Source: Rhodospirillales bacterium (GTDB lineage Bacteria; Pseudomonadota; Alphaproteobacteria; BOG-932; Roseiterribacteraceae). Taken from it: a stretch of DNA of 51,287 nt. A program made the position numbers and the translations under genes. The stretch is taken from positions 1-51,287 of the forward strand of contig JAQGIF010000032.1 of assembly GCA_028291345.1 (NCBI GenBank). Reading direction: 5' to 3'. How positions within the stretch are numbered: position 1 is the first letter of the stretch; each line of letters opens with the position of its first letter. Of the stretch, positions 1 to 51,287 are shown piece after piece. Under the pieces are notes generated by a model. It was not told where the DNA came from, made no database searches, and saw nothing but the letters and a program-made list of their open reading frames with translations.

Positions 1-232
1 TCCAGATATCCGCGACGCAGCTGGACCTGCCGGCGGTGCTTTTGCCACCGATCCAATGTCCAACTGCGTTCAAACTGGCGCTCGTCGTGCGGATCATCCT
101 TTTTCGCCGCGGATTTGTTCTCTGACGGTGCCGGGATGCGCGCAACTCCCGTGAATATGGAGATTGCGCGACCGGCGGCAGCTCCCCATATGCTGGGCGC
201 CGAGTGATTTCAGCCGTTAAGAGGACTATGCG
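1..232. other. Left-edge region without a firm gene
   Basis: No complete gene is visible here. On the minus strand one frame stays open from about 209 to the left edge and reads as a charged, plausibly protein-like stretch (Lys/Asp/Arg rich, with a Trp pair), so it could be the N-terminal part of a leftward gene cut by the window. It has no ATG or GTG; the only standard start in frame is a TTG near 56, with no clear ribosome site. The 3' part carries the ribosome-binding sequence (AAGAGGA) of the DUF2076 gene. Nothing else is recognised. Confidence 0.25.
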
Positions 233-982
233 ATGACTCCCCAAGAACGCGATCTACTCACCAATCTCGTGACCCGCCTGCGCCAATCGCCGCCGCAACA
301 GCGCGATCCGGAAGCCGAAGCAATGATCAACGATCTGGTTCGCGACAAACCTGACACGCCCTATGTTCTGGCCCAGACTGTGCTGATCCAGGATTATGCC
401 CTAAATCAGGCTCAGCGCCGGATCGCCGATCTGGAGAAGCAGTTGCAGGGTCAGGCGCCGCAGCAAGAAAGCGGCGGATTCCTCAGCGCTATCTTTGGCG
501 GTAGCAAGCCGCCGGCTCAGAGGCCGCAACCGCAGCAACCGCAATATCAGCAGCCGGCCTATCAGCCGCAGCCGTCCTATGCGCCCCCACCCGCGGCCGG
601 TCCATGGGGTCAGGCGCCCCAAGGCTATGTACCTCCGGGCTACGCGCCGTCCGGGCAGCCGTCGTTCCTGCGCAGTGCCGCCACCACCGCGGCCGGCATC
701 GCCGGCGGTGCGCTGCTGTTCCAGGGCATCGAATCGCTGATCGGTGGCCACGGCGGTGGGTTCGGTGGCGGCTTCGGTGGCGCCGGTTTCGTGCCGCAGC
801 CGGGCATCACCGAAACGGTGGTCAATAACTATTACGGCGACGACGCCGCGCAGGGCGGCACTGAGCAGGCCGGCTCCGACAACGCGCCGTCCTCGGATCG
901 CGATGACGGCTTCACCGACGCCAGTTTCGACGATGGCGGCTTCGATAACAGCAGCGACTTCGGCGGCGACGACACGATTTGA
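233..982 (+). CDS. DUF2076 domain-containing protein
   Basis: The 249-residue product begins with MTPQERDLLTNLVTRL, the typical opening of DUF2076 proteins, and has the family's build: a helical N-terminal part to about residue 75 ending in a short coiled-coil-like stretch, a Pro/Gln/Tyr-rich low-complexity linker (about 90-140), a short hydrophobic Ala/Gly segment (about 147-165), a Gly-rich patch, and an acidic Asp/Gly/Ser-rich tail. No catalytic motif is seen. The molecular function of the family is not known to me; a membrane- or envelope-associated scaffold role would be a guess. The start is supported by AAGAGGA about 8 bases upstream. It is a single gene, convergent with the M24 peptidase gene. 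Confidence 0.85.
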   Translation: MTPQERDLLTNLVTRLRQSPPQQRDPEAEAMINDLVRDKPDTPYVLAQTVLIQDYALNQAQRRIADLEKQLQGQAPQQESGGFLSAIFGGSKPPAQRPQPQQPQYQQPAYQPQPSYAPPPAAGPWGQAPQGYVPPGYAPSGQPSFLRSAATTAAGIAGGALLFQGIESLIGGHGGGFGGGFGGAGFVPQPGITETVVNNYYGDDAAQGGTEQAGSDNAPSSDRDDGFTDASFDDGGFDNSSDFGGDDTI

Positions 983-1005
983 TTCTGCCGCGGTCGGCCC
1001 CTGAG

Positions 1006-1034
1006 GCTCCTCTCCCGCGCCATGGCAGAGGAGC
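1006..1034 (+). terminator. Hairpin between convergent genes, possible terminator
   Basis: GCTCCTCT at 1006-1013 can pair with AGAGGAGC at 1027-1034 around a 13-base loop, between two convergent stop codons. There is no T-run on either side, so it is not a canonical intrinsic terminator. Confidence 0.3.
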
Positions 1035-1059
1035 TTCAAGCGCGGACGAACGCCAGCTG

Positions 1060-1752
1060 TCATCCGACCGTCAGCAGTTGCTCATAAAAGCCGCCGATTT
1101 GGCAGGCGTGATCGACCAAGTGGATTTCGAGGATCCAATGGCGTTTGCGGCCCTTTGAATCGAGGCCACCGATCGGCTCGCGATTTCCGGGCGCGATGTG
1201 GGAGGAGACCTTAGCCCCTAGGGCACGCTCGTGCGGGAACTCGCCGACAAGATGGCCGGCGATCGAGCCGCCGAATCGCCAGCCGGCCTCTTCGGCTAGG
1301 CCGATTGCCACGTTGTAGAGTTCCGCGCCGGTTATATCGGGGTGCGCTTTGAAATGCGCCTTCGCCTTGTTGAAGATCAGTTCCAGATCGTCGCGCAGGC
1401 GCAGCTTGGCCGGGTCGTTACCCAGCACGTAGGTGCGACCGAAATCCGCCTCCCATGCCTCAAAGACCGGACCCAAATCGACGAATAATATGTCGTCCTC
1501 CTGAATCGTGAGGTTAGGCGGACTCTCATTATAGGGCATCAGCGTGTTCGCGCCGGACCGGATGACCCGCTTATGCCAATGCGCCTTGACACCGAACATC
1601 GCGGCCGCCAGCTCATGAATCTCGCGGCTCAGCTCCCGTTCGGTGATTCCCGGACGAAGCAGGCCGCGTTCAATCTCCCTGAATAGCGCCAGCGCACTGT
1701 TCTGGGCAGCTAGCAGCCCGGCTGCGCGGTGGTCTTCGCTTTCAGGCGTCAT
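1060..1752 (-). CDS. M24-family metallopeptidase (aminopeptidase P / creatinase fold)
   Basis: A 230-residue protein with the pita-bread fold signature of the M24 family. The five expected metal ligands can all be placed: D92 (in VDLGP), D103 (EADFGRTY), H167 (AGHLVGEFPH), E209 (LEIHLVD) and E224 (FYEQLL). The second His of the active site would be H174. It is shorter than full aminopeptidase P because it lacks the N-terminal creatinase-like domain, so it resembles the single-domain M24 group. The likely activity is metal-dependent removal of an N-terminal residue or cleavage of an amide in a small substrate; the substrate cannot be deduced. It appears monocistronic, convergent with the DUF2076 gene. 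Confidence 0.85.
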   Translation of the reverse strand: MTPESEDHRAAGLLAAQNSALALFREIERGLLRPGITERELSREIHELAAAMFGVKAHWHKRVIRSGANTLMPYNESPPNLTIQEDDILFVDLGPVFEAWEADFGRTYVLGNDPAKLRLRDDLELIFNKAKAHFKAHPDITGAELYNVAIGLAEEAGWRFGGSIAGHLVGEFPHERALGAKVSSHIAPGNREPIGGLDSKGRKRHWILEIHLVDHACQIGGFYEQLLTVG

Positions 1753-1844
1753 GTCAGCTCCTGGCTGATTGATGCGGGGCCGTCCAGCCGAGCCGCATTT
1801 GCCGGATGCTAGCGCCTAGTCCTGCATCCGGCAAAGGGCTGTGG

Positions 1845-2309
1845 TCATTCTGCCCTGGACGGCGGCGGCCGCAAGCCGTCCAGGGCGGCGCCGGTTTCCA
1901 GCAGGCTCTTGAGGCTGGACAGGACGGCGGGCCAGCCGCCCGAGACGGCGCCCAGCATCTTACCTCCGGGCTGCATCTGGTCGTGCACCATAGTCAGCTT
2001 CACGTGGGCCCCGGTCTCTTCCAAGGTGAAGGTCACGCGGGATTCCGCTTCGCCCTCAAAACCCTTGCGCAAGGGGCGCCAGCTGTAAGACAGCACGGAA
2101 GGCGGATTATAGGCCAGCACCCGGTCGTCATGCACCAGCTGATCGCCATCGTAGAACTTGAGTGGCGCGCCAACCTTCCAGTCGGATTCAATACGGTGGC
2201 CGAACCAATAGTCCGGAATCATCGCGTTGTCGGTCAGCGCCTGCCACACACGTTCGCGCGTCGATTTAATGTAGGTGACATAGACAAAACTGGGTTTATC
2301 ACTGGTCAT
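1845..2309 (-). CDS. SRPBCC (AHSA1/START-like) domain protein
   Basis: A 154-residue protein with the SRPBCC/AHSA1 pattern: VYVTYIKSTRERVWQAL near the N-terminus, then D-x-x-M-I-P-D-Y-W-F-G and a C-terminal helix (WPAVLSSLKSLLETG). The family binds hydrophobic ligands in a helix-grip cavity; the ligand here is unknown. The chosen ATG at 2309 is preceded by GAGGAG at 7 bases, which lies inside the 3' end of the upstream ArsR gene; the two genes overlap by 11 bases and are surely translated together. This ArsR-SRPBCC pairing is common in proteobacteria and suggests the regulator controls its partner. Confidence 0.85.
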   Translation of the reverse strand: MTSDKPSFVYVTYIKSTRERVWQALTDNAMIPDYWFGHRIESDWKVGAPLKFYDGDQLVHDDRVLAYNPPSVLSYSWRPLRKGFEGEAESRVTFTLEETGAHVKLTMVHDQMQPGGKMLGAVSGGWPAVLSSLKSLLETGAALDGLRPPPSRAE

Positions 2310-2619
2310 CTTTTTTCTCCTCAAGGCGTGTCTTCAGCGCGGCCAACGCATTCAGCGGCGCGCGCTGATATTTGCCGATCCAGCGATCGGCGATCTCATG
2401 GATGGGTACCGGGTTCAGGTAATGCAGCTTTTCCCGGCCGCGTTTGAGGCTTACGACCAGATTGGCGTCGGCCAGGATCGCCAGATGCTTGGAAACCGCC
2501 TGCCGGCTCATCTCCAAACCCTGACAAAGCTCACCCAATGTTTGCCCCGGCTGGCCATGCAACCGGTCGAGCAGCAGACGCCGGCTGGTGTCCGCCAATG
2601 CCCTGAACACATCATCCAT
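2299..2619 (-). CDS. ArsR-family winged-helix transcriptional regulator
   Basis: A 106-residue winged-helix protein: VFRALADTSRRLLLDRL starts helix 1, TLGELCQGLEMSRQAVSKHL is the recognition helix-turn-helix, and LVVSLKRGREKLHYLNP is the wing. No Cys pair of the kind used for arsenic or zinc sensing is seen near the recognition helix (only one Cys, in ELCQG), so it belongs to the non-metal ArsR subgroup usually found beside SRPBCC/AHSA1 genes. It probably represses its own operon. It is the first gene of a two-gene leftward unit and overlaps the SRPBCC gene. Confidence 0.88.
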   Translation of the reverse strand: MDDVFRALADTSRRLLLDRLHGQPGQTLGELCQGLEMSRQAVSKHLAILADANLVVSLKRGREKLHYLNPVPIHEIADRWIGKYQRAPLNALAALKTRLEEKKDDQ

Positions 2620-2708
2620 GCCGACTTAATATGCAACTGTATGGTTGCATGTCAATCGGGAACATGGGCCGCTCATTGTCACCAAGACATTTTTTTAAGG
2701 CGAAGTTA

Positions 2709-3860
2709 TTACCGAAACGACAGTGCTCGGCGTCCCAATGCGCGATAGATGCGCCTGAAGGTCGAGCGCAGCTGGGTCGCACCGCTCAGCTGCTCCACCA
2801 TCGCGTCGAAATCGCCTGCGAAGATATAGTTTACGTCCGCATTTTCCAGCTTACGGCGCACCGCGGACAAAATACTGCGCGCCCGCGTTCGGTCCGCCAT
2901 GTCGAGGTTGCGCAATGGCTTCACCAACGTCTGGTGCTGCATCTCGACAAGGTTCCAGAAGGTCACGTCGCGAACGCCGCAAGCGATGATCCGATGGACG
3001 AAGCTTTCCAGCGTCCATATCGACGGATCGTAGATACCGACGCTGAACGACATGCGGGGGACGGGGCGGATATTGTGGCGCGCCGCAGCATCGCGGATGC
3101 GCTGGATCGTCTCGAACACGTGGGTGGCGCGAACCGACTTGCGGATTTTTTTCATCAGCGCGTCGTCGTCGCTGTCGAGGCTGACCTGGATGCTGGAAAA
3201 CTTGGCCAGCAAATCGATTTCTTCGCCCGTATAATTTTTGGCCAGATTGGTGATGATCTGCGGCCGATGGCCGGCATCGATGATAGCCCGGCACATCGCC
3301 ATCCAGTTCGGATGATAAGTCGTCTCACCATGGCCGTTCACATGCACCGTGGCGCGGGGACCGATATCGCCGACGATTTTCTCGATCCGCGTGAAAAGCC
3401 CGTCATCCATCTCGACACCACGATAGTCGGGCGAGGACACTGCGCAATAGTCGCAGCGCAGGTTGCATTTTTCGTTGATGTCGATGCGGAACTCGGCGAC
3501 CTGCAGCGGGGCGAGGCTGTCTGCGACGTCACGGCGCGACGCGGCCTTCTCCAGCCGCCGTTTGAAGGCTCTGACAGGAACCATCTTGCGGATGTGACAA
3601 TGCTGACACGGAGATTGCAAGTCGCCGCTCAGCAGCGATTCCCTCAGCGCGCGGAATTTATCGTTATCGCGGATTGCGCCGACCTGCTCCCCGAGATCGT
3701 CGAGCTTTCCGAGGGGAGAGAAGTTGCAGCAGGGACGTATATGGCCGCCGGCCGAGATTTCTAGATAATTCCACGGATCCAGGCAATCGCGCGTAACCCG
3801 CGCTGGGCCGTTTTTCGCGTTTACGGGGGAGGTGGCCGGCCGGGTGATGCTGTCATTCAT
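2709..3860 (-). CDS. Radical SAM protein with N-terminal SPASM-like Cys cluster
   Basis: The 383-residue product carries the radical SAM signature CxxxCxxC at C132, C136 and C139 (KCNLRCDYC), which binds the [4Fe-4S] cluster used to cleave S-adenosylmethionine. Ahead of it lies a second Cys group, C26, C44-C45, C85 and C88, in the pattern C-x-x-PW-x-x-L-x-I-x-x-x-G-x-x-x-PCC ... CxxC, which is SPASM/twitch-like and could hold an auxiliary cluster. This order is known in twitch-type radical SAM proteins. The substrate is unknown; no small precursor peptide was seen next to it. The gene stands alone, about 90 bases upstream of the ArsR gene on the same strand. Confidence 0.82.
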   Translation of the reverse strand: MNDSITRPATSPVNAKNGPARVTRDCLDPWNYLEISAGGHIRPCCNFSPLGKLDDLGEQVGAIRDNDKFRALRESLLSGDLQSPCQHCHIRKMVPVRAFKRRLEKAASRRDVADSLAPLQVAEFRIDINEKCNLRCDYCAVSSPDYRGVEMDDGLFTRIEKIVGDIGPRATVHVNGHGETTYHPNWMAMCRAIIDAGHRPQIITNLAKNYTGEEIDLLAKFSSIQVSLDSDDDALMKKIRKSVRATHVFETIQRIRDAAARHNIRPVPRMSFSVGIYDPSIWTLESFVHRIIACGVRDVTFWNLVEMQHQTLVKPLRNLDMADRTRARSILSAVRRKLENADVNYIFAGDFDAMVEQLSGATQLRSTFRRIYRALGRRALSFR

Positions 3861-4023
3861 CGGTGTGCTCCAACCTCAAATAGGTTGCACTCTAAACCCG
3901 TCGGATCGTTACAGCGATACGTCTCTGTAGGTCACAAGTTATCACACTTGGCAGCACGGATATTGATTGGATGTCGGCCGCCATGGCCAGCCGGCTCCGC
4001 GGATCCCAGTCGGACCTCCCAAA

Positions 4024-4595
4024 ATGGTGTCGGTGATGCACGGCCGAATACCCGCCATTTCGCAGCGGCTATACGGGCTTGTTTTGGCGGTCTCCCTGAT
4101 GGCGTCGCTCCTGCCGGTGCACTGGTCGCAGGCTCAAAATCTCGTTCAAAATCCCGGGTTCGAGTATTCCATCACTCAGACACTGAGCCCGGGTCGGTCG
4201 CTTGCCGGTGTGGACCTCACCTGATTTGCCAATAACCAGGAGAGCTTTGCGCCGCCCACAGGTGCCAGGTCGGTAGCGTTCGGCGACACAAGCGGGGCGG
4301 CCGCCTGCGCCGGCGCATTGACCCAGACTATCGCGACCACCCCGATGACAGCCTATGTCATCAGCGCATTGCCGCGCCGGTAGTGCTTCCGGATGGTGTC
4401 TTGTTGCCTCACGTGATTTGCTCCCCACGCAATTCATCCGTGGGGAGCAGACCCGTCCTATTTCACCTTGGACGATGTCTCGGTCTAGGCGGCCGGTCCG
4501 GTTCCCGGAGGGACATACTGTCCTTCGGCGCGGGCTTTGCGGCATTCGCAGTTCGCTCGATTCGCTGGTTGCCTGCTTCGATGGCGATCGGCTAA
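4024..4595 (+). pseudogene. Decayed PEP-CTERM-type exported protein gene
   Basis: The frame from ATG 4024 or 4036 encodes a signal peptide (LYGLVLAVSLMASLLPVHWSQAQ) followed at once by NLVQNPGFE, the N-terminal hallmark of many PEP-CTERM-sorted proteins. A TGA at 4222-4224 interrupts it where a Trp (TGG) is usual; the same frame continues with APPTGARSVAFGD and GALTQTIATTPMTAYVIS, again family-typical, to a TAG at 4381. Further on, a different frame still reads SYFTLDDVSV (about 4462-4494), the usual end of the jelly-roll domain, and a degenerate hydrophobic tail ends near 4595. The gene is therefore broken by a nonsense change and at least one deletion or frameshift. A read-through stop could rescue only the first part. 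Confidence 0.65.
4420..4448. repeat. Perfect 10-bp hairpin inside the decayed gene
   Basis: GCTCCCCACG at 4420-4429 is the exact reverse complement of 4439-4448, with a 9-base loop. It lies in the region where the pseudogene loses its reading frame, so it may mark the site of a deletion. No T-run follows. Confidence 0.5.
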
Positions 4596-4622
4596 AGCCG
4601 AGGTAATCCCGGCTTCTCCGCC

Positions 4623-5456
4623 TTATGGCATATACACGCCGCCCGACACGCTGATCAGCTGCCCGGTGATGTAGCTCGACACGTCAGAGGCCAGGAATAG
4701 GGCCAGATAGGCGATATCCTCGGGCCGTCCCAGTCGGCGGATGGGGAGGTTGGCCATATTCTGTAGCTGGCCGGCGTCCAAAGCTTCCTGCATCTGCTCG
4801 GGCTTGCCGCGATTATCGACGACCAGGCGATTCCAGAAGCTGCCGGGGCCGACATCATCGTTTTTGTAGGGGACGATCCAGCCGGGGGCGATGTTGTTCA
4901 CCCGCACGCCCTTCGGCCCCCACTCATAGGCCAACCCCTTGCTGAAGCTATTCACGAAGCCCTTGGTCGCGCCATAATGCACCACCTGCTGCGCCGCCTC
5001 ACCCAGCAGACCGGAATTGGACGAGATATTGATGATGCTGCCACTTTTGCGCGATAGCATGTCATGCGCCACTGCCTGGGTACAGTTGATGACGCCGTCC
5101 GCATTGAGCGCGAGTTCCCACTTGCGGGTATCCTCTGACAGGTCCTCGAACGGCGACTGGGCGGCGACCCCACCCGCATTGTTGACCAGCACGTCGATCG
5201 GGCCGAACCGGTTCTGCGCCACTTTCACCATCGCATCAACGCTGGCGCGGTCGGTGACATCGGTCTTCACCGGAAGGATCGCTCCGCCCAGGCCCAAAGA
5301 CTTGCCGTCGTCGGCGATCCGCTGACCGATATCCATATCGCGCGAGGCGTTGATAACGTTGGCTCCTTCGCGGGCAAATTCCAATACGAGCCCACGGCCG
5401 ATGCCGCCGCTTCCGCCGGTGACGATAACGGTCTTGCCTGTGAGATTGAGATCCAT
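4623..5456 (-). CDS. SDR-family oxidoreductase (classical short-chain dehydrogenase)
   Basis: A 277-residue classical short-chain dehydrogenase/reductase. It has the dinucleotide-binding motif TGGSGGIG (13-20), the NNAG motif (92-95), and the full catalytic tetrad N118, S145/S146, Y161 and K165 (YGATK). The Pro-Gly motif IAPGW and the C-terminal SVSGGVYMP are also standard. The residue after the second beta strand (NASRD) favours NADP(H) over NAD(H), but weakly. Its substrate cannot be read from sequence. It lies 124 bases downstream of a 79-residue protein gene on the same strand and may be transcribed alone. Confidence 0.9.
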   Translation of the reverse strand: MDLNLTGKTVIVTGGSGGIGRGLVLEFAREGANVINASRDMDIGQRIADDGKSLGLGGAILPVKTDVTDRASVDAMVKVAQNRFGPIDVLVNNAGGVAAQSPFEDLSEDTRKWELALNADGVINCTQAVAHDMLSRKSGSIINISSNSGLLGEAAQQVVHYGATKGFVNSFSKGLAYEWGPKGVRVNNIAPGWIVPYKNDDVGPGSFWNRLVVDNRGKPEQMQEALDAGQLQNMANLPIRRLGRPEDIAYLALFLASDVSSYITGQLISVSGGVYMP

Positions 5457-5580
5457 GTATTCCTCCCGATATGCGGCGGGTTGAGCGCTCGCGTTTGGTT
5501 ATGAAGATGCATTTGTACCTTCCCTCCCGCTTTGCGGGTCCCTGCCTTTGGAGGAGAGGGTGAGGTGCTTATCCTTTAAA

Positions 5581-5820
5581 TCAGCTCTTCCCCAGCACCT
5601 TCTTCGCGCGGGCCAGGGCTTCGCGGAAATGGCGCGGCTGGACGTCGTGGGGCAGGATCGCCTGGGCGTGCATGACGAAATATCCGAAATGGTGACGCAC
5701 CATCTCGGCCTCTTCGAGTTGGTGCGCCACGGTCAGCATGAAGTCGTGAAGCTCCGGATCCTTATACTTGTCAGCATATTGCTGGGCTTTTTCGTGCAGT
5801 TCATTGATCGTATCGCTCAT
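5581..5820 (-). CDS. Small conserved-looking protein of unknown function
   Basis: A 79-residue, His- and Glu-rich, probably all-helical protein (begins MSDTINELHEKAQQYADKY). I do not recognise the family. The ATG at 5820 is chosen because GGAG/GAG sequences lie just upstream; a longer reading would run back into pheT. It follows pheT by 25 bases on the same strand and is probably the last gene of the rpmI-rplT-pheS-pheT transcript. Cytoplasmic: there is no signal peptide or membrane segment. Confidence 0.7.
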   Translation of the reverse strand: MSDTINELHEKAQQYADKYKDPELHDFMLTVAHQLEEAEMVRHHFGYFVMHAQAILPHDVQPRHFREALARAKKVLGKS

Positions 5821-5845
5821 CTCTCCACTCCCATCCGATAGAAAA

Positions 5846-8242
5846 TCATCCCCGCAGGGTCGCGCCGGTATCCTTGGCTGCCGCCGCCACAATGCGCGCC
5901 GCGACCGCTTCGATGTCGGCGTCGGTGAATGTGCGCTCCGCCGGCTGCAGCGTGACTTCGATCGCCAGCGACTTCATGCCCGCCTCCACCCCTGGTCCGG
6001 TATAGAGGTCGAACAGGCGGGCGTCGACGATGATCGCCTTATCGGCGCCCTTCACCGCACGGATCAGCTTTTCCGCCGGTACGGTTTCGGCGACCACGAA
6101 GGCGAAGTCGCGCGTGATCGGCTGGAACTGTGACAACGATAGCGCGGGCCGCGCGGTGCCCTTGCGGCGTGGCATCGGCACCGCGCCCAGATCCACCGTG
6201 AAGCCAACGCAGGCGCCGTCGAGGCCAATGGCGTCGAGTATGTCGGGATGGATCGTTCCGAACGTCCCCAACGCTATCGGACCGAGCTTCAGCAACCCCG
6301 CCTGTCCCGGATGGAACCAGCTGGGTGGGTTGGCGTCGACCGTCAGCTTGGCCGGATCGACGCCCAGGGACGACAGCAACGCCAACGCGTCCGATTTGGC
6401 GTCGAACGGATCGACGGGCTTAGCTTTACCAGTCCAGTGCCGGCCCTTGGCAAAGCCGGTGCGGATGCCGGTCGCGACGGTCGACTGGCCGGCCCCTTCC
6501 GGACCTGACCCATTGAAGATTGGGCCGACCTCGAACAGGGCAGCGTCGACATAGCCGCGGGCGGCGTTGCGGGTTGCCGCCTGGATCAGGTTAGCCAGGA
6601 TCGTCGGTCGCATGGTCGACAGATCGGCGCTGATCGGGTTCAGCAGGGTCATGCTATCGGTCGTGCCGAACAGCTTGGCGATCTTGCCGTCGATGAAAGA
6701 CCAGGTAACCGCCTCGTTAAGCCCTCGGCTCGCCAGCAGCCGCTTGGCCCACGGCACACGGCGCTGCGCGGCGTCGACCGCCGGGCGCGCAATCGCACGA
6801 AGGCGGGGCAGGGGCGTTTCTGGAATGCGGTCATAACCCTCGATGCGTAGAACCTCCTCGACCAGATCGGCCTCGCCCTCGATATCGGCGCGCCAACTGG
6901 GCGGGTTGACAGCGAATGATGCGCCTTCGATGGCGACGCCGCAGCCAAGTGCCGTCAGGATGGCTCGCTGCCGCTCTGGCGGCACACCGACGCCTCCCAA
7001 CGAAGCAACGCGCGATGGGCGGAAGGCAATTGTGCGCTTCCACTCCGGCACCGCGCCGGCGACAACGATCTCGCTCGCCTCGCCGCCGCAGAGCTCTAGA
7101 ATCATACGGGTCGCGGCTGCCATGCCCTCGAAAACCGCCTGGGGGTCCAGGCCGCGCTCAAAGCGATAGCGGGCATCTGAACTGATTTGCAGAGCGCGGC
7201 CCGTTTCGGCGGTGCGCCTGGGATCGAACAGTGCGCATTCAATATAGATATCGCTCGTCTCGGCCGTGCAGCCGCTGGCCATACCGCCCATGATTCCGCC
7301 TAAGCTGTCGACGCCTTCAGAGTCGGCGATCACGGTCATGCCAGCCTCGAGCGTGTAGCTCTTGCCGTTCAGGGCTTCCAGTACTTCTCCGGTGCGAGCG
7401 GAACGCACGGTCAGCGTATCGCCATGCACTTTGGCCGCGTCGAACACATGCAGCGGCCGGCACCGGTCGAAAGTGAAGTAGTTGGTGACGTCGACCAGGG
7501 CGGAGCGTGGATTGAGACCGATTGCGGTCAGCCGGTCGGCCAGCCATTTCGGGCTCGGCCCGTTCTTCACGCCGCGCACGGTACGGCCGAGGAACAGCGG
7601 GCAGGCGGTTTGATCTTCGATTACGACCTTCAGCGAGCCACCGAAGGCGGGGGAGACGGGCTCAAAACTCAGAGGCTTCAGCGCGCCCAGCCCGGCGGCG
7701 GCGAGGTCGCGTGCGACACCGCGCACGCCGGCGCAATCGGCACGGTTCGGCGTCAGATTGATCTCGATCACCGGGTCGTCGAGACCGAGCAGCGGGCCTA
7801 TCGGCGCGCCGGGAATAGCGTCCGCCGGCAATTCCATGATCCCCTCATGGTCCTCGCCAAGCTTCAGTTCTCGCGTCGAGCACAGCATGCCGTTCGAGGT
7901 CACGCCCCGGATCGCGCCAATCTTCAGCACTTCGCCAGAGGCCGGGATCACGCTGCCCGGCGCGGCGAAGGCGGTTTTCAGTCCGGGTCGGGCGTTGGGC
8001 GCACCGCACACGACTTCGACAAGCTGGTCCTTTCCGATTTTGACCTGGCAGACCTGCAGCTTGTCGGCATTTGGATGCTTCTCGGCGGTGATGATTTCGC
8101 CGATCACGAACGGCGTCAGCGCCTCCGCCGGGTTCTCGATGCCTATGACCTCCAGCCCGATGCGGGTCAGGGTCAGCGCGATCTCGTCCAGCGATGCGCT
8201 GGTGTCGAGATGGTCTTTCAGCCAGTTGAGCGTGAATTTCAT
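5846..8242 (-). CDS. pheT: Phenylalanine--tRNA ligase beta subunit
   Basis: The 798-residue beta chain of the heterotetrameric PheRS, which charges tRNA-Phe. Domains in order: an N-terminal part (MKFTLNWLKDHLDTSASLDEI), an OB-fold tRNA-binding domain (about 40-150, with HPNADKLQVCQVKIG), the B3/4 editing domain (about 205-380), the B5 domain (about 400-470), the catalytic-like core, and a C-terminal ferredoxin-fold anticodon-binding domain (about 705-797, with SLSQFQPITRDFAFVV). Length is normal. It starts six bases after the pheS stop, so the two subunits are translated together in the expected 1:1 ratio. Confidence 0.98.
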   Translation of the reverse strand: MKFTLNWLKDHLDTSASLDEIALTLTRIGLEVIGIENPAEALTPFVIGEIITAEKHPNADKLQVCQVKIGKDQLVEVVCGAPNARPGLKTAFAAPGSVIPASGEVLKIGAIRGVTSNGMLCSTRELKLGEDHEGIMELPADAIPGAPIGPLLGLDDPVIEINLTPNRADCAGVRGVARDLAAAGLGALKPLSFEPVSPAFGGSLKVVIEDQTACPLFLGRTVRGVKNGPSPKWLADRLTAIGLNPRSALVDVTNYFTFDRCRPLHVFDAAKVHGDTLTVRSARTGEVLEALNGKSYTLEAGMTVIADSEGVDSLGGIMGGMASGCTAETSDIYIECALFDPRRTAETGRALQISSDARYRFERGLDPQAVFEGMAAATRMILELCGGEASEIVVAGAVPEWKRTIAFRPSRVASLGGVGVPPERQRAILTALGCGVAIEGASFAVNPPSWRADIEGEADLVEEVLRIEGYDRIPETPLPRLRAIARPAVDAAQRRVPWAKRLLASRGLNEAVTWSFIDGKIAKLFGTTDSMTLLNPISADLSTMRPTILANLIQAATRNAARGYVDAALFEVGPIFNGSGPEGAGQSTVATGIRTGFAKGRHWTGKAKPVDPFDAKSDALALLSSLGVDPAKLTVDANPPSWFHPGQAGLLKLGPIALGTFGTIHPDILDAIGLDGACVGFTVDLGAVPMPRRKGTARPALSLSQFQPITRDFAFVVAETVPAEKLIRAVKGADKAIIVDARLFDLYTGPGVEAGMKSLAIEVTLQPAERTFTDADIEAVAARIVAAAAKDTGATLRG

Positions 8243-8248
8243 CGCCGG

Positions 8249-9328
8249 TTACCGCGTCAGGCCGAGCCCGAGGCTCGGCTGGTCGAGGAAGGAGAAGCCG
8301 TAATGGCGCAGCCAGCGCAGATCGGCGTCGAAGAAGGTGCGCAAATCGGGAATGCCGTATTTCAGCATCGCGATGCGCTCAATCCCCATGCCGAAGGCGA
8401 AGCCCTGATAGCGTGTGGAGTCGATGCCGCACATCTCCAGCACCTTGGGATGGACCATGCCACAGCCCAATATCTCGAGCCAGTCGCCATAATTGCCGAG
8501 CTTCAGTTGGCCGCCTTTGCGGGAGCAGCCGATGTCGACTTCGGCCGAGGGTTCGGTGAAGGGGAAGAAGCTGGGCCGGAAGCGCAGCGGCAGGTCGTCG
8601 ATCTGGAAGAAGGCGCGCAGGAACTCGGTGAGGCAGCCGCGCAGATGGCCCATATGGGTCGTTTCGTCGATGACCAGCCCCTCGACCTGATGGAACATCG
8701 GCGTGTGGGTCATGTCGTAATCGGAGCGATAGGTGCGGCCCGGCGCGATGATGCGGATCGGCGGTTTGCTGTTCAGCATCGTGCGCACCTGCACGGGGGA
8801 GGTGTGGGTGCGCAGGACCCGTGCCGTGCCATCGGCGGCGGGGGGCAGATAGAAGGTGTCGTGCATTTGCCGCGCCGGATGCTCGGGCGGGATGTTCAGT
8901 GCAGTGAAATTGTTGAAGTCAGTCTCGATCTCCGGTCCTTCGGCGACCGTAAAGCCCATCTCGGCGAAGATCTGGGTGATTTCCTCGATCGTCTGGCTGA
9001 TCGGGTGGATATGCCCTTCGCCCTCCGGTGCCGCCGGGAGCGTGACATCGATCCGCTCGGCGGCCAGCTTCGCGGACCGGGCCGCGCCGGCCAGCGCCCC
9101 TTGGCGCTCGGCGATCGCCGTCTCTACGTCGGTTTTGATCACATTCAGCAACTGGCCGGCGGCGCGCCGCGCGTCGGCCTCCATGCTGCCCAGCATCTTC
9201 ATCTGCTGGGTGAGCTCGCCCTTCTTGCCGATCGCCTCGACCCGAACCTGGTCGAGCGCACTCAAATCCGCCGCCCCCGCTATCGCTTGCAGCAACCTGT
9301 CCCGGAGCGTTTCAAGACCGTTGCTCAT
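8249..9328 (-). CDS. pheS: Phenylalanine--tRNA ligase alpha subunit
   Basis: The catalytic alpha chain of PheRS, 359 residues from ATG 9328 ([13 protein letters not shown]). It has an N-terminal coiled-coil arm for tRNA contact and class II motifs: motif 1 around [14 protein letters not shown], motif 2 with [11 protein letters not shown], and motif 3 [21 protein letters not shown] at 9367 would add 13 residues, but it lies directly against the terminator stem, so the ATG is preferred; the Shine-Dalgarno is weak in both cases. Only about 40 bases separate the terminator's T-tract from the start, which leaves little room for a separate promoter and suggests control by read-through. Confidence 0.97.
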
Positions 9329-9368
9329 GCCGGATATGCCATTTCGAAACTTTTCGCTGAAAGACACG

Positions 9369-9402
9369 AAAAAAGGGGCCCCCGCGAAAGCGGCCCCTTT
9401 TT
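9369..9402 (-). terminator. Intrinsic terminator or attenuator between rplT and pheS
   Basis: GGGGCC (9375-9380) pairs with GGCCCC (9392-9397); inner GC pairs close a GAAA tetraloop with a three-base bulge. On the minus strand the stem is followed by six T. It lies between the rplT stop (9425) and the pheS start. It is a strong rho-independent terminator by shape; A-runs on both sides also make it bidirectional. Confidence 0.85.
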
Positions 9403-9424
9403 AAACGATAGATTCAACTGAGGT

Positions 9425-9802
9425 TCAGGCTGCCTGGGCAGCCGCTCCGCCCAGTGCCGTCTTGGCTTGATCGACCAGCAGTCTAAACGAATCGGGCTCC
9501 TGCGCCGCGATGTCGGATAGGACTTTGCGGTCCACTTCGATGCCGGATTTTTTCAGACCGTCCATGAACTGCGAATAGGTAAGGCCGTTCAGACGCGCGC
9601 CGGCATTGATGCGCTGAATCCAAAGGCTGCGGAATTCACGCTTCTTGTTCCGGCGGTCGCGATAGGCATATTGCAGCCCCTTCTCGACCTTTTCGATCGC
9701 GACGCGATAGGCCTTCGACCCGCGGCCGCGATAACCCTTGGCGAGGTCGAGAATCTTCTTGTGACGAGCATGGGCGGTAACGCCCCGTTTTACGCGTGCC
9801 AT
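9425..9802 (-). CDS. rplT: 50S ribosomal protein L20
   Basis: L20, 125 residues ([26 protein letters not shown] begins it in shortened form), with the conserved basic N-terminal tail that threads into 23S rRNA and the globular C-terminal part ([16 protein letters not shown]). Length is slightly above the usual 117-120 because of an Ala-rich end. L20 is an early assembly protein, and in E. coli and B. subtilis it represses its own operon by binding the leader mRNA; whether this occurs here is inference. It follows rpmI by 14 bases. Confidence 0.98.
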
Positions 9803-9816
9803 TTATTCTCTCCCTC

Positions 9817-10014
9817 TCAACCGGCCAGCCAGTAACGCTTGACCTTGTACGCATCCTGGGGGACCAGAATGGTGGTTCCGCGGTTGCGAAGCTTGGCCGA
9901 CTTGGGCTTGCTGATCAAACGGTGAGCCGTATTGGCCTGCTTGCACTTCACCTTGCCGGTGGCAGTGAGAAAGAAGCGCTTTTTGGCGCCGCTCTTTGAC
10001 TTCATCTTAGGCAT
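9817..10014 (-). CDS. rpmI: 50S ribosomal protein L35
   Basis: L35, 65 residues, starting MPKMKSKSGAKKRFFLTATGKVK, with the family's Lys/Arg-rich sequence and standard length. It is the first gene of the rpmI-rplT-pheS-pheT unit. infC, which often precedes it, is not here: the next gene upstream (AsmA) is divergent. A promoter can be read about 100 bases upstream. Confidence 0.98.
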   Translation of the reverse strand: MPKMKSKSGAKKRFFLTATGKVKCKQANTAHRLISKPKSAKLRNRGTTILVPQDAYKVKRYWLAG

Positions 10015-10117
10015 TTTCGATCCTTAGTGGATGTGCACCCTGAGAGGGGGCGTTCATAAAGGTGGTTGGGCATGCCATTATGGGGTCGAAACCCGGCCTC
10101 GCCACCCGAAGGCGGCG

Positions 10118-10146
10118 CTTATACACCGTGCCTGCGTGTGGGGCAA
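10118..10146 (-). promoter_or_regulatory. Predicted sigma-70 promoter of rpmI-rplT-pheST
   Basis: On the minus strand, TTGCCC (10146-10141) and TATAAG (10123-10118) are spaced exactly 17 bases apart, close to the TTGACA/TATAAT consensus (4/6 and 5/6). Transcription would begin near 10111, leaving a leader of roughly 97 bases before the rpmI ATG. The leader contains a small GGGTTTCGACCC hairpin, a possible but unproven autoregulatory site. Confidence 0.6.
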
Positions 10147-10202
10147 GATGGGCGGGGGCAAGGTAGGGGCAGCGTCTGGGACGCATGCGATGGGAGGATG
10201 TG

Positions 10203-12170
10203 ATGCGTAAGTTGCTCATCGGTCTTGGGGTCGTCGTCGCGGTCCTCATTGTCTTGGCGGTTGCCGTGCCGCTCATCATTCCGGCAACCGTCTATCGCGA
10301 TCAAATCGTGACCGCGGTCCAGAGCGCCACGGGCCGTCAGCTGCACATCACCGGGCCGGTCAAGCTGACGCTGCTGCCTAATCTCGCCATCGAGGCGAAC
10401 GACGTTGCGTTCGATAACATGCCGGGGGGAACGGCGAAGGAAATGGTGACCTTGGCCAAGCTGCAGGTCGGGATGCGGCTGTTCCCCCTGATCGGCGGAA
10501 ACGTCCAGATCGACCGCTTCGTAATGACCGATCCGGTGATCCATCTGGAGGTCGGTAAGGATGGCCGCCCCAATTGGCATTTCACGCCGGCCAAGGCGAC
10601 GCCGACTAAAGCCGAGCCTGATGCCGCCAAACAGACGGACAGCTTGCGCGAACTTCAGCTGGGTGAGGTCAAGCTCATCAACGGCACAGTCGATTATTTC
10701 GATGCACGGACCAACGACCGCTATGCCGCCAACCAGATCGGCGTGACGGTCAGCCTACCCGGCCTGGACGAGAAATCGTCGGTTGACGGTTCCGTGACAT
10801 GGAATGGCAAGCCGATCAAGCTGTCGGTCACAGCCGACCGTCCGCGCGCCTTCATGGGGACGGGCAGCAGCAAGCTGAAGGTGAACGTCACCTCGGATCT
10901 GATCAATCTTTCCTTTGACGGGACCGCGACCGGCGGTACACCGCAGAAGCTCGAAGGCACGCTTTCCGTTGACGCCTCCTCGGTGCGGAGCCTCGCCACT
11001 GTCGCTGGCAAACCGCCGGCGATTGGCGGCGATGGGCTTGGCGCATTCTCGCTCACGGGAAAGCTCGTCAGTGTCGGGCCCAATTTGACCTTCAGCGACA
11101 TCGCGTTGACGCTCGATGCGATCAAAGCCGGCGGCAATATTGCCATCGACGGCAATGGCGCGGTCCCGAAGCTCAAGGGAGCGCTCACGGTCGGAATGCT
11201 GGACCTCAACCCCTATCTCGCCCGTCCGGCCAAGGCGCCGACTACAGCGCCCGTCACGCCGGGGCCGCAAGCGCCGGGACAGCAAATGCCACCGCCGCCG
11301 AGTCCGCCGGCCGCGCCGGGGCAATGGAGCGATGCGCCGATCGATCTCAGTGCGCTGAAAGGTGTCGACGCCGATCTGACGATCGCTGCCACCGGCCTTC
11401 GCTATGAGAAGATCGAAATTGGCAAGAGCGCGATGGCGATCGCGCTCCATGGCGGAAAACTGACGCTCGGGTTGAACGAACTTCAGCTTTACGGCGGCAA
11501 TGGCAAGGGGCAGGTCGCTGTCGACGGTTCGGGCGCGGTCCCGTCGCTCGCCTTGAGTTTCGCGGTGACCGACATTCAGGCCCAGCCCCTGCTTACCGCC
11601 GCCATCGGCCTCGACCGGCTGACCGGCACCGGTCAGCTCAATGTCGATCTCTCCAGCCGTGGGCGCAGCCAGCGCGAATTGATAGGTGCTCTTTCGGGCA
11701 AGGGGTCGTTCGGCTTCGCCAACGGCGCGATCAGGGGGATCGACCTGGTCGCAATGACGAAAAATGTGCAGCAGGCCTTTCTGCAGGCCGCGACCGGCGG
11801 CGCTCAGCAGACGACGTTCGCCGAACTCAGCGGCACCTTTACCGCGGCTAACGGTATTATCCGCAACGACGATCTGGCGCTGAAATCGCCGATCATACAG
11901 GTGCACGGGGCCGGAACCGTCGACCTGCCGCATAAAGCGGTGGACTATCGCATCGAGCCCGACGTGTCGGTGAATTCGCAGGACATCGCCGTGCCGATCG
12001 AGATCAAGGGCCCGTGGGACAAGCCCAGCTACCAGCCCGATGTGAATGGCATACTGACCAAGAACGCCGGTAAAGTGCTGCAGGGCGTAATCGGCGGCAA
12101 AGGCTCGAACAAAGGCTCCAACAATCCGACCAAGCCGGCCGACCTACTGAAAGGGCTGTTCGGGAAATAG
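10203..12170 (+). CDS. AsmA-family envelope protein
   Basis: A 655-residue AsmA-type protein. The start at ATG 10203 is set by GGGAGG five bases upstream. Residues 1-25 form one membrane anchor (LLIGLGVVVAVLIVLAVAVPLI), and the rest is predicted periplasmic. The N-terminal AsmA domain shows ATGRQLHITGPVKLTLLPNL and, after it, repeated beta-strand motifs; the C-terminal AsmA_2 part has LTGTGQLNVDLSSRG and VPIEIKGPWDKPSYQPD. A Pro-rich linker lies near 345-382. The family belongs to the repeating-beta-groove proteins linked to phospholipid movement toward the outer membrane; that role here is by homology. The gene is divergent from rpmI. Confidence 0.9.
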   Translation: MRKLLIGLGVVVAVLIVLAVAVPLIIPATVYRDQIVTAVQSATGRQLHITGPVKLTLLPNLAIEANDVAFDNMPGGTAKEMVTLAKLQVGMRLFPLIGGNVQIDRFVMTDPVIHLEVGKDGRPNWHFTPAKATPTKAEPDAAKQTDSLRELQLGEVKLINGTVDYFDARTNDRYAANQIGVTVSLPGLDEKSSVDGSVTWNGKPIKLSVTADRPRAFMGTGSSKLKVNVTSDLINLSFDGTATGGTPQKLEGTLSVDASSVRSLATVAGKPPAIGGDGLGAFSLTGKLVSVGPNLTFSDIALTLDAIKAGGNIAIDGNGAVPKLKGALTVGMLDLNPYLARPAKAPTTAPVTPGPQAPGQQMPPPPSPPAAPGQWSDAPIDLSALKGVDADLTIAATGLRYEKIEIGKSAMAIALHGGKLTLGLNELQLYGGNGKGQVAVDGSGAVPSLALSFAVTDIQAQPLLTAAIGLDRLTGTGQLNVDLSSRGRSQRELIGALSGKGSFGFANGAIRGIDLVAMTKNVQQAFLQAATGGAQQTTFAELSGTFTAANGIIRNDDLALKSPIIQVHGAGTVDLPHKAVDYRIEPDVSVNSQDIAVPIEIKGPWDKPSYQPDVNGILTKNAGKVLQGVIGGKGSNKGSNNPTKPADLLKGLFGK

Positions 12171-12247
12171 CGCTCGGTCCGCTAGCCATCGGTCCAAGCA
12201 ATCTTTATCGTGTGGACGATTAATTCAACCACTGAGGATGCGGGGAC

Positions 12248-12640
12248 ATGACGACAGCGCGGGATTTGTCACGGATGTCGGCGGAGCGGATCAAGGCGCA
12301 TGACCGCGACGGCTGGATCGCCCTGTTCGCCGACGATGCGCTGGTGCAGGATCCGGTCGGCCCCTCCGGGTTCGATCCCGAAGGCAAGGGCCATCGTGGT
12401 CGCGACGGCGTCGCCCGCTTCTACGATATGGCGATCGCTCCCAATAAGGACGTCGCCTTCGAGGTCCACGATTCCCATCTATGCGGCGACGAGGTGGCGA
12501 ATGTCGTGACTTTGCACATCACGATGCAGGACGGCAACCTTGTCAAACTGCCGTGTGTGATCTGCTATAAGGCAACCTCGGATGGCAAGATCGCCTCGCT
12601 CCGCGCCTTCTGGGAAGTGGCGAAGGTGCCGGGGTTTTAA
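12248..12640 (+). CDS. NTF2-like (SnoaL/ketosteroid isomerase fold) protein
   Basis: A 130-residue cone-shaped NTF2-like protein: the N-terminal helix (DLSRMSAERIKAHDRDGWIALF) is followed by ADDALVQDPVGPSGFDPEGKGHRGRDGVARFYDM, the usual SnoaL pattern, and ends with WEVAKVPGF. D32 and the Asp of the VQDP turn may line the pocket. Enzymes and binding proteins share this fold, and the substrate is not evident. It is downstream of the AsmA gene with a 77-base gap, so a separate transcript is possible. Confidence 0.85.
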   Translation: MTTARDLSRMSAERIKAHDRDGWIALFADDALVQDPVGPSGFDPEGKGHRGRDGVARFYDMAIAPNKDVAFEVHDSHLCGDEVANVVTLHITMQDGNLVKLPCVICYKATSDGKIASLRAFWEVAKVPGF

Positions 12641-12650
12641 GGGGCAGGGT

Positions 12651-12678
12651 TTCGACGGCTGTATCACCAGCCGTCGAA
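12651..12678. terminator. Perfect 11-bp hairpin between convergent genes
   Basis: TTCGACGGCTG at 12651-12661 pairs perfectly with 12668-12678 around a six-base loop. It lies just after the NTF2-like stop and overlaps the last codons of the leftward small membrane protein gene. No long T-run follows on either strand, but the stem is strong and its position suggests a bidirectional stop. Confidence 0.5.
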
Positions 12679-12933
12679 CAGCCAGTGCTGAAACGTCACT
12701 CCGTGGAAGCCGACGTGATAGATCACGCTCGGCAGCCAGCTATACATGCGCAGCACGCCGTGTCCGCTCGCCAGAGCCAGGGCCAGCAGCAGCGGTTTGG
12801 CCTCATGCCAAGTGGGCGGCAGCGCCCGGCCGGCCAGCGCGGCTTGCCATGGCGGTACTGCGAGGATCACGCCCAGCGTCGCGCCGATCGTGATGTAGGT
12901 CCGGATGAAGTTCGATCGGAGGAATGATCGCAT
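12664..12933 (-). CDS. Small predicted membrane protein, unknown function
   Basis: An 89-residue protein with a hydrophobic stretch near 13-35 (TYITIGATLGVILAVPPWQAALAG) and a second, weaker one near 48-60 (LLLALALASGHGVL). The rest has several His and Trp residues. I do not recognise the family. It starts 12 bases after the zapE stop on the same strand, so the two are probably co-transcribed. Confidence 0.6.
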   Translation of the reverse strand: MRSFLRSNFIRTYITIGATLGVILAVPPWQAALAGRALPPTWHEAKPLLLALALASGHGVLRMYSWLPSVIYHVGFHGVTFQHWLFDGW

Positions 12934-12945
12934 TGCGCGTCCTGT

Positions 12946-14079
12946 CTAAACCGACACCGCCTTCATGGCGGGTGGTTCGCGGTCTTCCTTAGCATGGACC
13001 CAACCGTCCGACTGCATCTCGATCAAGCGGCTCGCAGTGCGCTCGAACTCGGTCGCATGCAGCCCGTGGGCATAGATGAATTCTGGCAGACAATCGGCGC
13101 TGGCGATGAGGCGCGTGCCTGAATCATACAGCACGTCGACCAGGGTGATCAGGCGGCGCGCCTCGTTGCGCTGGTCCGAGGTCAGCCTGGGAATATGTGA
13201 TAGGATCACCGTGTCATAGCAGTGAACCAACGCCACATAGTCGGCGGCGGAGAGCGCCTCGCCGATCAGCTCGGACGCCTTGAACCAGGCGACTTTCGGT
13301 CCGGCGCGCGGGATATGCAAATGGCGGCCGCCCTCCACGGCGATCGTCGCCGGATGCGGCGCTGCTCCCGCCGCCAGGTCCTTGAATATAAGACCCAGCT
13401 CGGCCTCGGCCGCGTCGTCCGCAGGCACGAGATAGACCCGCCGACCATGCATCCGGCCCTGGCGATGATCGCTGGGTCCGGCGACCTCAACGACATCGAC
13501 CTTGGTCTTCAGCAGGGCGATGAAGGGCAGGAACAAAGCGCGCTGCAGCCCCCCTGCATAGAGACTGTCGGGAACGGTATTGGAGGTGGCGACCACGATT
13601 ACACCGCCGGCGAACAGGCCGGTGAACAGCCGGCCCAGCACCATGGCGTCGGCGATATCGGTGATCTGGAATTCGTCGAAACATAGCAGCCGGGTTTCGT
13701 CGGCGATCTCCCGCGCCAAAATATCGACCGCGTCGCCATTGCCCCCGGCACGCAGCGCGTGCAGCCGGCTGTGGACTTCCAGCATGAAGGCGGCGAAATG
13801 GACGCGGCGCTTTTTCGGCTCGGTGGCGGCGTCGAAGAACAGGTCCATCAGCATGGTCTTGCCGCGACCGACGGGACCCCAAAGATACAGCCCGCGCGGG
13901 CCGGACGCTTTGTCGGCGAACAGCCAGCTTAAAAGTCCCCGCGGCGCGGGCTGCCGCTCAAGATCGCGCCACAGCGCGTCCAGCCGCTCCGCCGCGCGCA
14001 ACTGCGCGCTGTCGGGCGCCAGCGAACCTGAGGCGATGCGCCGGTGGTAGGCGGCGAGCGGGCTATCCGGAAAACTCAT
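12946..14079 (-). CDS. zapE: Cell division protein ZapE (AFG1-like ATPase)
   Basis: A 377-residue P-loop ATPase of the AFG1/ZapE family from ATG 14079 (MSFPDSPLAAYHRRIASGSL). Walker A is G68PVGRGKT75, Walker B is LLCFDEFQITD, and family blocks such as VHFAAFMLEVHSRLHAL and VVATSNTVPDSLYAGGLQR are present. In E. coli ZapE binds FtsZ and is needed at the division ring under low oxygen or high temperature; mitochondrial AFG1 works in protein quality control. A longer reading to 14334 exists but its N-terminal addition is Cys/Arg-rich and not family-like. Neighbour: a small membrane protein gene downstream. Confidence 0.93.
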   Translation of the reverse strand: MSFPDSPLAAYHRRIASGSLAPDSAQLRAAERLDALWRDLERQPAPRGLLSWLFADKASGPRGLYLWGPVGRGKTMLMDLFFDAATEPKKRRVHFAAFMLEVHSRLHALRAGGNGDAVDILAREIADETRLLCFDEFQITDIADAMVLGRLFTGLFAGGVIVVATSNTVPDSLYAGGLQRALFLPFIALLKTKVDVVEVAGPSDHRQGRMHGRRVYLVPADDAAEAELGLIFKDLAAGAAPHPATIAVEGGRHLHIPRAGPKVAWFKASELIGEALSAADYVALVHCYDTVILSHIPRLTSDQRNEARRLITLVDVLYDSGTRLIASADCLPEFIYAHGLHATEFERTASRLIEMQSDGWVHAKEDREPPAMKAVSV

Positions 14080-14275
14080 CGATTCCGCAATGCAGCAAAT
14101 GGGGCGGCATGTTCCTATCCGAAACCGCCGAGAGAGGCAAATTCGCGGAACCGTGTTATCCGAGGATCGGAACGGTCGTGGCCCTGATATGGAATCCAGC
14201 TTACAGTCGCGGGAACCGCATCCGGCCGCCCTTATTTTGCAGACGCCGCCGGTATTCGGACAGCAGGAGGACGGG

Positions 14276-15760
14276 ATGGAGACCGAACTCAAATTCAAAC
14301 TGCGGGCCGGGCAAAGCGAGCAGGCCGAGCGCATCCTGGCGTCGCGCTACCCGGATGCGCCGGTCGCCGCCACGCATCTTGTGACGACCTATTTCGATAC
14401 GCCGGATCTTGCCGTGGCGAAGGCGGGCTTCACCCTGCGCGTCAGGCACGCCGGCGATAATTTCACACAGACGGTGAAATCGGCCAACATCACCGGCGGG
14501 CACATCGCGCAACGTTTCGAAAAGGAATGGCGCATCAGGAGTGCCAAACCCGATTTCCGCCGGCTGGCCGGTACGCCAATCGCCGAACTCGGTCCGCGCG
14601 TCGCGCCGCTCTTCGTCACCGATCTCGATCGCACCGCCTATTCGATCTCCGTGGGCGGCGGCGCGACGGTGGAGGTGGCGATCGACCAGGGCGAAATTCG
14701 CGCCGGCGACCGGCGGGAACCAGTACAGGAACTGGAGATCGAGCTGAAGGCTGGGCCGCCCGATGCGCTCTATGCGTTTGTCGCCGCTTTCCATGCGGAA
14801 CTGCCCCTGGAAATCGCCACCGAGAGCAAGGCCGAGCGGGGATATCGCCTCGCCGCCGACCGGCCGCCCGAGAGCCGAAAGGCCGGGCCGCTCGAACTGG
14901 GGAAGGACATTACCGTGGCCGACGGCGTCAAGGCAATCGTCGGTCACGAACTCGCCCACCTGACGGCCAATCTCGCCGCCATCGACGATATCGAGGGGCT
15001 GCACCAGGTCAGGGTAGCGATCCGGCGATTGCGGTCGGCCCTCGTGCTGTTCGAAAAGCATATCGAGCCCCATGCCGCCGGGCGCTTCGAGGCGGCGTTG
15101 AAGCGCTTCGGCCAGATATTGGGTGACGGGCGGGATTGGGACGTTTTGGTGTCGGACGCGATCCCCCGCGCCGAACGCGACGGCATCGACCGCCGCTGGC
15201 TCGACCTTCTCGCCAACCATGCCGCGCCGATCCGCGCCCAGGCGCGCGCCACCGCCAAGGATCTCGCCGCCGGGGGCGAATTCACCGGCTTCATCCTGGC
15301 TTTGGCCGCCTGGATCGAAACGCTCGACCGGACCGACAACGGCGCATTGGCCAAGACGCCACTGACCGATATCGCGCCAAACCTGCTGAGCAGGCTTCAG
15401 CGCAAGGCGATGAAACGCGGCCGCCACATCGCGCGCCTGGAAGGCGAGGCGCTCCACGCACTGCGCAAGACCCTGAAAAAACTGCGCTATGGCACCGATT
15501 ATCTAGTGTCGCTGTATCCGAAGAAAGCTACCAAGAAATACCGCGACGCCTGCAACGACCTCCAGGACGTGCTGGGAGGCATCAACGACGCGGCCACCGC
15601 CGAACGCCTGCTCGCCCGCCTGGGCGAGGGGGATGACCTGCAGCTGACCCCCGCGATCGGCCTGTTCGCCGAATGGACCACTAAGCGGCGGGCTCGGGCG
15701 CTGAAGGAGCTGCCGAGGGTTTGGCGTGATTTCGAGAAGGTGCCGCTGCCATGGAGGTGA
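14276..15760 (+). CDS. CYTH and CHAD domain-containing protein
   Basis: A 494-residue two-domain protein. ATG 14276 is preceded by AGGAGG at five bases. The N-terminal CYTH domain (about 1-205) opens with the metal-triphosphate motif ExExK (E2, E4, K6); the C-terminal CHAD domain (about 215-490) has its conserved His and Arg/Lys helices, for example LHQVRVAIRRLRSALVLF and ALRKTLKKLRYGTDYL. CYTH domains hydrolyse inorganic triphosphate, and CHAD domains bind polyphosphate, so a role in (poly)phosphate metabolism is likely. It is divergent from zapE, from which it is separated by about 200 bases. Confidence 0.92.
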   Translation: METELKFKLRAGQSEQAERILASRYPDAPVAATHLVTTYFDTPDLAVAKAGFTLRVRHAGDNFTQTVKSANITGGHIAQRFEKEWRIRSAKPDFRRLAGTPIAELGPRVAPLFVTDLDRTAYSISVGGGATVEVAIDQGEIRAGDRREPVQELEIELKAGPPDALYAFVAAFHAELPLEIATESKAERGYRLAADRPPESRKAGPLELGKDITVADGVKAIVGHELAHLTANLAAIDDIEGLHQVRVAIRRLRSALVLFEKHIEPHAAGRFEAALKRFGQILGDGRDWDVLVSDAIPRAERDGIDRRWLDLLANHAAPIRAQARATAKDLAAGGEFTGFILALAAWIETLDRTDNGALAKTPLTDIAPNLLSRLQRKAMKRGRHIARLEGEALHALRKTLKKLRYGTDYLVSLYPKKATKKYRDACNDLQDVLGGINDAATAERLLARLGEGDDLQLTPAIGLFAEWTTKRRARALKELPRVWRDFEKVPLPWR

Positions 15761-16171
15761 GCGGACCGCGTTGCTTGGTTATTGAAGGCCGGAGCACATA
15801 AGTTTTCTGTTTGTCGATAATCTGTAAAGACACCTTCTGCGCAATGCACTCGCACATGCACGCGTGATCCATACCTTAAGGGCTTTGGGAGAACACATGC
15901 CGATGAAGCTCACTTTGTGAGAGTTTGGGCAAAAGCTCCGAAACTGAAAGTCTTCGTGTGGATATTCTCTTCGATGATCAGGAACAGCATATACTAGGCT
16001 CATCAGGACTCGTGCCTGCCTGCCATGTGCCCGGGCCGCATATGCGGGCGAGCCAATAATTCCTGCAGGTTGATGTACGACTGAAGCAGACTGTAAGGGA
16101 TGCGCCCAAATCCTAGTCGAGTAGGTTGATGCTGGGCTAACTTTCATAACACTTCCGATGAAGGCGCAACC
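15761..16171. other. 411-base gap with no supportable gene
   Basis: This stretch is visibly less GC-rich than its neighbours and has stops in all plus-strand frames. A minus-strand open frame (about 15779-16147, 122 codons) is Cys/Arg/Ser-rich with no familiar motif and no ribosome site, so it is not called. The composition suggests decayed or foreign DNA, but no ancestor gene could be recognised. Confidence 0.5.
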
Positions 16172-16960
16172 TCATGCCACCGAAATCCCTCCATTCGCGC
16201 TGACCACCTGTCCGGTCATATGCGAGGCCAGTGGGCTCGCCAAAAACACGATGATCGGCGCGATGTTCTGCGGCACCGGTACGCCTAGCCTTGCCCGCTT
16301 CTCGGCTTTCTGGAACAGCTTGCGGCTGAATTCGCCGGCCATGACGCTGTCATAGGTTTTGGTGTTGCGGGTGATCGATGGGGTCACGACGTTGGCGCGA
16401 ACGCTGTGGCGGGCCAACTCGACGGCCAGCGTCTTCATGAACATGGCGTTGCCGGCGAAGGCGGCGCCGATCACGGACTCACCGGGGGTCGCCAGCTTGG
16501 CAGCGTCGGAGGCGACCGAGACGATCGCGCCGCCGCCGCGCGCCATCATCATCGGGATCGCCAGCCGGCAGCAGCGCATCAGGCTGATCAGCTTGCCCTC
16601 GAACGTGTTTTGCCAGTCGGTGGGATCGATATTCATAAACAGGTCGGGCGGGCCGCCACCGGTCGCGGTGTGGATCAGTATGTCGATGCCGCCGAAGGAC
16701 TCGGCGATCCGGGCGAAGAGCGCATCCACCTGCGCCTGGTCGGCATAATCGGCGGCGATGAAGCGGAAGGCGGTGCCGGGGATCAGGGCGGCCAGCCGCT
16801 GCCGCTCAGCCTGTCCCACGGCCTCGTCGCGGCCGTTCAGGATCACGCCCCTGGCGCCGGAGCGGCCGAGCATTTCGGCGGTCGCCAAGCCGATGCCGGA
16901 GGTCGATCCGGTGACGAGGGCGACTTTCCCGGCCAGCAGGGTGGGGGCGAAGGCTTCCAT
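16172..16960 (-). CDS. SDR-fold protein lacking the catalytic Tyr and Lys
   Basis: A 262-residue protein with the complete Rossmann motif TGSTSGIG (17-24) and a normal SDR C-terminus (ASHMTGQVVSANGG). The catalytic tetrad is mostly gone: where Tyr and Lys of YxxxK should stand, 12 residues after S151, the sequence has I164 and F168 (ESVIGAAFAG); the structural Asn is replaced by K123; the NNAG motif reads HTATGG. Only the Ser remains. It probably binds NAD(P) but cannot work by the usual SDR chemistry. ATG 16960 follows the stop of the intact upstream SDR gene by one base, so they are translationally coupled and could form a mixed oligomer. A start at 16984 (MAGGW) is the alternative. Confidence 0.85.
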   Translation of the reverse strand: MEAFAPTLLAGKVALVTGSTSGIGLATAEMLGRSGARGVILNGRDEAVGQAERQRLAALIPGTAFRFIAADYADQAQVDALFARIAESFGGIDILIHTATGGGPPDLFMNIDPTDWQNTFEGKLISLMRCCRLAIPMMMARGGGAIVSVASDAAKLATPGESVIGAAFAGNAMFMKTLAVELARHSVRANVVTPSITRNTKTYDSVMAGEFSRKLFQKAEKRARLGVPVPQNIAPIIVFLASPLASHMTGQVVSANGGISVA

Positions 16961-16961
16961 C

Positions 16962-17723
16962 TTATCCCGCCAACCGCCCGCCATCGACAGCAAGCGGATG
17001 GCCGGTGATGAAGCCGGCCCGGTCTGAGCACAGGAACAGCACGGCGTCCGCGATCTCGCTTGCCTGGCCGATGCGCTGCATCGGATGCATGGCCTCGATC
17101 AGCTTGATGTTGGCGGGGTTGTTCCGCATCACCCGCTGGACCATCGGCGTGTCGATCGCGCCGGGGCAGACCGCGTTCACGCGAATGCCCTGGGCCGCAT
17201 AGGCCATGCCCACAGTGCGGGTCATGCCGACCACCGCATGCTTGGCCCCGACATAGGACGGATGGCCTGGGCCCGCCATGCCGGATACCGAGGCGGTGTT
17301 CACTATCGCCCCACTGCCTTGCCTCAGCATCTGCGCGATTTCGTGCTTCAGGCAGTAGAAGACGCCGCGGGCGTTGATCGCGAACGTATCGTTGAAGGTC
17401 GCGCTGTCCCAGAATTCGTCCAGCCGCGCGCCGCCCGAGATGCCAGCATTGTTGAACGCGAAATCGAGCCGGCCGAATGTGGCCACGATGGTCTCGACCA
17501 TCGCCTGGACTTCGTTTTCGTCGCGCACATCGGCATGGATATAGATCGCCTTGCCGCCCGCCTGTTCGATCAGGCGGACCGTTTCGCGTCCGCCTCCGTC
17601 GGCGATGTCATCGACCGCGACCTTGGCGCCGGCCTCGGCAAAGGCGAGCGCCGTGGCCCGCCCAATCCCGCTGCCCCCGCCGGTCACCAGGGCGATCTTC
17701 CCCGCAAATTCTTCGGTAGCCAT
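16962..17723 (-). CDS. SDR-family oxidoreductase, catalytically complete
   Basis: A 253-residue classical short-chain dehydrogenase with TGGGSGIG (14-21), NNAG (91-94) and the full tetrad N117, S145, Y157 and K161 (YVGAK). After the second strand an acidic VDDI favours NAD(H). The substrate is unknown. It is the first gene of a two-gene leftward pair; its partner is the non-catalytic SDR paralogue that begins one base beyond its stop. Confidence 0.92.
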
Positions 17724-17796
17724 TCTTTACCCGTGCTGATCATGATGAAACGCGGAGACGCCAAGAAAAACAAACCCCGCCTAAATCTGAGTTAAA

Positions 17797-17840
17797 CTGC
17801 GTAACCTGCGGATTAGAAAATTCATCCGCAGATTACGCAG
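17797..17840. repeat. 17-bp imperfect inverted repeat with 9-bp periodicity
   Basis: The arms 17797-17813 and 17824-17840 are reverse complements except for one base, around a 10-base A/T-rich loop. The right arm continues as a short tandem series of nine-base units of the form CGCAGATTN (to about 17856). It is in the 348-base gap between the divergently oriented SDR and glutamate dehydrogenase genes, and is AT-richer than its surroundings. Its look is that of a dispersed REP-like palindrome rather than a terminator. The rest of the gap shows no gene. Confidence 0.7.
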
Positions 17841-18071
17841 ATTTCGCGGGTGAAGAAAATCAAAGGTAATTAGCTTGGCGTGATGGCGATTTGGCGTTTC
17901 CCCTTGTTTTTCCCAGGCCCGCAGCCTGAAGCAAGGAATCTACAAAGCTCCGATGGGAACCAGCCATTCCGGGTTTGCGTGGTTCGGGCGGGCACAAGAC
18001 CACTAAATTGAGTGTTCGGGAAACGCGCCCCGGTCGGCGGCCGCGTCCAATAAATCTCAGGGGACTCTTCC

Positions 18072-19337
18072 ATGACAATCTATACCGGTCCAGTCTTCGC
18101 CATGGCGAAGGAGCAGTTCGGCGCCATCGCCGATTATCTGGCCATTCCGCCCGAGGAGCGCGACCGGCTGCTGTACCCGAAGCGTGCCCTGACCGTGTCG
18201 ATCCCGGTCCATATGGATGACGGCAGCACCGCGGTGTTCGAGGGCTACCGGGTGCAGCACCACCTAACCCTGGGCGCGACCAAGGGCGGTGTGCGCTTCG
18301 CGCCAAATGTCGATATCGGCGAGGTGGGTGCGCTGTCGATCTGGATGAGCTGGAAATGCGCGCTCGCCGGCCTGCCCTATGGTGGGGCCAAGGGCGGCGT
18401 GACATGCGACCCCCAAAAACTGTCGAAGCGCGAGCTAGAGGCGGTGTCCCGCCGCTATATGCAGGAGATGATCCCGTTCGTCGGGCCGCATACTGACATC
18501 ATGGCGCCCGATATGGGCACCAACGAGCAGGTGATGGCCTGGTTCATGGATACCTATTCCATGCATGTCGGCCGCGCAGTGCCGGAAATCGTGACCGGCA
18601 AGCCTGTGTCTCTGGGCGGCACGGTGGGCCGCCGCGAGGCGACAGGCCGAGGCGTGGTCTATCTGGTCGAGCGTGCGCTTAATCTCCTCAAGATGAAGCC
18701 GGCCGGCACCACGGCGATCGTCCAGGGCTACGGCAATGTCGGCAGCGTCACCGCGCTGAACCTCGCGCGGCGCACCGGGTCGATTATTCTGGGCATCAGC
18801 GACCACACCGCGGCCTATTACGATCCTAAAGGGCTGGACATCGATGCGATCGAGCGGCATGCGGCCGCCCATGGCGGCTTACTGGCCGGCTGGTCTAACG
18901 AGCTCGCCATCGACCCCGGCGAGATGATCGAGCAGCCTTGCGACATTCTGGTCCCCGCTGCGATCGAACGGGTGATCACCGGCGAGAACGCCGCCCGGAT
19001 CAAATGCCGCATCCTGGCCGAGGGCGCCAACGGCCCGACGACGCCGGAGGCCGACCGGATTCTCGATCGGCGCCGAGATGAGGTCTTCGTCATCCCCGAT
19101 ATTCTGTGCAATTCCGGCGGCGTCATCGTCTCCTATTTTGAATGGGTGCAGGACCTGCAGCAGCTGTTCTGGGCGGAGACCGAGGTCAACGACAAACTGT
19201 ACCGTCTGCTGGAAATGGCGTTTACCCAGGTGACAAAGCGTGCCGCTGCGGAGAATATCTCCAACCGCACCGCCGCAATGGCGATCGGTGTCGAAAAGGT
19301 ACGCGAGGGGAAGCGGCTCAGGGGCCTATTTCCGTAA
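18072..19337 (+). CDS. gdhA: Glu/Leu/Phe/Val dehydrogenase (glutamate dehydrogenase type)
   Basis: A 421-residue hexameric-type amino acid dehydrogenase. The substrate-binding and catalytic lysines are present: K71 (GATKGGVRF), K95 (WMSWK) and K107 (PYGGAKGG), and the Asp motif APDMGTNEQVMAW follows. The Rossmann part has VQGYGNVGS (about 219-227). This length and motif set fit NAD-linked GDH of the GudB/RocG group, which interconverts glutamate and 2-oxoglutarate plus ammonium. AGGGGA precedes the ATG. Note that 2-oxoglutarate is also the probable substrate of the KorAB enzyme further along, though the two loci are 12 kb apart. Confidence 0.92.
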   Translation: MTIYTGPVFAMAKEQFGAIADYLAIPPEERDRLLYPKRALTVSIPVHMDDGSTAVFEGYRVQHHLTLGATKGGVRFAPNVDIGEVGALSIWMSWKCALAGLPYGGAKGGVTCDPQKLSKRELEAVSRRYMQEMIPFVGPHTDIMAPDMGTNEQVMAWFMDTYSMHVGRAVPEIVTGKPVSLGGTVGRREATGRGVVYLVERALNLLKMKPAGTTAIVQGYGNVGSVTALNLARRTGSIILGISDHTAAYYDPKGLDIDAIERHAAAHGGLLAGWSNELAIDPGEMIEQPCDILVPAAIERVITGENAARIKCRILAEGANGPTTPEADRILDRRRDEVFVIPDILCNSGGVIVSYFEWVQDLQQLFWAETEVNDKLYRLLEMAFTQVTKRAAAENISNRTAAMAIGVEKVREGKRLRGLFP

Positions 19338-19370
19338 AATCTGGTGCTGTAATTAGGTGGGGATTTGACA

Positions 19371-20378
19371 ATGAAGGCAATGACGCTGAAGGCGCCCGGC
19401 GGGTTAGACAAGTTCGTTGTGGCAGACCTCCCCGCCGCGCCGCCGCCGAAGGCCGGAGAGATCACCGTCCGCCTTCATGCCAGCTCGCTCAACTATCACG
19501 ACTATGTTGTCGCCATCGGCCAGCTGAAGACCGCCGACAACCGCATCCCGATGTCGGATGGGGCGGGCGAGGTTGTGGTGGTGGGCGAGGGCGTGACCGA
19601 GTTCGCGGTCGGCGATCATGTGATGAGCATGTTCTTCCCGGATTGGTTCATGGATGAGGCCACTCCGGCCACCGTCGGCAAAATGCCGGGCGACACGATC
19701 GACGGCTATGCCCGCGAATATGTCACCGTATCGGCGCATTTCTTTACCAAGACGCCGCCTGGATACTCGCATGCGGAGGCTGCGACCCTGCCTTGCGCTG
19801 CATTGACCGCCTGGCGCGGGCTGGTGACGGCGGGGCAGGTGAAGCAGGGTGATTACGTGCTGGTCCAGGGAACTGGCGGCGTCTCGGTCTTCGCACTGCA
19901 ATTCGCCAAGGCGGCCGGTGCGACGGTAATCGCCACCTCGTCGTCGGACGAAAAGCTGGAGCGGATGAAGGCGCTCGGGGCCGACCACCTAATCAACTAC
20001 AAGCAGGAAACCAAATGGGGCAAGAAGGCTAAGGAGATAACCGGCGGTCGCGGCGTTGACCATGTGCTTGAGGTCGGCGGCCCAGGCACCTTGACCCAAT
20101 CGATGTTCGCCTGCCGCATGGGCGGCCATATCGCGCTGATCGGCGTGCTGACCGGCATCAGCGGCGAGGTACCGACCTATCTGCTGTTCTCGAGCCAACT
20201 CCGCGTCACCGGCATCATGGTCGGCAGCCGCAAAGACCAGCTCGACATGAACCGCGCCATCGCCACCAACGGAATCAAGCCGGTGATAGATTCTAGCTTC
20301 CCGCTCGAGGGCATCGCCGACGCCTTCCGCCACCAGGAATCGCAGAAGCACTTCGGGAAGATCTGCCTGGAGTTCTGA
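19371..20378 (+). CDS. MDR-superfamily NAD(P)-dependent oxidoreductase
   Basis: A 335-residue medium-chain dehydrogenase/reductase. AGGTGGGG eight bases upstream supports ATG 19371; a TTG two codons earlier is possible. The GroES-like N-terminal domain lacks the Cys and His zinc ligands of true alcohol dehydrogenases (SLNYHDYVVAIGQ where a Cys is usual), so it belongs to the zinc-free quinone-oxidoreductase side. The nucleotide fold contains VQGTGGVSVFALQFAKAAGA. Substrate unknown. It begins 33 bases after glutamate dehydrogenase and leads a close three-gene run with a secreted protein and a CMD-family protein. Confidence 0.88.
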   Translation: MKAMTLKAPGGLDKFVVADLPAAPPPKAGEITVRLHASSLNYHDYVVAIGQLKTADNRIPMSDGAGEVVVVGEGVTEFAVGDHVMSMFFPDWFMDEATPATVGKMPGDTIDGYAREYVTVSAHFFTKTPPGYSHAEAATLPCAALTAWRGLVTAGQVKQGDYVLVQGTGGVSVFALQFAKAAGATVIATSSSDEKLERMKALGADHLINYKQETKWGKKAKEITGGRGVDHVLEVGGPGTLTQSMFACRMGGHIALIGVLTGISGEVPTYLLFSSQLRVTGIMVGSRKDQLDMNRAIATNGIKPVIDSSFPLEGIADAFRHQESQKHFGKICLEF

Positions 20379-20381
20379 GCT

Positions 20382-20777
20382 GTGCGCGGGGCACTGATTG
20401 CGCTGCTTTTGGCACCTTGTACGCCGGCGCTCGCCGCCGGGGGCGACAGGTCGGACCTGTCCAGCGAAACGGTGCTGGACGTGACCCAGCCCAAGGATAT
20501 TGCCGACAGGACGCACCGTTTCCAGGAGCATCTGCAGAAGCTGGGCCTCTCCGGGCAGGTCGTCTCCTGTCAAGGTGTGGTCGACCTGCCCGCCGGGGTC
20601 GAGGGCGGTGACCACAGCTATGGTGCGGTCTGCAAGCTGGAAAGCGCCGGACATCAGAGCGACGTCATGCTGTGCGACGACACTTTGTTCGGCCATTTCG
20701 GGATGAAGGCCGGCAGGATCGTGAATGCGCGGGACGCCATCGCGATGTTTGTCGACGAAAACTGCACAGGCGATTGA
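20382..20777 (+). CDS. Small secreted protein, unknown function
   Basis: A 131-residue protein from a GTG start four bases after the oxidoreductase stop. It has a clear signal peptide (LIALLLAPCTPALAAG, cut after about residue 18). The mature part has Cys residues at about 62, 83, 97 and 128, which could form two disulfides in the periplasm, and ends DENCTGD. I do not recognise the family. Its tight placement between an MDR oxidoreductase and a CMD-family gene suggests a shared job, but none can be named. Confidence 0.7.
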   Translation: MRGALIALLLAPCTPALAAGGDRSDLSSETVLDVTQPKDIADRTHRFQEHLQKLGLSGQVVSCQGVVDLPAGVEGGDHSYGAVCKLESAGHQSDVMLCDDTLFGHFGMKAGRIVNARDAIAMFVDENCTGD

Positions 20778-20787
20778 GGAGCCACCG

Positions 20788-21336
20788 ATGACGCGCATTC
20801 CCTATCCGGATCCATCCAAACAGTCCGCCGTCGTGCGAGCGACCTTGGAGCGCGCTCCGATTAACATCATGAAGATGGTCAGCCACGCATCGGAGCCGGT
20901 GTTTACCGGCTTCGGGCAGTTCTCCGGCGCGTTCTATCAGCCGTCGGACCTCGAGCCCTTGCTGCGCGAGGTCGCGATCTTGCGGGTCGGTTACCTGTCG
21001 AAATCGGCCTATGAGGTCTATCACCATGAGGCGATGGGCCGACAGATCGGGCTGACCGATGCGCAGATCGATGCCATTCGCGCCGGCAGGCCCGACCCGG
21101 TTCTGACCCCGGCGCAGCAGGCGGTGATGGCTTTCGCCGACGACGTCGTCCTCAATGTCCGCGCCGGCGACGTGACCCTGGCGACGGTGCGCGGCTTTTT
21201 GTCGGACCGGGCGCTCGTCGACCTGATCCTGGTGATCGGCCTCTACATGACGGTGAGCCGCCTGCTGGAGACGACCGGCGTCGGGCTGGACCGTGCCCCG
21301 ATCAATACGGATTTGACAGGCCTGTCGGCCGGTTAG
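20788..21336 (+). CDS. Carboxymuconolactone decarboxylase (CMD)-family protein
   Basis: A 182-residue AhpD-like/CMD protein with GAFYQPSDLEPLLREVAILRVGYLSKSAYEVYHHEAMG. The CxxC pair of AhpD-type peroxidase partners is absent, so it matches the group that has only the conserved Glu and His residues and whose activity is mostly unknown. The start is fixed by GAGGAG seven bases before ATG 20788; an upstream in-frame ATG lies inside the previous gene. Last gene of the three-gene run. Confidence 0.87.
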   Translation: MTRIPYPDPSKQSAVVRATLERAPINIMKMVSHASEPVFTGFGQFSGAFYQPSDLEPLLREVAILRVGYLSKSAYEVYHHEAMGRQIGLTDAQIDAIRAGRPDPVLTPAQQAVMAFADDVVLNVRAGDVTLATVRGFLSDRALVDLILVIGLYMTVSRLLETTGVGLDRAPINTDLTGLSAG

Positions 21337-21446
21337 ACGCCGTCCTCGTTCCGCGCCTCATATCGCGGAGTGGAAGGCGAGGCGTCCCGACGAAACGCTC
21401 CAGCCTACAAGTTGGTTGGGCCAGCAGAGTCTTCCGGGAGAGAGCG

Positions 21447-22297
21447 ATGCGTTGGCTGGGCGGGCGTGAGTGCGACAATATCGAAGACCGGCGCGGCATC
21501 TCGATGGGCGGTGGTGTGCTCAGCGGCGGGCTCGGCACCGTCGCTTATCATCGTCGCATTGCTGTTCGGAGGGGATCCTTCGGCCCTGCTGAATGGAAAC
21601 GATCCGGGATTGCAGCAAAAGCCATCGACCCAGCAAGGCGCGCCGTTCCAGGAAAGAGCCGACGAGACCTAGCTACATAAATTCGTCTCGGTCGTTCCGG
21701 CCGAAACCGAGGATAGCTGGGGCGCGACATTCCAGAAAATGGGGCGGACCTACGAGGCGCCCAAATTTGTGCTTTTCACCGGCGCGGTGCGCTCGGCCTG
21801 CGGGGCGGCTCGGATGGCCAGCGGATCGTTCTATTGCCCAGAGGATTGCCGGGTCTATCTCGACCTCGATTTCCTGCAGGCGCTATCGACCCGGTTCGGC
21901 GCGCCCGGCGATTTCGCCCGTGCCGATGTCATCGTGCATGAGGTCGGCCCTCATGTGCAGAATCTGCTCGGCATCGTGGGCAAGGAGGCCCAAGGCGGTA
22001 ATCGCACCGGTGCGGAGGGGATGTCGGTGCGCACCGAGTTGCAGGCCGATTGCTTCGCTGGTGTCTGGGCGCACGATATTGACAGGGCTCAGCATATATT
22101 GGCCGGGTGATATCGAATCAGGTCTGCGGCCAGCGGCGTCGGTTGGAGTCGATCGTGTGCAGAAAGCGACGACCGACAGGATCGTCCCAGATTCCTTCAC
22201 GCATGGCACATCCGCCCAGCGGACTCACTAGTTCAGGCATGGGTTCGATCAAGGGACGATAAAGGCCTGCGACACGTTCGGTGAGTCCGAACTCTGA
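21447..22297 (+). pseudogene. ypfJ: Neutral zinc metallopeptidase (YpfJ family), disrupted
   Basis: The sequence opens with MRWLGGRECDNIEDRRG, typical for the YpfJ/zinc_metalpro family, behind a good ribosome site. Family sequence then continues in three frames: frame shift near 21500-21560, an in-frame TAG at 21670-21672, a second frame shift near 22090-22110, and a TAG at 22229-22231 where family members have Trp. Recognisable blocks are ETEDSWGATFQKMGRTYEAPK, GSFYCPED, MSVRTELQADCFAGVWAHD and IVPDSFTHGTSAQR. The zinc motif HExxH is changed from HEVGHH to HEVGPH (CCT at 21959-21961). It is thus inactivated several times over. The original product would have been a membrane-anchored metallopeptidase of about 280 residues. 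Confidence 0.88.
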
Positions 22298-22300
22298 TCG

Positions 22301-22933
22301 TCACGCCTTCTTCGGGTTAGCGATAGCCATGCCCTTCTGGTAACCCGGCCGCGCCTCGATCTTCGCAATATAGGCGGAGATATGCGGGTACAGCGTCATG
22401 TCCGTCTTCATAATCGGGCCGCGGACGATGCCGAAGCAATACATCATCATGATATCGGCGGCGGTGAATTCGCTGCCGGCGAAATAGGAAGTCTGGGCGA
22501 GTTCCCCGTCGATGAATTGGAGGACCTGGGCACTGCTCTGCTTGGCCATGCCGATCAGCGGCGAGTCCGGATCGACACCGGGGAAATAACCGCCGACGAA
22601 CAGGTTCAGGATGAAGCGCGCCATTGCCGAGCCCTCGGCGAAATGCATCCATTGCAGATAGCGGCCATAGTCGGGCGAGTTCACTCCGACAGCGAGCCGG
22701 CCGCCATGGCGATTGGTGATATATTCCAGGATCGCACCGGACTCGATAATCACGGTGTCGCCGTGGCGAATCATCGGCGCCTTGCCCAGCGGACTGATCG
22801 TCTTCAGCACATCCGGCGCCATCATGGTCGGTTCGCGGTCGAATCGCTGAAGGTCATAGGGCAGGCCCAACTCCTCCATCAGCCAGATGACCCGTTCGGA
22901 ACGCGAGTTTTCCAGATGGTAGACTGTGATCAT
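22301..22933 (-). CDS. Glutathione S-transferase family protein
   Basis: A 210-residue cytosolic GST: thioredoxin-like N-terminal domain (VYHLENSRSERVIWLMEELGLPY) with the GSH-gamma-glutamyl motif ESGAILEYI at about 64-72 and the cis-Pro in GKAPMI, then an all-helical C-terminal domain with TAADIMMMY. The N-terminal Asn-Ser-Arg-Ser segment supplies the probable catalytic Ser. Substrate unknown. It ends four bases from the ypfJ pseudogene, convergently. Confidence 0.93.
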   Translation of the reverse strand: MITVYHLENSRSERVIWLMEELGLPYDLQRFDREPTMMAPDVLKTISPLGKAPMIRHGDTVIIESGAILEYITNRHGGRLAVGVNSPDYGRYLQWMHFAEGSAMARFILNLFVGGYFPGVDPDSPLIGMAKQSSAQVLQFIDGELAQTSYFAGSEFTAADIMMMYCFGIVRGPIMKTDMTLYPHISAYIAKIEARPGYQKGMAIANPKKA

Positions 22934-22975
22934 GGCGGGAATGCTTCCCTGATTTGCGTGTGTGGGTGAATGCGT

Positions 22976-23419
22976 TCAATGCGGTGCGGCTGTGACGTCG
23001 ATCGTACCGGTCATGCCCAGGATTGTGTGCAGGAATTCGGTGCAGTCCAGCGGGTATTGGCCCGCGCCCGGCACCAGGTCAATCTCCACCGTCTTGTCCT
23101 GGGCGACTGCGATCTTGCCGGCGGCCGGGACCGTTCCGCCCTGACGAAAGCTGGCCGCGGCGAAGAAGCCGGGCGCAGAAAAATCATGCAGGTCACTGCC
23201 GTTGTTCGCCAGTATCAGCCGGACCGGCTGCCCAGCCTGAAAGTTCAATTGGTTGGGAGTGAAATCGAAATCCGTCAGCTTGACGGTGATGGGTTTTGCG
23301 GTCGCCCAATCGATTGTCGCGGCGGCGGCCGGTACGTGGTCGGGCTTAGCCGAATGCGATGCGCAGGCGCCCACCGCGAGCATGGCAAGGATGGCGAGAG
23401 CGCGCGGTGCGTGTGGCAA
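22976..23419 (-). CDS. Cupredoxin-like copper lipoprotein
   Basis: A 147-residue exported protein. The N-terminus has a lipobox-like VGAC ending at C19, so lipid attachment is likely. The mature domain is a cupredoxin fold with a complete type-1 copper site: H78 (LHDFSAPGF), C126 (LDCTEFLH), H131 and M136 (ILGM). Such proteins carry electrons or bind copper in the periplasm. The gene lies 42 bases upstream of the GST gene on the same strand and is divergent from the VIT1-like carrier. Confidence 0.85.
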   Translation of the reverse strand: MPHAPRALAILAMLAVGACASHSAKPDHVPAAAATIDWATAKPITVKLTDFDFTPNQLNFQAGQPVRLILANNGSDLHDFSAPGFFAAASFRQGGTVPAAGKIAVAQDKTVEIDLVPGAGQYPLDCTEFLHTILGMTGTIDVTAAPH

Positions 23420-23519
23420 TATTGTTCTCCGGACGGTTGTGGATTGCTTGCGCGCCTATGCCGGGTCCGTCAATCTCAACCTCTATTTATGGGCTCCTCC
23501 TTTGTTCACAGGAACGCAG

Positions 23520-24218
23520 ATGGCCAAGCATGCCCACTCGGAATCGCATTTTCTCGCGTCGCTCGCCTTGCGCGATGTGGTCATCGGCATGTCGGACGGG
23601 CTGACGGTCCCCTTCGCACTGGCCGCCGGCCTGACCGGCGCGACGGCGGCGGGAAGGATCATCGTGACCGCCGGACTGGCTGAGATCGCCGCCGGCGCCG
23701 TCGCGATGGGGTTGGGCGGTTATCTCGCGGCACGCACCGATGTCGAGCATTATCGATCGGAGTATCGCCGGGAACTGCGTGAGACGGTGGAAACCCCGGA
23801 CGAGGAGCGGCAGGAGGTGCGCGCGATCCTGACCGAACAGGGGTTGGAGCCGCATCTCGCCGACAGAGTTGTCGCGGCGCTGTCCCGCGACCGCCATCGC
23901 TGGGTAGATTTCATGATGCGGTTCGAACTGGGATTGGAAAAGCCGGACGCGGCACGGGCGCCGACCAGCGCACTGACGATCGGCGCATCCTATATCGCAG
24001 GCGGCCTGATCCCGCTTTCGCCCTATATGCTGACCGGCGATATCGGGAGGGCGCTCGCCACCTCGGTCGTGCTGACCTTGCTTGCATTGGCCATATTTGG
24101 CAGCGTCAAAGGCTGGCTGACCGGCGGGCGGCCTTTGCGTTCATCCGTACAAACCGTTGTGATCGGTGGCGTGGCCGCCGGCGTCGCCTTCCTGGTTGCC
24201 CGCGCCGTCTCCGGCTAA
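23520..24218 (+). CDS. VIT1/CCC1-type transporter
   Basis: A 232-residue membrane protein of the VIT1/CCC1 family, which exports Fe2+ or Mn2+ from the cytosol. Helices are visible near 17-40 (DVVIGMSDGLTVPFALAAGL), 46-68, 158-178, 184-206 and 212-230. Between helices 2 and 3 lies a long acidic, His-containing cytosolic loop (about 70-150), the metal-binding domain of the family (ETPDEERQEVRAILTEQGLE). ATG 23520 has AGGAA at six bases. Divergent from the copper lipoprotein gene. Confidence 0.9.
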   Translation: MAKHAHSESHFLASLALRDVVIGMSDGLTVPFALAAGLTGATAAGRIIVTAGLAEIAAGAVAMGLGGYLAARTDVEHYRSEYRRELRETVETPDEERQEVRAILTEQGLEPHLADRVVAALSRDRHRWVDFMMRFELGLEKPDAARAPTSALTIGASYIAGGLIPLSPYMLTGDIGRALATSVVLTLLALAIFGSVKGWLTGGRPLRSSVQTVVIGGVAAGVAFLVARAVSG

Positions 24219-24225
24219 GGCTGGA

Positions 24226-24795
24226 TCAGGGGAAGCCGATCCGATCGACCACATCCGGGCCGCTCAAAACGGAGCTGGACATATTGCCGATCAGCGACTG
24301 GAAAGCCGGATCGCTCGGACTGTCGGCGTTGGTTTGGCCGGCGATGCTGGTAACGGCATTGCCGCCCTGGAAAAGTGCCAGCTTGGCGGTGACATTGTTC
24401 GGCGCAGGGTGATAGCCCAGCAGGTTGAAATTGACCGCCAAGGCCGGCGGATAGACCGTTGTTGGGCGCGCCGCCGGCGGGCCGAATGTAAAGACCAAAT
24501 GATCGCCCGGGCATTCGGTATAAGGATCGCAGGCAACATAATGCACCGGCGTGCCGTCGACGGTCGCCGGCATTGCGGCGGCGATGGCTGCCGCCAGAGG
24601 CGCACCCTGCATGCCGCCGACCTTGCCGTCCACCTGGATCTGGATGCCGCCCCCGGTGCCCGCATCGGCCAGTCTTTTGCTCGAAAAGCTGTTGCTCGCT
24701 GCGCTGTGATAGGTAGCGCAGCCCGCGAGCGGCAGGCAAAGCGCCGCCAAGCCCAGGGAGACCGTGAGACGCGTATTGTGCCCGATGGGAGACAT
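24226..24795 (-). CDS. Predicted lipoprotein, unknown function
   Basis: A 189-residue protein from ATG 24795 (MSPIGHNTRLTVSL) with a signal peptide and lipobox LAGC (cut before Cys of GCATYHSA). The mature part contains CDPYTECPGDHLVFTFGPP and a beta-rich tail. I do not recognise the family. Convergent with the VIT1-like gene (7-base gap), and 74 bases downstream of the metal-sensor-like gene, so possibly part of that operon. Confidence 0.75.
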   Translation of the reverse strand: MSPIGHNTRLTVSLGLAALCLPLAGCATYHSAASNSFSSKRLADAGTGGGIQIQVDGKVGGMQGAPLAAAIAAAMPATVDGTPVHYVACDPYTECPGDHLVFTFGPPAARPTTVYPPALAVNFNLLGYHPAPNNVTAKLALFQGGNAVTSIAGQTNADSPSDPAFQSLIGNMSSSVLSGPDVVDRIGFP

Positions 24796-24869
24796 TGCTG
24801 GTCCTATGCTGTCGATCGTCGCGCTTCGGGGCGAAGCATCGGTCTTCTTCGCGCTACCCGGCTCCCAGG

Positions 24870-25355
24870 TCAATGCCCGGTTGTAGGATGCCAGCGCTGC
24901 GATTCCTTTTCCATCGCCGAAAGTATTTTTCGCCGCCCTTCGGGGCTGACTGCCGCCAACTCGTCGCGAAAGGCATTACCGACCGCGATCTGCTGGTTGT
25001 GACGAATGGTGGCGATTTCGGTGAACGCGGCCTGCAGCGCTGCCTGATCGACCGGCTCGACGGCGAGAAGCGCGCGAATTTTGCCATACTGGGCGTGGAC
25101 CGCTCGGTCACCTGTCGCCTGCGCGTCGGCGATCCGGCCTGTCGCCTCGCTCGCCAGCGCGGCATCATCGGGGGAGAGCGATGGTATCAGCTCGCGCTGC
25201 CATGTGACCAAGGCTTGCCGGGGTGGGGTTGGCATGTTCCATACCCAGGCCAGTACCAAGCCGATCAGCAAAAGATTGACCGCTAGCGACGCGGGCAACC
25301 AGCCCAGCCTGGAGCGGTAAGGGGCCGAACGCCTTCCAATACTAAAAGAGGACAT
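24870..25355 (-). CDS. Periplasmic heavy-metal sensor-like protein (CnrR/NccX, Spy-like)
   Basis: A 161-residue protein with one N-terminal membrane helix (17-40, LPASLAVNLLLIGLVLAWVW) and a helical periplasmic domain of the Metal_resist/CpxP-Spy group (LSPDDAALASEATGRI, ILSAMEKESQRW). The only His residues in the domain are a few scattered ones, so metal binding is not certain. It overlaps the upstream anti-sigma gene by 14 bases and completes a sigma/anti-sigma/sensor set, as in cnr- and ncc-type loci. Confidence 0.72.
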   Translation of the reverse strand: MSSFSIGRRSAPYRSRLGWLPASLAVNLLLIGLVLAWVWNMPTPPRQALVTWQRELIPSLSPDDAALASEATGRIADAQATGDRAVHAQYGKIRALLAVEPVDQAALQAAFTEIATIRHNQQIAVGNAFRDELAAVSPEGRRKILSAMEKESQRWHPTTGH

Positions 25356-25785
25356 CGTCTGCGCTCATATGGGTAAACGCGCTGCCATTGCCGTCGAAAG
25401 GGTGTTCGGCGGTCGGATTGCCGACGGCGATGCCGATAGCGAACCCGATTCCGGTCAGGCTCATGGCGAAGGCGGCGCGGGGCACGGGGGCCGTGAGCAG
25501 GACGCGGAACCGTTCCAGCAGCGACGGCATCGCATCCCGCCGCGTGATTTCGGCCAGTGTGCGATGCACGACCCGCTGCGCTTGCGCCGGGACGAAATGC
25601 GGACGGCTGTTGTCGATCAGGGCCTCGATCCGCAACAGCATCTCATATGATCGGCGTGCTTGAGCGGAATTGACCAACAGTTTTTTCGCCTGCTCGGCGT
25701 CCGCCAGCGGCCAATGATTGAAATTCGTGCCCAGCCGGTTGAGCATGACGTCGAAGGTTTTCGCGTCCATAGGCTTGGCGTCCAT
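25342..25785 (-). CDS. Putative membrane anti-sigma factor
   Basis: A 147-residue protein, starting one base after the sigma-factor stop (ATG 25785, with GAGGAG inside the sigma gene). The cytosolic part (1-100) is helical and charged; one membrane helix spans about 103-122 (AAFAMSLTGIGFAIGIAVG), and a short periplasmic tail follows. No zinc HxxxCxxC motif is present, unlike ZAS-type anti-sigmas. The call rests on position and topology, not on a recognised domain. Confidence 0.65.
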   Translation of the reverse strand: MDAKPMDAKTFDVMLNRLGTNFNHWPLADAEQAKKLLVNSAQARRSYEMLLRIEALIDNSRPHFVPAQAQRVVHRTLAEITRRDAMPSLLERFRVLLTAPVPRAAFAMSLTGIGFAIGIAVGNPTAEHPFDGNGSAFTHMSADDVLF

Positions 25786-25786
25786 T

Positions 25787-26563
25787 CTATCGCTCCTCAA
25801 GCTCGGCCGCGATCGGGGCCAGCCATTCCCGCAGGCTACGCCTGGCCCGGAACAGCAGGCTTTCCATCGTGCCGACCGAAACATTCATTGCTTCCGCAGC
25901 CTCCGCGCAACTAAGTCCCTGATCATAGCACAATGCGATCGCGGCCCGTTGCCGGTCGGGCAGGCGGCTCATCGCCCGATCGATCGCGGTGCCGATCTCG
26001 CGGCCGGCCAGCAGCGCATGGGGCCCGGGGGTGACATCGGATGGCTCTTCGATGCCATCGAGCGATTCCGTGGTTTTCCGCCGCAACCGGCTGATCGCCT
26101 GGTTCGTGACGATCCGGTAGAACCAACTCGAAAAACGTGCCGCCTCGGGGTTCCAGCGGTCCGCGAAGACCCAAAGCCGTGTCAGGCTTTCCTGGACCAC
26201 GTCTTCGGCGTCGGCAGTGTTGCGCACAATACGCTGCGCTAGGCCGAGTGCGATCGTCGCGTGCCGCTCGGCGATCAGCGCGAAGGCCGCGCGATCCCGT
26301 TCGACGATGCGCGCCATCAGTGAGCGGTCGAGCGCATCGCCGGTCTGGGATTGTACGGAATTTGTCTCGGACGACCCACGCACGGACAATGCTCGGCGAT
26401 CCCTGATAGTCTCCGACAGTTTGCGTCCGAGATCGAAGACCAGGGACCCGACCGACGCCGGCTCACGGCTCATCGGCGCTGACGGGCACGATGCCGACAT
26501 GTCGGCATCGGACCAATCGATTAGTGCAGCGCCTTGCGGTGTAGCATAGTGATGCTCTGGCAT
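25787..26563 (-). CDS. ECF-family RNA polymerase sigma factor
   Basis: A 258-residue sigma factor from ATG 26563, which has AGGAG at seven bases. Region 2 has DAEDVVQESLTRLWVFADRW and FSSWFYRIVTNQAISRLRRK; region 4 has LPDRQRAAIALCYDQGLS, the helix-turn-helix CAEAAEAMNVSVGTMESLL, and RARRSLREWL. About 80 residues precede region 2, longer than in typical ECF factors; a start at 26473 would remove 30 of them but has a weak ribosome site. It heads the operon with the anti-sigma and sensor-like genes and is divergent from a single-domain response regulator. Confidence 0.9.
   Translation of the reverse strand: MPEHHYATPQGAALIDWSDADMSASCPSAPMSREPASVGSLVFDLGRKLSETIRDRRALSVRGSSETNSVQSQTGDALDRSLMARIVERDRAAFALIAERHATIALGLAQRIVRNTADAEDVVQESLTRLWVFADRWNPEAARFSSWFYRIVTNQAISRLRRKTTESLDGIEEPSDVTPGPHALLAGREIGTAIDRAMSRLPDRQRAAIALCYDQGLSCAEAAEAMNVSVGTMESLLFRARRSLREWLAPIAAELEER
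26489..26510. repeat. Perfect 22-bp palindrome near the sigma-gene start
   Basis: The half-site CGATGCCGACA is followed directly by its exact reverse complement. It lies within the first 25 codons of the sigma gene (from ATG 26563), or 16-37 bases upstream if the real start is 26473. Length and perfect symmetry are unusual for coding DNA. Confidence 0.7.
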
Positions 26564-26822
26564 CACGTCACTCCTAGACACATCTCGGCCTTGACCATTC
26601 CGGGAAATCCCCAGCCTTTATTACGACACAGTGCTACGGTTCAATTCGAACCGCGGTCATAGCCTCTTCAAGGTTACGTCCGCATCCGGATAATCCCGCG
26701 CTTGTGCGCGAATAATTCGGAACGTTCCCGAAGCGACGCGGTCTTTATCACAAGCTCGTGAGTGGATGTTCGATGGGTGCCGCCTTTGAACCTGGCAGAT
26801 TTTATAGGGCTGGAGATGGCCG

Positions 26823-27191
26823 ATGAGCGGTGAGACAAGCGGTTCGCCCGCAGGACGGAGCATCCTGCTGGTGGAAGACGAGATACTGATCTGCCTCCTG
26901 ATCGAGACGATCCTCGGCGACGCCGGCTATGAGGTCGTCGTGACGAATTCGATTCCGGAGGCGCTGGACGCAATCGATCAGCGGCCCTTGGCCGCGGCGA
27001 TCCTCGATCTCAATCTCAAAGGCGAAAAGGTTTTTCCAGTTGCTGAAAAGTTGGCGGCGCTCGGTACGCCGTTTGTTTTCGCGACCGGCGGTGGCGGGCG
27101 CGATATCGTAGGGTTTCCCGGCCGCCCTTGGGTCGGCAAGCCGTTTCAAGAATCCGAACTGCTGGCGGCGATCGAGAAATTGCTGGTATAG
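26823..27191 (+). CDS. Single-domain response regulator
   Basis: A 122-residue receiver domain without an output domain. The acidic pair E18-D19 (LLVEDE), the phosphoacceptor D62 (AAILDLNLKG), T88 and K106 (VGKPF) are all present, so it should be phosphorylated. It has no DNA-binding part and must act by protein contact or as a phosphate shuttle. No histidine kinase is nearby. Divergent from the ECF sigma operon; alphaproteobacterial general stress responses use a receiver-containing anti-anti-sigma (PhyR), but this protein lacks PhyR's sigma-like domain. Confidence 0.92.
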   Translation: MSGETSGSPAGRSILLVEDEILICLLIETILGDAGYEVVVTNSIPEALDAIDQRPLAAAILDLNLKGEKVFPVAEKLAALGTPFVFATGGGGRDIVGFPGRPWVGKPFQESELLAAIEKLLV

Positions 27192-27198
27192 CCGCCAG

Positions 27199-27251
27199 CC
27201 TAAACCCTTTGGCCTAAAGCCCCTGGCCTAAAGCCCCTGGCCTAAAGCCAT
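27199..27251. repeat. Four 14-bp direct repeats between convergent genes
   Basis: Units begin at 27199, 27213, 27227 and 27241 with the core CCTAAAGCCCCTGG. The second and third are identical, the first differs at a few bases, and the last is shortened. The final unit contains the cysteine synthase stop codon (TAG on the minus strand at 27244-27242). Confidence 0.8.
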
Positions 27252-28240
27252 GGTGGCGCGGGCAGGTTCTTAGATTTAAGGAATTCCGGGTTGAACAGCT
27301 TGGATTGATAGCGGGATCCGCCGTCGCACAATATCGTCACGATGCGATGGCCCGGTCCCAGTTCGCGCGCCACCTTGATGGCCGCCGCGACATTGATCCC
27401 GCTCGACCCGCCCAGCACCAGCCCCTCCTCCTTGATCAGGTCGAAGATGATCGGCAGGGCTTCCTCGTCGGTGATCTGCACCGCGTCGTCGACTGGTGCC
27501 CCCTGCATGTTCGCGGTAACGCGCCCCGTACCGATACCCTCGGTGATCGAGCTTCCCTCGGCGTTGAGCTCCCCCGTTTTGAAATAGCTATACAAGGCGG
27601 ACCCCAGCGGGTCGGCCAAGACGATTTTCACATTCGGATTGCGTTCCTTCAGCGCAATGCCGACGCCGGCGAGCGTTCCGCCGGTTCCGGTGGCGCAGGT
27701 GAAGGCGTCGATCTTCCCGTCCGTGTCCCGCCATATCTCCGCGCCGGTCGTGCGGCGATGGCCTTCGCGGTTCGCGACATTGTCAAATTGGTTGGCCCAG
27801 ATCGCGCCGTTCGGTTCGCTCGCTGCGAGCTCGGTGGCAAGCCGGTCTGAGACATGGACGTAATTGCCGGGATTGGCGTAGGGCACGGCCGGCACCAGCC
27901 TGAGTTCGGCCCCGACCAGCCTGATGAAGTCCTTCTTCTCCTGGCTCTGTGTTTCCGGCATGACGATCACGGTACGATATCCGCGCGCATTGCCGACCAG
28001 CGCCAGTCCGATGCCGGTATTGCCAGCGGTGCCTTCGACGATCGTACCCCCCGGCTGGATCAGCCCACGCGCCTCGGCATCCTCGATAATCGCCAGCGCC
28101 GCTCGATCCTTCACCGATCCGCCCGGATTGAGGAATTCGGCCTTGCCGAAAATCTCGCAGCCGGTTTCTTCGGACGCACGGGTCAAGCGGATCAGTGGCG
28201 TATTGCCGATACTCTCGAGAAAGCCGTTACGGATGGTCAT
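27242..28240 (-). CDS. cysK: Cysteine synthase A (O-acetylserine sulfhydrylase)
   Basis: A 332-residue PLP enzyme of the cysteine synthase family that makes cysteine from O-acetylserine and sulfide. The PLP lysine is K44 (NPGGSVKDRAA), the substrate loop is EGTAGNTGIG, and the phosphate-binding Gly-rich loop is ATGTGGTLAG. The C-terminal end PPWL, preceded by KNLPAP, matches the long CysK group that has an extra C-terminal stretch compared with E. coli CysK. It lies 72 bases downstream of nadB on the same strand; a sulfate-binding protein sits at the right edge of the window. Confidence 0.93.
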   Translation of the reverse strand: MTIRNGFLESIGNTPLIRLTRASEETGCEIFGKAEFLNPGGSVKDRAALAIIEDAEARGLIQPGGTIVEGTAGNTGIGLALVGNARGYRTVIVMPETQSQEKKDFIRLVGAELRLVPAVPYANPGNYVHVSDRLATELAASEPNGAIWANQFDNVANREGHRRTTGAEIWRDTDGKIDAFTCATGTGGTLAGVGIALKERNPNVKIVLADPLGSALYSYFKTGELNAEGSSITEGIGTGRVTANMQGAPVDDAVQITDEEALPIIFDLIKEEGLVLGGSSGINVAAAIKVARELGPGHRIVTILCDGGSRYQSKLFNPEFLKSKNLPAPPWL

Positions 28241-28312
28241 AGCTGCGTCGGCATCCCATTCACAAAGAGCGCTTAAACCTGTAAGATCGGCGATACTATC
28301 ATGTCGGCTCGA

Positions 28313-29833
28313 TTAGGACAGTTCAGCCCAACTCGACGTCGAATGCTCCGCCGGTTCGAGGGCCGCCTCGCTGTCGGAGCGGAAGTGCGCGCCTCGGTTT
28401 TCCTTGCGCCGCTCGGCGGCCCGCGCGATCAGCAACGCGACCGAAATCATATCTTCGGCCGTCGTCCCCTCGGCATTGCGCCGAAACGCGCTAAGCCGTG
28501 CGATTGCCCGTTCCAGGCCGGCTTGATCGCGGACCACGCCGACATCGCGATCCATCAGCGCACGGATCGTGGAAATGATTTCGCCGTCGGCATCTTCGAT
28601 GACCGGTTGTTCCTCGGAAGTGTGCTCCAGCGCCACATCCACAAGCCCTGCAATATCCTCGGCCACCAGCCGGCCGCAGACGGCGGCTTCCAGCAGCGAG
28701 TTCGAGGCGAGACGGTTGGCGCCATGCAGGCCGGTGCAGGCGACCTCGCCACAGGCCCACAGGCCGCCGACACTTGTGCGGCCCGCCGCGTCCACCTTGA
28801 CGCCGCCCATATGGTAGTGGGCTGCAGGCCGCACGGGGATCGGCGTACGCTCCGGGTTCAGCCCGTAGTCGGACAACACCTGGTGGATATTGGGAAAGCG
28901 GGCGGCGAACGCGCCGGCCGCGAAATGCCGGACGTCGAGTGCCGCGCTGCCACCGTCCCTCGCCCATTGGGCGAACACCGCGCGGGCAACGACGTCGCGC
29001 GCGGCCAGGTCGCCGCTGGGAATGCCGGTCATGAAGCGATTGCCCCCGGCATCGACCAACACAGCGCCTTCACCCCTGACCGCCTCGCTGATCAGGGGCA
29101 TCGGATCGGCCCCGACGGCCAGCGCCGTCGGATGGAACTGCATGAATTCGAGATCGGCCAGAATCGCGCCGGCGCGGCCCGCTAATGCGATCCCGACGCC
29201 GCGTGCGCCGATCGGGTTTGTCGTCGATTGCCACAGCCCGCCGACACCGCCGGTGGCAAGCACGACGGTTCCGGTGGGCAGCAGCATCGTCTCCGTGCCA
29301 TGGCGGACGAAGACGCCGCTGATTTTCCCATCCGTCACGACCAGGCGCAGCGCAGCAGCCGTCAGAACCTCGACCGAGGGCGTGATAGCGATCCGCGTAC
29401 CGAGAGCCTCGACAATCGCTCCGCCGGTGGCGTCGCGAACATGCAGGATGCGGCGGCGCGAATGGGCCGCTTCCAGCCCGAGTGAGAACACGCCATCGGC
29501 TGCGCGGTCGAAGTGGACACCGAAGCGCTCCAGGGCCGCGACCGTCGCCGGTCCTTCTGCAGCGATACGGGCCGCAACCTCGGGATCGGACAGGCCGGCG
29601 CCGGCGGCGACCGTGTCCTGCGCCTGCATTTGGGGGGAGTCGTCCGGGCCCACCGCGGCGGCAAGGCCGCCTTGGGCCCAGCGGCTCGCGGCCTCCCAGC
29701 CGATCGGCACCGGATCGATCAGCACGGCCGGGCACGGCGACAGGGTCAGGGCGGCGACCGCTCCGGCCACGCCGCCACCGATAATAACCGGTCGGCCCCA
29801 CAGGGCACGCGGCGCAAGTTCGATCAACGGCAC
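28313..29833 (-). CDS. nadB: L-aspartate oxidase
   Basis: A 506-residue flavoprotein of the succinate dehydrogenase/fumarate reductase family that oxidises aspartate to iminoaspartate, the first step of de novo NAD synthesis. FAD motif GGGVAG (19-24), QGGLAAA near residue 55, HYHMGG (about 342-347) and the catalytic Arg region RLASNSLLEA are present. Somewhat shorter than E. coli NadB. nadA and nadC are not in the window. The gene is 45 bases downstream of the formaldehyde dehydrogenase gene on the same strand. Confidence 0.93.
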   Translation of the reverse strand: MPLIELAPRALWGRPVIIGGGVAGAVAALTLSPCPAVLIDPVPIGWEAASRWAQGGLAAAVGPDDSPQMQAQDTVAAGAGLSDPEVAARIAAEGPATVAALERFGVHFDRAADGVFSLGLEAAHSRRRILHVRDATGGAIVEALGTRIAITPSVEVLTAAALRLVVTDGKISGVFVRHGTETMLLPTGTVVLATGGVGGLWQSTTNPIGARGVGIALAGRAGAILADLEFMQFHPTALAVGADPMPLISEAVRGEGAVLVDAGGNRFMTGIPSGDLAARDVVARAVFAQWARDGGSAALDVRHFAAGAFAARFPNIHQVLSDYGLNPERTPIPVRPAAHYHMGGVKVDAAGRTSVGGLWACGEVACTGLHGANRLASNSLLEAAVCGRLVAEDIAGLVDVALEHTSEEQPVIEDADGEIISTIRALMDRDVGVVRDQAGLERAIARLSAFRRNAEGTTAEDMISVALLIARAAERRKENRGAHFRSDSEAALEPAEHSTSSWAELS

Positions 29834-29878
29834 GATATGTCTCGCGAGTTGCGGGAAATTGGGTATGCGCTGGCGCGT

Positions 29879-31060
<1,182 letters not shown>

Positions 31061-31072
31061 CTAGGCCGCCGG

Positions 31073-31426
31073 TCAGCGCGGTTGGACTTTCGGTGGGTCC
31101 GAATCGTCGGGCGCGGGGACTTTACCTGGCGGTGGATTGTCCATGGCGGGGTCCACGTCGGGTACCGTCTTCGCCATTTTCGGGTCAACATCCGGCGGCT
31201 TGAGCACGCCGCTTTTCGGATCGCCATGGGGCATTGTATCCGCCGGCGGGGCGGACGAATTGGCAGTGCTGTCGTCCTTTTTTTTGTCGTGCGTCGGTGG
31301 ATTCGCGGGGGTTTGTTGCGCCTGGGCGGTTATGGAGAGGCCGGCCAGTAACAGCGCAGCTAGCAATTTCGCCGCCATTCGCTGGCAGCCGGTCGAGGGA
31401 ATTACGCGCGGATTCAGGGATTTCAT
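31073..31426 (-). CDS. Pro/Asp-rich secreted protein, unknown function
   Basis: A 117-residue protein from ATG 31426 (MKSLNPRV), or about 100 residues from ATG 31375 (MAAKLLAALLLAGLSITAQA); neither has a strong ribosome site. Both give a signal peptide that ends near AQA-QQT. The mature part is a low-complexity chain of Pro, Asp, Lys and Ser with VDPKMAKTVPDVDP repeats, and is probably disordered. I do not recognise the family. Confidence 0.55.
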   Translation of the reverse strand: MKSLNPRVIPSTGCQRMAAKLLAALLLAGLSITAQAQQTPANPPTHDKKKDDSTANSSAPPADTMPHGDPKSGVLKPPDVDPKMAKTVPDVDPAMDNPPPGKVPAPDDSDPPKVQPR

Positions 31427-31748
31427 CGTTTTGACACGCCGCAATTTACGCATTCTGCGGTAACGTGGCGCATTCAAGGAAGGTTCCATAACAGTTGCAA
31501 ATCGTCCGCTACGCAAATATCACTGGCGCGAAACCGCATCGGCTGTCGGTTGTTAAAGATTGCAGTTGTTGAAGTTTGGCGATCTTTCATGCGATTGTGC
31601 GATAAAGTGATGCAGCTAAGAAAAAACTATTCTGACAGGGGAGATGCCGTGTGCGGCAAATACCGCGAAACAGACGCATACGATGGTCCCTACTCAAGGC
31701 CGATTGGGCTGAGCCAACCCCTATCTCTTTTTCAGATGGCGATGATCG
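31427..31748. other. AT-richer intergenic region before the kor operon
   Basis: This divergent gap separates the secreted-protein gene and the kor operon and is visibly less GC-rich than its surroundings. It must hold the operon's promoter, but no -35/-10 pair with good spacing could be picked with confidence. No small gene or RNA is seen. Confidence 0.45.
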
Positions 31749-33554
31749 ATGGATGATGGCGCGCGCGTAACACTGACCGATGTCAACGATCCGAACTATT
31801 TTCATAAGGTCGTTGATTGCCAGTGGGCCTGCCCGGCCCACACGCCGGGTCCCGAATATATCCGGCTGATCGCGGATGGGCGTTACAGTGACGCCTATAT
31901 GATCAACTGGAAATCGAACGTGTTTCCGGGAATTCTCGGCCGCACCTGCGACCGCCCGTGTGAGCCGGCATGCCGACGTGGGCGCGTTGAGAAGGAGCCG
32001 GTGGCGATCTGCCGTCTGAAGCGCGTCGCTGCAGACTATAAGGATGATATCAGAGACCGCCTGCCCGGTAAGGGCCCCAGCAATGGCAAGCGCGTCGCGC
32101 TGGTCGGCGCCGGCCCAGCTTCGCTGACCGTCGCGCGCGACCTGCTGCCGCTCGGCTACGAAGTCGTGATCTATGACGGCGACAATCGTGCCGGCGGCAT
32201 GATCCGCAGTCAGATTCCGAAATTCCGCCTCCCGGAATCGGTCATCGACGAAGAGGTCAACTACATTCTGGATATGGGGGCTGTAACCCGGCTGGGACAG
32301 CGCGTCGATTCCATGGAGGAATTGCTGAAGGAAAATTACGACGCGATCTTCGTCGGCTGCGGTGCGCCGCGCGGACGCGATCTCGATGTGCCCGGCCGGC
32401 AAGAGGCAGCCGCCAACATCCATATCGGCATAGATTGGCTGTCCAGCGTCTCGTTCGGCCATATCACGAAGATAGGCAAGCGCGTCATCGTGCTCGGCGG
32501 CGGCAACACCGCCATGGATTGCTGCCGTTCGTCCCGCCGCCTAGGCGGCGAGAGTGTGACGGTCGTTGTGCGCAGCGGCTTCGAAGAAATGAAGGCGTCG
32601 CCTTGGGAAAAAGAAGACGCGATGCATGAGGATATCCCGATCCTCAACTATCACGTGCCCAAACGGGTCGAGCACGATAACGGCAAGCTGAAAGGCATGT
32701 GGTTCGAGAAGGTGAAGGTCGAGCTGGACGAGAAGGGCCGGCGCAACCTGGTGCCGACCGGCGAGCCCGACGTCCTGATCGAATGCGACGACGTGCTAGT
32801 GGCCATCGGCCAGGAGAATGCGTTCCCCTGGATCGAGCGGGACGCCGGCATCGACTTCGACCGCTGGGGCTTGCCCATCATCGGCGAGAAGACCCTGCAG
32901 GCCAGCTTGCCGAACGTGTTCTTCGGCGGCGACGCGGCCTTCGGCCCCAAGAACATCATCTGGGCCGTGGCGCATGGTCATGACGCTGCGATCTCGATCG
33001 ACAAATATTGCCAGAGCCTCGACGTCGCCGATCGGCCGCCACCGCTGTTCAATCTCGTCAGCCAGAAGATGGGCATCCACGAGTGGAGCTATGACAACGA
33101 GGTCTCGAATGACCTGCGTTATCGGGTGCCGCTGCGCGAAAAGGCGCTGGCGCTGAAAGATATCAAGATGGAGGTCGAGCTTGGATTCGACCCTGTGCTG
33201 GCGTTCCAGGAGGCCGAGCGCTGCCTGAACTGCGATATCGAGACGGTCTTCGCGCCGAAGCTTTGCATCGAATGCGATGCCTGCGTCGATATCTGCCCGG
33301 TCGACTGCATTACCTTCACGGCGCCTGGCGACGAAGAGGATCTGCGGACCCGGCTGATGGCGCCCGCGCCGAACCTGACCCAGGACCTCTATATCTCCGA
33401 CGGTCTGAAGACGGGTCGTTATATGGTGAAGGACGAGGATGTCTGTCTGCATTGCGGCATGTGCGCCGAACGATGCCCGACCGGCGCCTGGGATATGCAG
33501 AAGTTCTTTCTTGAAATGGCGCACGCAGACGCAGGGCACGCATGTCACCGATAA
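31749..33554 (+). CDS. GltD-like FAD/NAD(P) oxidoreductase with 2[4Fe-4S] ferredoxin domain
   Basis: A 601-residue iron-sulfur flavoprotein. Residues 1-90 are the GltD-type N-terminal cluster domain with C24, C28, C67, C71 and C75 (GRTCDRPCEPACRRG). Then come FAD motif GAGPAS (120-125), an NAD(P) motif GGGNTAMDCCRSSRRLGG near 253-270, and FGGDAAFGPKNI. The C-terminus has two ferredoxin cluster motifs, C506-C509-C512-C516 and C566-C569-C572-C576, plus extra C492, C495 and C520. It probably carries electrons between the KorAB clusters and NAD(P). Its stop overlaps korA by 13 bases. A KorABC enzyme of similar makeup was, as I recall, described as 2-oxoglutarate:NADP oxidoreductase in Azoarcus evansii. 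Confidence 0.87.
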   Translation: MDDGARVTLTDVNDPNYFHKVVDCQWACPAHTPGPEYIRLIADGRYSDAYMINWKSNVFPGILGRTCDRPCEPACRRGRVEKEPVAICRLKRVAADYKDDIRDRLPGKGPSNGKRVALVGAGPASLTVARDLLPLGYEVVIYDGDNRAGGMIRSQIPKFRLPESVIDEEVNYILDMGAVTRLGQRVDSMEELLKENYDAIFVGCGAPRGRDLDVPGRQEAAANIHIGIDWLSSVSFGHITKIGKRVIVLGGGNTAMDCCRSSRRLGGESVTVVVRSGFEEMKASPWEKEDAMHEDIPILNYHVPKRVEHDNGKLKGMWFEKVKVELDEKGRRNLVPTGEPDVLIECDDVLVAIGQENAFPWIERDAGIDFDRWGLPIIGEKTLQASLPNVFFGGDAAFGPKNIIWAVAHGHDAAISIDKYCQSLDVADRPPPLFNLVSQKMGIHEWSYDNEVSNDLRYRVPLREKALALKDIKMEVELGFDPVLAFQEAERCLNCDIETVFAPKLCIECDACVDICPVDCITFTAPGDEEDLRTRLMAPAPNLTQDLYISDGLKTGRYMVKDEDVCLHCGMCAERCPTGAWDMQKFFLEMAHADAGHACHR

Positions 33555-35380
33555 TTGCGACGAACGATTTCGTCATCAAATTCGCCAACGTAAACGGCTC
33601 GGGTTCAGCCAGCGCCAATCAGCTTTTCGGCAAGTCGATCATCCGCATGGGGGTGCCGGTCGCCCCGCGGAACATCTTTCCGTCGAACATCCAGGGCCTG
33701 CCGACCTGGTATGAAATGCGTGTGTCCGAGGCTGGTTATCTCGGCGCCCGGGCCGGCGTCGATTTCATGGTGGCGATGAATCCGCAGACCTGGAACCAGG
33801 ACGTCGCCTCAATCCTGCCGGGCGGCTATCTGTTCTACGATTCGTCCAAGCCGATGCCCAAGTCGAAATTCCGCGAGGACATCACCGTCATCGGCGTGCC
33901 GCTGACGGAGATGTGCAACCGCGAATATACCGACGCGCGCCAGCGGCAGCTGTTCAAGAACATCATCTATGTCGGCGCGCTGTCGGCGCTGCTCGATATT
34001 GAAGTTGAGGTTCTCGAGACGCTGATCGGCGAGCTGTTCCGCGGCAAGGACAAGCTGATCCAGCCGAATATCCACGCGCTCCATATGGGCCGCGACTATG
34101 CGCTCAAAAACCTGACCTGCCCGCTGGGGCTCAAGGTTCGCCGCGCCGACGCCGTGGGCAACCGGATTTCGATCGAGGGCAACGCCGCGGCCGGGCTGGG
34201 TGCGGTCTATGGCGGGGCGACGGTCTGCGCTTGGTATCCAATCACACCGTCGACCTCCCTCGCCGAGGCTTTCACCAAATATTGCAACAAATTCCGGATC
34301 GATCCGGTAACCGGCGAGAACAAGTTTGCCATTGTCCAGGCCGAGGACGAACTGGCCTCGATCGGCATGGTGATCGGCGCGGCCTGGAACGGCTCGCGAG
34401 CCTTCACCGCGACCTCCGGACCCGGCATCTCGCTGATGCAGGAATTCCTGGGTCTGGCCTATTTCGCCGAGGTTCCGGCGGTGATTTTCGACGTCCAGCG
34501 CACGGGCCCCTCGACGGGCATGCCGACGCGCTCGCAGCAATGCGACGTGCTGTCCTGCGCCTATGCCAGCCATGGCGACACCAAGCATGTGCTGTTGTTC
34601 CCCGAAGACCCGCATGAATGCTTCACCATGGGCGCGCTGGCCTTCGACCTGGCCGACAGGCTGCAAACCCCGATATTCGTGCTGCTCGACCTCGATATCG
34701 GCATGAACGAGCGGCTGTGCGCGCCCCTGGAATGGGACGATTCGCGGCTCTATGACCGGGGCAAGATCATGACCTACGAGGCGCTCGAGGCGGGCAAGGA
34801 TTTCGGCCGCTATCTCGACATCGATGGCGACGGCATTCCCTATCGCACCTACCCCGGCACCCATCCCAAGCGCGGCTCATTCTTCACGCGTGGCTCGTCC
34901 AAGGACCGCTACGCCAAATATACCGAGGACGCCGCTGCCTATAAGGACAATATGGACCGGCTGCTGCGCAAGTTCGAAACCGCGAAGGCTCTTGTGCCGC
35001 GCCCTATCGAGCATAAGGCACCGAAACCGACCCGGATCGGCGCGCTCTATTATGGATCGACAAGCCCGGCGATGCGCGAGGCGGCGGAGATTCTGGCCGC
35101 CGACGGCATGCCGATCGACACCATGCGGGTGCGCGGTTTCCCGCTCCACCAGGACGTGGTCGATTTCATCAATGCGCATGACGAGGTGTTCATCGTCGAG
35201 CAGAATCGCGATGCGCAGCTTCGGATGCTGGTAATCAACGAGTGCAACATCGATCCGGCTCGCCTGGTACCCGTGCTGCATTATGATGGCAGTCCAATCA
35301 CCGCGTCGTTCATTTCGGAGCGGATCGTGATGCGTCTCAATCCCCCGGTTCAACAGCGCCTGAAAGAGGCCGTGGCATGA
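33542..35380 (+). CDS. korA: 2-oxoacid:acceptor oxidoreductase, fused gamma-alpha subunit
   Basis: A 612-residue protein. Residues 1-190 form the gamma (CoA-linked) domain with FANVNGSGSASANQLFGKSI; from about 203 the pyrimidine-binding alpha domain starts (EGNAAAGLGAVYGGATVCAW), followed by YPITPSTSLAEAF and SGPGISLMQEF. This gamma-alpha fusion matches KorA-type 2-oxoglutarate oxidoreductases, which decarboxylate 2-oxoglutarate to succinyl-CoA with a low-potential acceptor. Pyruvate or branched-chain oxoacids are not excluded from sequence. It overlaps the gene before it by 13 bases and korB by 4 bases (ATGA), so the three products are translated as a set. Confidence 0.9.
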   Translation: MSPIIATNDFVIKFANVNGSGSASANQLFGKSIIRMGVPVAPRNIFPSNIQGLPTWYEMRVSEAGYLGARAGVDFMVAMNPQTWNQDVASILPGGYLFYDSSKPMPKSKFREDITVIGVPLTEMCNREYTDARQRQLFKNIIYVGALSALLDIEVEVLETLIGELFRGKDKLIQPNIHALHMGRDYALKNLTCPLGLKVRRADAVGNRISIEGNAAAGLGAVYGGATVCAWYPITPSTSLAEAFTKYCNKFRIDPVTGENKFAIVQAEDELASIGMVIGAAWNGSRAFTATSGPGISLMQEFLGLAYFAEVPAVIFDVQRTGPSTGMPTRSQQCDVLSCAYASHGDTKHVLLFPEDPHECFTMGALAFDLADRLQTPIFVLLDLDIGMNERLCAPLEWDDSRLYDRGKIMTYEALEAGKDFGRYLDIDGDGIPYRTYPGTHPKRGSFFTRGSSKDRYAKYTEDAAAYKDNMDRLLRKFETAKALVPRPIEHKAPKPTRIGALYYGSTSPAMREAAEILAADGMPIDTMRVRGFPLHQDVVDFINAHDEVFIVEQNRDAQLRMLVINECNIDPARLVPVLHYDGSPITASFISERIVMRLNPPVQQRLKEAVA

Positions 35381-36432
35381 CCTATCTCACCAAGCCGAAA
35401 CTCCATCATCCCAGCCTGCAGCCGAACCAGCTCGGCTTCACCCGCCGCGATTACGAGGGGGCGATCTCGACGCTCTGCGCCGGCTGCGGCCATGATTCGA
35501 TCAGTGCCGCACTGATCCAGGCCTGTTATCAGCTCGATCTGCCGCCGCACCGCATAGCCAAGCTTTCAGGCATCGGCTGCTCGTCCAAGACGCCAACTTA
35601 TTTCCTCGGCGCCAGCCACGGCTTCAACTCGGTCCATGGCCGTATGCCCTCGGTGCTGACTGGCGCGAATCTCGCCAACCGCGATCTAATCTATCTCGGC
35701 GTGTCAGGCGACGGCGATTCCGCCTCCATCGGGCTGGGCCAGTTCGCCCATCTGATGCGGCGCGGCGTCAACATGCTTTATATCGTCGAGAATAACGGTG
35801 TGTACGGCCTGACCAAAGGCCAGTTCTCGGCCACCTCCGACTGCGGCTCAAAAAGCAAAAAGGGCGTCGCGAATACTGACGAGGCGATCGACATGGCAGC
35901 CATGGCACTGCAGCTCGGAGCCACCTTCGTCGCGCGCAGCTTCTCCGGCGACAAGACACAGCTTGTGCCGCTGATCGAGGCAGCCTTGTCGCATAGGGGC
36001 ACAGCGTTCATCGATTGCATCAGCCCTTGCGTCGCCTTCAACAACCATATGGGTTCGACCAAGAGCTTCGATTACGTGCGGGAGCATAATGAGGCGGTGA
36101 ACTTCCTCGACGTCATCACGCCGCGTGCCGAGATCACTACTGAGTATAGCGAGGGGGCGGTCCAGGAAGTGACCCAGCATGACGGCAGTATCCTGCGCCT
36201 GCGCAAGCTGGCCGGCGATTACGACGTCAACGACCGGATTGCAGCGATGCGCTTCCTCGCCGAACACGCCGCCGAGGGCGAGATCGTGACCGGTCTGCTT
36301 TATGTCGATCCCGATGCGGAAGACATGCACTTGCATATCAAGACCGTGCCGACCCCACTCAAAGACCTGAACGAGACGGCCTTGTGCCCGGGCTCGGCCG
36401 CGCTGCACAAGCTGAACGCGTCGCTCCGGTAG
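35377..36432 (+). CDS. korB: 2-oxoacid:acceptor oxidoreductase, TPP-binding beta subunit
   Basis: A 351-residue beta subunit. Cluster ligands C34 and C37 (CAGCGH), C68 (GIGCSS) and the Cys pair of CISPC hold the [4Fe-4S] centre; the TPP motif is GDGDSASIGLGQ ... VENNGVYGLTKGQFS. It pairs with KorA to make the thiamine-dependent catalytic unit. It is the last gene of the operon; the Phd/VapC pair follows 30 bases later on the same strand but looks unrelated. Confidence 0.92.
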   Translation: MTYLTKPKLHHPSLQPNQLGFTRRDYEGAISTLCAGCGHDSISAALIQACYQLDLPPHRIAKLSGIGCSSKTPTYFLGASHGFNSVHGRMPSVLTGANLANRDLIYLGVSGDGDSASIGLGQFAHLMRRGVNMLYIVENNGVYGLTKGQFSATSDCGSKSKKGVANTDEAIDMAAMALQLGATFVARSFSGDKTQLVPLIEAALSHRGTAFIDCISPCVAFNNHMGSTKSFDYVREHNEAVNFLDVITPRAEITTEYSEGAVQEVTQHDGSILRLRKLAGDYDVNDRIAAMRFLAEHAAEGEIVTGLLYVDPDAEDMHLHIKTVPTPLKDLNETALCPGSAALHKLNASLR

Positions 36433-36462
36433 CCTCCCACTGAGAGCTATTGCTCGGGCGGC

Positions 36463-36747
36463 TTGGCACGACATATAACTACTGTGGTGACATTGAGCGA
36501 TGCAGTGCGGGAAATTCAGTTGCGCGATGCCAAAGCGACGCTGTCGGCTGTTGTCGATGAAGCGGTGCGCGGCAAACCATCAGTCATTGCGCGGCACGGC
36601 AGGCGCGAAGGGGTTATTGTAAGCTTCGCCGAGTGGGAGCAAATGTCCCATGTTCCGTCGTTCCCCCGTCTTTTGATGTCTGCCCGGATCGAACCGGGGG
36701 ATATTGCCGATCGTACGGCCGGACCGATGCGGGAGGTCGAGCTCTAG
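36463..36747 (+). CDS. Phd/YefM-family antitoxin
   Basis: A 94-residue or slightly shorter protein (TTG 36463; GTG 36484 and 36487 are alternatives) with IQLRDAKATLSAVVDEAVRGKPSVIARHGRREGVIVSFAEWEQM, the Phd fold that binds DNA as a dimer and blocks a partner toxin with its C-terminal tail. The VapC-type PIN gene starts 16 bases after its stop. Autorepression of the pair is expected from the family. Confidence 0.88.
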   Translation: MARHITTVVTLSDAVREIQLRDAKATLSAVVDEAVRGKPSVIARHGRREGVIVSFAEWEQMSHVPSFPRLLMSARIEPGDIADRTAGPMREVEL

Positions 36748-36763
36748 GTCAGCGATTTTATCG

Positions 36764-37201
36764 ATGTACCTGGTCGATACTAACGTCATTTCAGCCGGCG
36801 CTCCTTCGCAGGCGCTTGCCTCGGCGCCCCTGGTCCGGTGGATGGATGCTAACTCGGACCGACTGTATCTTTCGGTCTTCACGATCATGGAAGTCGAAGA
36901 CGGGATCGCAAAGGCTCGACGGCAAGGTGCAATCAAGAAAGCTGCTTTGCTGACCGAATGGTTTGAACTGCCGCTGCATCTCCATGACGATCGAATATTG
37001 CCCTTTGACGGGAAAGCAGCGCGCGTTGCTGGCGGGTTATCCGATCGCGCGCGCAGCGCTGTACAAGCGTCAGGGTTTCAGGATCTGACAATTGCAGCCA
37101 CTGCGCAGGCGCACGGGCTGATTATACTCACCCGAAACCTCAGACACTTCGCATCCCTCGGCGTGGCTGCGCACGATCCGTTCGGCTGGTTGCCCGAATG
37201 A
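36764..37201 (+). CDS. VapC-type PIN-domain toxin
   Basis: A 145-residue PIN endoribonuclease from ATG 36764 (MYLVDTNVIS). Acidic active-site residues D5, E43 (IMEVEDGI) and D107 (FQDLTIAATA) are present, as is the TRNLRHF block near 123. VapC toxins cleave tRNA or rRNA; the target here is unknown. The full catalytic set suggests the toxin is active. It is paired with the antitoxin above and followed, 22 bases on, by an unknown membrane protein gene. Confidence 0.9.
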   Translation: MYLVDTNVISAGAPSQALASAPLVRWMDANSDRLYLSVFTIMEVEDGIAKARRQGAIKKAALLTEWFELPLHLHDDRILPFDGKAARVAGGLSDRARSAVQASGFQDLTIAATAQAHGLIILTRNLRHFASLGVAAHDPFGWLPE

Positions 37202-37223
37202 CCGGCGTGCGCGTTACTGAAGC

Positions 37224-37865
37224 ATGATCAGCAATCGTAACGAGGATCTGCTTCGCCAGGAGTTCAAGCGGCGGTACCTGACCGAATTCTCCCAGTATGT
37301 CGGCGGGCTGATGGAGGAGAGCAGCGGGCATTCAGCGAATTTCCTGTTCATGGTCCTGACAGTGCTCACCGCGCCGTTCAGCTTGCCCATTGCCGGGCTT
37401 CTTGGTCTGGGTGTTTCGGCGCGATACGCGCAGGTGCAGGCCGATGTGAAGGCGGCACTAGCCGATGCGGCAAAATCGGTTTCAGACAATCTCCAATCCG
37501 AAGACAGGGCAAAACTGCCCCATGTCGAGAGTTGGCTGGACGCGCACATGGACAATCTGCCCGACTATCTAGACCGGCTCGACCGGGTTGAGGATGAACG
37601 TCGGACGGTCAGATCGCTAATCGAAAAAGCCAATCACCTCGGCTCGGTTGACTGCCTGTCAGCTGAGGATCGCGCCTTGCTGAAGCGCCACGGCGTCAGG
37701 CGCTTCAAGGTTCCGCTCTACGCGGGATACCCGCTGGCGCCGCGATGCCAGCTCGGCAATTGGCATTTCTCGCAACTGGACCGCGCCTTGTGGCGCGACA
37801 TCGCCAAGACGGCCGGGGGGCGCGGCAAAATGATCCGCCGCATGATGGGCCTGGCAAGGGCTTAG
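37224..37865 (+). CDS. Unknown protein with a central membrane segment
   Basis: A 213-residue protein whose residues 39-68 (NFLFMVLTVLTAPFSLPIAGLLGLGVSARY) form a hydrophobic stretch long enough for one or two membrane passes. A helical, Asp/Glu/Arg-rich middle and a basic C-terminal part (GGRGKMIRRMMGLARA) follow. No family is recognised. It is close behind the toxin gene and may share its transcript, or belong with the epimerase after it (41-base gap). Confidence 0.65.
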   Translation: MISNRNEDLLRQEFKRRYLTEFSQYVGGLMEESSGHSANFLFMVLTVLTAPFSLPIAGLLGLGVSARYAQVQADVKAALADAAKSVSDNLQSEDRAKLPHVESWLDAHMDNLPDYLDRLDRVEDERRTVRSLIEKANHLGSVDCLSAEDRALLKRHGVRRFKVPLYAGYPLAPRCQLGNWHFSQLDRALWRDIAKTAGGRGKMIRRMMGLARA

Positions 37866-37906
37866 CTGCCTTTTTCCTTTCATCCTTGGATGGTAGAACG
37901 TCGCGC

Positions 37907-39085
37907 ATGACAAGTTCCCCCTCCGAGTTGGCTTCCCCTGAATTCAATCACGCAGTGCGATCGGTCGACCGGCTGCGCAACTGGCTGGTGAGCACCGCCT
38001 TACCGCTCTGGATCGATCGCGGCTTTGATGCAAAGGCGAGCGGATTCCACGAAAGGCTGGATTTCGACGCCCAGCCGATCACCCATGTGCCGCGTCGGGT
38101 GACGGTGCAGGCGCGCCAGATTTTCGTTTATGCGCGCGCCATCATGCGGGGTTGGAGCAACGACACCGAAAAGGTCGGGGCCGCGTTCGACGCGATGGTC
38201 GCGCGCTACCATCGGGCGGACAGCGGGCCGGGTTTCGTGTTTTCGGTGGACGCATCGGGCCGGATCATCAATGGCAGTCGGGACCTGTATGCCCACGCCT
38301 TTGTTCTGTTCGCCGCCGCCGCCTATCATCAGCTTACCGGGGATTCCCAGGCGATCGGGCTGGCCGACGATACGCTCGCCTATATCGACACCGCGATGGC
38401 CGCCCCGAATGGTGGCTATTTCGATTATGCGCCCGACCCGCCGCCCATCCTGCGCCAAAATCCGCATATGCATCTGTTCGAGGCGTTGCTTGCGCTCTAC
38501 GAAGCGACAAGGCGACGTGACTATCTCGAGCGGGCCGACCGGGTTTTCGATGACCTCAAAACCAAGTTCTTCCAGCCGGCGTCGGGGACGCTCCCGGAAT
38601 ATTTCGACATCGATTGGAAGCCCGTCGGTGGCGCCAAGGCCTTATGGGAGCCCGGCCACCATATGGAGTGGAGCTGGCTGTTGTCGGAATATGAAAGGCT
38701 TGGCGGCAACGGCGCCGTCAAACTTGCCCACACGCTGATGCATGTCGCCTATCGCGATGGCGTGTTTCCGTCGGGCATCATCGTCGACGAAGTCAGCGGC
38801 GAGGGCATTGTGCTCAAGAAAAGCCATCGCTCCTGGCCCCTTGCCGAGGCGGCCAAGGCCCAGGCGGTACGGCTCAAATCCGGAGATCCGCAGGCCGTCA
38901 AGCGGCTCGCGGCGGCGGTCGACGGTCTGTACGATCGACACCTGTCCGGGCTGATTCCCGGCCTGTGGTTCGACCATTTCGATGAGGACAATAGGCTGCT
39001 GCCGGATTATGTGCCGGCAAGCACGCTGTATCATATCGCGCTAAGCGTCTTCGTTGCCGACGAGGTCCTGCCGGGCGCGAAGTAA
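37907..39085 (+). CDS. AGE-family sugar epimerase/isomerase
   Basis: A 392-residue (alpha/alpha)6-barrel protein of the N-acylglucosamine 2-epimerase family, from ATG 37907. Family residues are HRRxxVQARQIFVYA (RRVTVQARQIFVYARA), the central His of NPHMHLFEALLALYEATRR, and GHHMEWSWLL. Members interconvert N-acetylglucosamine/N-acetylmannosamine or convert mannose to fructose; this one is most like the second, hexose-type group, but the substrate cannot be fixed. It ends one base from the convergent DUF2794 gene. Confidence 0.9.
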   Translation: MTSSPSELASPEFNHAVRSVDRLRNWLVSTALPLWIDRGFDAKASGFHERLDFDAQPITHVPRRVTVQARQIFVYARAIMRGWSNDTEKVGAAFDAMVARYHRADSGPGFVFSVDASGRIINGSRDLYAHAFVLFAAAAYHQLTGDSQAIGLADDTLAYIDTAMAAPNGGYFDYAPDPPPILRQNPHMHLFEALLALYEATRRRDYLERADRVFDDLKTKFFQPASGTLPEYFDIDWKPVGGAKALWEPGHHMEWSWLLSEYERLGGNGAVKLAHTLMHVAYRDGVFPSGIIVDEVSGEGIVLKKSHRSWPLAEAAKAQAVRLKSGDPQAVKRLAAAVDGLYDRHLSGLIPGLWFDHFDEDNRLLPDYVPASTLYHIALSVFVADEVLPGAK

Positions 39086-39086
39086 T

Positions 39087-39419
39087 CTAACCCTGAATCA
39101 GGCGCGGGCGGGATTCCAAGGTGGCCAGCAGGTCCGGCAGCGAGTGGTTGCTGTCCAGATGCTCAGGCCCGGCGAATAGCTCGTATTCGGCGGATTCCTC
39201 CGCCGGATGCTTCACGATCGCGAAAAGCGGGCTCTCGAAGGTACGGCGGAAGATCGAGAAGACGGCGACGCCGTCGCGACTGTCGATTGCATAGTCGCGC
39301 CATTCGCCATCGGCAACCCTGCGGCTATAGATCGACAGCATCTGGGACAGTTCCGCCCGCGTAAACGTGGCGGGCGGAATGGGCCGATGGCGCGGCTCGA
39401 AGGGGTGCAAAGTTGCCAT
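39087..39419 (-). CDS. DUF2794 domain-containing protein
   Basis: A 110-residue protein with FTRAELSQMLSIYSRRVADGEWRDYAID, which matches DUF2794, a family mostly found in alphaproteobacteria. Its function is not known. It begins 12 bases downstream of the EF-G gene's stop on the same strand and may be the second gene of that transcript. Confidence 0.85.
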   Translation of the reverse strand: MATLHPFEPRHRPIPPATFTRAELSQMLSIYSRRVADGEWRDYAIDSRDGVAVFSIFRRTFESPLFAIVKHPAEESAEYELFAGPEHLDSNHSLPDLLATLESRPRLIQG

Positions 39420-39431
39420 CGGCGACCCGAA

Positions 39432-41576
39432 TCAGGCCGGGACCTTGGCCTTGCCCGACACGATCTCTTCCTGCACGTTCCGGGGAACCGGCTCGTAATG
39501 CGAGAATTCCATCGTGTAGGATGCACGGCCCGAGGTCATGCCGCGCAGCTGGCCGATATAACCGAACATTTCCGACAGCGGGACGCTCGCCTCGACGGCG
39601 ATCGCGCCACCGCGCTCGAGCTGGCCGACGATCTGGCCGCGGCGGCGATTGATGTCGCCGATGACATCGCCCAGATGATCGTCCGGCGTCACGACCTCCA
39701 CCTTCATGACCGGCTCGAGGATTATGGGGCCAGCCAGCTTCAGCGCTTCGCGGAAGCAGGCCCGCGCCGCGATTTCGAACGTCAGCGCGTTCGAGTCCAC
39801 GTCGTGATACTTGCCGTCGACGAGCTTCGCGCTGAAATCGACCGTCGGATAGCCGGCCAGAACGCCGTCTTCCTTCTGGACCTTCAGGCCCTTTTCGACT
39901 GAGGGAATGAATTCACGCGGGATCGCGCCACCGACGATATTGTCGATGAACTCGAAGCCCTCGCCACGCTCCCGCGGCGTGAAGATGATCTTCACTTCGG
40001 CGTACTGGCCCGAACCGCCGGTCTGCTTCTTGTGGGTATAGACATATTCGACCGGCTTGGTGAAGGTCTCGCGATAGGCGACCTGCGGCCGGCCCATATT
40101 GCCTTCGACGCCGAATTCGGTACGCATGCGGTCGAGCGTGACTTCAAGATGCAGCTCACCCATGCCGCGCAGAATGGTCTGCCCGGTATCGCGATCTGTT
40201 TCCAGGTGCAAGGAAGGATCCGCGCGGACCATCTTGCCCAGCGCGGCGCTGAATTTTTCTTGCTCGGCCTTCGACTTTGCTTCGACCGACACCGAGATGA
40301 CCGGGTCGGGGAAGCGCATGCGCTCCAGGATCACCGGCGCGTTGGCGTCGCACAGTGTGTCGCCGGTATCCGTCTCGGACAGTGAAACGAAGGCAATGAT
40401 GTCGCCGGCGCGGGCTTCTTCGATCGGGTTGGCTTCCTTGGCGAACATCTCGACCATTCGGCCGATCTTCTCGCGCTTGCCCCGCGTCGAGTTGATGACC
40501 GACATGCCCTTGCTGATGACCCCGGAATAGACGCGGCAGAAGGTCAGCGCGCCATAGCTGTCGTTGATCACTTTGAAAGCCAACGCCGAGAACGGCTCGG
40601 CGTCCGAGCAGATGCGCTCGCCCGTCGGGTTGCCGTCGGCATCGACCGTCTTGATCGCTTCAACGTCGGTCGGGGCCGGCAAATAATCGACAACCGCGTC
40701 CAGCAGCTGCTGCACGCCCTTGTTCTTATAGGACGAACCGCAGAGGACCGGCGAGAATGCACCGTTCAGCGTGCCCTTGCGGATGCAGCGGCGCAGGACA
40801 TCGGTGGACGGCGCTTCGCCGGTGTCGAGATAGGTCATCATCGCCTCATCGTCTTGCTCGACCGCCATGTCGACCAGCGCGGCGCGGTACTCGGCGATCT
40901 GGGTCAGGATTTCACGGTCTTCGGAGACCATGAGCTTCAACTTGTCGGCGATATCGTCGCTGATGTCCCAGACTTCCCACTGGGTGTCCTTGTCGTCCGA
41001 GAACCAGACGAGCGCCTTCATTTCGACCAGGTCGACCATCCCGCGGAAATTGTCTTCCGAACCGATCGGTAGCTGCAGCACCAGCGGGGTCGCGCCCAGG
41101 CGGTTCTTGATCATGTCGACGCAGCGGCGGAAATTCGCGCCGCTGCGGTCCATCTTATTGATGTAGCAAAAGCGCGGAACGTTGTAATTGTCGGCTAGGC
41201 GCCAGTTGGTTTCGGATTGCGGTTCGACACCGGCGACGCCGTCGAAAACGACAACCGCGCCGTCGAGGACGCGCAGGGAGCGATTCACTTCGATAGTAAA
41301 ATCGACGTGTCCGGGCGTGTCGATGATGTTGATCTTCTTGTCGCGCCAGAAGGTCGAGACGGCGGCTGATTGAATCGTGATGCCGCGTTTCTGTTCCTGC
41401 TCCAGATAATCCGTCGTCGTGGAGGTCTTCAGATCCTTGGTGTCATGGATGTCGATGATCGTGTGCTTGCGGCCCGTATAATACAGGATGCGCTCGGTTG
41501 TCGTGGTTTTGCCGGCATCGACGTGGGCGATAATGCCGATGTTGCGAACGTCGGCTAACGGGGTAGTACGGGGCAT
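39432..41576 (-). CDS. fusA: Elongation factor G, divergent paralogue
   Basis: A 714-residue GTPase from ATG 41576 (GAGG eight bases upstream). G1 is A17HVDAGKT24, G2 T67 (RGITI), G3 D86TPGH90, G4 N140KMD143; domains II to V follow, with [14 protein letters not shown]-like family blocks ([14 protein letters not shown]) and [11 protein letters not shown] moves tRNA and mRNA through the ribosome. The switch I region ([19 protein letters not shown]) differs from that of the usual bacterial EF-G (which reads DGAATMDWMEQEQERG), and rpsL, rpsG and tuf are not next to it, so it is probably a second EF-G rather than the str-operon copy. Confidence 0.93.
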
Positions 41577-41689
41577 GACAGCGACCTCATGACAATCGGT
41601 CCGCTCCGGGACCGTAGTACGACAAAGGGCGCGCCGAAATCCGACGCGCCCGGGACAGGGGATGACTGGGCGACATTTTCGAGGGCCGC

Positions 41690-41716
41690 CGATGGCCTGC
41701 CTTATACAGGCCATCG
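41690..41716. promoter_or_regulatory. Perfect 10-bp inverted repeat over the EF-G -10 box
   Basis: CGATGGCCTG at 41690-41699 is the exact reverse complement of 41707-41716. The seven bases between hold the predicted -10 hexamer of the EF-G promoter. An operator at this place would block promoter opening when bound. It could also be a hairpin ending the mtnK-mtnA transcript, though it lacks a T-run. Confidence 0.6.
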
Positions 41717-41729
41717 AACCGAAAAGCAA
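41701..41729 (-). promoter_or_regulatory. Predicted sigma-70 promoter of the EF-G gene
   Basis: On the minus strand TTGCTT (41729-41724) and TATAAG (41706-41701) are 17 bases apart. The same TATAAG -10 occurs in the rpmI promoter. Start of transcription is expected near 41694, giving a leader of about 118 bases. Confidence 0.55.
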
Positions 41730-41768
41730 AATCTCGCGTGCGATATCTGGCCTGCATCCAACGGGGTT

Positions 41769-42887
41769 TCAAGATGCGAAGAGCACGCTCCCGCCTGCCA
41801 ATTCCGGGAAAAACTGCTGAAGAGCCGCGCGGGCGGCCGCTGAAACCCCGCGCTCCGTGACGATGCCGGTGACCAACCGGGCCGGCGTTACGTCGAACGC
41901 ATAGTTGGCGACAGGGCTGCCCATTGGCGTTAGGCGAACGGTCGCCGGTTTTCCATCCAGCCCGAGGCCGGAAATCTCGCTGACCTCCCGTCCATCGCGC
42001 TGTTCGATCGGGATTTCCTGCACGCCGTCGCTCAAGCTCCAGTCGATCGTGTTGGACGGGACGCAGGCATAAAAGGGTACGCCATTATCGTGGGCCGCCA
42101 GCGCTTTCAGATAGGTGCCGATCTTGTTGCAGACATCTCCGGTCGCGGTGGTGCGGTCGCTGCCGACCAGGCAGAGATCGACGCGGCCGTGCTGCATCAG
42201 ATGGCCGCCGACATTGTCGGCGATGACGGTGTGCGGCACGCCGTGCTGCAGCAGCTCCCATGCGGTCAGGCTGGCGCCCTGGTTCCGCGGGCGCGTTTCG
42301 TCGACCCAGACATGGATGGGTATACCCGCATCATGCGCGACATAGATGGGGGCCAGGGCCGTGCCCCAATCGACAGTCGCCAGCCAGCCCGCATTGCAGT
42401 GGGTCAGGACATTGACCGGCCGGCTGCTGCCATTCGTGGCATGGGCGTCGGCGATCAGACGCGCCCCATGCTTGCCGATCGCCTGGCAGGTTTCGACATC
42501 GGCGTCCGCCATCCGCGCCGCCGCGCGATAGGCTGCACCGGCACGCAATGCTGGCGTTAGCTGGCGGAGTTCAGCCGCGACCGCATCTAGCGCCCAGGCA
42601 AGATTGACGGCCGTCGGCCGGGTGGCGAGCAACAGCGCGTGACTGCCATCTAGCGCGCCGTCGGACGGGTCGTCCTTCATCGCCAATGCCAGGCCATAGG
42701 CACCGGCAGCGCCGATCAGCGGGGCGCCGCGGACGGTCATTCCGCTGATTGCATTCGCGGCCTCCTGTACGTTACGCAGACTGACGATCTCGAAAGCATG
42801 CGGCAGCTTGGTCTGGTCGATAACCTCGACCGAATAGCCGTCCTCGGCAAGCCAGATGGTCCGGTATAGGCGCCCATCAACCTTCAT
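41769..42887 (-). CDS. mtnA: S-methyl-5-thioribose-1-phosphate isomerase
   Basis: A 372-residue isomerase that turns methylthioribose-1-phosphate into methylthioribulose-1-phosphate in methionine salvage. The catalytic Cys is in LTHCNAGWLATV (near residue 165), and the catalytic Asp is in GSDRTTATGDVCNKIGT (near 240); the substrate Arg is in SGMTVRGAPLIGAAGAYG. Length is normal. It overlaps mtnK by four bases (ATGA) and follows it in the operon. Confidence 0.96.
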   Translation of the reverse strand: MKVDGRLYRTIWLAEDGYSVEVIDQTKLPHAFEIVSLRNVQEAANAISGMTVRGAPLIGAAGAYGLALAMKDDPSDGALDGSHALLLATRPTAVNLAWALDAVAAELRQLTPALRAGAAYRAAARMADADVETCQAIGKHGARLIADAHATNGSSRPVNVLTHCNAGWLATVDWGTALAPIYVAHDAGIPIHVWVDETRPRNQGASLTAWELLQHGVPHTVIADNVGGHLMQHGRVDLCLVGSDRTTATGDVCNKIGTYLKALAAHDNGVPFYACVPSNTIDWSLSDGVQEIPIEQRDGREVSEISGLGLDGKPATVRLTPMGSPVANYAFDVTPARLVTGIVTERGVSAAARAALQQFFPELAGGSVLFAS

Positions 42888-44158
42888 ATGTCGATCTCTT
42901 CCACGGCGTGCAGCACATCGTTGAACCCCGTCATCGCGTTCCGCGACAGGATCAGCCGACGGCCCAGGGCCAAAACCTTGTGCTCGGCGACGGCGCGGAT
43001 ATCGGGGTCGGCAATACTCTCCAGATCCTCGACATGGGCCAGCCCAAGAATTCGGCGGATCATCTTGCAGCCGGCGAAGCCCAGCATGTCGGCGAACAGA
43101 TTAGCCATATAGCGGTCCTGCTGCTCGCTCAGCGCCGCGCGGCCCGCCGCGTCGGCGAACAGCTCGGCGGTGAAGGCGTCGCCGGTCGCCTCGGTTTCCC
43201 AAAGGGCTCGGAATTTGGTCGTGAATCCGGTCCAGACCAGCTCGGCCTGATCTAATATCCAAGTGCGATAAGCATCCCCCAACTCGCCTTGGCCGTGGAC
43301 CCCGTGGGCGATCGCCGCGATTAGCAGATTGGCGATCAGCGCGCCGGCATCGAATCCCATCGGCCCGAAAAAGGCGAATTCGGGATCGATCGCGCGGGTT
43401 TCCAGTTCGGTCACCATGATGGAGCCGGTATGCAGGTCGCCATGGACCAGGGCCTCGGCGTTGGTCAGGAATTTGAGCTTTAGCGCCTGCACTTCCGCCT
43501 TTAACGGCGCGTCCGCACGGAAAGCCGCCGCGGTATCGTCAAGTTGCGGGCTGGTCCAACGATTGCCGGCGCTGATGCGATAGGGGTCGGTGAAGACCAG
43601 ATCCTCGGTAATCTTGCAGAGTTCGATATTGCCGCAAAACTCCTGCATCAATGTCTTCTTGCGATCGGCGGGCAAATACAGGTCCGAGGTCTTGAACAGG
43701 GATTCCGCCAGAAACGTCGACAGATGCTCGGCAAGATTTTCCAGCTTGCGTCCCTGCATCAGCGCCTTGCGCAGGATGATATGCGGCTGGAGATATTCCA
43801 TGACGATCGCCGCGCCGACCCGGTCGGTCGCGAACAATCGCGGGACCAGGTCCGGTGTCGCCCGGGCCTGTTCGGTCAGCGCCAGCGACTCAAAATAGGA
43901 GCGCTCCAGCGCCAGGGGCCAGCTTTCGCCGACCAGCCGCAGATAAGGCAGCGCCTGTTTGACCACCACGCCGCCCGCGGGCCCTTCGACAATGAAGACG
44001 AGGTTCAGATTGCCATCGCCGACTTCCTTTACCCGCCATGCCGCCGGCTCGCCGCCGAGCGTAACGGCGACGGAAGGAATTGCGGCGAGATAAGTCGCGA
44101 GACTCTCTTCATTCAGCGGCCGGTACTGGCCGGTTTGCACACGGAACGGCTCTTCCAC
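42884..44158 (-). CDS. mtnK: S-methyl-5-thioribose kinase
   Basis: A 424-residue kinase of the aminoglycoside-phosphotransferase fold. Catalytic loop VHGDLHTGSIMV and metal-binding IDPEFAFFGPMGFD are both intact, and the N-terminal nucleotide-binding part has EVGDGNLNLVFIV. It phosphorylates methylthioribose to the substrate of MtnA. The start is a GTG at 44158. The kinase route implies a separate MTA nucleosidase (mtnN) elsewhere; the later dioxygenase-branch genes are not in the window. Confidence 0.95.
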   Translation of the reverse strand: MEEPFRVQTGQYRPLNEESLATYLAAIPSVAVTLGGEPAAWRVKEVGDGNLNLVFIVEGPAGGVVVKQALPYLRLVGESWPLALERSYFESLALTEQARATPDLVPRLFATDRVGAAIVMEYLQPHIILRKALMQGRKLENLAEHLSTFLAESLFKTSDLYLPADRKKTLMQEFCGNIELCKITEDLVFTDPYRISAGNRWTSPQLDDTAAAFRADAPLKAEVQALKLKFLTNAEALVHGDLHTGSIMVTELETRAIDPEFAFFGPMGFDAGALIANLLIAAIAHGVHGQGELGDAYRTWILDQAELVWTGFTTKFRALWETEATGDAFTAELFADAAGRAALSEQQDRYMANLFADMLGFAGCKMIRRILGLAHVEDLESIADPDIRAVAEHKVLALGRRLILSRNAMTGFNDVLHAVEEIDI

Positions 44159-44279
44159 CCCAAATCCCCGCCTGGAACGTTTCCGATCTTATCTGACTCT
44201 GTGCGCCGGGACGCTCGGCTCGGTCAATGCCGAACTTCGCTCGATTGACCTGCGCCCAAGGCCGGCGCTAGTTGAAAGG

Positions 44280-45080
44280 ATGGACATCCCAGAACCGCCC
44301 GTAACGCCTCGACCCGCCGCCACGATCCTATTGCTGCGCGACGGACCCGCCGGGATCGAAGTTTTCATGGCCATGCGCCACCAGGGCAGCAGTTTCATGC
44401 CGGGTATATTGGTGTTTCCCGGCGGCGCGGTCGATTCCGATGACGCGGCTCCGGGGCTGCTCGATCCGGCGGAGTTAGCCGAACCGCTCCCTGACGACGC
44501 AGTGTCGCGAGTCGCCGGAGTCCGGGAGGTGTTCGAGGAGGCGGCGTTTCTGCTCGCGCGTCCGAAAGGCGATACCAAACTGGTGGCGCAAGGCCGCTTC
44601 GAGCGATTTCTGGAAACATATCGGCCTGCTTTATGCAGCGGTGAGGCCCAGTTTTCGGCCGTGATGGCGCAGGAGGGATTGGTTCCTGCGATCGACCTCA
44701 TGGTTCCGTTCGCCCGCTGGATCACGCCGGTGATCCGGAAAAAGCGGTTCGACGCGCGTTTTTATTTGGCTCGCGCGCCGGAGGGGCAGGTCGGCGCGCA
44801 CGACGAGCGCGAACTGGTCAATTCGCGCTGGACGAATGTGGCGGACGCTCTCGAGGCCAACGCGCGGCGGGAAATCAAGATCGTCTTTGTCACCCGCTCC
44901 AACCTCAGCCTGTTGGCGAAAAACCACACGGTGGACGAGGCGTTGGCCGCCGCGCGTGCGCGCACGATCGTGCCGGTCCAGCCGCAGCTGGTCGACAGCC
45001 CGGTCGGCCCGATGCTTCGCATCCCCGCCGAAGCGGGCTACGATATCACCGAGGTTCTCGTCCGGGATGTCGGCGACTGA
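44280..45080 (+). CDS. NUDIX hydrolase family protein
   Basis: A 266-residue protein with a NUDIX fold (ATILLLRDGPAGIEVFMAMRHQGSSFMPGILVFPGGAVDSDD). The Nudix box reads VAGVREVFEEAAFLL: the REVxEE core that binds the metal is complete, but the following Gly is Ala, and a loop of about 25 residues separates it from the first Gly, as in NUDT19-like hydrolases. Those act on CoA and related diphosphates, a possible but unproven activity here. The ribosome site is poor (AAAGG directly against ATG), so a leaderless or weak start is likely. Divergent from mtnK. Confidence 0.85.
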   Translation: MDIPEPPVTPRPAATILLLRDGPAGIEVFMAMRHQGSSFMPGILVFPGGAVDSDDAAPGLLDPAELAEPLPDDAVSRVAGVREVFEEAAFLLARPKGDTKLVAQGRFERFLETYRPALCSGEAQFSAVMAQEGLVPAIDLMVPFARWITPVIRKKRFDARFYLARAPEGQVGAHDERELVNSRWTNVADALEANARREIKIVFVTRSNLSLLAKNHTVDEALAAARARTIVPVQPQLVDSPVGPMLRIPAEAGYDITEVLVRDVGD

Positions 45081-45117
45081 GACCAGGCTCAACCAGCGTG
45101 ACGTCAGCCGGTGGATG

Positions 45118-45468
45118 TTAAATCGCGGCAATCAGGGAGATTTCGATCGCGTATTTCGGCGAGGCCAGCTTGGTTTCGATCGTTGTCCGGCAGGGCGGAT
45201 TGCCGGCCGAGACCCAGCCGTCCCAAACCGCGTTCATCTCCGCGAACGTGCCAAGATCGGTTATGAAGATGCCGGCCGACAGTGCCTTGCTCTTGTCGGT
45301 GCCGGCAGCGGCAAGCAGATCGTCGATCTGCTGAAGGATTTCCGTGGTCTGTTCAGTCACGGAGCCGCCGGCGCTCTTGGTCGCCACCTGTCCCGATAGA
45401 TAGACGGTATTCCCGTGAATGACGGCCTGGCTCATGCGTGGGCCGGCATTGATACGTTTGATCGACAC
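45118..45468 (-). CDS. RidA family protein (enamine/imine deaminase)
   Basis: A 116-residue YjgF/YER057c/UK114 protein, from GTG 45468 with GAAAGG seven bases upstream. It has VYLSGQVATKSAGGSVTEQTTEILQQIDDLL and the carboxylate-binding Arg in PCRTTIE, with Glu near the C-terminus (EISLIAAI). RidA proteins hydrolyse reactive 2-aminoacrylate formed by PLP enzymes. The N-terminus differs from archetypal RidA, so it may belong to an Rid2-7 subgroup. Convergent with the NUDIX gene. Confidence 0.9.
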   Translation of the reverse strand: MSIKRINAGPRMSQAVIHGNTVYLSGQVATKSAGGSVTEQTTEILQQIDDLLAAAGTDKSKALSAGIFITDLGTFAEMNAVWDGWVSAGNPPCRTTIETKLASPKYAIEISLIAAI

Positions 45469-45647
45469 TATAAGCCTTTCGGTGCTGCGAGGTTCTGGCG
45501 ACTATATAGCGGGTCAGTTCTGCGTCGGAAATCCATCGCCCATGCGTGTCTTTCAGAGCAAAGGCAACATTCGAGGAGGCATGTCAGTTGATTGTCTGGC
45601 ATCCACCAGATTGCCAAAACGTTGGATCAGTGACAGGAGGGCGAAGG

Positions 45648-46118
45648 GTGTGTGTGCGATTTGGGTTATTGCCAGCCGTCGCCCTGTTCGCAATCGCGAG
45701 CGGAGCCCATGCGCGGCCGGCGACCTTGGAAGGCAAGTGGCGCCTCAATCTCAAGGAGTCGGAGTTCCTGGCCGGCGAGGCGCCGCCCGCCGAGCTGATC
45801 ATGGCCATCACCAAGGACGACGGACGGGTGTTCCGCTGGACCGCCACGGTAAAGCTGCCGGGAGGTGAGAGCGGCGAGACGAGTTTCGCCGGCGCGATCG
45901 ACGGCAAGCCTTACCCGGTCGCCGGCCGCCCCGGTACGACGTCAAAGTTCAGCTGGACGCCGGATGGGGCGCTGAAACAGGTCTCGGAGGCGGCGGGCGG
46001 AATTGCCGTCGAGACATGCACGTTTCCGGCCAATATGAAGAAGATGACATGCGATGCGCGCCAAACCGATATGCAAGGACGCGTCGTATCCTATTATGAG
46101 GCATTCGATCGGCTTTGA
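45648..46118 (+). CDS. Secreted protein of unknown function
   Basis: A 156-residue protein. The GTG at 45648 is chosen because AGGAGG lies seven bases ahead; an upstream ATG (45546) would hide the signal peptide. The signal (RFGLLPAVALFAIASGAHA) is cut before RPATLEGKWRLNLKES, which resembles lipocalin-like or copper-oxidase-like beta domains that begin with 'GKWxLN'. Two Cys near the end may form a disulfide. Family not recognised. Confidence 0.7.
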   Translation: MCVRFGLLPAVALFAIASGAHARPATLEGKWRLNLKESEFLAGEAPPAELIMAITKDDGRVFRWTATVKLPGGESGETSFAGAIDGKPYPVAGRPGTTSKFSWTPDGALKQVSEAAGGIAVETCTFPANMKKMTCDARQTDMQGRVVSYYEAFDRL

Positions 46119-46193
46119 AGGGAGCCTGTGCCTATTGTGCAGTGCAAAACAAATGATAAGCTCCCTCTATGACCATAAGGTTGCGGCATTGAT

Positions 46194-47663
46194 ATGAGTT
46201 CACCGACATCCCGATCAGGCCTGCTGAGCACCTACGATTCGGGTGATTATTATTGCGAGTTGCTGGGGTCTCCGGCGACGCCGCATCCGGTCTTCGAGAT
46301 CATCGAGCGGCAGCTTTCGACGATTTCGGAAAAAGAGCTTCGAAATCGCGCCGTCGCCGCCGAAAACGACATGTTCGATCTCGGCGTCACCTTCACGGTC
46401 TATTCCGAGAAAACCGCAATCGACCGTGTCTTTCCGTTCGATCTCATTCCCCGCGTTCTCTCCGCCAGCGAGTGGAGCGTTATCGAGACGGGGATCAAGC
46501 AGCGGGTGGCTGCGATCAATCTGTTCCTGGCGGACATTTATGGCCCCCAGCATGTCGTCAAGGACGGGATCATCCCCGCGCCGCTGGTGTTCGGGAACCC
46601 GAATTTCCGGCCGGAGATGCAGGGGGTCAAGGTTACCAACGGCGTCTATGTCGCCATTTGCGGCATCGACATCGTTCGGGACCAGGCCGGCCAGTTCCGG
46701 GTGCTGGAGGACAATGCGCGTACGCCGTCGGGTGTCTCCTATGTCATCGAGAATCGCCGGATGATGCTGCGCGCCTGGCCGGAACTGTTTGAGGGGCTGG
46801 GCGTCCAATCGGTCGATTCCTACGGCCCCCGTCTTCGCCAAGCCCTAGCCGAAAGCTCGCCCGGCTCGGGCGGCGACCCGCATATCGTGCTGCTGACGCC
46901 CGGTACCTATAATTCCGCCTATTTCGAGCATGTATTCCTGGCGCGGGAGATGGGCATTCCACTGGTCGAAGGCCGCGATCTCACCGTAATCGAGAGCCGG
47001 GTCTATCTGAGGACGATCGCCGGGTTACGGCGGGTCCATACAATTTATCGCCGAATCGATGACGATTTCCTCGATCCGACCGTGTTCCGCAAGGACAGTA
47101 TATTGGGGGTTCCCGGCCTCATGGACGCCTATGTGAAGGGCAATGTGCAGCTGGCCAACGGCGTCGGCACCGGCGTCGCCGACGACAAGGCGGTCTACGC
47201 CTATATGCCCCGGCTTATTAAATATTACCTGGACCAGGAACCGATCTTGTCGAATGTCGATACGCATTTGTGTGCTGAACCCGATGGGCTCGCTTTCACG
47301 CTGGCCAATCTTGAGAAGCTGGTGGTGAAACCGGTCGGCGCGTCCGGCGGGTATGGCGTCATGATCGGTCCGCGGGCGACAATTGCGGAAATCGAGGAAA
47401 CCCGCCTGAAGATCATCGAGGATCCCGGCAATTTCATCAGCCAGCCCGTGGTGGGGCTTTCGGTGTGCCCTACGGTTTGCGATGACGGCATCGAGCCCCG
47501 CCATGTCGATCTCAGACCCTTCGCGGTGACCGGTAAGGATACCTGGGTCCTTCCAGGCGGCCTGACCCGCGTCGCGCTGCGCAAGAACTCGCTGGTGGTG
47601 AATTCGAGTCAGGGCGGCGGATCGAAGGACACTTGGGTTCTGTTTCCGGAGGCGGCTGAATAA
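46194..47663 (+). CDS. Circularly permuted type 2 ATP-grasp protein
   Basis: A 489-residue protein of the circularly permuted ATP-grasp (DUF404/DUF407) family: YDSGDYYCELLG near the start, FGNPNFRPEMQGVKV, VLEDNARTPSGVSYVIENR, and the C-terminal VVKPVGASGGYGVMIGPRA with metal/ATP residues. These proteins are thought to form peptide or amide bonds, but their substrate is unknown. The stop overlaps the next gene's start by one base (TAATG), and the two families nearly always occur together. Confidence 0.92.
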   Translation: MSSPTSRSGLLSTYDSGDYYCELLGSPATPHPVFEIIERQLSTISEKELRNRAVAAENDMFDLGVTFTVYSEKTAIDRVFPFDLIPRVLSASEWSVIETGIKQRVAAINLFLADIYGPQHVVKDGIIPAPLVFGNPNFRPEMQGVKVTNGVYVAICGIDIVRDQAGQFRVLEDNARTPSGVSYVIENRRMMLRAWPELFEGLGVQSVDSYGPRLRQALAESSPGSGGDPHIVLLTPGTYNSAYFEHVFLAREMGIPLVEGRDLTVIESRVYLRTIAGLRRVHTIYRRIDDDFLDPTVFRKDSILGVPGLMDAYVKGNVQLANGVGTGVADDKAVYAYMPRLIKYYLDQEPILSNVDTHLCAEPDGLAFTLANLEKLVVKPVGASGGYGVMIGPRATIAEIEETRLKIIEDPGNFISQPVVGLSVCPTVCDDGIEPRHVDLRPFAVTGKDTWVLPGGLTRVALRKNSLVVNSSQGGGSKDTWVLFPEAAE

Positions 47664-48640
47664 TGCTGCTAGCCCGTCACGCCGAGGCCGCCTTCTGGAT
47701 GGCGCGTTATGTCGAGCGCGCCGAAAATCTTGCACGCCTGCTCGACGTTCAGCAGGTCTTCGCCAACGATTCGCGCGATCCCGGAAGCTGGCGCTCGATG
47801 CTGGTGCTCAATTCCGACGAGACCCGTTTCCTAGGGTCGCACGGCTCGGTCGGCCGGGCTTCGGTCACCCAATTCTATGTACTGGACCAGGACAACCCCA
47901 CCTCGATCCTTTCCGCGATCCATCTGGCGCGGGAGAATGCGCGCGCGCTGCGTCCGCTCATCTCGACCGAGATGTGGACGCAGCTCAATATCTTTCATCG
48001 CAAGCTCTATGCGCTGACGCCGGCCGACTTAGGCGAGGCGCGGCTGCCGCGGACCTATGCGATGGTGAAGGAAGGATGCCAGGCCCATACCGGCATTACC
48101 GACGGCACCTTCTTCCGGGACGAGGCCTGGCATTTCTACTGGCTGGGCCGGTGGGTGGAACGGGCGGACCAGACCACGCGGCTGCTCGACATCAAATATC
48201 ACCAGCTTCTGCCGCGCGGCGCCGACGTCGGTTCGGCCTTCGATATCGGCCAGTGGAACTCGGTGCTGCGGTCCGCCGCGGGCTATTATGCCTATCGGCG
48301 GATGCATTCGCAATCGATGAGCCCCGCCACCATCGCCGGCTTCCTACTGCAAAATCGCGCCTTCCCACGGTCGGTGGCGTTGTGCGTCAATGATATGGGC
48401 AATGCCTTGAACGATCTCAGGTCACGGTATGGGCTGCGTGGCGGCGCGGCCGCTTTGGAGCGGATCGACGAGCTTCAGGCCGAACTCAATGGCCGTTCGA
48501 TCGAAGGCATATTGGCGGGCGGGCTGCATGAGTTTCTTGACATGTTCCAGAAGACGCTGGGTTTGCTTGGCGGCGATATCGCGCGCGAATTCTTCCATCA
48601 TGAAGAAGTCGTGAGCCAGTCACAGAGCCAGTGTCAGTAG
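47663..48640 (+). CDS. Alpha-E domain-containing protein (DUF403)
   Basis: A 325-residue all-helical alpha-E protein (LLARHAEAAFWMARYVERAENLARLLDVQQVF at the N-terminus, with a second WLGRWVERADQTTRLLD repeat). It is the standard partner of the circularly permuted ATP-grasp protein. In many genomes a transglutaminase-like protease and a proteasome-type peptidase follow; here the next gene is on the other strand and unrelated, so the cluster is a minimal one. Confidence 0.92.
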   Translation: MLLARHAEAAFWMARYVERAENLARLLDVQQVFANDSRDPGSWRSMLVLNSDETRFLGSHGSVGRASVTQFYVLDQDNPTSILSAIHLARENARALRPLISTEMWTQLNIFHRKLYALTPADLGEARLPRTYAMVKEGCQAHTGITDGTFFRDEAWHFYWLGRWVERADQTTRLLDIKYHQLLPRGADVGSAFDIGQWNSVLRSAAGYYAYRRMHSQSMSPATIAGFLLQNRAFPRSVALCVNDMGNALNDLRSRYGLRGGAAALERIDELQAELNGRSIEGILAGGLHEFLDMFQKTLGLLGGDIAREFFHHEEVVSQSQSQCQ

Positions 48641-48643
48641 CAG

Positions 48644-48660
48644 CCGAGCCGGCAGCTCGG
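48644..48660. terminator. Short hairpin after the alpha-E gene
   Basis: CCGAGC (48644-48649) and GCTCGG (48655-48660) can form a 6-bp stem in the gap between two convergent genes. There is no T-run, so this is only a weak terminator candidate. Confidence 0.3.
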
Positions 48661-48675
48661 TCCAGCAGCGGAGCA

Positions 48676-49287
48676 TTATTGCTGTGGGGCTGGATCGTCC
48701 TGTTTCTTCAATTTGAAAAATTGGCCGATCACCTGCGGATGCAACACCATGTCGTCGTCGCTGCTGATGACGCTGCCGATGAGATCGGCGCTGAAGACGA
48801 CCGTATCGCCGATGGCTAGGCTGCCGGCGATTTTGCCCACGGACGTGTAGGGCTTCAGCAACGTATTATACGACACGTCCATATTGGCGTTGTCCCAGGT
48901 CGCGATCGTTACGCCGGGCGCGACCTCGATTTCCAAGGTCAGCGCGCCTTCGCGGGTTTTCTTGCAGTCCTTGAAGATGCCCACCCAGTCCTGGGCATTA
49001 TGGGACAATCCCATAAATTCATGGACGGCGATTTGAAGATTCATGCGCGTGTCCCTGCGGGCGTCTAGGCTTCTGCTCACTGAATGTTGTTTCCGTGCCT
49101 TATCGATGATGCCGATATAATCGATTTCGCGTTGTGGAAGCGGGCCTTGCGCCGAGCCGATGACTTCCGGCTGCGACGGTGGCTGGGCGTTCGGTGGGCC
49201 CGGCCGTTGAGTGGACGTCTGCGTCTGCGCCAGTGCCGCAGTGGCGTACAGAAGAGCAGCGGCGACGGTTGCCAAGCATTTACGCAT
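48676..49287 (-). CDS. Secreted protein of unknown function
   Basis: A 203-residue protein with a signal peptide (CLATVAAALLYATAALA, cut before QTQT), a Gln/Pro-rich spacer to about residue 48, and a beta-rich domain (LTLEIEVAPGVTIATWDNANMDVSYNTLLKPYTSVGKI ... GDTVVFSADLIGS), which may be an OB-like fold. No family is recognised. It begins 8 bases after the stop of the PEP-CTERM gene and is presumably co-expressed with it. Confidence 0.7.
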   Translation of the reverse strand: MRKCLATVAAALLYATAALAQTQTSTQRPGPPNAQPPSQPEVIGSAQGPLPQREIDYIGIIDKARKQHSVSRSLDARRDTRMNLQIAVHEFMGLSHNAQDWVGIFKDCKKTREGALTLEIEVAPGVTIATWDNANMDVSYNTLLKPYTSVGKIAGSLAIGDTVVFSADLIGSVISSDDDMVLHPQVIGQFFKLKKQDDPAPQQ

Positions 49288-49295
49288 GAAGACGG

Positions 49296-50525
49296 TCAGG
49301 CTTGCGATAGGCGGATTCCCGGGAACAGATGCCGCCGTTTGAACAGACTCACCGCAATTAACCCGGTGCCGAACAAGGCGATCGTTGCTGGTTCCGGCGT
49401 CGCGATGACGGTGCCGCCGCCAGGTCCGCCAGTCGCGGCATAGGACGGCAGCGGGTCGTTGAAGCCGACATAATTGACCTGCCCAGGGCCCATGTAATTA
49501 TTTGTGATCAGGGCTCCGTCGATATGACCGCTTGAGAAATTGACGGTCGCGAGCGGCGCCAGAAATGCACCCTCGAAGGCTAGGTTCTGCAAGGAAATCG
49601 TCGTGGCGTTGCCGAAATTGAACAGCACTTGCGTGTTCGCCAGGGAACCCAGATTGAACGAACCGCCGTAGAAATTCAGATTGGTGCCGGCGACGTTAAT
49701 GATCAGTCCCGTCGGCACGACGCCGTTCGCATTGGTAATGTTGATCCCGGTGATCGTCGCGCCGTTCGTCACCGACAAATCGATGACGTTCAGTCCGCTG
49801 GTGGTCAGGGTGATGTTGATCACGCCGCCGGTTGAGCTGACGTTCGTCGCGCCGCTGAGCTCGGTCAGGCTGTTCGACGCATTGGTGATGTCGGTCGAAC
49901 TGCCGAACACATCGATCGGGGCGGTCGGCGCGGTCGGGCCGCTGCTGGTCTGCGGAGCGTTCCAGTAAGACGGGTCATGCACCTGGGTCGACGCGGTGAC
50001 ATAGATTGCCGAGGGCGTGCTGCCACCGTTAGTGCTGGCGTTCAGGGATGAATTGGCACGGCTCAGGCTCAACGATCCGTCGATGGTAACCCCGCCGGAG
50101 AGATTCGCCGCGGCGCCGCCGACGAAGACGTTACCGTTGATGGTGCCGGAGTTGTCGGTCAGGCTGCCGCCGACGACCAGATTCTGGATGCTGCCTACGC
50201 CGTTCAGGTTGGCGTCGCCGCCAACGAAGGCGTTGCCGCCGATCGAGCCGTAAGTTTGCGTCAGGTTGCCGCCGACCAGCACTGCCGCCGCCCCGCTGAC
50301 ATTATTCCCATTGACTGCCGAACCGTTGACATAAGCGTTGCCGGCAACCGCACCCTTGCCTTGTGTATCGGTATATTGAAAAGGGGCGGCGGCGGTGCCG
50401 AGATTGCCGAGCAGAAACATATTATAGGTGCCGGCAATGGATTGCAGCGTGTCGTAAGGCGTAGCCAAGGCCGACGGTGCAATCAACAGGCTGACGAGAA
50501 CCGCGATTTTCGGCAGGAAATTCAT
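49296..50525 (-). CDS. Choice-of-anchor A family PEP-CTERM protein
   Basis: A 409-residue exported protein. A signal peptide (KIAVLVSLLIAPSALA) precedes YDTLQSIAGTYNMFLLGNL, the start of a choice-of-anchor A domain rich in Gly/Asn beta-helix-like repeats (GGNAFVGGDANLNGVG) that run to about residue 150. The C-terminus has the PEP motif at 377-379 (ATPEPATIALFGTG), a hydrophobic helix, and a KRR cluster near 396. This is the sorting tail cut by exosortase/EpsH. Unusually, 11 more residues follow the basic cluster. No exosortase gene is in the window. It heads a two-gene unit with the secreted protein. Confidence 0.85.
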   Translation of the reverse strand: MNFLPKIAVLVSLLIAPSALATPYDTLQSIAGTYNMFLLGNLGTAAAPFQYTDTQGKGAVAGNAYVNGSAVNGNNVSGAAAVLVGGNLTQTYGSIGGNAFVGGDANLNGVGSIQNLVVGGSLTDNSGTINGNVFVGGAAANLSGGVTIDGSLSLSRANSSLNASTNGGSTPSAIYVTASTQVHDPSYWNAPQTSSGPTAPTAPIDVFGSSTDITNASNSLTELSGATNVSSTGGVINITLTTSGLNVIDLSVTNGATITGINITNANGVVPTGLIINVAGTNLNFYGGSFNLGSLANTQVLFNFGNATTISLQNLAFEGAFLAPLATVNFSSGHIDGALITNNYMGPGQVNYVGFNDPLPSYAATGGPGGGTVIATPEPATIALFGTGLIAVSLFKRRHLFPGIRLSQA

Positions 50526-50905
50526 GGGGCGCGCATTTTATGTGACCACAATCGCTGCATCGTTATTCGGCACATCTTCGGCAGGGAAGGGACCGACAGG
50601 TTCAGTAGCGTCGCGGGCCTATGCGCAAATCTTTAGTCGAGTTCGTCTGATCGACGCGATGCTACTACGATGCCACTAAGCAAGCGCCATGCCAATATCT
50701 CCTGTTTCGATTTTCATCAACATATGGCGCCGGTCTAGGGTCGCCACGCAAAATCGTGTAAAGGCTTTTGACAGGAACCGGCGGCTCAAAAAACTTAAAA
50801 CCGTAGAAACGTCGCAAATTTCACGTAGCAACAATTGCAAATCGCTAATGCGTGAGGGGTCGGCCGATCGACAACACGGCCCGCGCCCCCCCTTGATGTT
50901 CAGGC
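50526..50905. other. Intergenic region, no gene seen
   Basis: The 380 bases between the PEP-CTERM gene start and the sulfate-binding protein stop are A-rich in the right half. Small open frames on both strands have no ribosome site or familiar content. A short AGGAG followed by ATG on the minus strand (near 50690) opens only four codons. No terminator with a T-run was identified. Confidence 0.45.
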
Positions 50906-51287
50906 CTATTTCGTTCCCGGCTGATAGATCTGGTCGAACACGCCGCCATCGGCGAAATGGGTCGGCTGCGCCTTCGCCCATCCGCCGAATTTTTCGTCGA
51001 TCGTGAACAGCTTCAGCTTGGGAAACTGTGCAGCATATTTAGCGAAAATCGCTTGCGAACGCGGGCGATAGAACCAATTCGCCGCGATATCCTGCCCCTC
51101 GTCGCTATAGAGATATTTGAGATAGGCTTCGGCGACTTTCCGCGTGCCCTTGCGATCGACATTGGCGTCGACGACCGCGACCGGCGGCTCTGCCAGGATG
51201 CTTTCCGACGGTGCGACGATCTCATATTTGTCGCCGCCGGCTTCCTTGACCGCCAGGAACGCCTCGTTCTCCCACGATATCAGCACA
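50906..51287 (-). CDS. Sulfate/thiosulfate-binding ABC transporter protein, C-terminal part
   Basis: The C-terminal 127 codons of a periplasmic sulfate-binding protein; the gene runs off the right edge. Recognisable blocks are [38 protein letters not shown] (in parts), [26 protein letters not shown], and the end [22 protein letters not shown], all typical of the Sbp/CysP family of about 330 residues. It delivers sulfate or thiosulfate to the CysTWA importer, in line with sulfur use by cysteine synthase. Which of the two anions it prefers cannot be told. Confidence 0.92.

Follow-up and report, generated by a model that had tools for sequence, protein, structure and literature searches.

SDRs form one of the largest enzyme superfamilies, and their annotation as oxidoreductases rests on the YxxxK motif. 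The window analysed here, a stretch of 51,287 nucleotides from a Rhodospirillales bacterium (contig JAQGIF010000032.1), carries two adjoining SDR genes, the downstream of which encodes a protein (P1) without the Tyr, Lys and Asn of the catalytic tetrad, and it raises the question of what an SDR does once these residues are gone. A preliminary description had placed the start of this gene one base past the stop codon of a fully catalytic SDR (P2), and had noted a retained nucleotide-binding motif together with I164 for Tyr, F168 for Lys and K123 for Asn. The coordinates agree with this layout, the motif TGSTSGIG lies at T17-G24, and the numbering and spacing of the three substitutions are correct (Table 1). 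In the alignment, P2 carries all four tetrad residues (N, S, Y and K). The one-base gap makes translational coupling of P2 and P1 likely, as far as can be judged from gene layout, and a scan of the region for promoters and terminators gave no signal above shuffles.

Table 1. Features of the P2-P1 gene pair in the window, with residue counts from the 23-member alignment of Tyr-less proteins.
Feature	Position	Strand	Details
P2, canonical SDR	17723-16962	minus	253 aa + stop; Asn-Ser-Tyr-Lys intact; NAD-type Asp past beta-strand 2
P2 stop codon TAA	16964-16962	minus	
Single intergenic base between P2 stop and P1 ATG	16961	minus	
P1, SDR without Tyr, Lys and Asn	16960-16172	minus	262 aa + stop; boundary 16172 includes the stop codon
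P1 start codon ATG	16960-16958	minus	
P1 cofactor motif TGSTSGIG, residues 17-24	16889..16912	minus	
P1 Arg44, NADP-type basic residue past beta-strand 2	16829..16831	minus	Arg 22/23, Lys 1/23
P1 Lys123, at tetrad Asn position	16592..16594	minus	Asn 0/23
P1 Ser151 (tetrad Ser, retained) and Asp152	16505..16510	minus	Asp152 23/23
P1 Lys155	16496..16498	minus	Lys 22/23, Arg 1/23
P1 Glu161, three residues ahead of the lost Tyr	16478..16480	minus	23/23
P1 Ile164, at catalytic Tyr position	16469..16471	minus	Ile 17, Ala 2, Leu 2, Val 1, His 1 (n=23)
P1 Phe168, at catalytic Lys position	16457..16459	minus	Met 15, Lys 3, Phe 2, Leu, Gln, Ala (n=23)

P1 is an SDR by fold, divergent and not a canonical enzyme. 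It matches the Pfam profiles PF13561 (151.6 bits) and PF00106 (137.2 bits), its structure model shows a Rossmann fold and the TGxxxGxG motif is present, as in classical SDRs; of the Asn-Ser-Tyr-Lys tetrad, Ser alone is retained. An assignment of P1 to a named NCBIfam family was rejected, as none of the best 25 models listed reaches its cut-off.

Homologues retaining YxxxK would point to a recent mutation or a sequencing error. Twenty-two relatives of P1 were found in Alphaproteobacteria, other proteobacteria and Actinomycetes, and an alignment of 23 members was built from P1, its genus relative (L010, = G001/L009) and the 21 others. The catalytic Tyr occurs in none of the 22 relatives, and the tetrad columns contain Tyr in 0/23, Asn in 0/23 and Lys in 3/23 members. 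The loss of Tyr is therefore conserved, with Ile as the commonest replacement (17/23), and Phe is found at the Lys position in 2/23. The Ser151 column holds Ser in 21/23 members and Thr in one, and invariant positions comprise Asp152, Ala153, Thr158, Gly160, Glu161, Gly165, Ala169, Thr200, Phe211, Phe216, Gln251, Ser254 and Ser260. The genus relative, a peat-bog Rhodospirillales MAG with 87% identity to P1, is an independent genus member that shows the same substitutions, the same pair (with a gap of 2 bases) and the same surroundings. At its positions 5271-5272, the P2 orthologue has two N bases (an assembly join) at the 5' end, so that its N-terminus is provisional. Between P1 and this relative, dN is 0.085 and dS 0.778 (ratio ~0.11; Nei-Gojobori), and P1 is under purifying selection; the corresponding values for P2 and its orthologue are 0.115 and 0.71 (ratio 0.16; Nei-Gojobori). 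Apart from the unusual residues themselves, nothing speaks for a recent mutation, a decaying gene or a sequencing error, an explanation that is hardly credible given the shared substitutions in the genus relative, the missing Tyr in 21 further relatives and the dN/dS ratio. Since Tyr is absent from all 22 relatives, the substitutions in P1 are not recent, and the clade is almost certainly conserved, old and functional.

A search of genome contigs for relatives of P1 returned only the 87% relative and two unrelated SDRs, and searched phage records contained distant SDRs only. Plasmid relatives with 39-45% identity were detected in Rhodococcus, Azoarcus, Simplicispira, Sphingopyxis, Mycobacterium, Aminobacter and strain QY30. 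A profile (A1) built from these plasmid relatives was used for genome surveys in which scoring covered the top 6 or 7 candidates of each genome; it identified members in 7/337 alphaproteobacterial genomes (own genome included), one further member in a sample of 398 genomes from the phylum, and members in 6/394 genomes from the class of a Nocardia genome (actinomycetes). Members are set apart by a wide score gap (E <=5e-67, with next matches at 2e-53 and weaker). Within the partial literature coverage, no publication on this Tyr-less clade was found.

Within the source genome, ~143 SDR-like matches are present, 47 of which were read out as a paralogue comparison. Tyr and Lys are both retained in 46 of these 47, and Asn is missing in ten, so that the loss of Asn is less diagnostic. 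Judged against these paralogues, the tetrad loss in P1 is neither chance nor routine variation. The sole exception, L005 (G000:C109:21819-22580), has Ser in place of Tyr and Arg in place of Lys, within an LSNSLRA motif; it represents a different Tyr-less type from P1 and is related to Aeropyrum APE0912.

Trees of the Tyr-less proteins and the 47 own-genome paralogues, with a midpoint root only, place the Tyr-less proteins on one side of a branch with an SH-aLRT support of 95. The support is 98 when residues 151-169 and 123 are removed, and because the grouping survives this removal, the clade does not depend on the motif columns. Beyond the clade, the next-best profile scorers fall into two groups, one BadH-like with Tyr and the other composed of further Tyr-less proteins. 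The first includes L091, L092, L094 and the plasmid protein L090, which present SDAGRVGSSGEAVYSACKGG-type motifs, Tyr and Lys, and an Asp past beta-strand 2; own_L074 is also a Tyr-containing near relative of the clade in the tree. In the second, L093 (G060:C1:706898-707665) and L089 are Tyr-less and carry a TTDA motif, as in L034, rather than ASDA, and these three proteins form a deeper Tyr-less group, apparently related to the P1 clade. On this topology, the loss of the tetrad Tyr, Lys and Asn happened once, early in the history of the clade, and a BadH-like, NAD-dependent ancestor is the probable source of the Asp152/Glu161 frame. The NAD-type Asp would have been exchanged for the NADP-type Arg in the clade, a direction taken from the midpoint-rooted tree.

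For the function of P1, the preliminary description offered three readings, namely a mixed oligomer with one inactive subunit, an allosteric or stabilising partner, and a protein with a new activity. In a mixed SDR oligomer, P2 would perform the chemistry and P1 would serve as a silent scaffold or regulator, by analogy with BbsC and BbsD of anaerobic toluene degradation. Such an arrangement is compatible with the lost tetrad, the one-base coupling and the retention of the pair in both genus members that have either gene, and it has a precedent in BbsCD, which the title of a reference in PMC10818641 describes as a heterotetramer with inactive pseudoenzyme subunits. The comparative data weaken it. 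Orthologues of P2 (E < 1e-75) occur only in the source genome and in that of its genus relative, and the canonical SDR next to the Tyr-less gene is absent in most relatives. Outside the genus, an adjoining SDR (within ~0.4 kb) was found only at L037, L045 and L048, and these proteins share 28-34% identity with P2 and are not its orthologues. The exact pair was thus found again in the genus relative but was not seen outside the genus, and, because P2 orthologues are confined to two genomes and few relatives have an adjoining SDR, the coupling with P2 is, judged from gene order, a genus trait and not a family trait. P1 and P2 also differ in cofactor type and are not sister sequences; P2 lies elsewhere in the tree, nearest to own_L087, so that the pair did not arise by tandem duplication, and P1 as a recent P2 duplicate is rejected at 28% identity. 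In addition, P1 retains TGxxxGIG and the conserved NADP-type Arg, unlike BbsC, which reportedly lacks both the cofactor and the substrate motifs. A conserved NADP-type cofactor site and fixed polar residues are needless for a pure scaffold, and the mixed oligomer is therefore considered unlikely, the allosteric partner is weakened along with it, and a new activity is favoured.

Two observations concern the surroundings of adjoining SDR genes. The SDR upstream of the Tyr-less gene at L045 (3626-4357) shows HSAASRGG where YxxxK belongs, making it a second Tyr-less SDR in that locus, and presumably resembles peroxisomal-type enoyl-CoA reductases. Upstream of P2, an inverted repeat, CTGCGTAA(T/C)CTGCGGAT, with a near-perfect 17-bp stem is located at window positions 17797-17840; its RNA fold has an energy of -29.9 kcal/mol (z -5.9), 11 genome copies exist at <=2 mismatches (reversed control 0), and it looks like a dispersed REP-like palindrome.

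Gene neighbourhoods point to the substrate class. Within a radius of ~8 kb (~6 kb for plasmid loci), an acyl-CoA gene is found near the Tyr-less SDR in 18/21 other loci, as a raw count in which two loci share one genome (G060); L017, L038 and L047 are the exceptions. These neighbours comprise CaiB/BaiF CoA-transferases, AMP-dependent ligases, acyl-CoA dehydrogenases, enoyl-CoA hydratases, thiolases, acyl-CoA carboxylases, MaoC, and 2-hydroxyacyl-CoA dehydratase with its activase. Among P1's own neighbours in the window, acyl-CoA genes are absent, a point against the acyl-CoA reading, and the genes present encode CYTH-CHAD, a ZapE/AFG1-like ATPase, a Glu/Leu/Phe/Val dehydrogenase, a zinc-type alcohol dehydrogenase, a CMD-domain protein and a GST. 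In a recurring cluster, two genes of the 2-hydroxyacyl-CoA dehydratase family adjoin the Tyr-less SDR gene; it was seen in Rhodococcus, Azoarcus, Sphingopyxis and two genomes of the actinomycete class (L013 2442-6747; L015 1-6747; L018 4671-9406; L043 8879-12334; L044 7539-12850), and most of these loci also have an activase, either annotated or clustered. A literature search on aerobic 2-hydroxyacyl-CoA dehydratase clusters with SDRs yielded nothing useful.

A structure model of P1 was generated with AlphaFold2 from a six-sequence alignment and shows an SDR fold (mean pLDDT 78, pTM 0.82). The loops 153-159 and 197-206 have pLDDT values below 50, and reading a mechanism from the model was rejected for this reason. 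In VIA-align, the top 50 matches are tied at Z 32-33 and include many SDRs, so that structural ranking is unable to separate reaction types. For entry 7pcs (BbsCD), where one row per entry gives the best-matching chain, the chain listed is the active BbsD and not BbsC, which also speaks against P1 as a silent subunit. Foldseek ranks AerF (6jh7) first, and this protein, an NADPH-dependent double-bond reductase of the Microcystis aeruginosin pathway, is also the best single-domain PDB match of the clade profile. Its lead over ordinary FabG-type matches is small, and it ranks fifth by single-sequence phmmer. AerF is not firmly tied to the clade: the tree puts it close to the Tyr-less group but outside it, at moderate support, and shows no starred grouping for it when the motif columns are left out.

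Taken on its own, the proposal that P1 is a catalytically active NADP enzyme is probable on the conserved residues. Our leading but tentative reading, to which we give a little less than even weight, is that P1 is an NADP(H)-dependent SDR that dispenses with Tyr and uses acyl-CoA as its substrate, possibly as a C=C reductase, with P2 performing a separate step. P1 would bind NADP(H) and act on a CoA thioester, and hydride would probably be delivered to a C=C bond in conjugation with the thioester or with a ketone. Ser151 with the Asp/Lys/Glu set, or an ordered water, may polarise the carbonyl and supply the proton. P2, with its intact tetrad and NAD-type pocket, could catalyse a separate alcohol/ketone conversion of that substrate, and coupling would then serve to supply two consecutive enzymes in equal amounts and not to build a mixed oligomer. 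C=C reduction is favoured because isopiperitenone reductase and AerF are precedents for Tyr-less or Tyr-replaced SDRs; by this analogy, the assignment of the reaction to C=C reduction specifically is plausible, though somewhat short of an even call. On a broader and more speculative view, the clade might have swapped the Ser-Tyr-Lys-Asn tetrad for a Ser-Asp-Lys-Glu set and NAD for NADP, giving a new acyl-CoA reductase activity that would be widespread among degraders of ring or xenobiotic acids. Asp152 and Glu161 are also found in Tyr-containing BadH-like relatives, and for this reason their role may lie in binding the substrate and not in taking the place of Tyr.

A different chemistry for the same site would be that of an alcohol/ketone (hydroxyacyl-CoA) oxidoreductase with another acid-base group, provided by Ser151 with Asp152, Lys155 or Glu161, or by the substrate itself. 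BadH-like ancestry agrees with this, NADP-bound Tyr-less SDRs such as the LxxxK protein BcSDR are known (PMC11614110), and substrate-assisted ketoreduction is reported for SimC7 (PMC5039031). However, the Lys that contacts the nicotinamide ribose is also gone in 20/23 members, while BcSDR keeps it, and this oxidoreductase is regarded as possible but on the unlikely side. With Tyr and Lys both gone and a fixed Asp/Lys/Glu set remaining, P1 might instead bind NADP(H) without net redox, as an acyl-CoA hydrolase, lyase or isomerase, or as a redox sensor; the switch to an NADP-type Arg and the fully retained glycine motif suggest that the cofactor matters, which makes a non-redox role quite improbable.

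The preferred NADP(H)-dependent acyl-CoA reductase can be compared with several known systems. BadH-type SDRs (2-hydroxycyclohexanecarboxyl-CoA dehydrogenase, TIGR03206) are the nearest Tyr-containing neighbours of the P1 clade by score and tree, and share with it the S-D-A-x-(R/K)...GE motif and a setting in acyl-CoA catabolism. They keep Tyr, Lys, Asn and the NAD-type Asp, which P1 lacks; P1 shows SDA...GE without Tyr, Lys and Asp, and an assignment as BadH was rejected at 117.5 bits against a cut-off of 431.2. AerF (PDB 6jh7/6jha/6jhb) resembles P1 in the absence of the tetrad Tyr and Lys and in a Lys at the position of P1 Lys155; its crystal holds NADPH, and P1 likewise has an NADP-type site by sequence. 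Unlike P1, it also lacks Ser, Asp152 and Glu161, shares only 28% identity and functions in natural-product synthesis. BbsCD ((alpha-hydroxybenzyl)succinyl-CoA dehydrogenase, PDB 7pcs) parallels the pair in having adjoining SDR genes, one of them tetrad-less, and in acyl-CoA chemistry. P1 has an adjoining full-tetrad SDR in P2, although its wider family mostly has no adjoining active SDR, unlike BbsCD, and P1 keeps TGSTSGIG and Arg44 where a silent subunit would have no cofactor motif; P1 is at most a putative counterpart of BbsC. If P1 and P2 did form one complex, they would represent a second BbsCD-like case. Among Mentha SDRs, a Tyr-to-Glu change separates ene reduction from ketoreduction, and a residue swap switches both (PMC4988501). 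Isopiperitenone reductase, the ene reductase among them, resembles P1 as an NADP(H) SDR that has lost the catalytic Tyr, but it is a plant enzyme with Glu at the Tyr position and with Lys and Asn kept (PMC4988501). BcSDR from Burkholderia cenocepacia, a Tyr-less protein of unknown function with LxxxK and bound NADP, shares with P1 the conserved Tyr loss and the retained NADP site, and differs in keeping Lys and in the hydrogen bonds of Asn83 and Ser131 to benzoate (PMC11614110). Tyr-less SDRs are thus already known, and the P1 clade is a further variant. Automatic names such as 'SDR family oxidoreductase' conceal a change of mechanism of this kind, and proteins that lost Tyr, Lys and Asn together, yet are under strong selection in acyl-CoA degradation loci of Actinomycetes and Proteobacteria, provide a testable set for tetrad-free SDR function.
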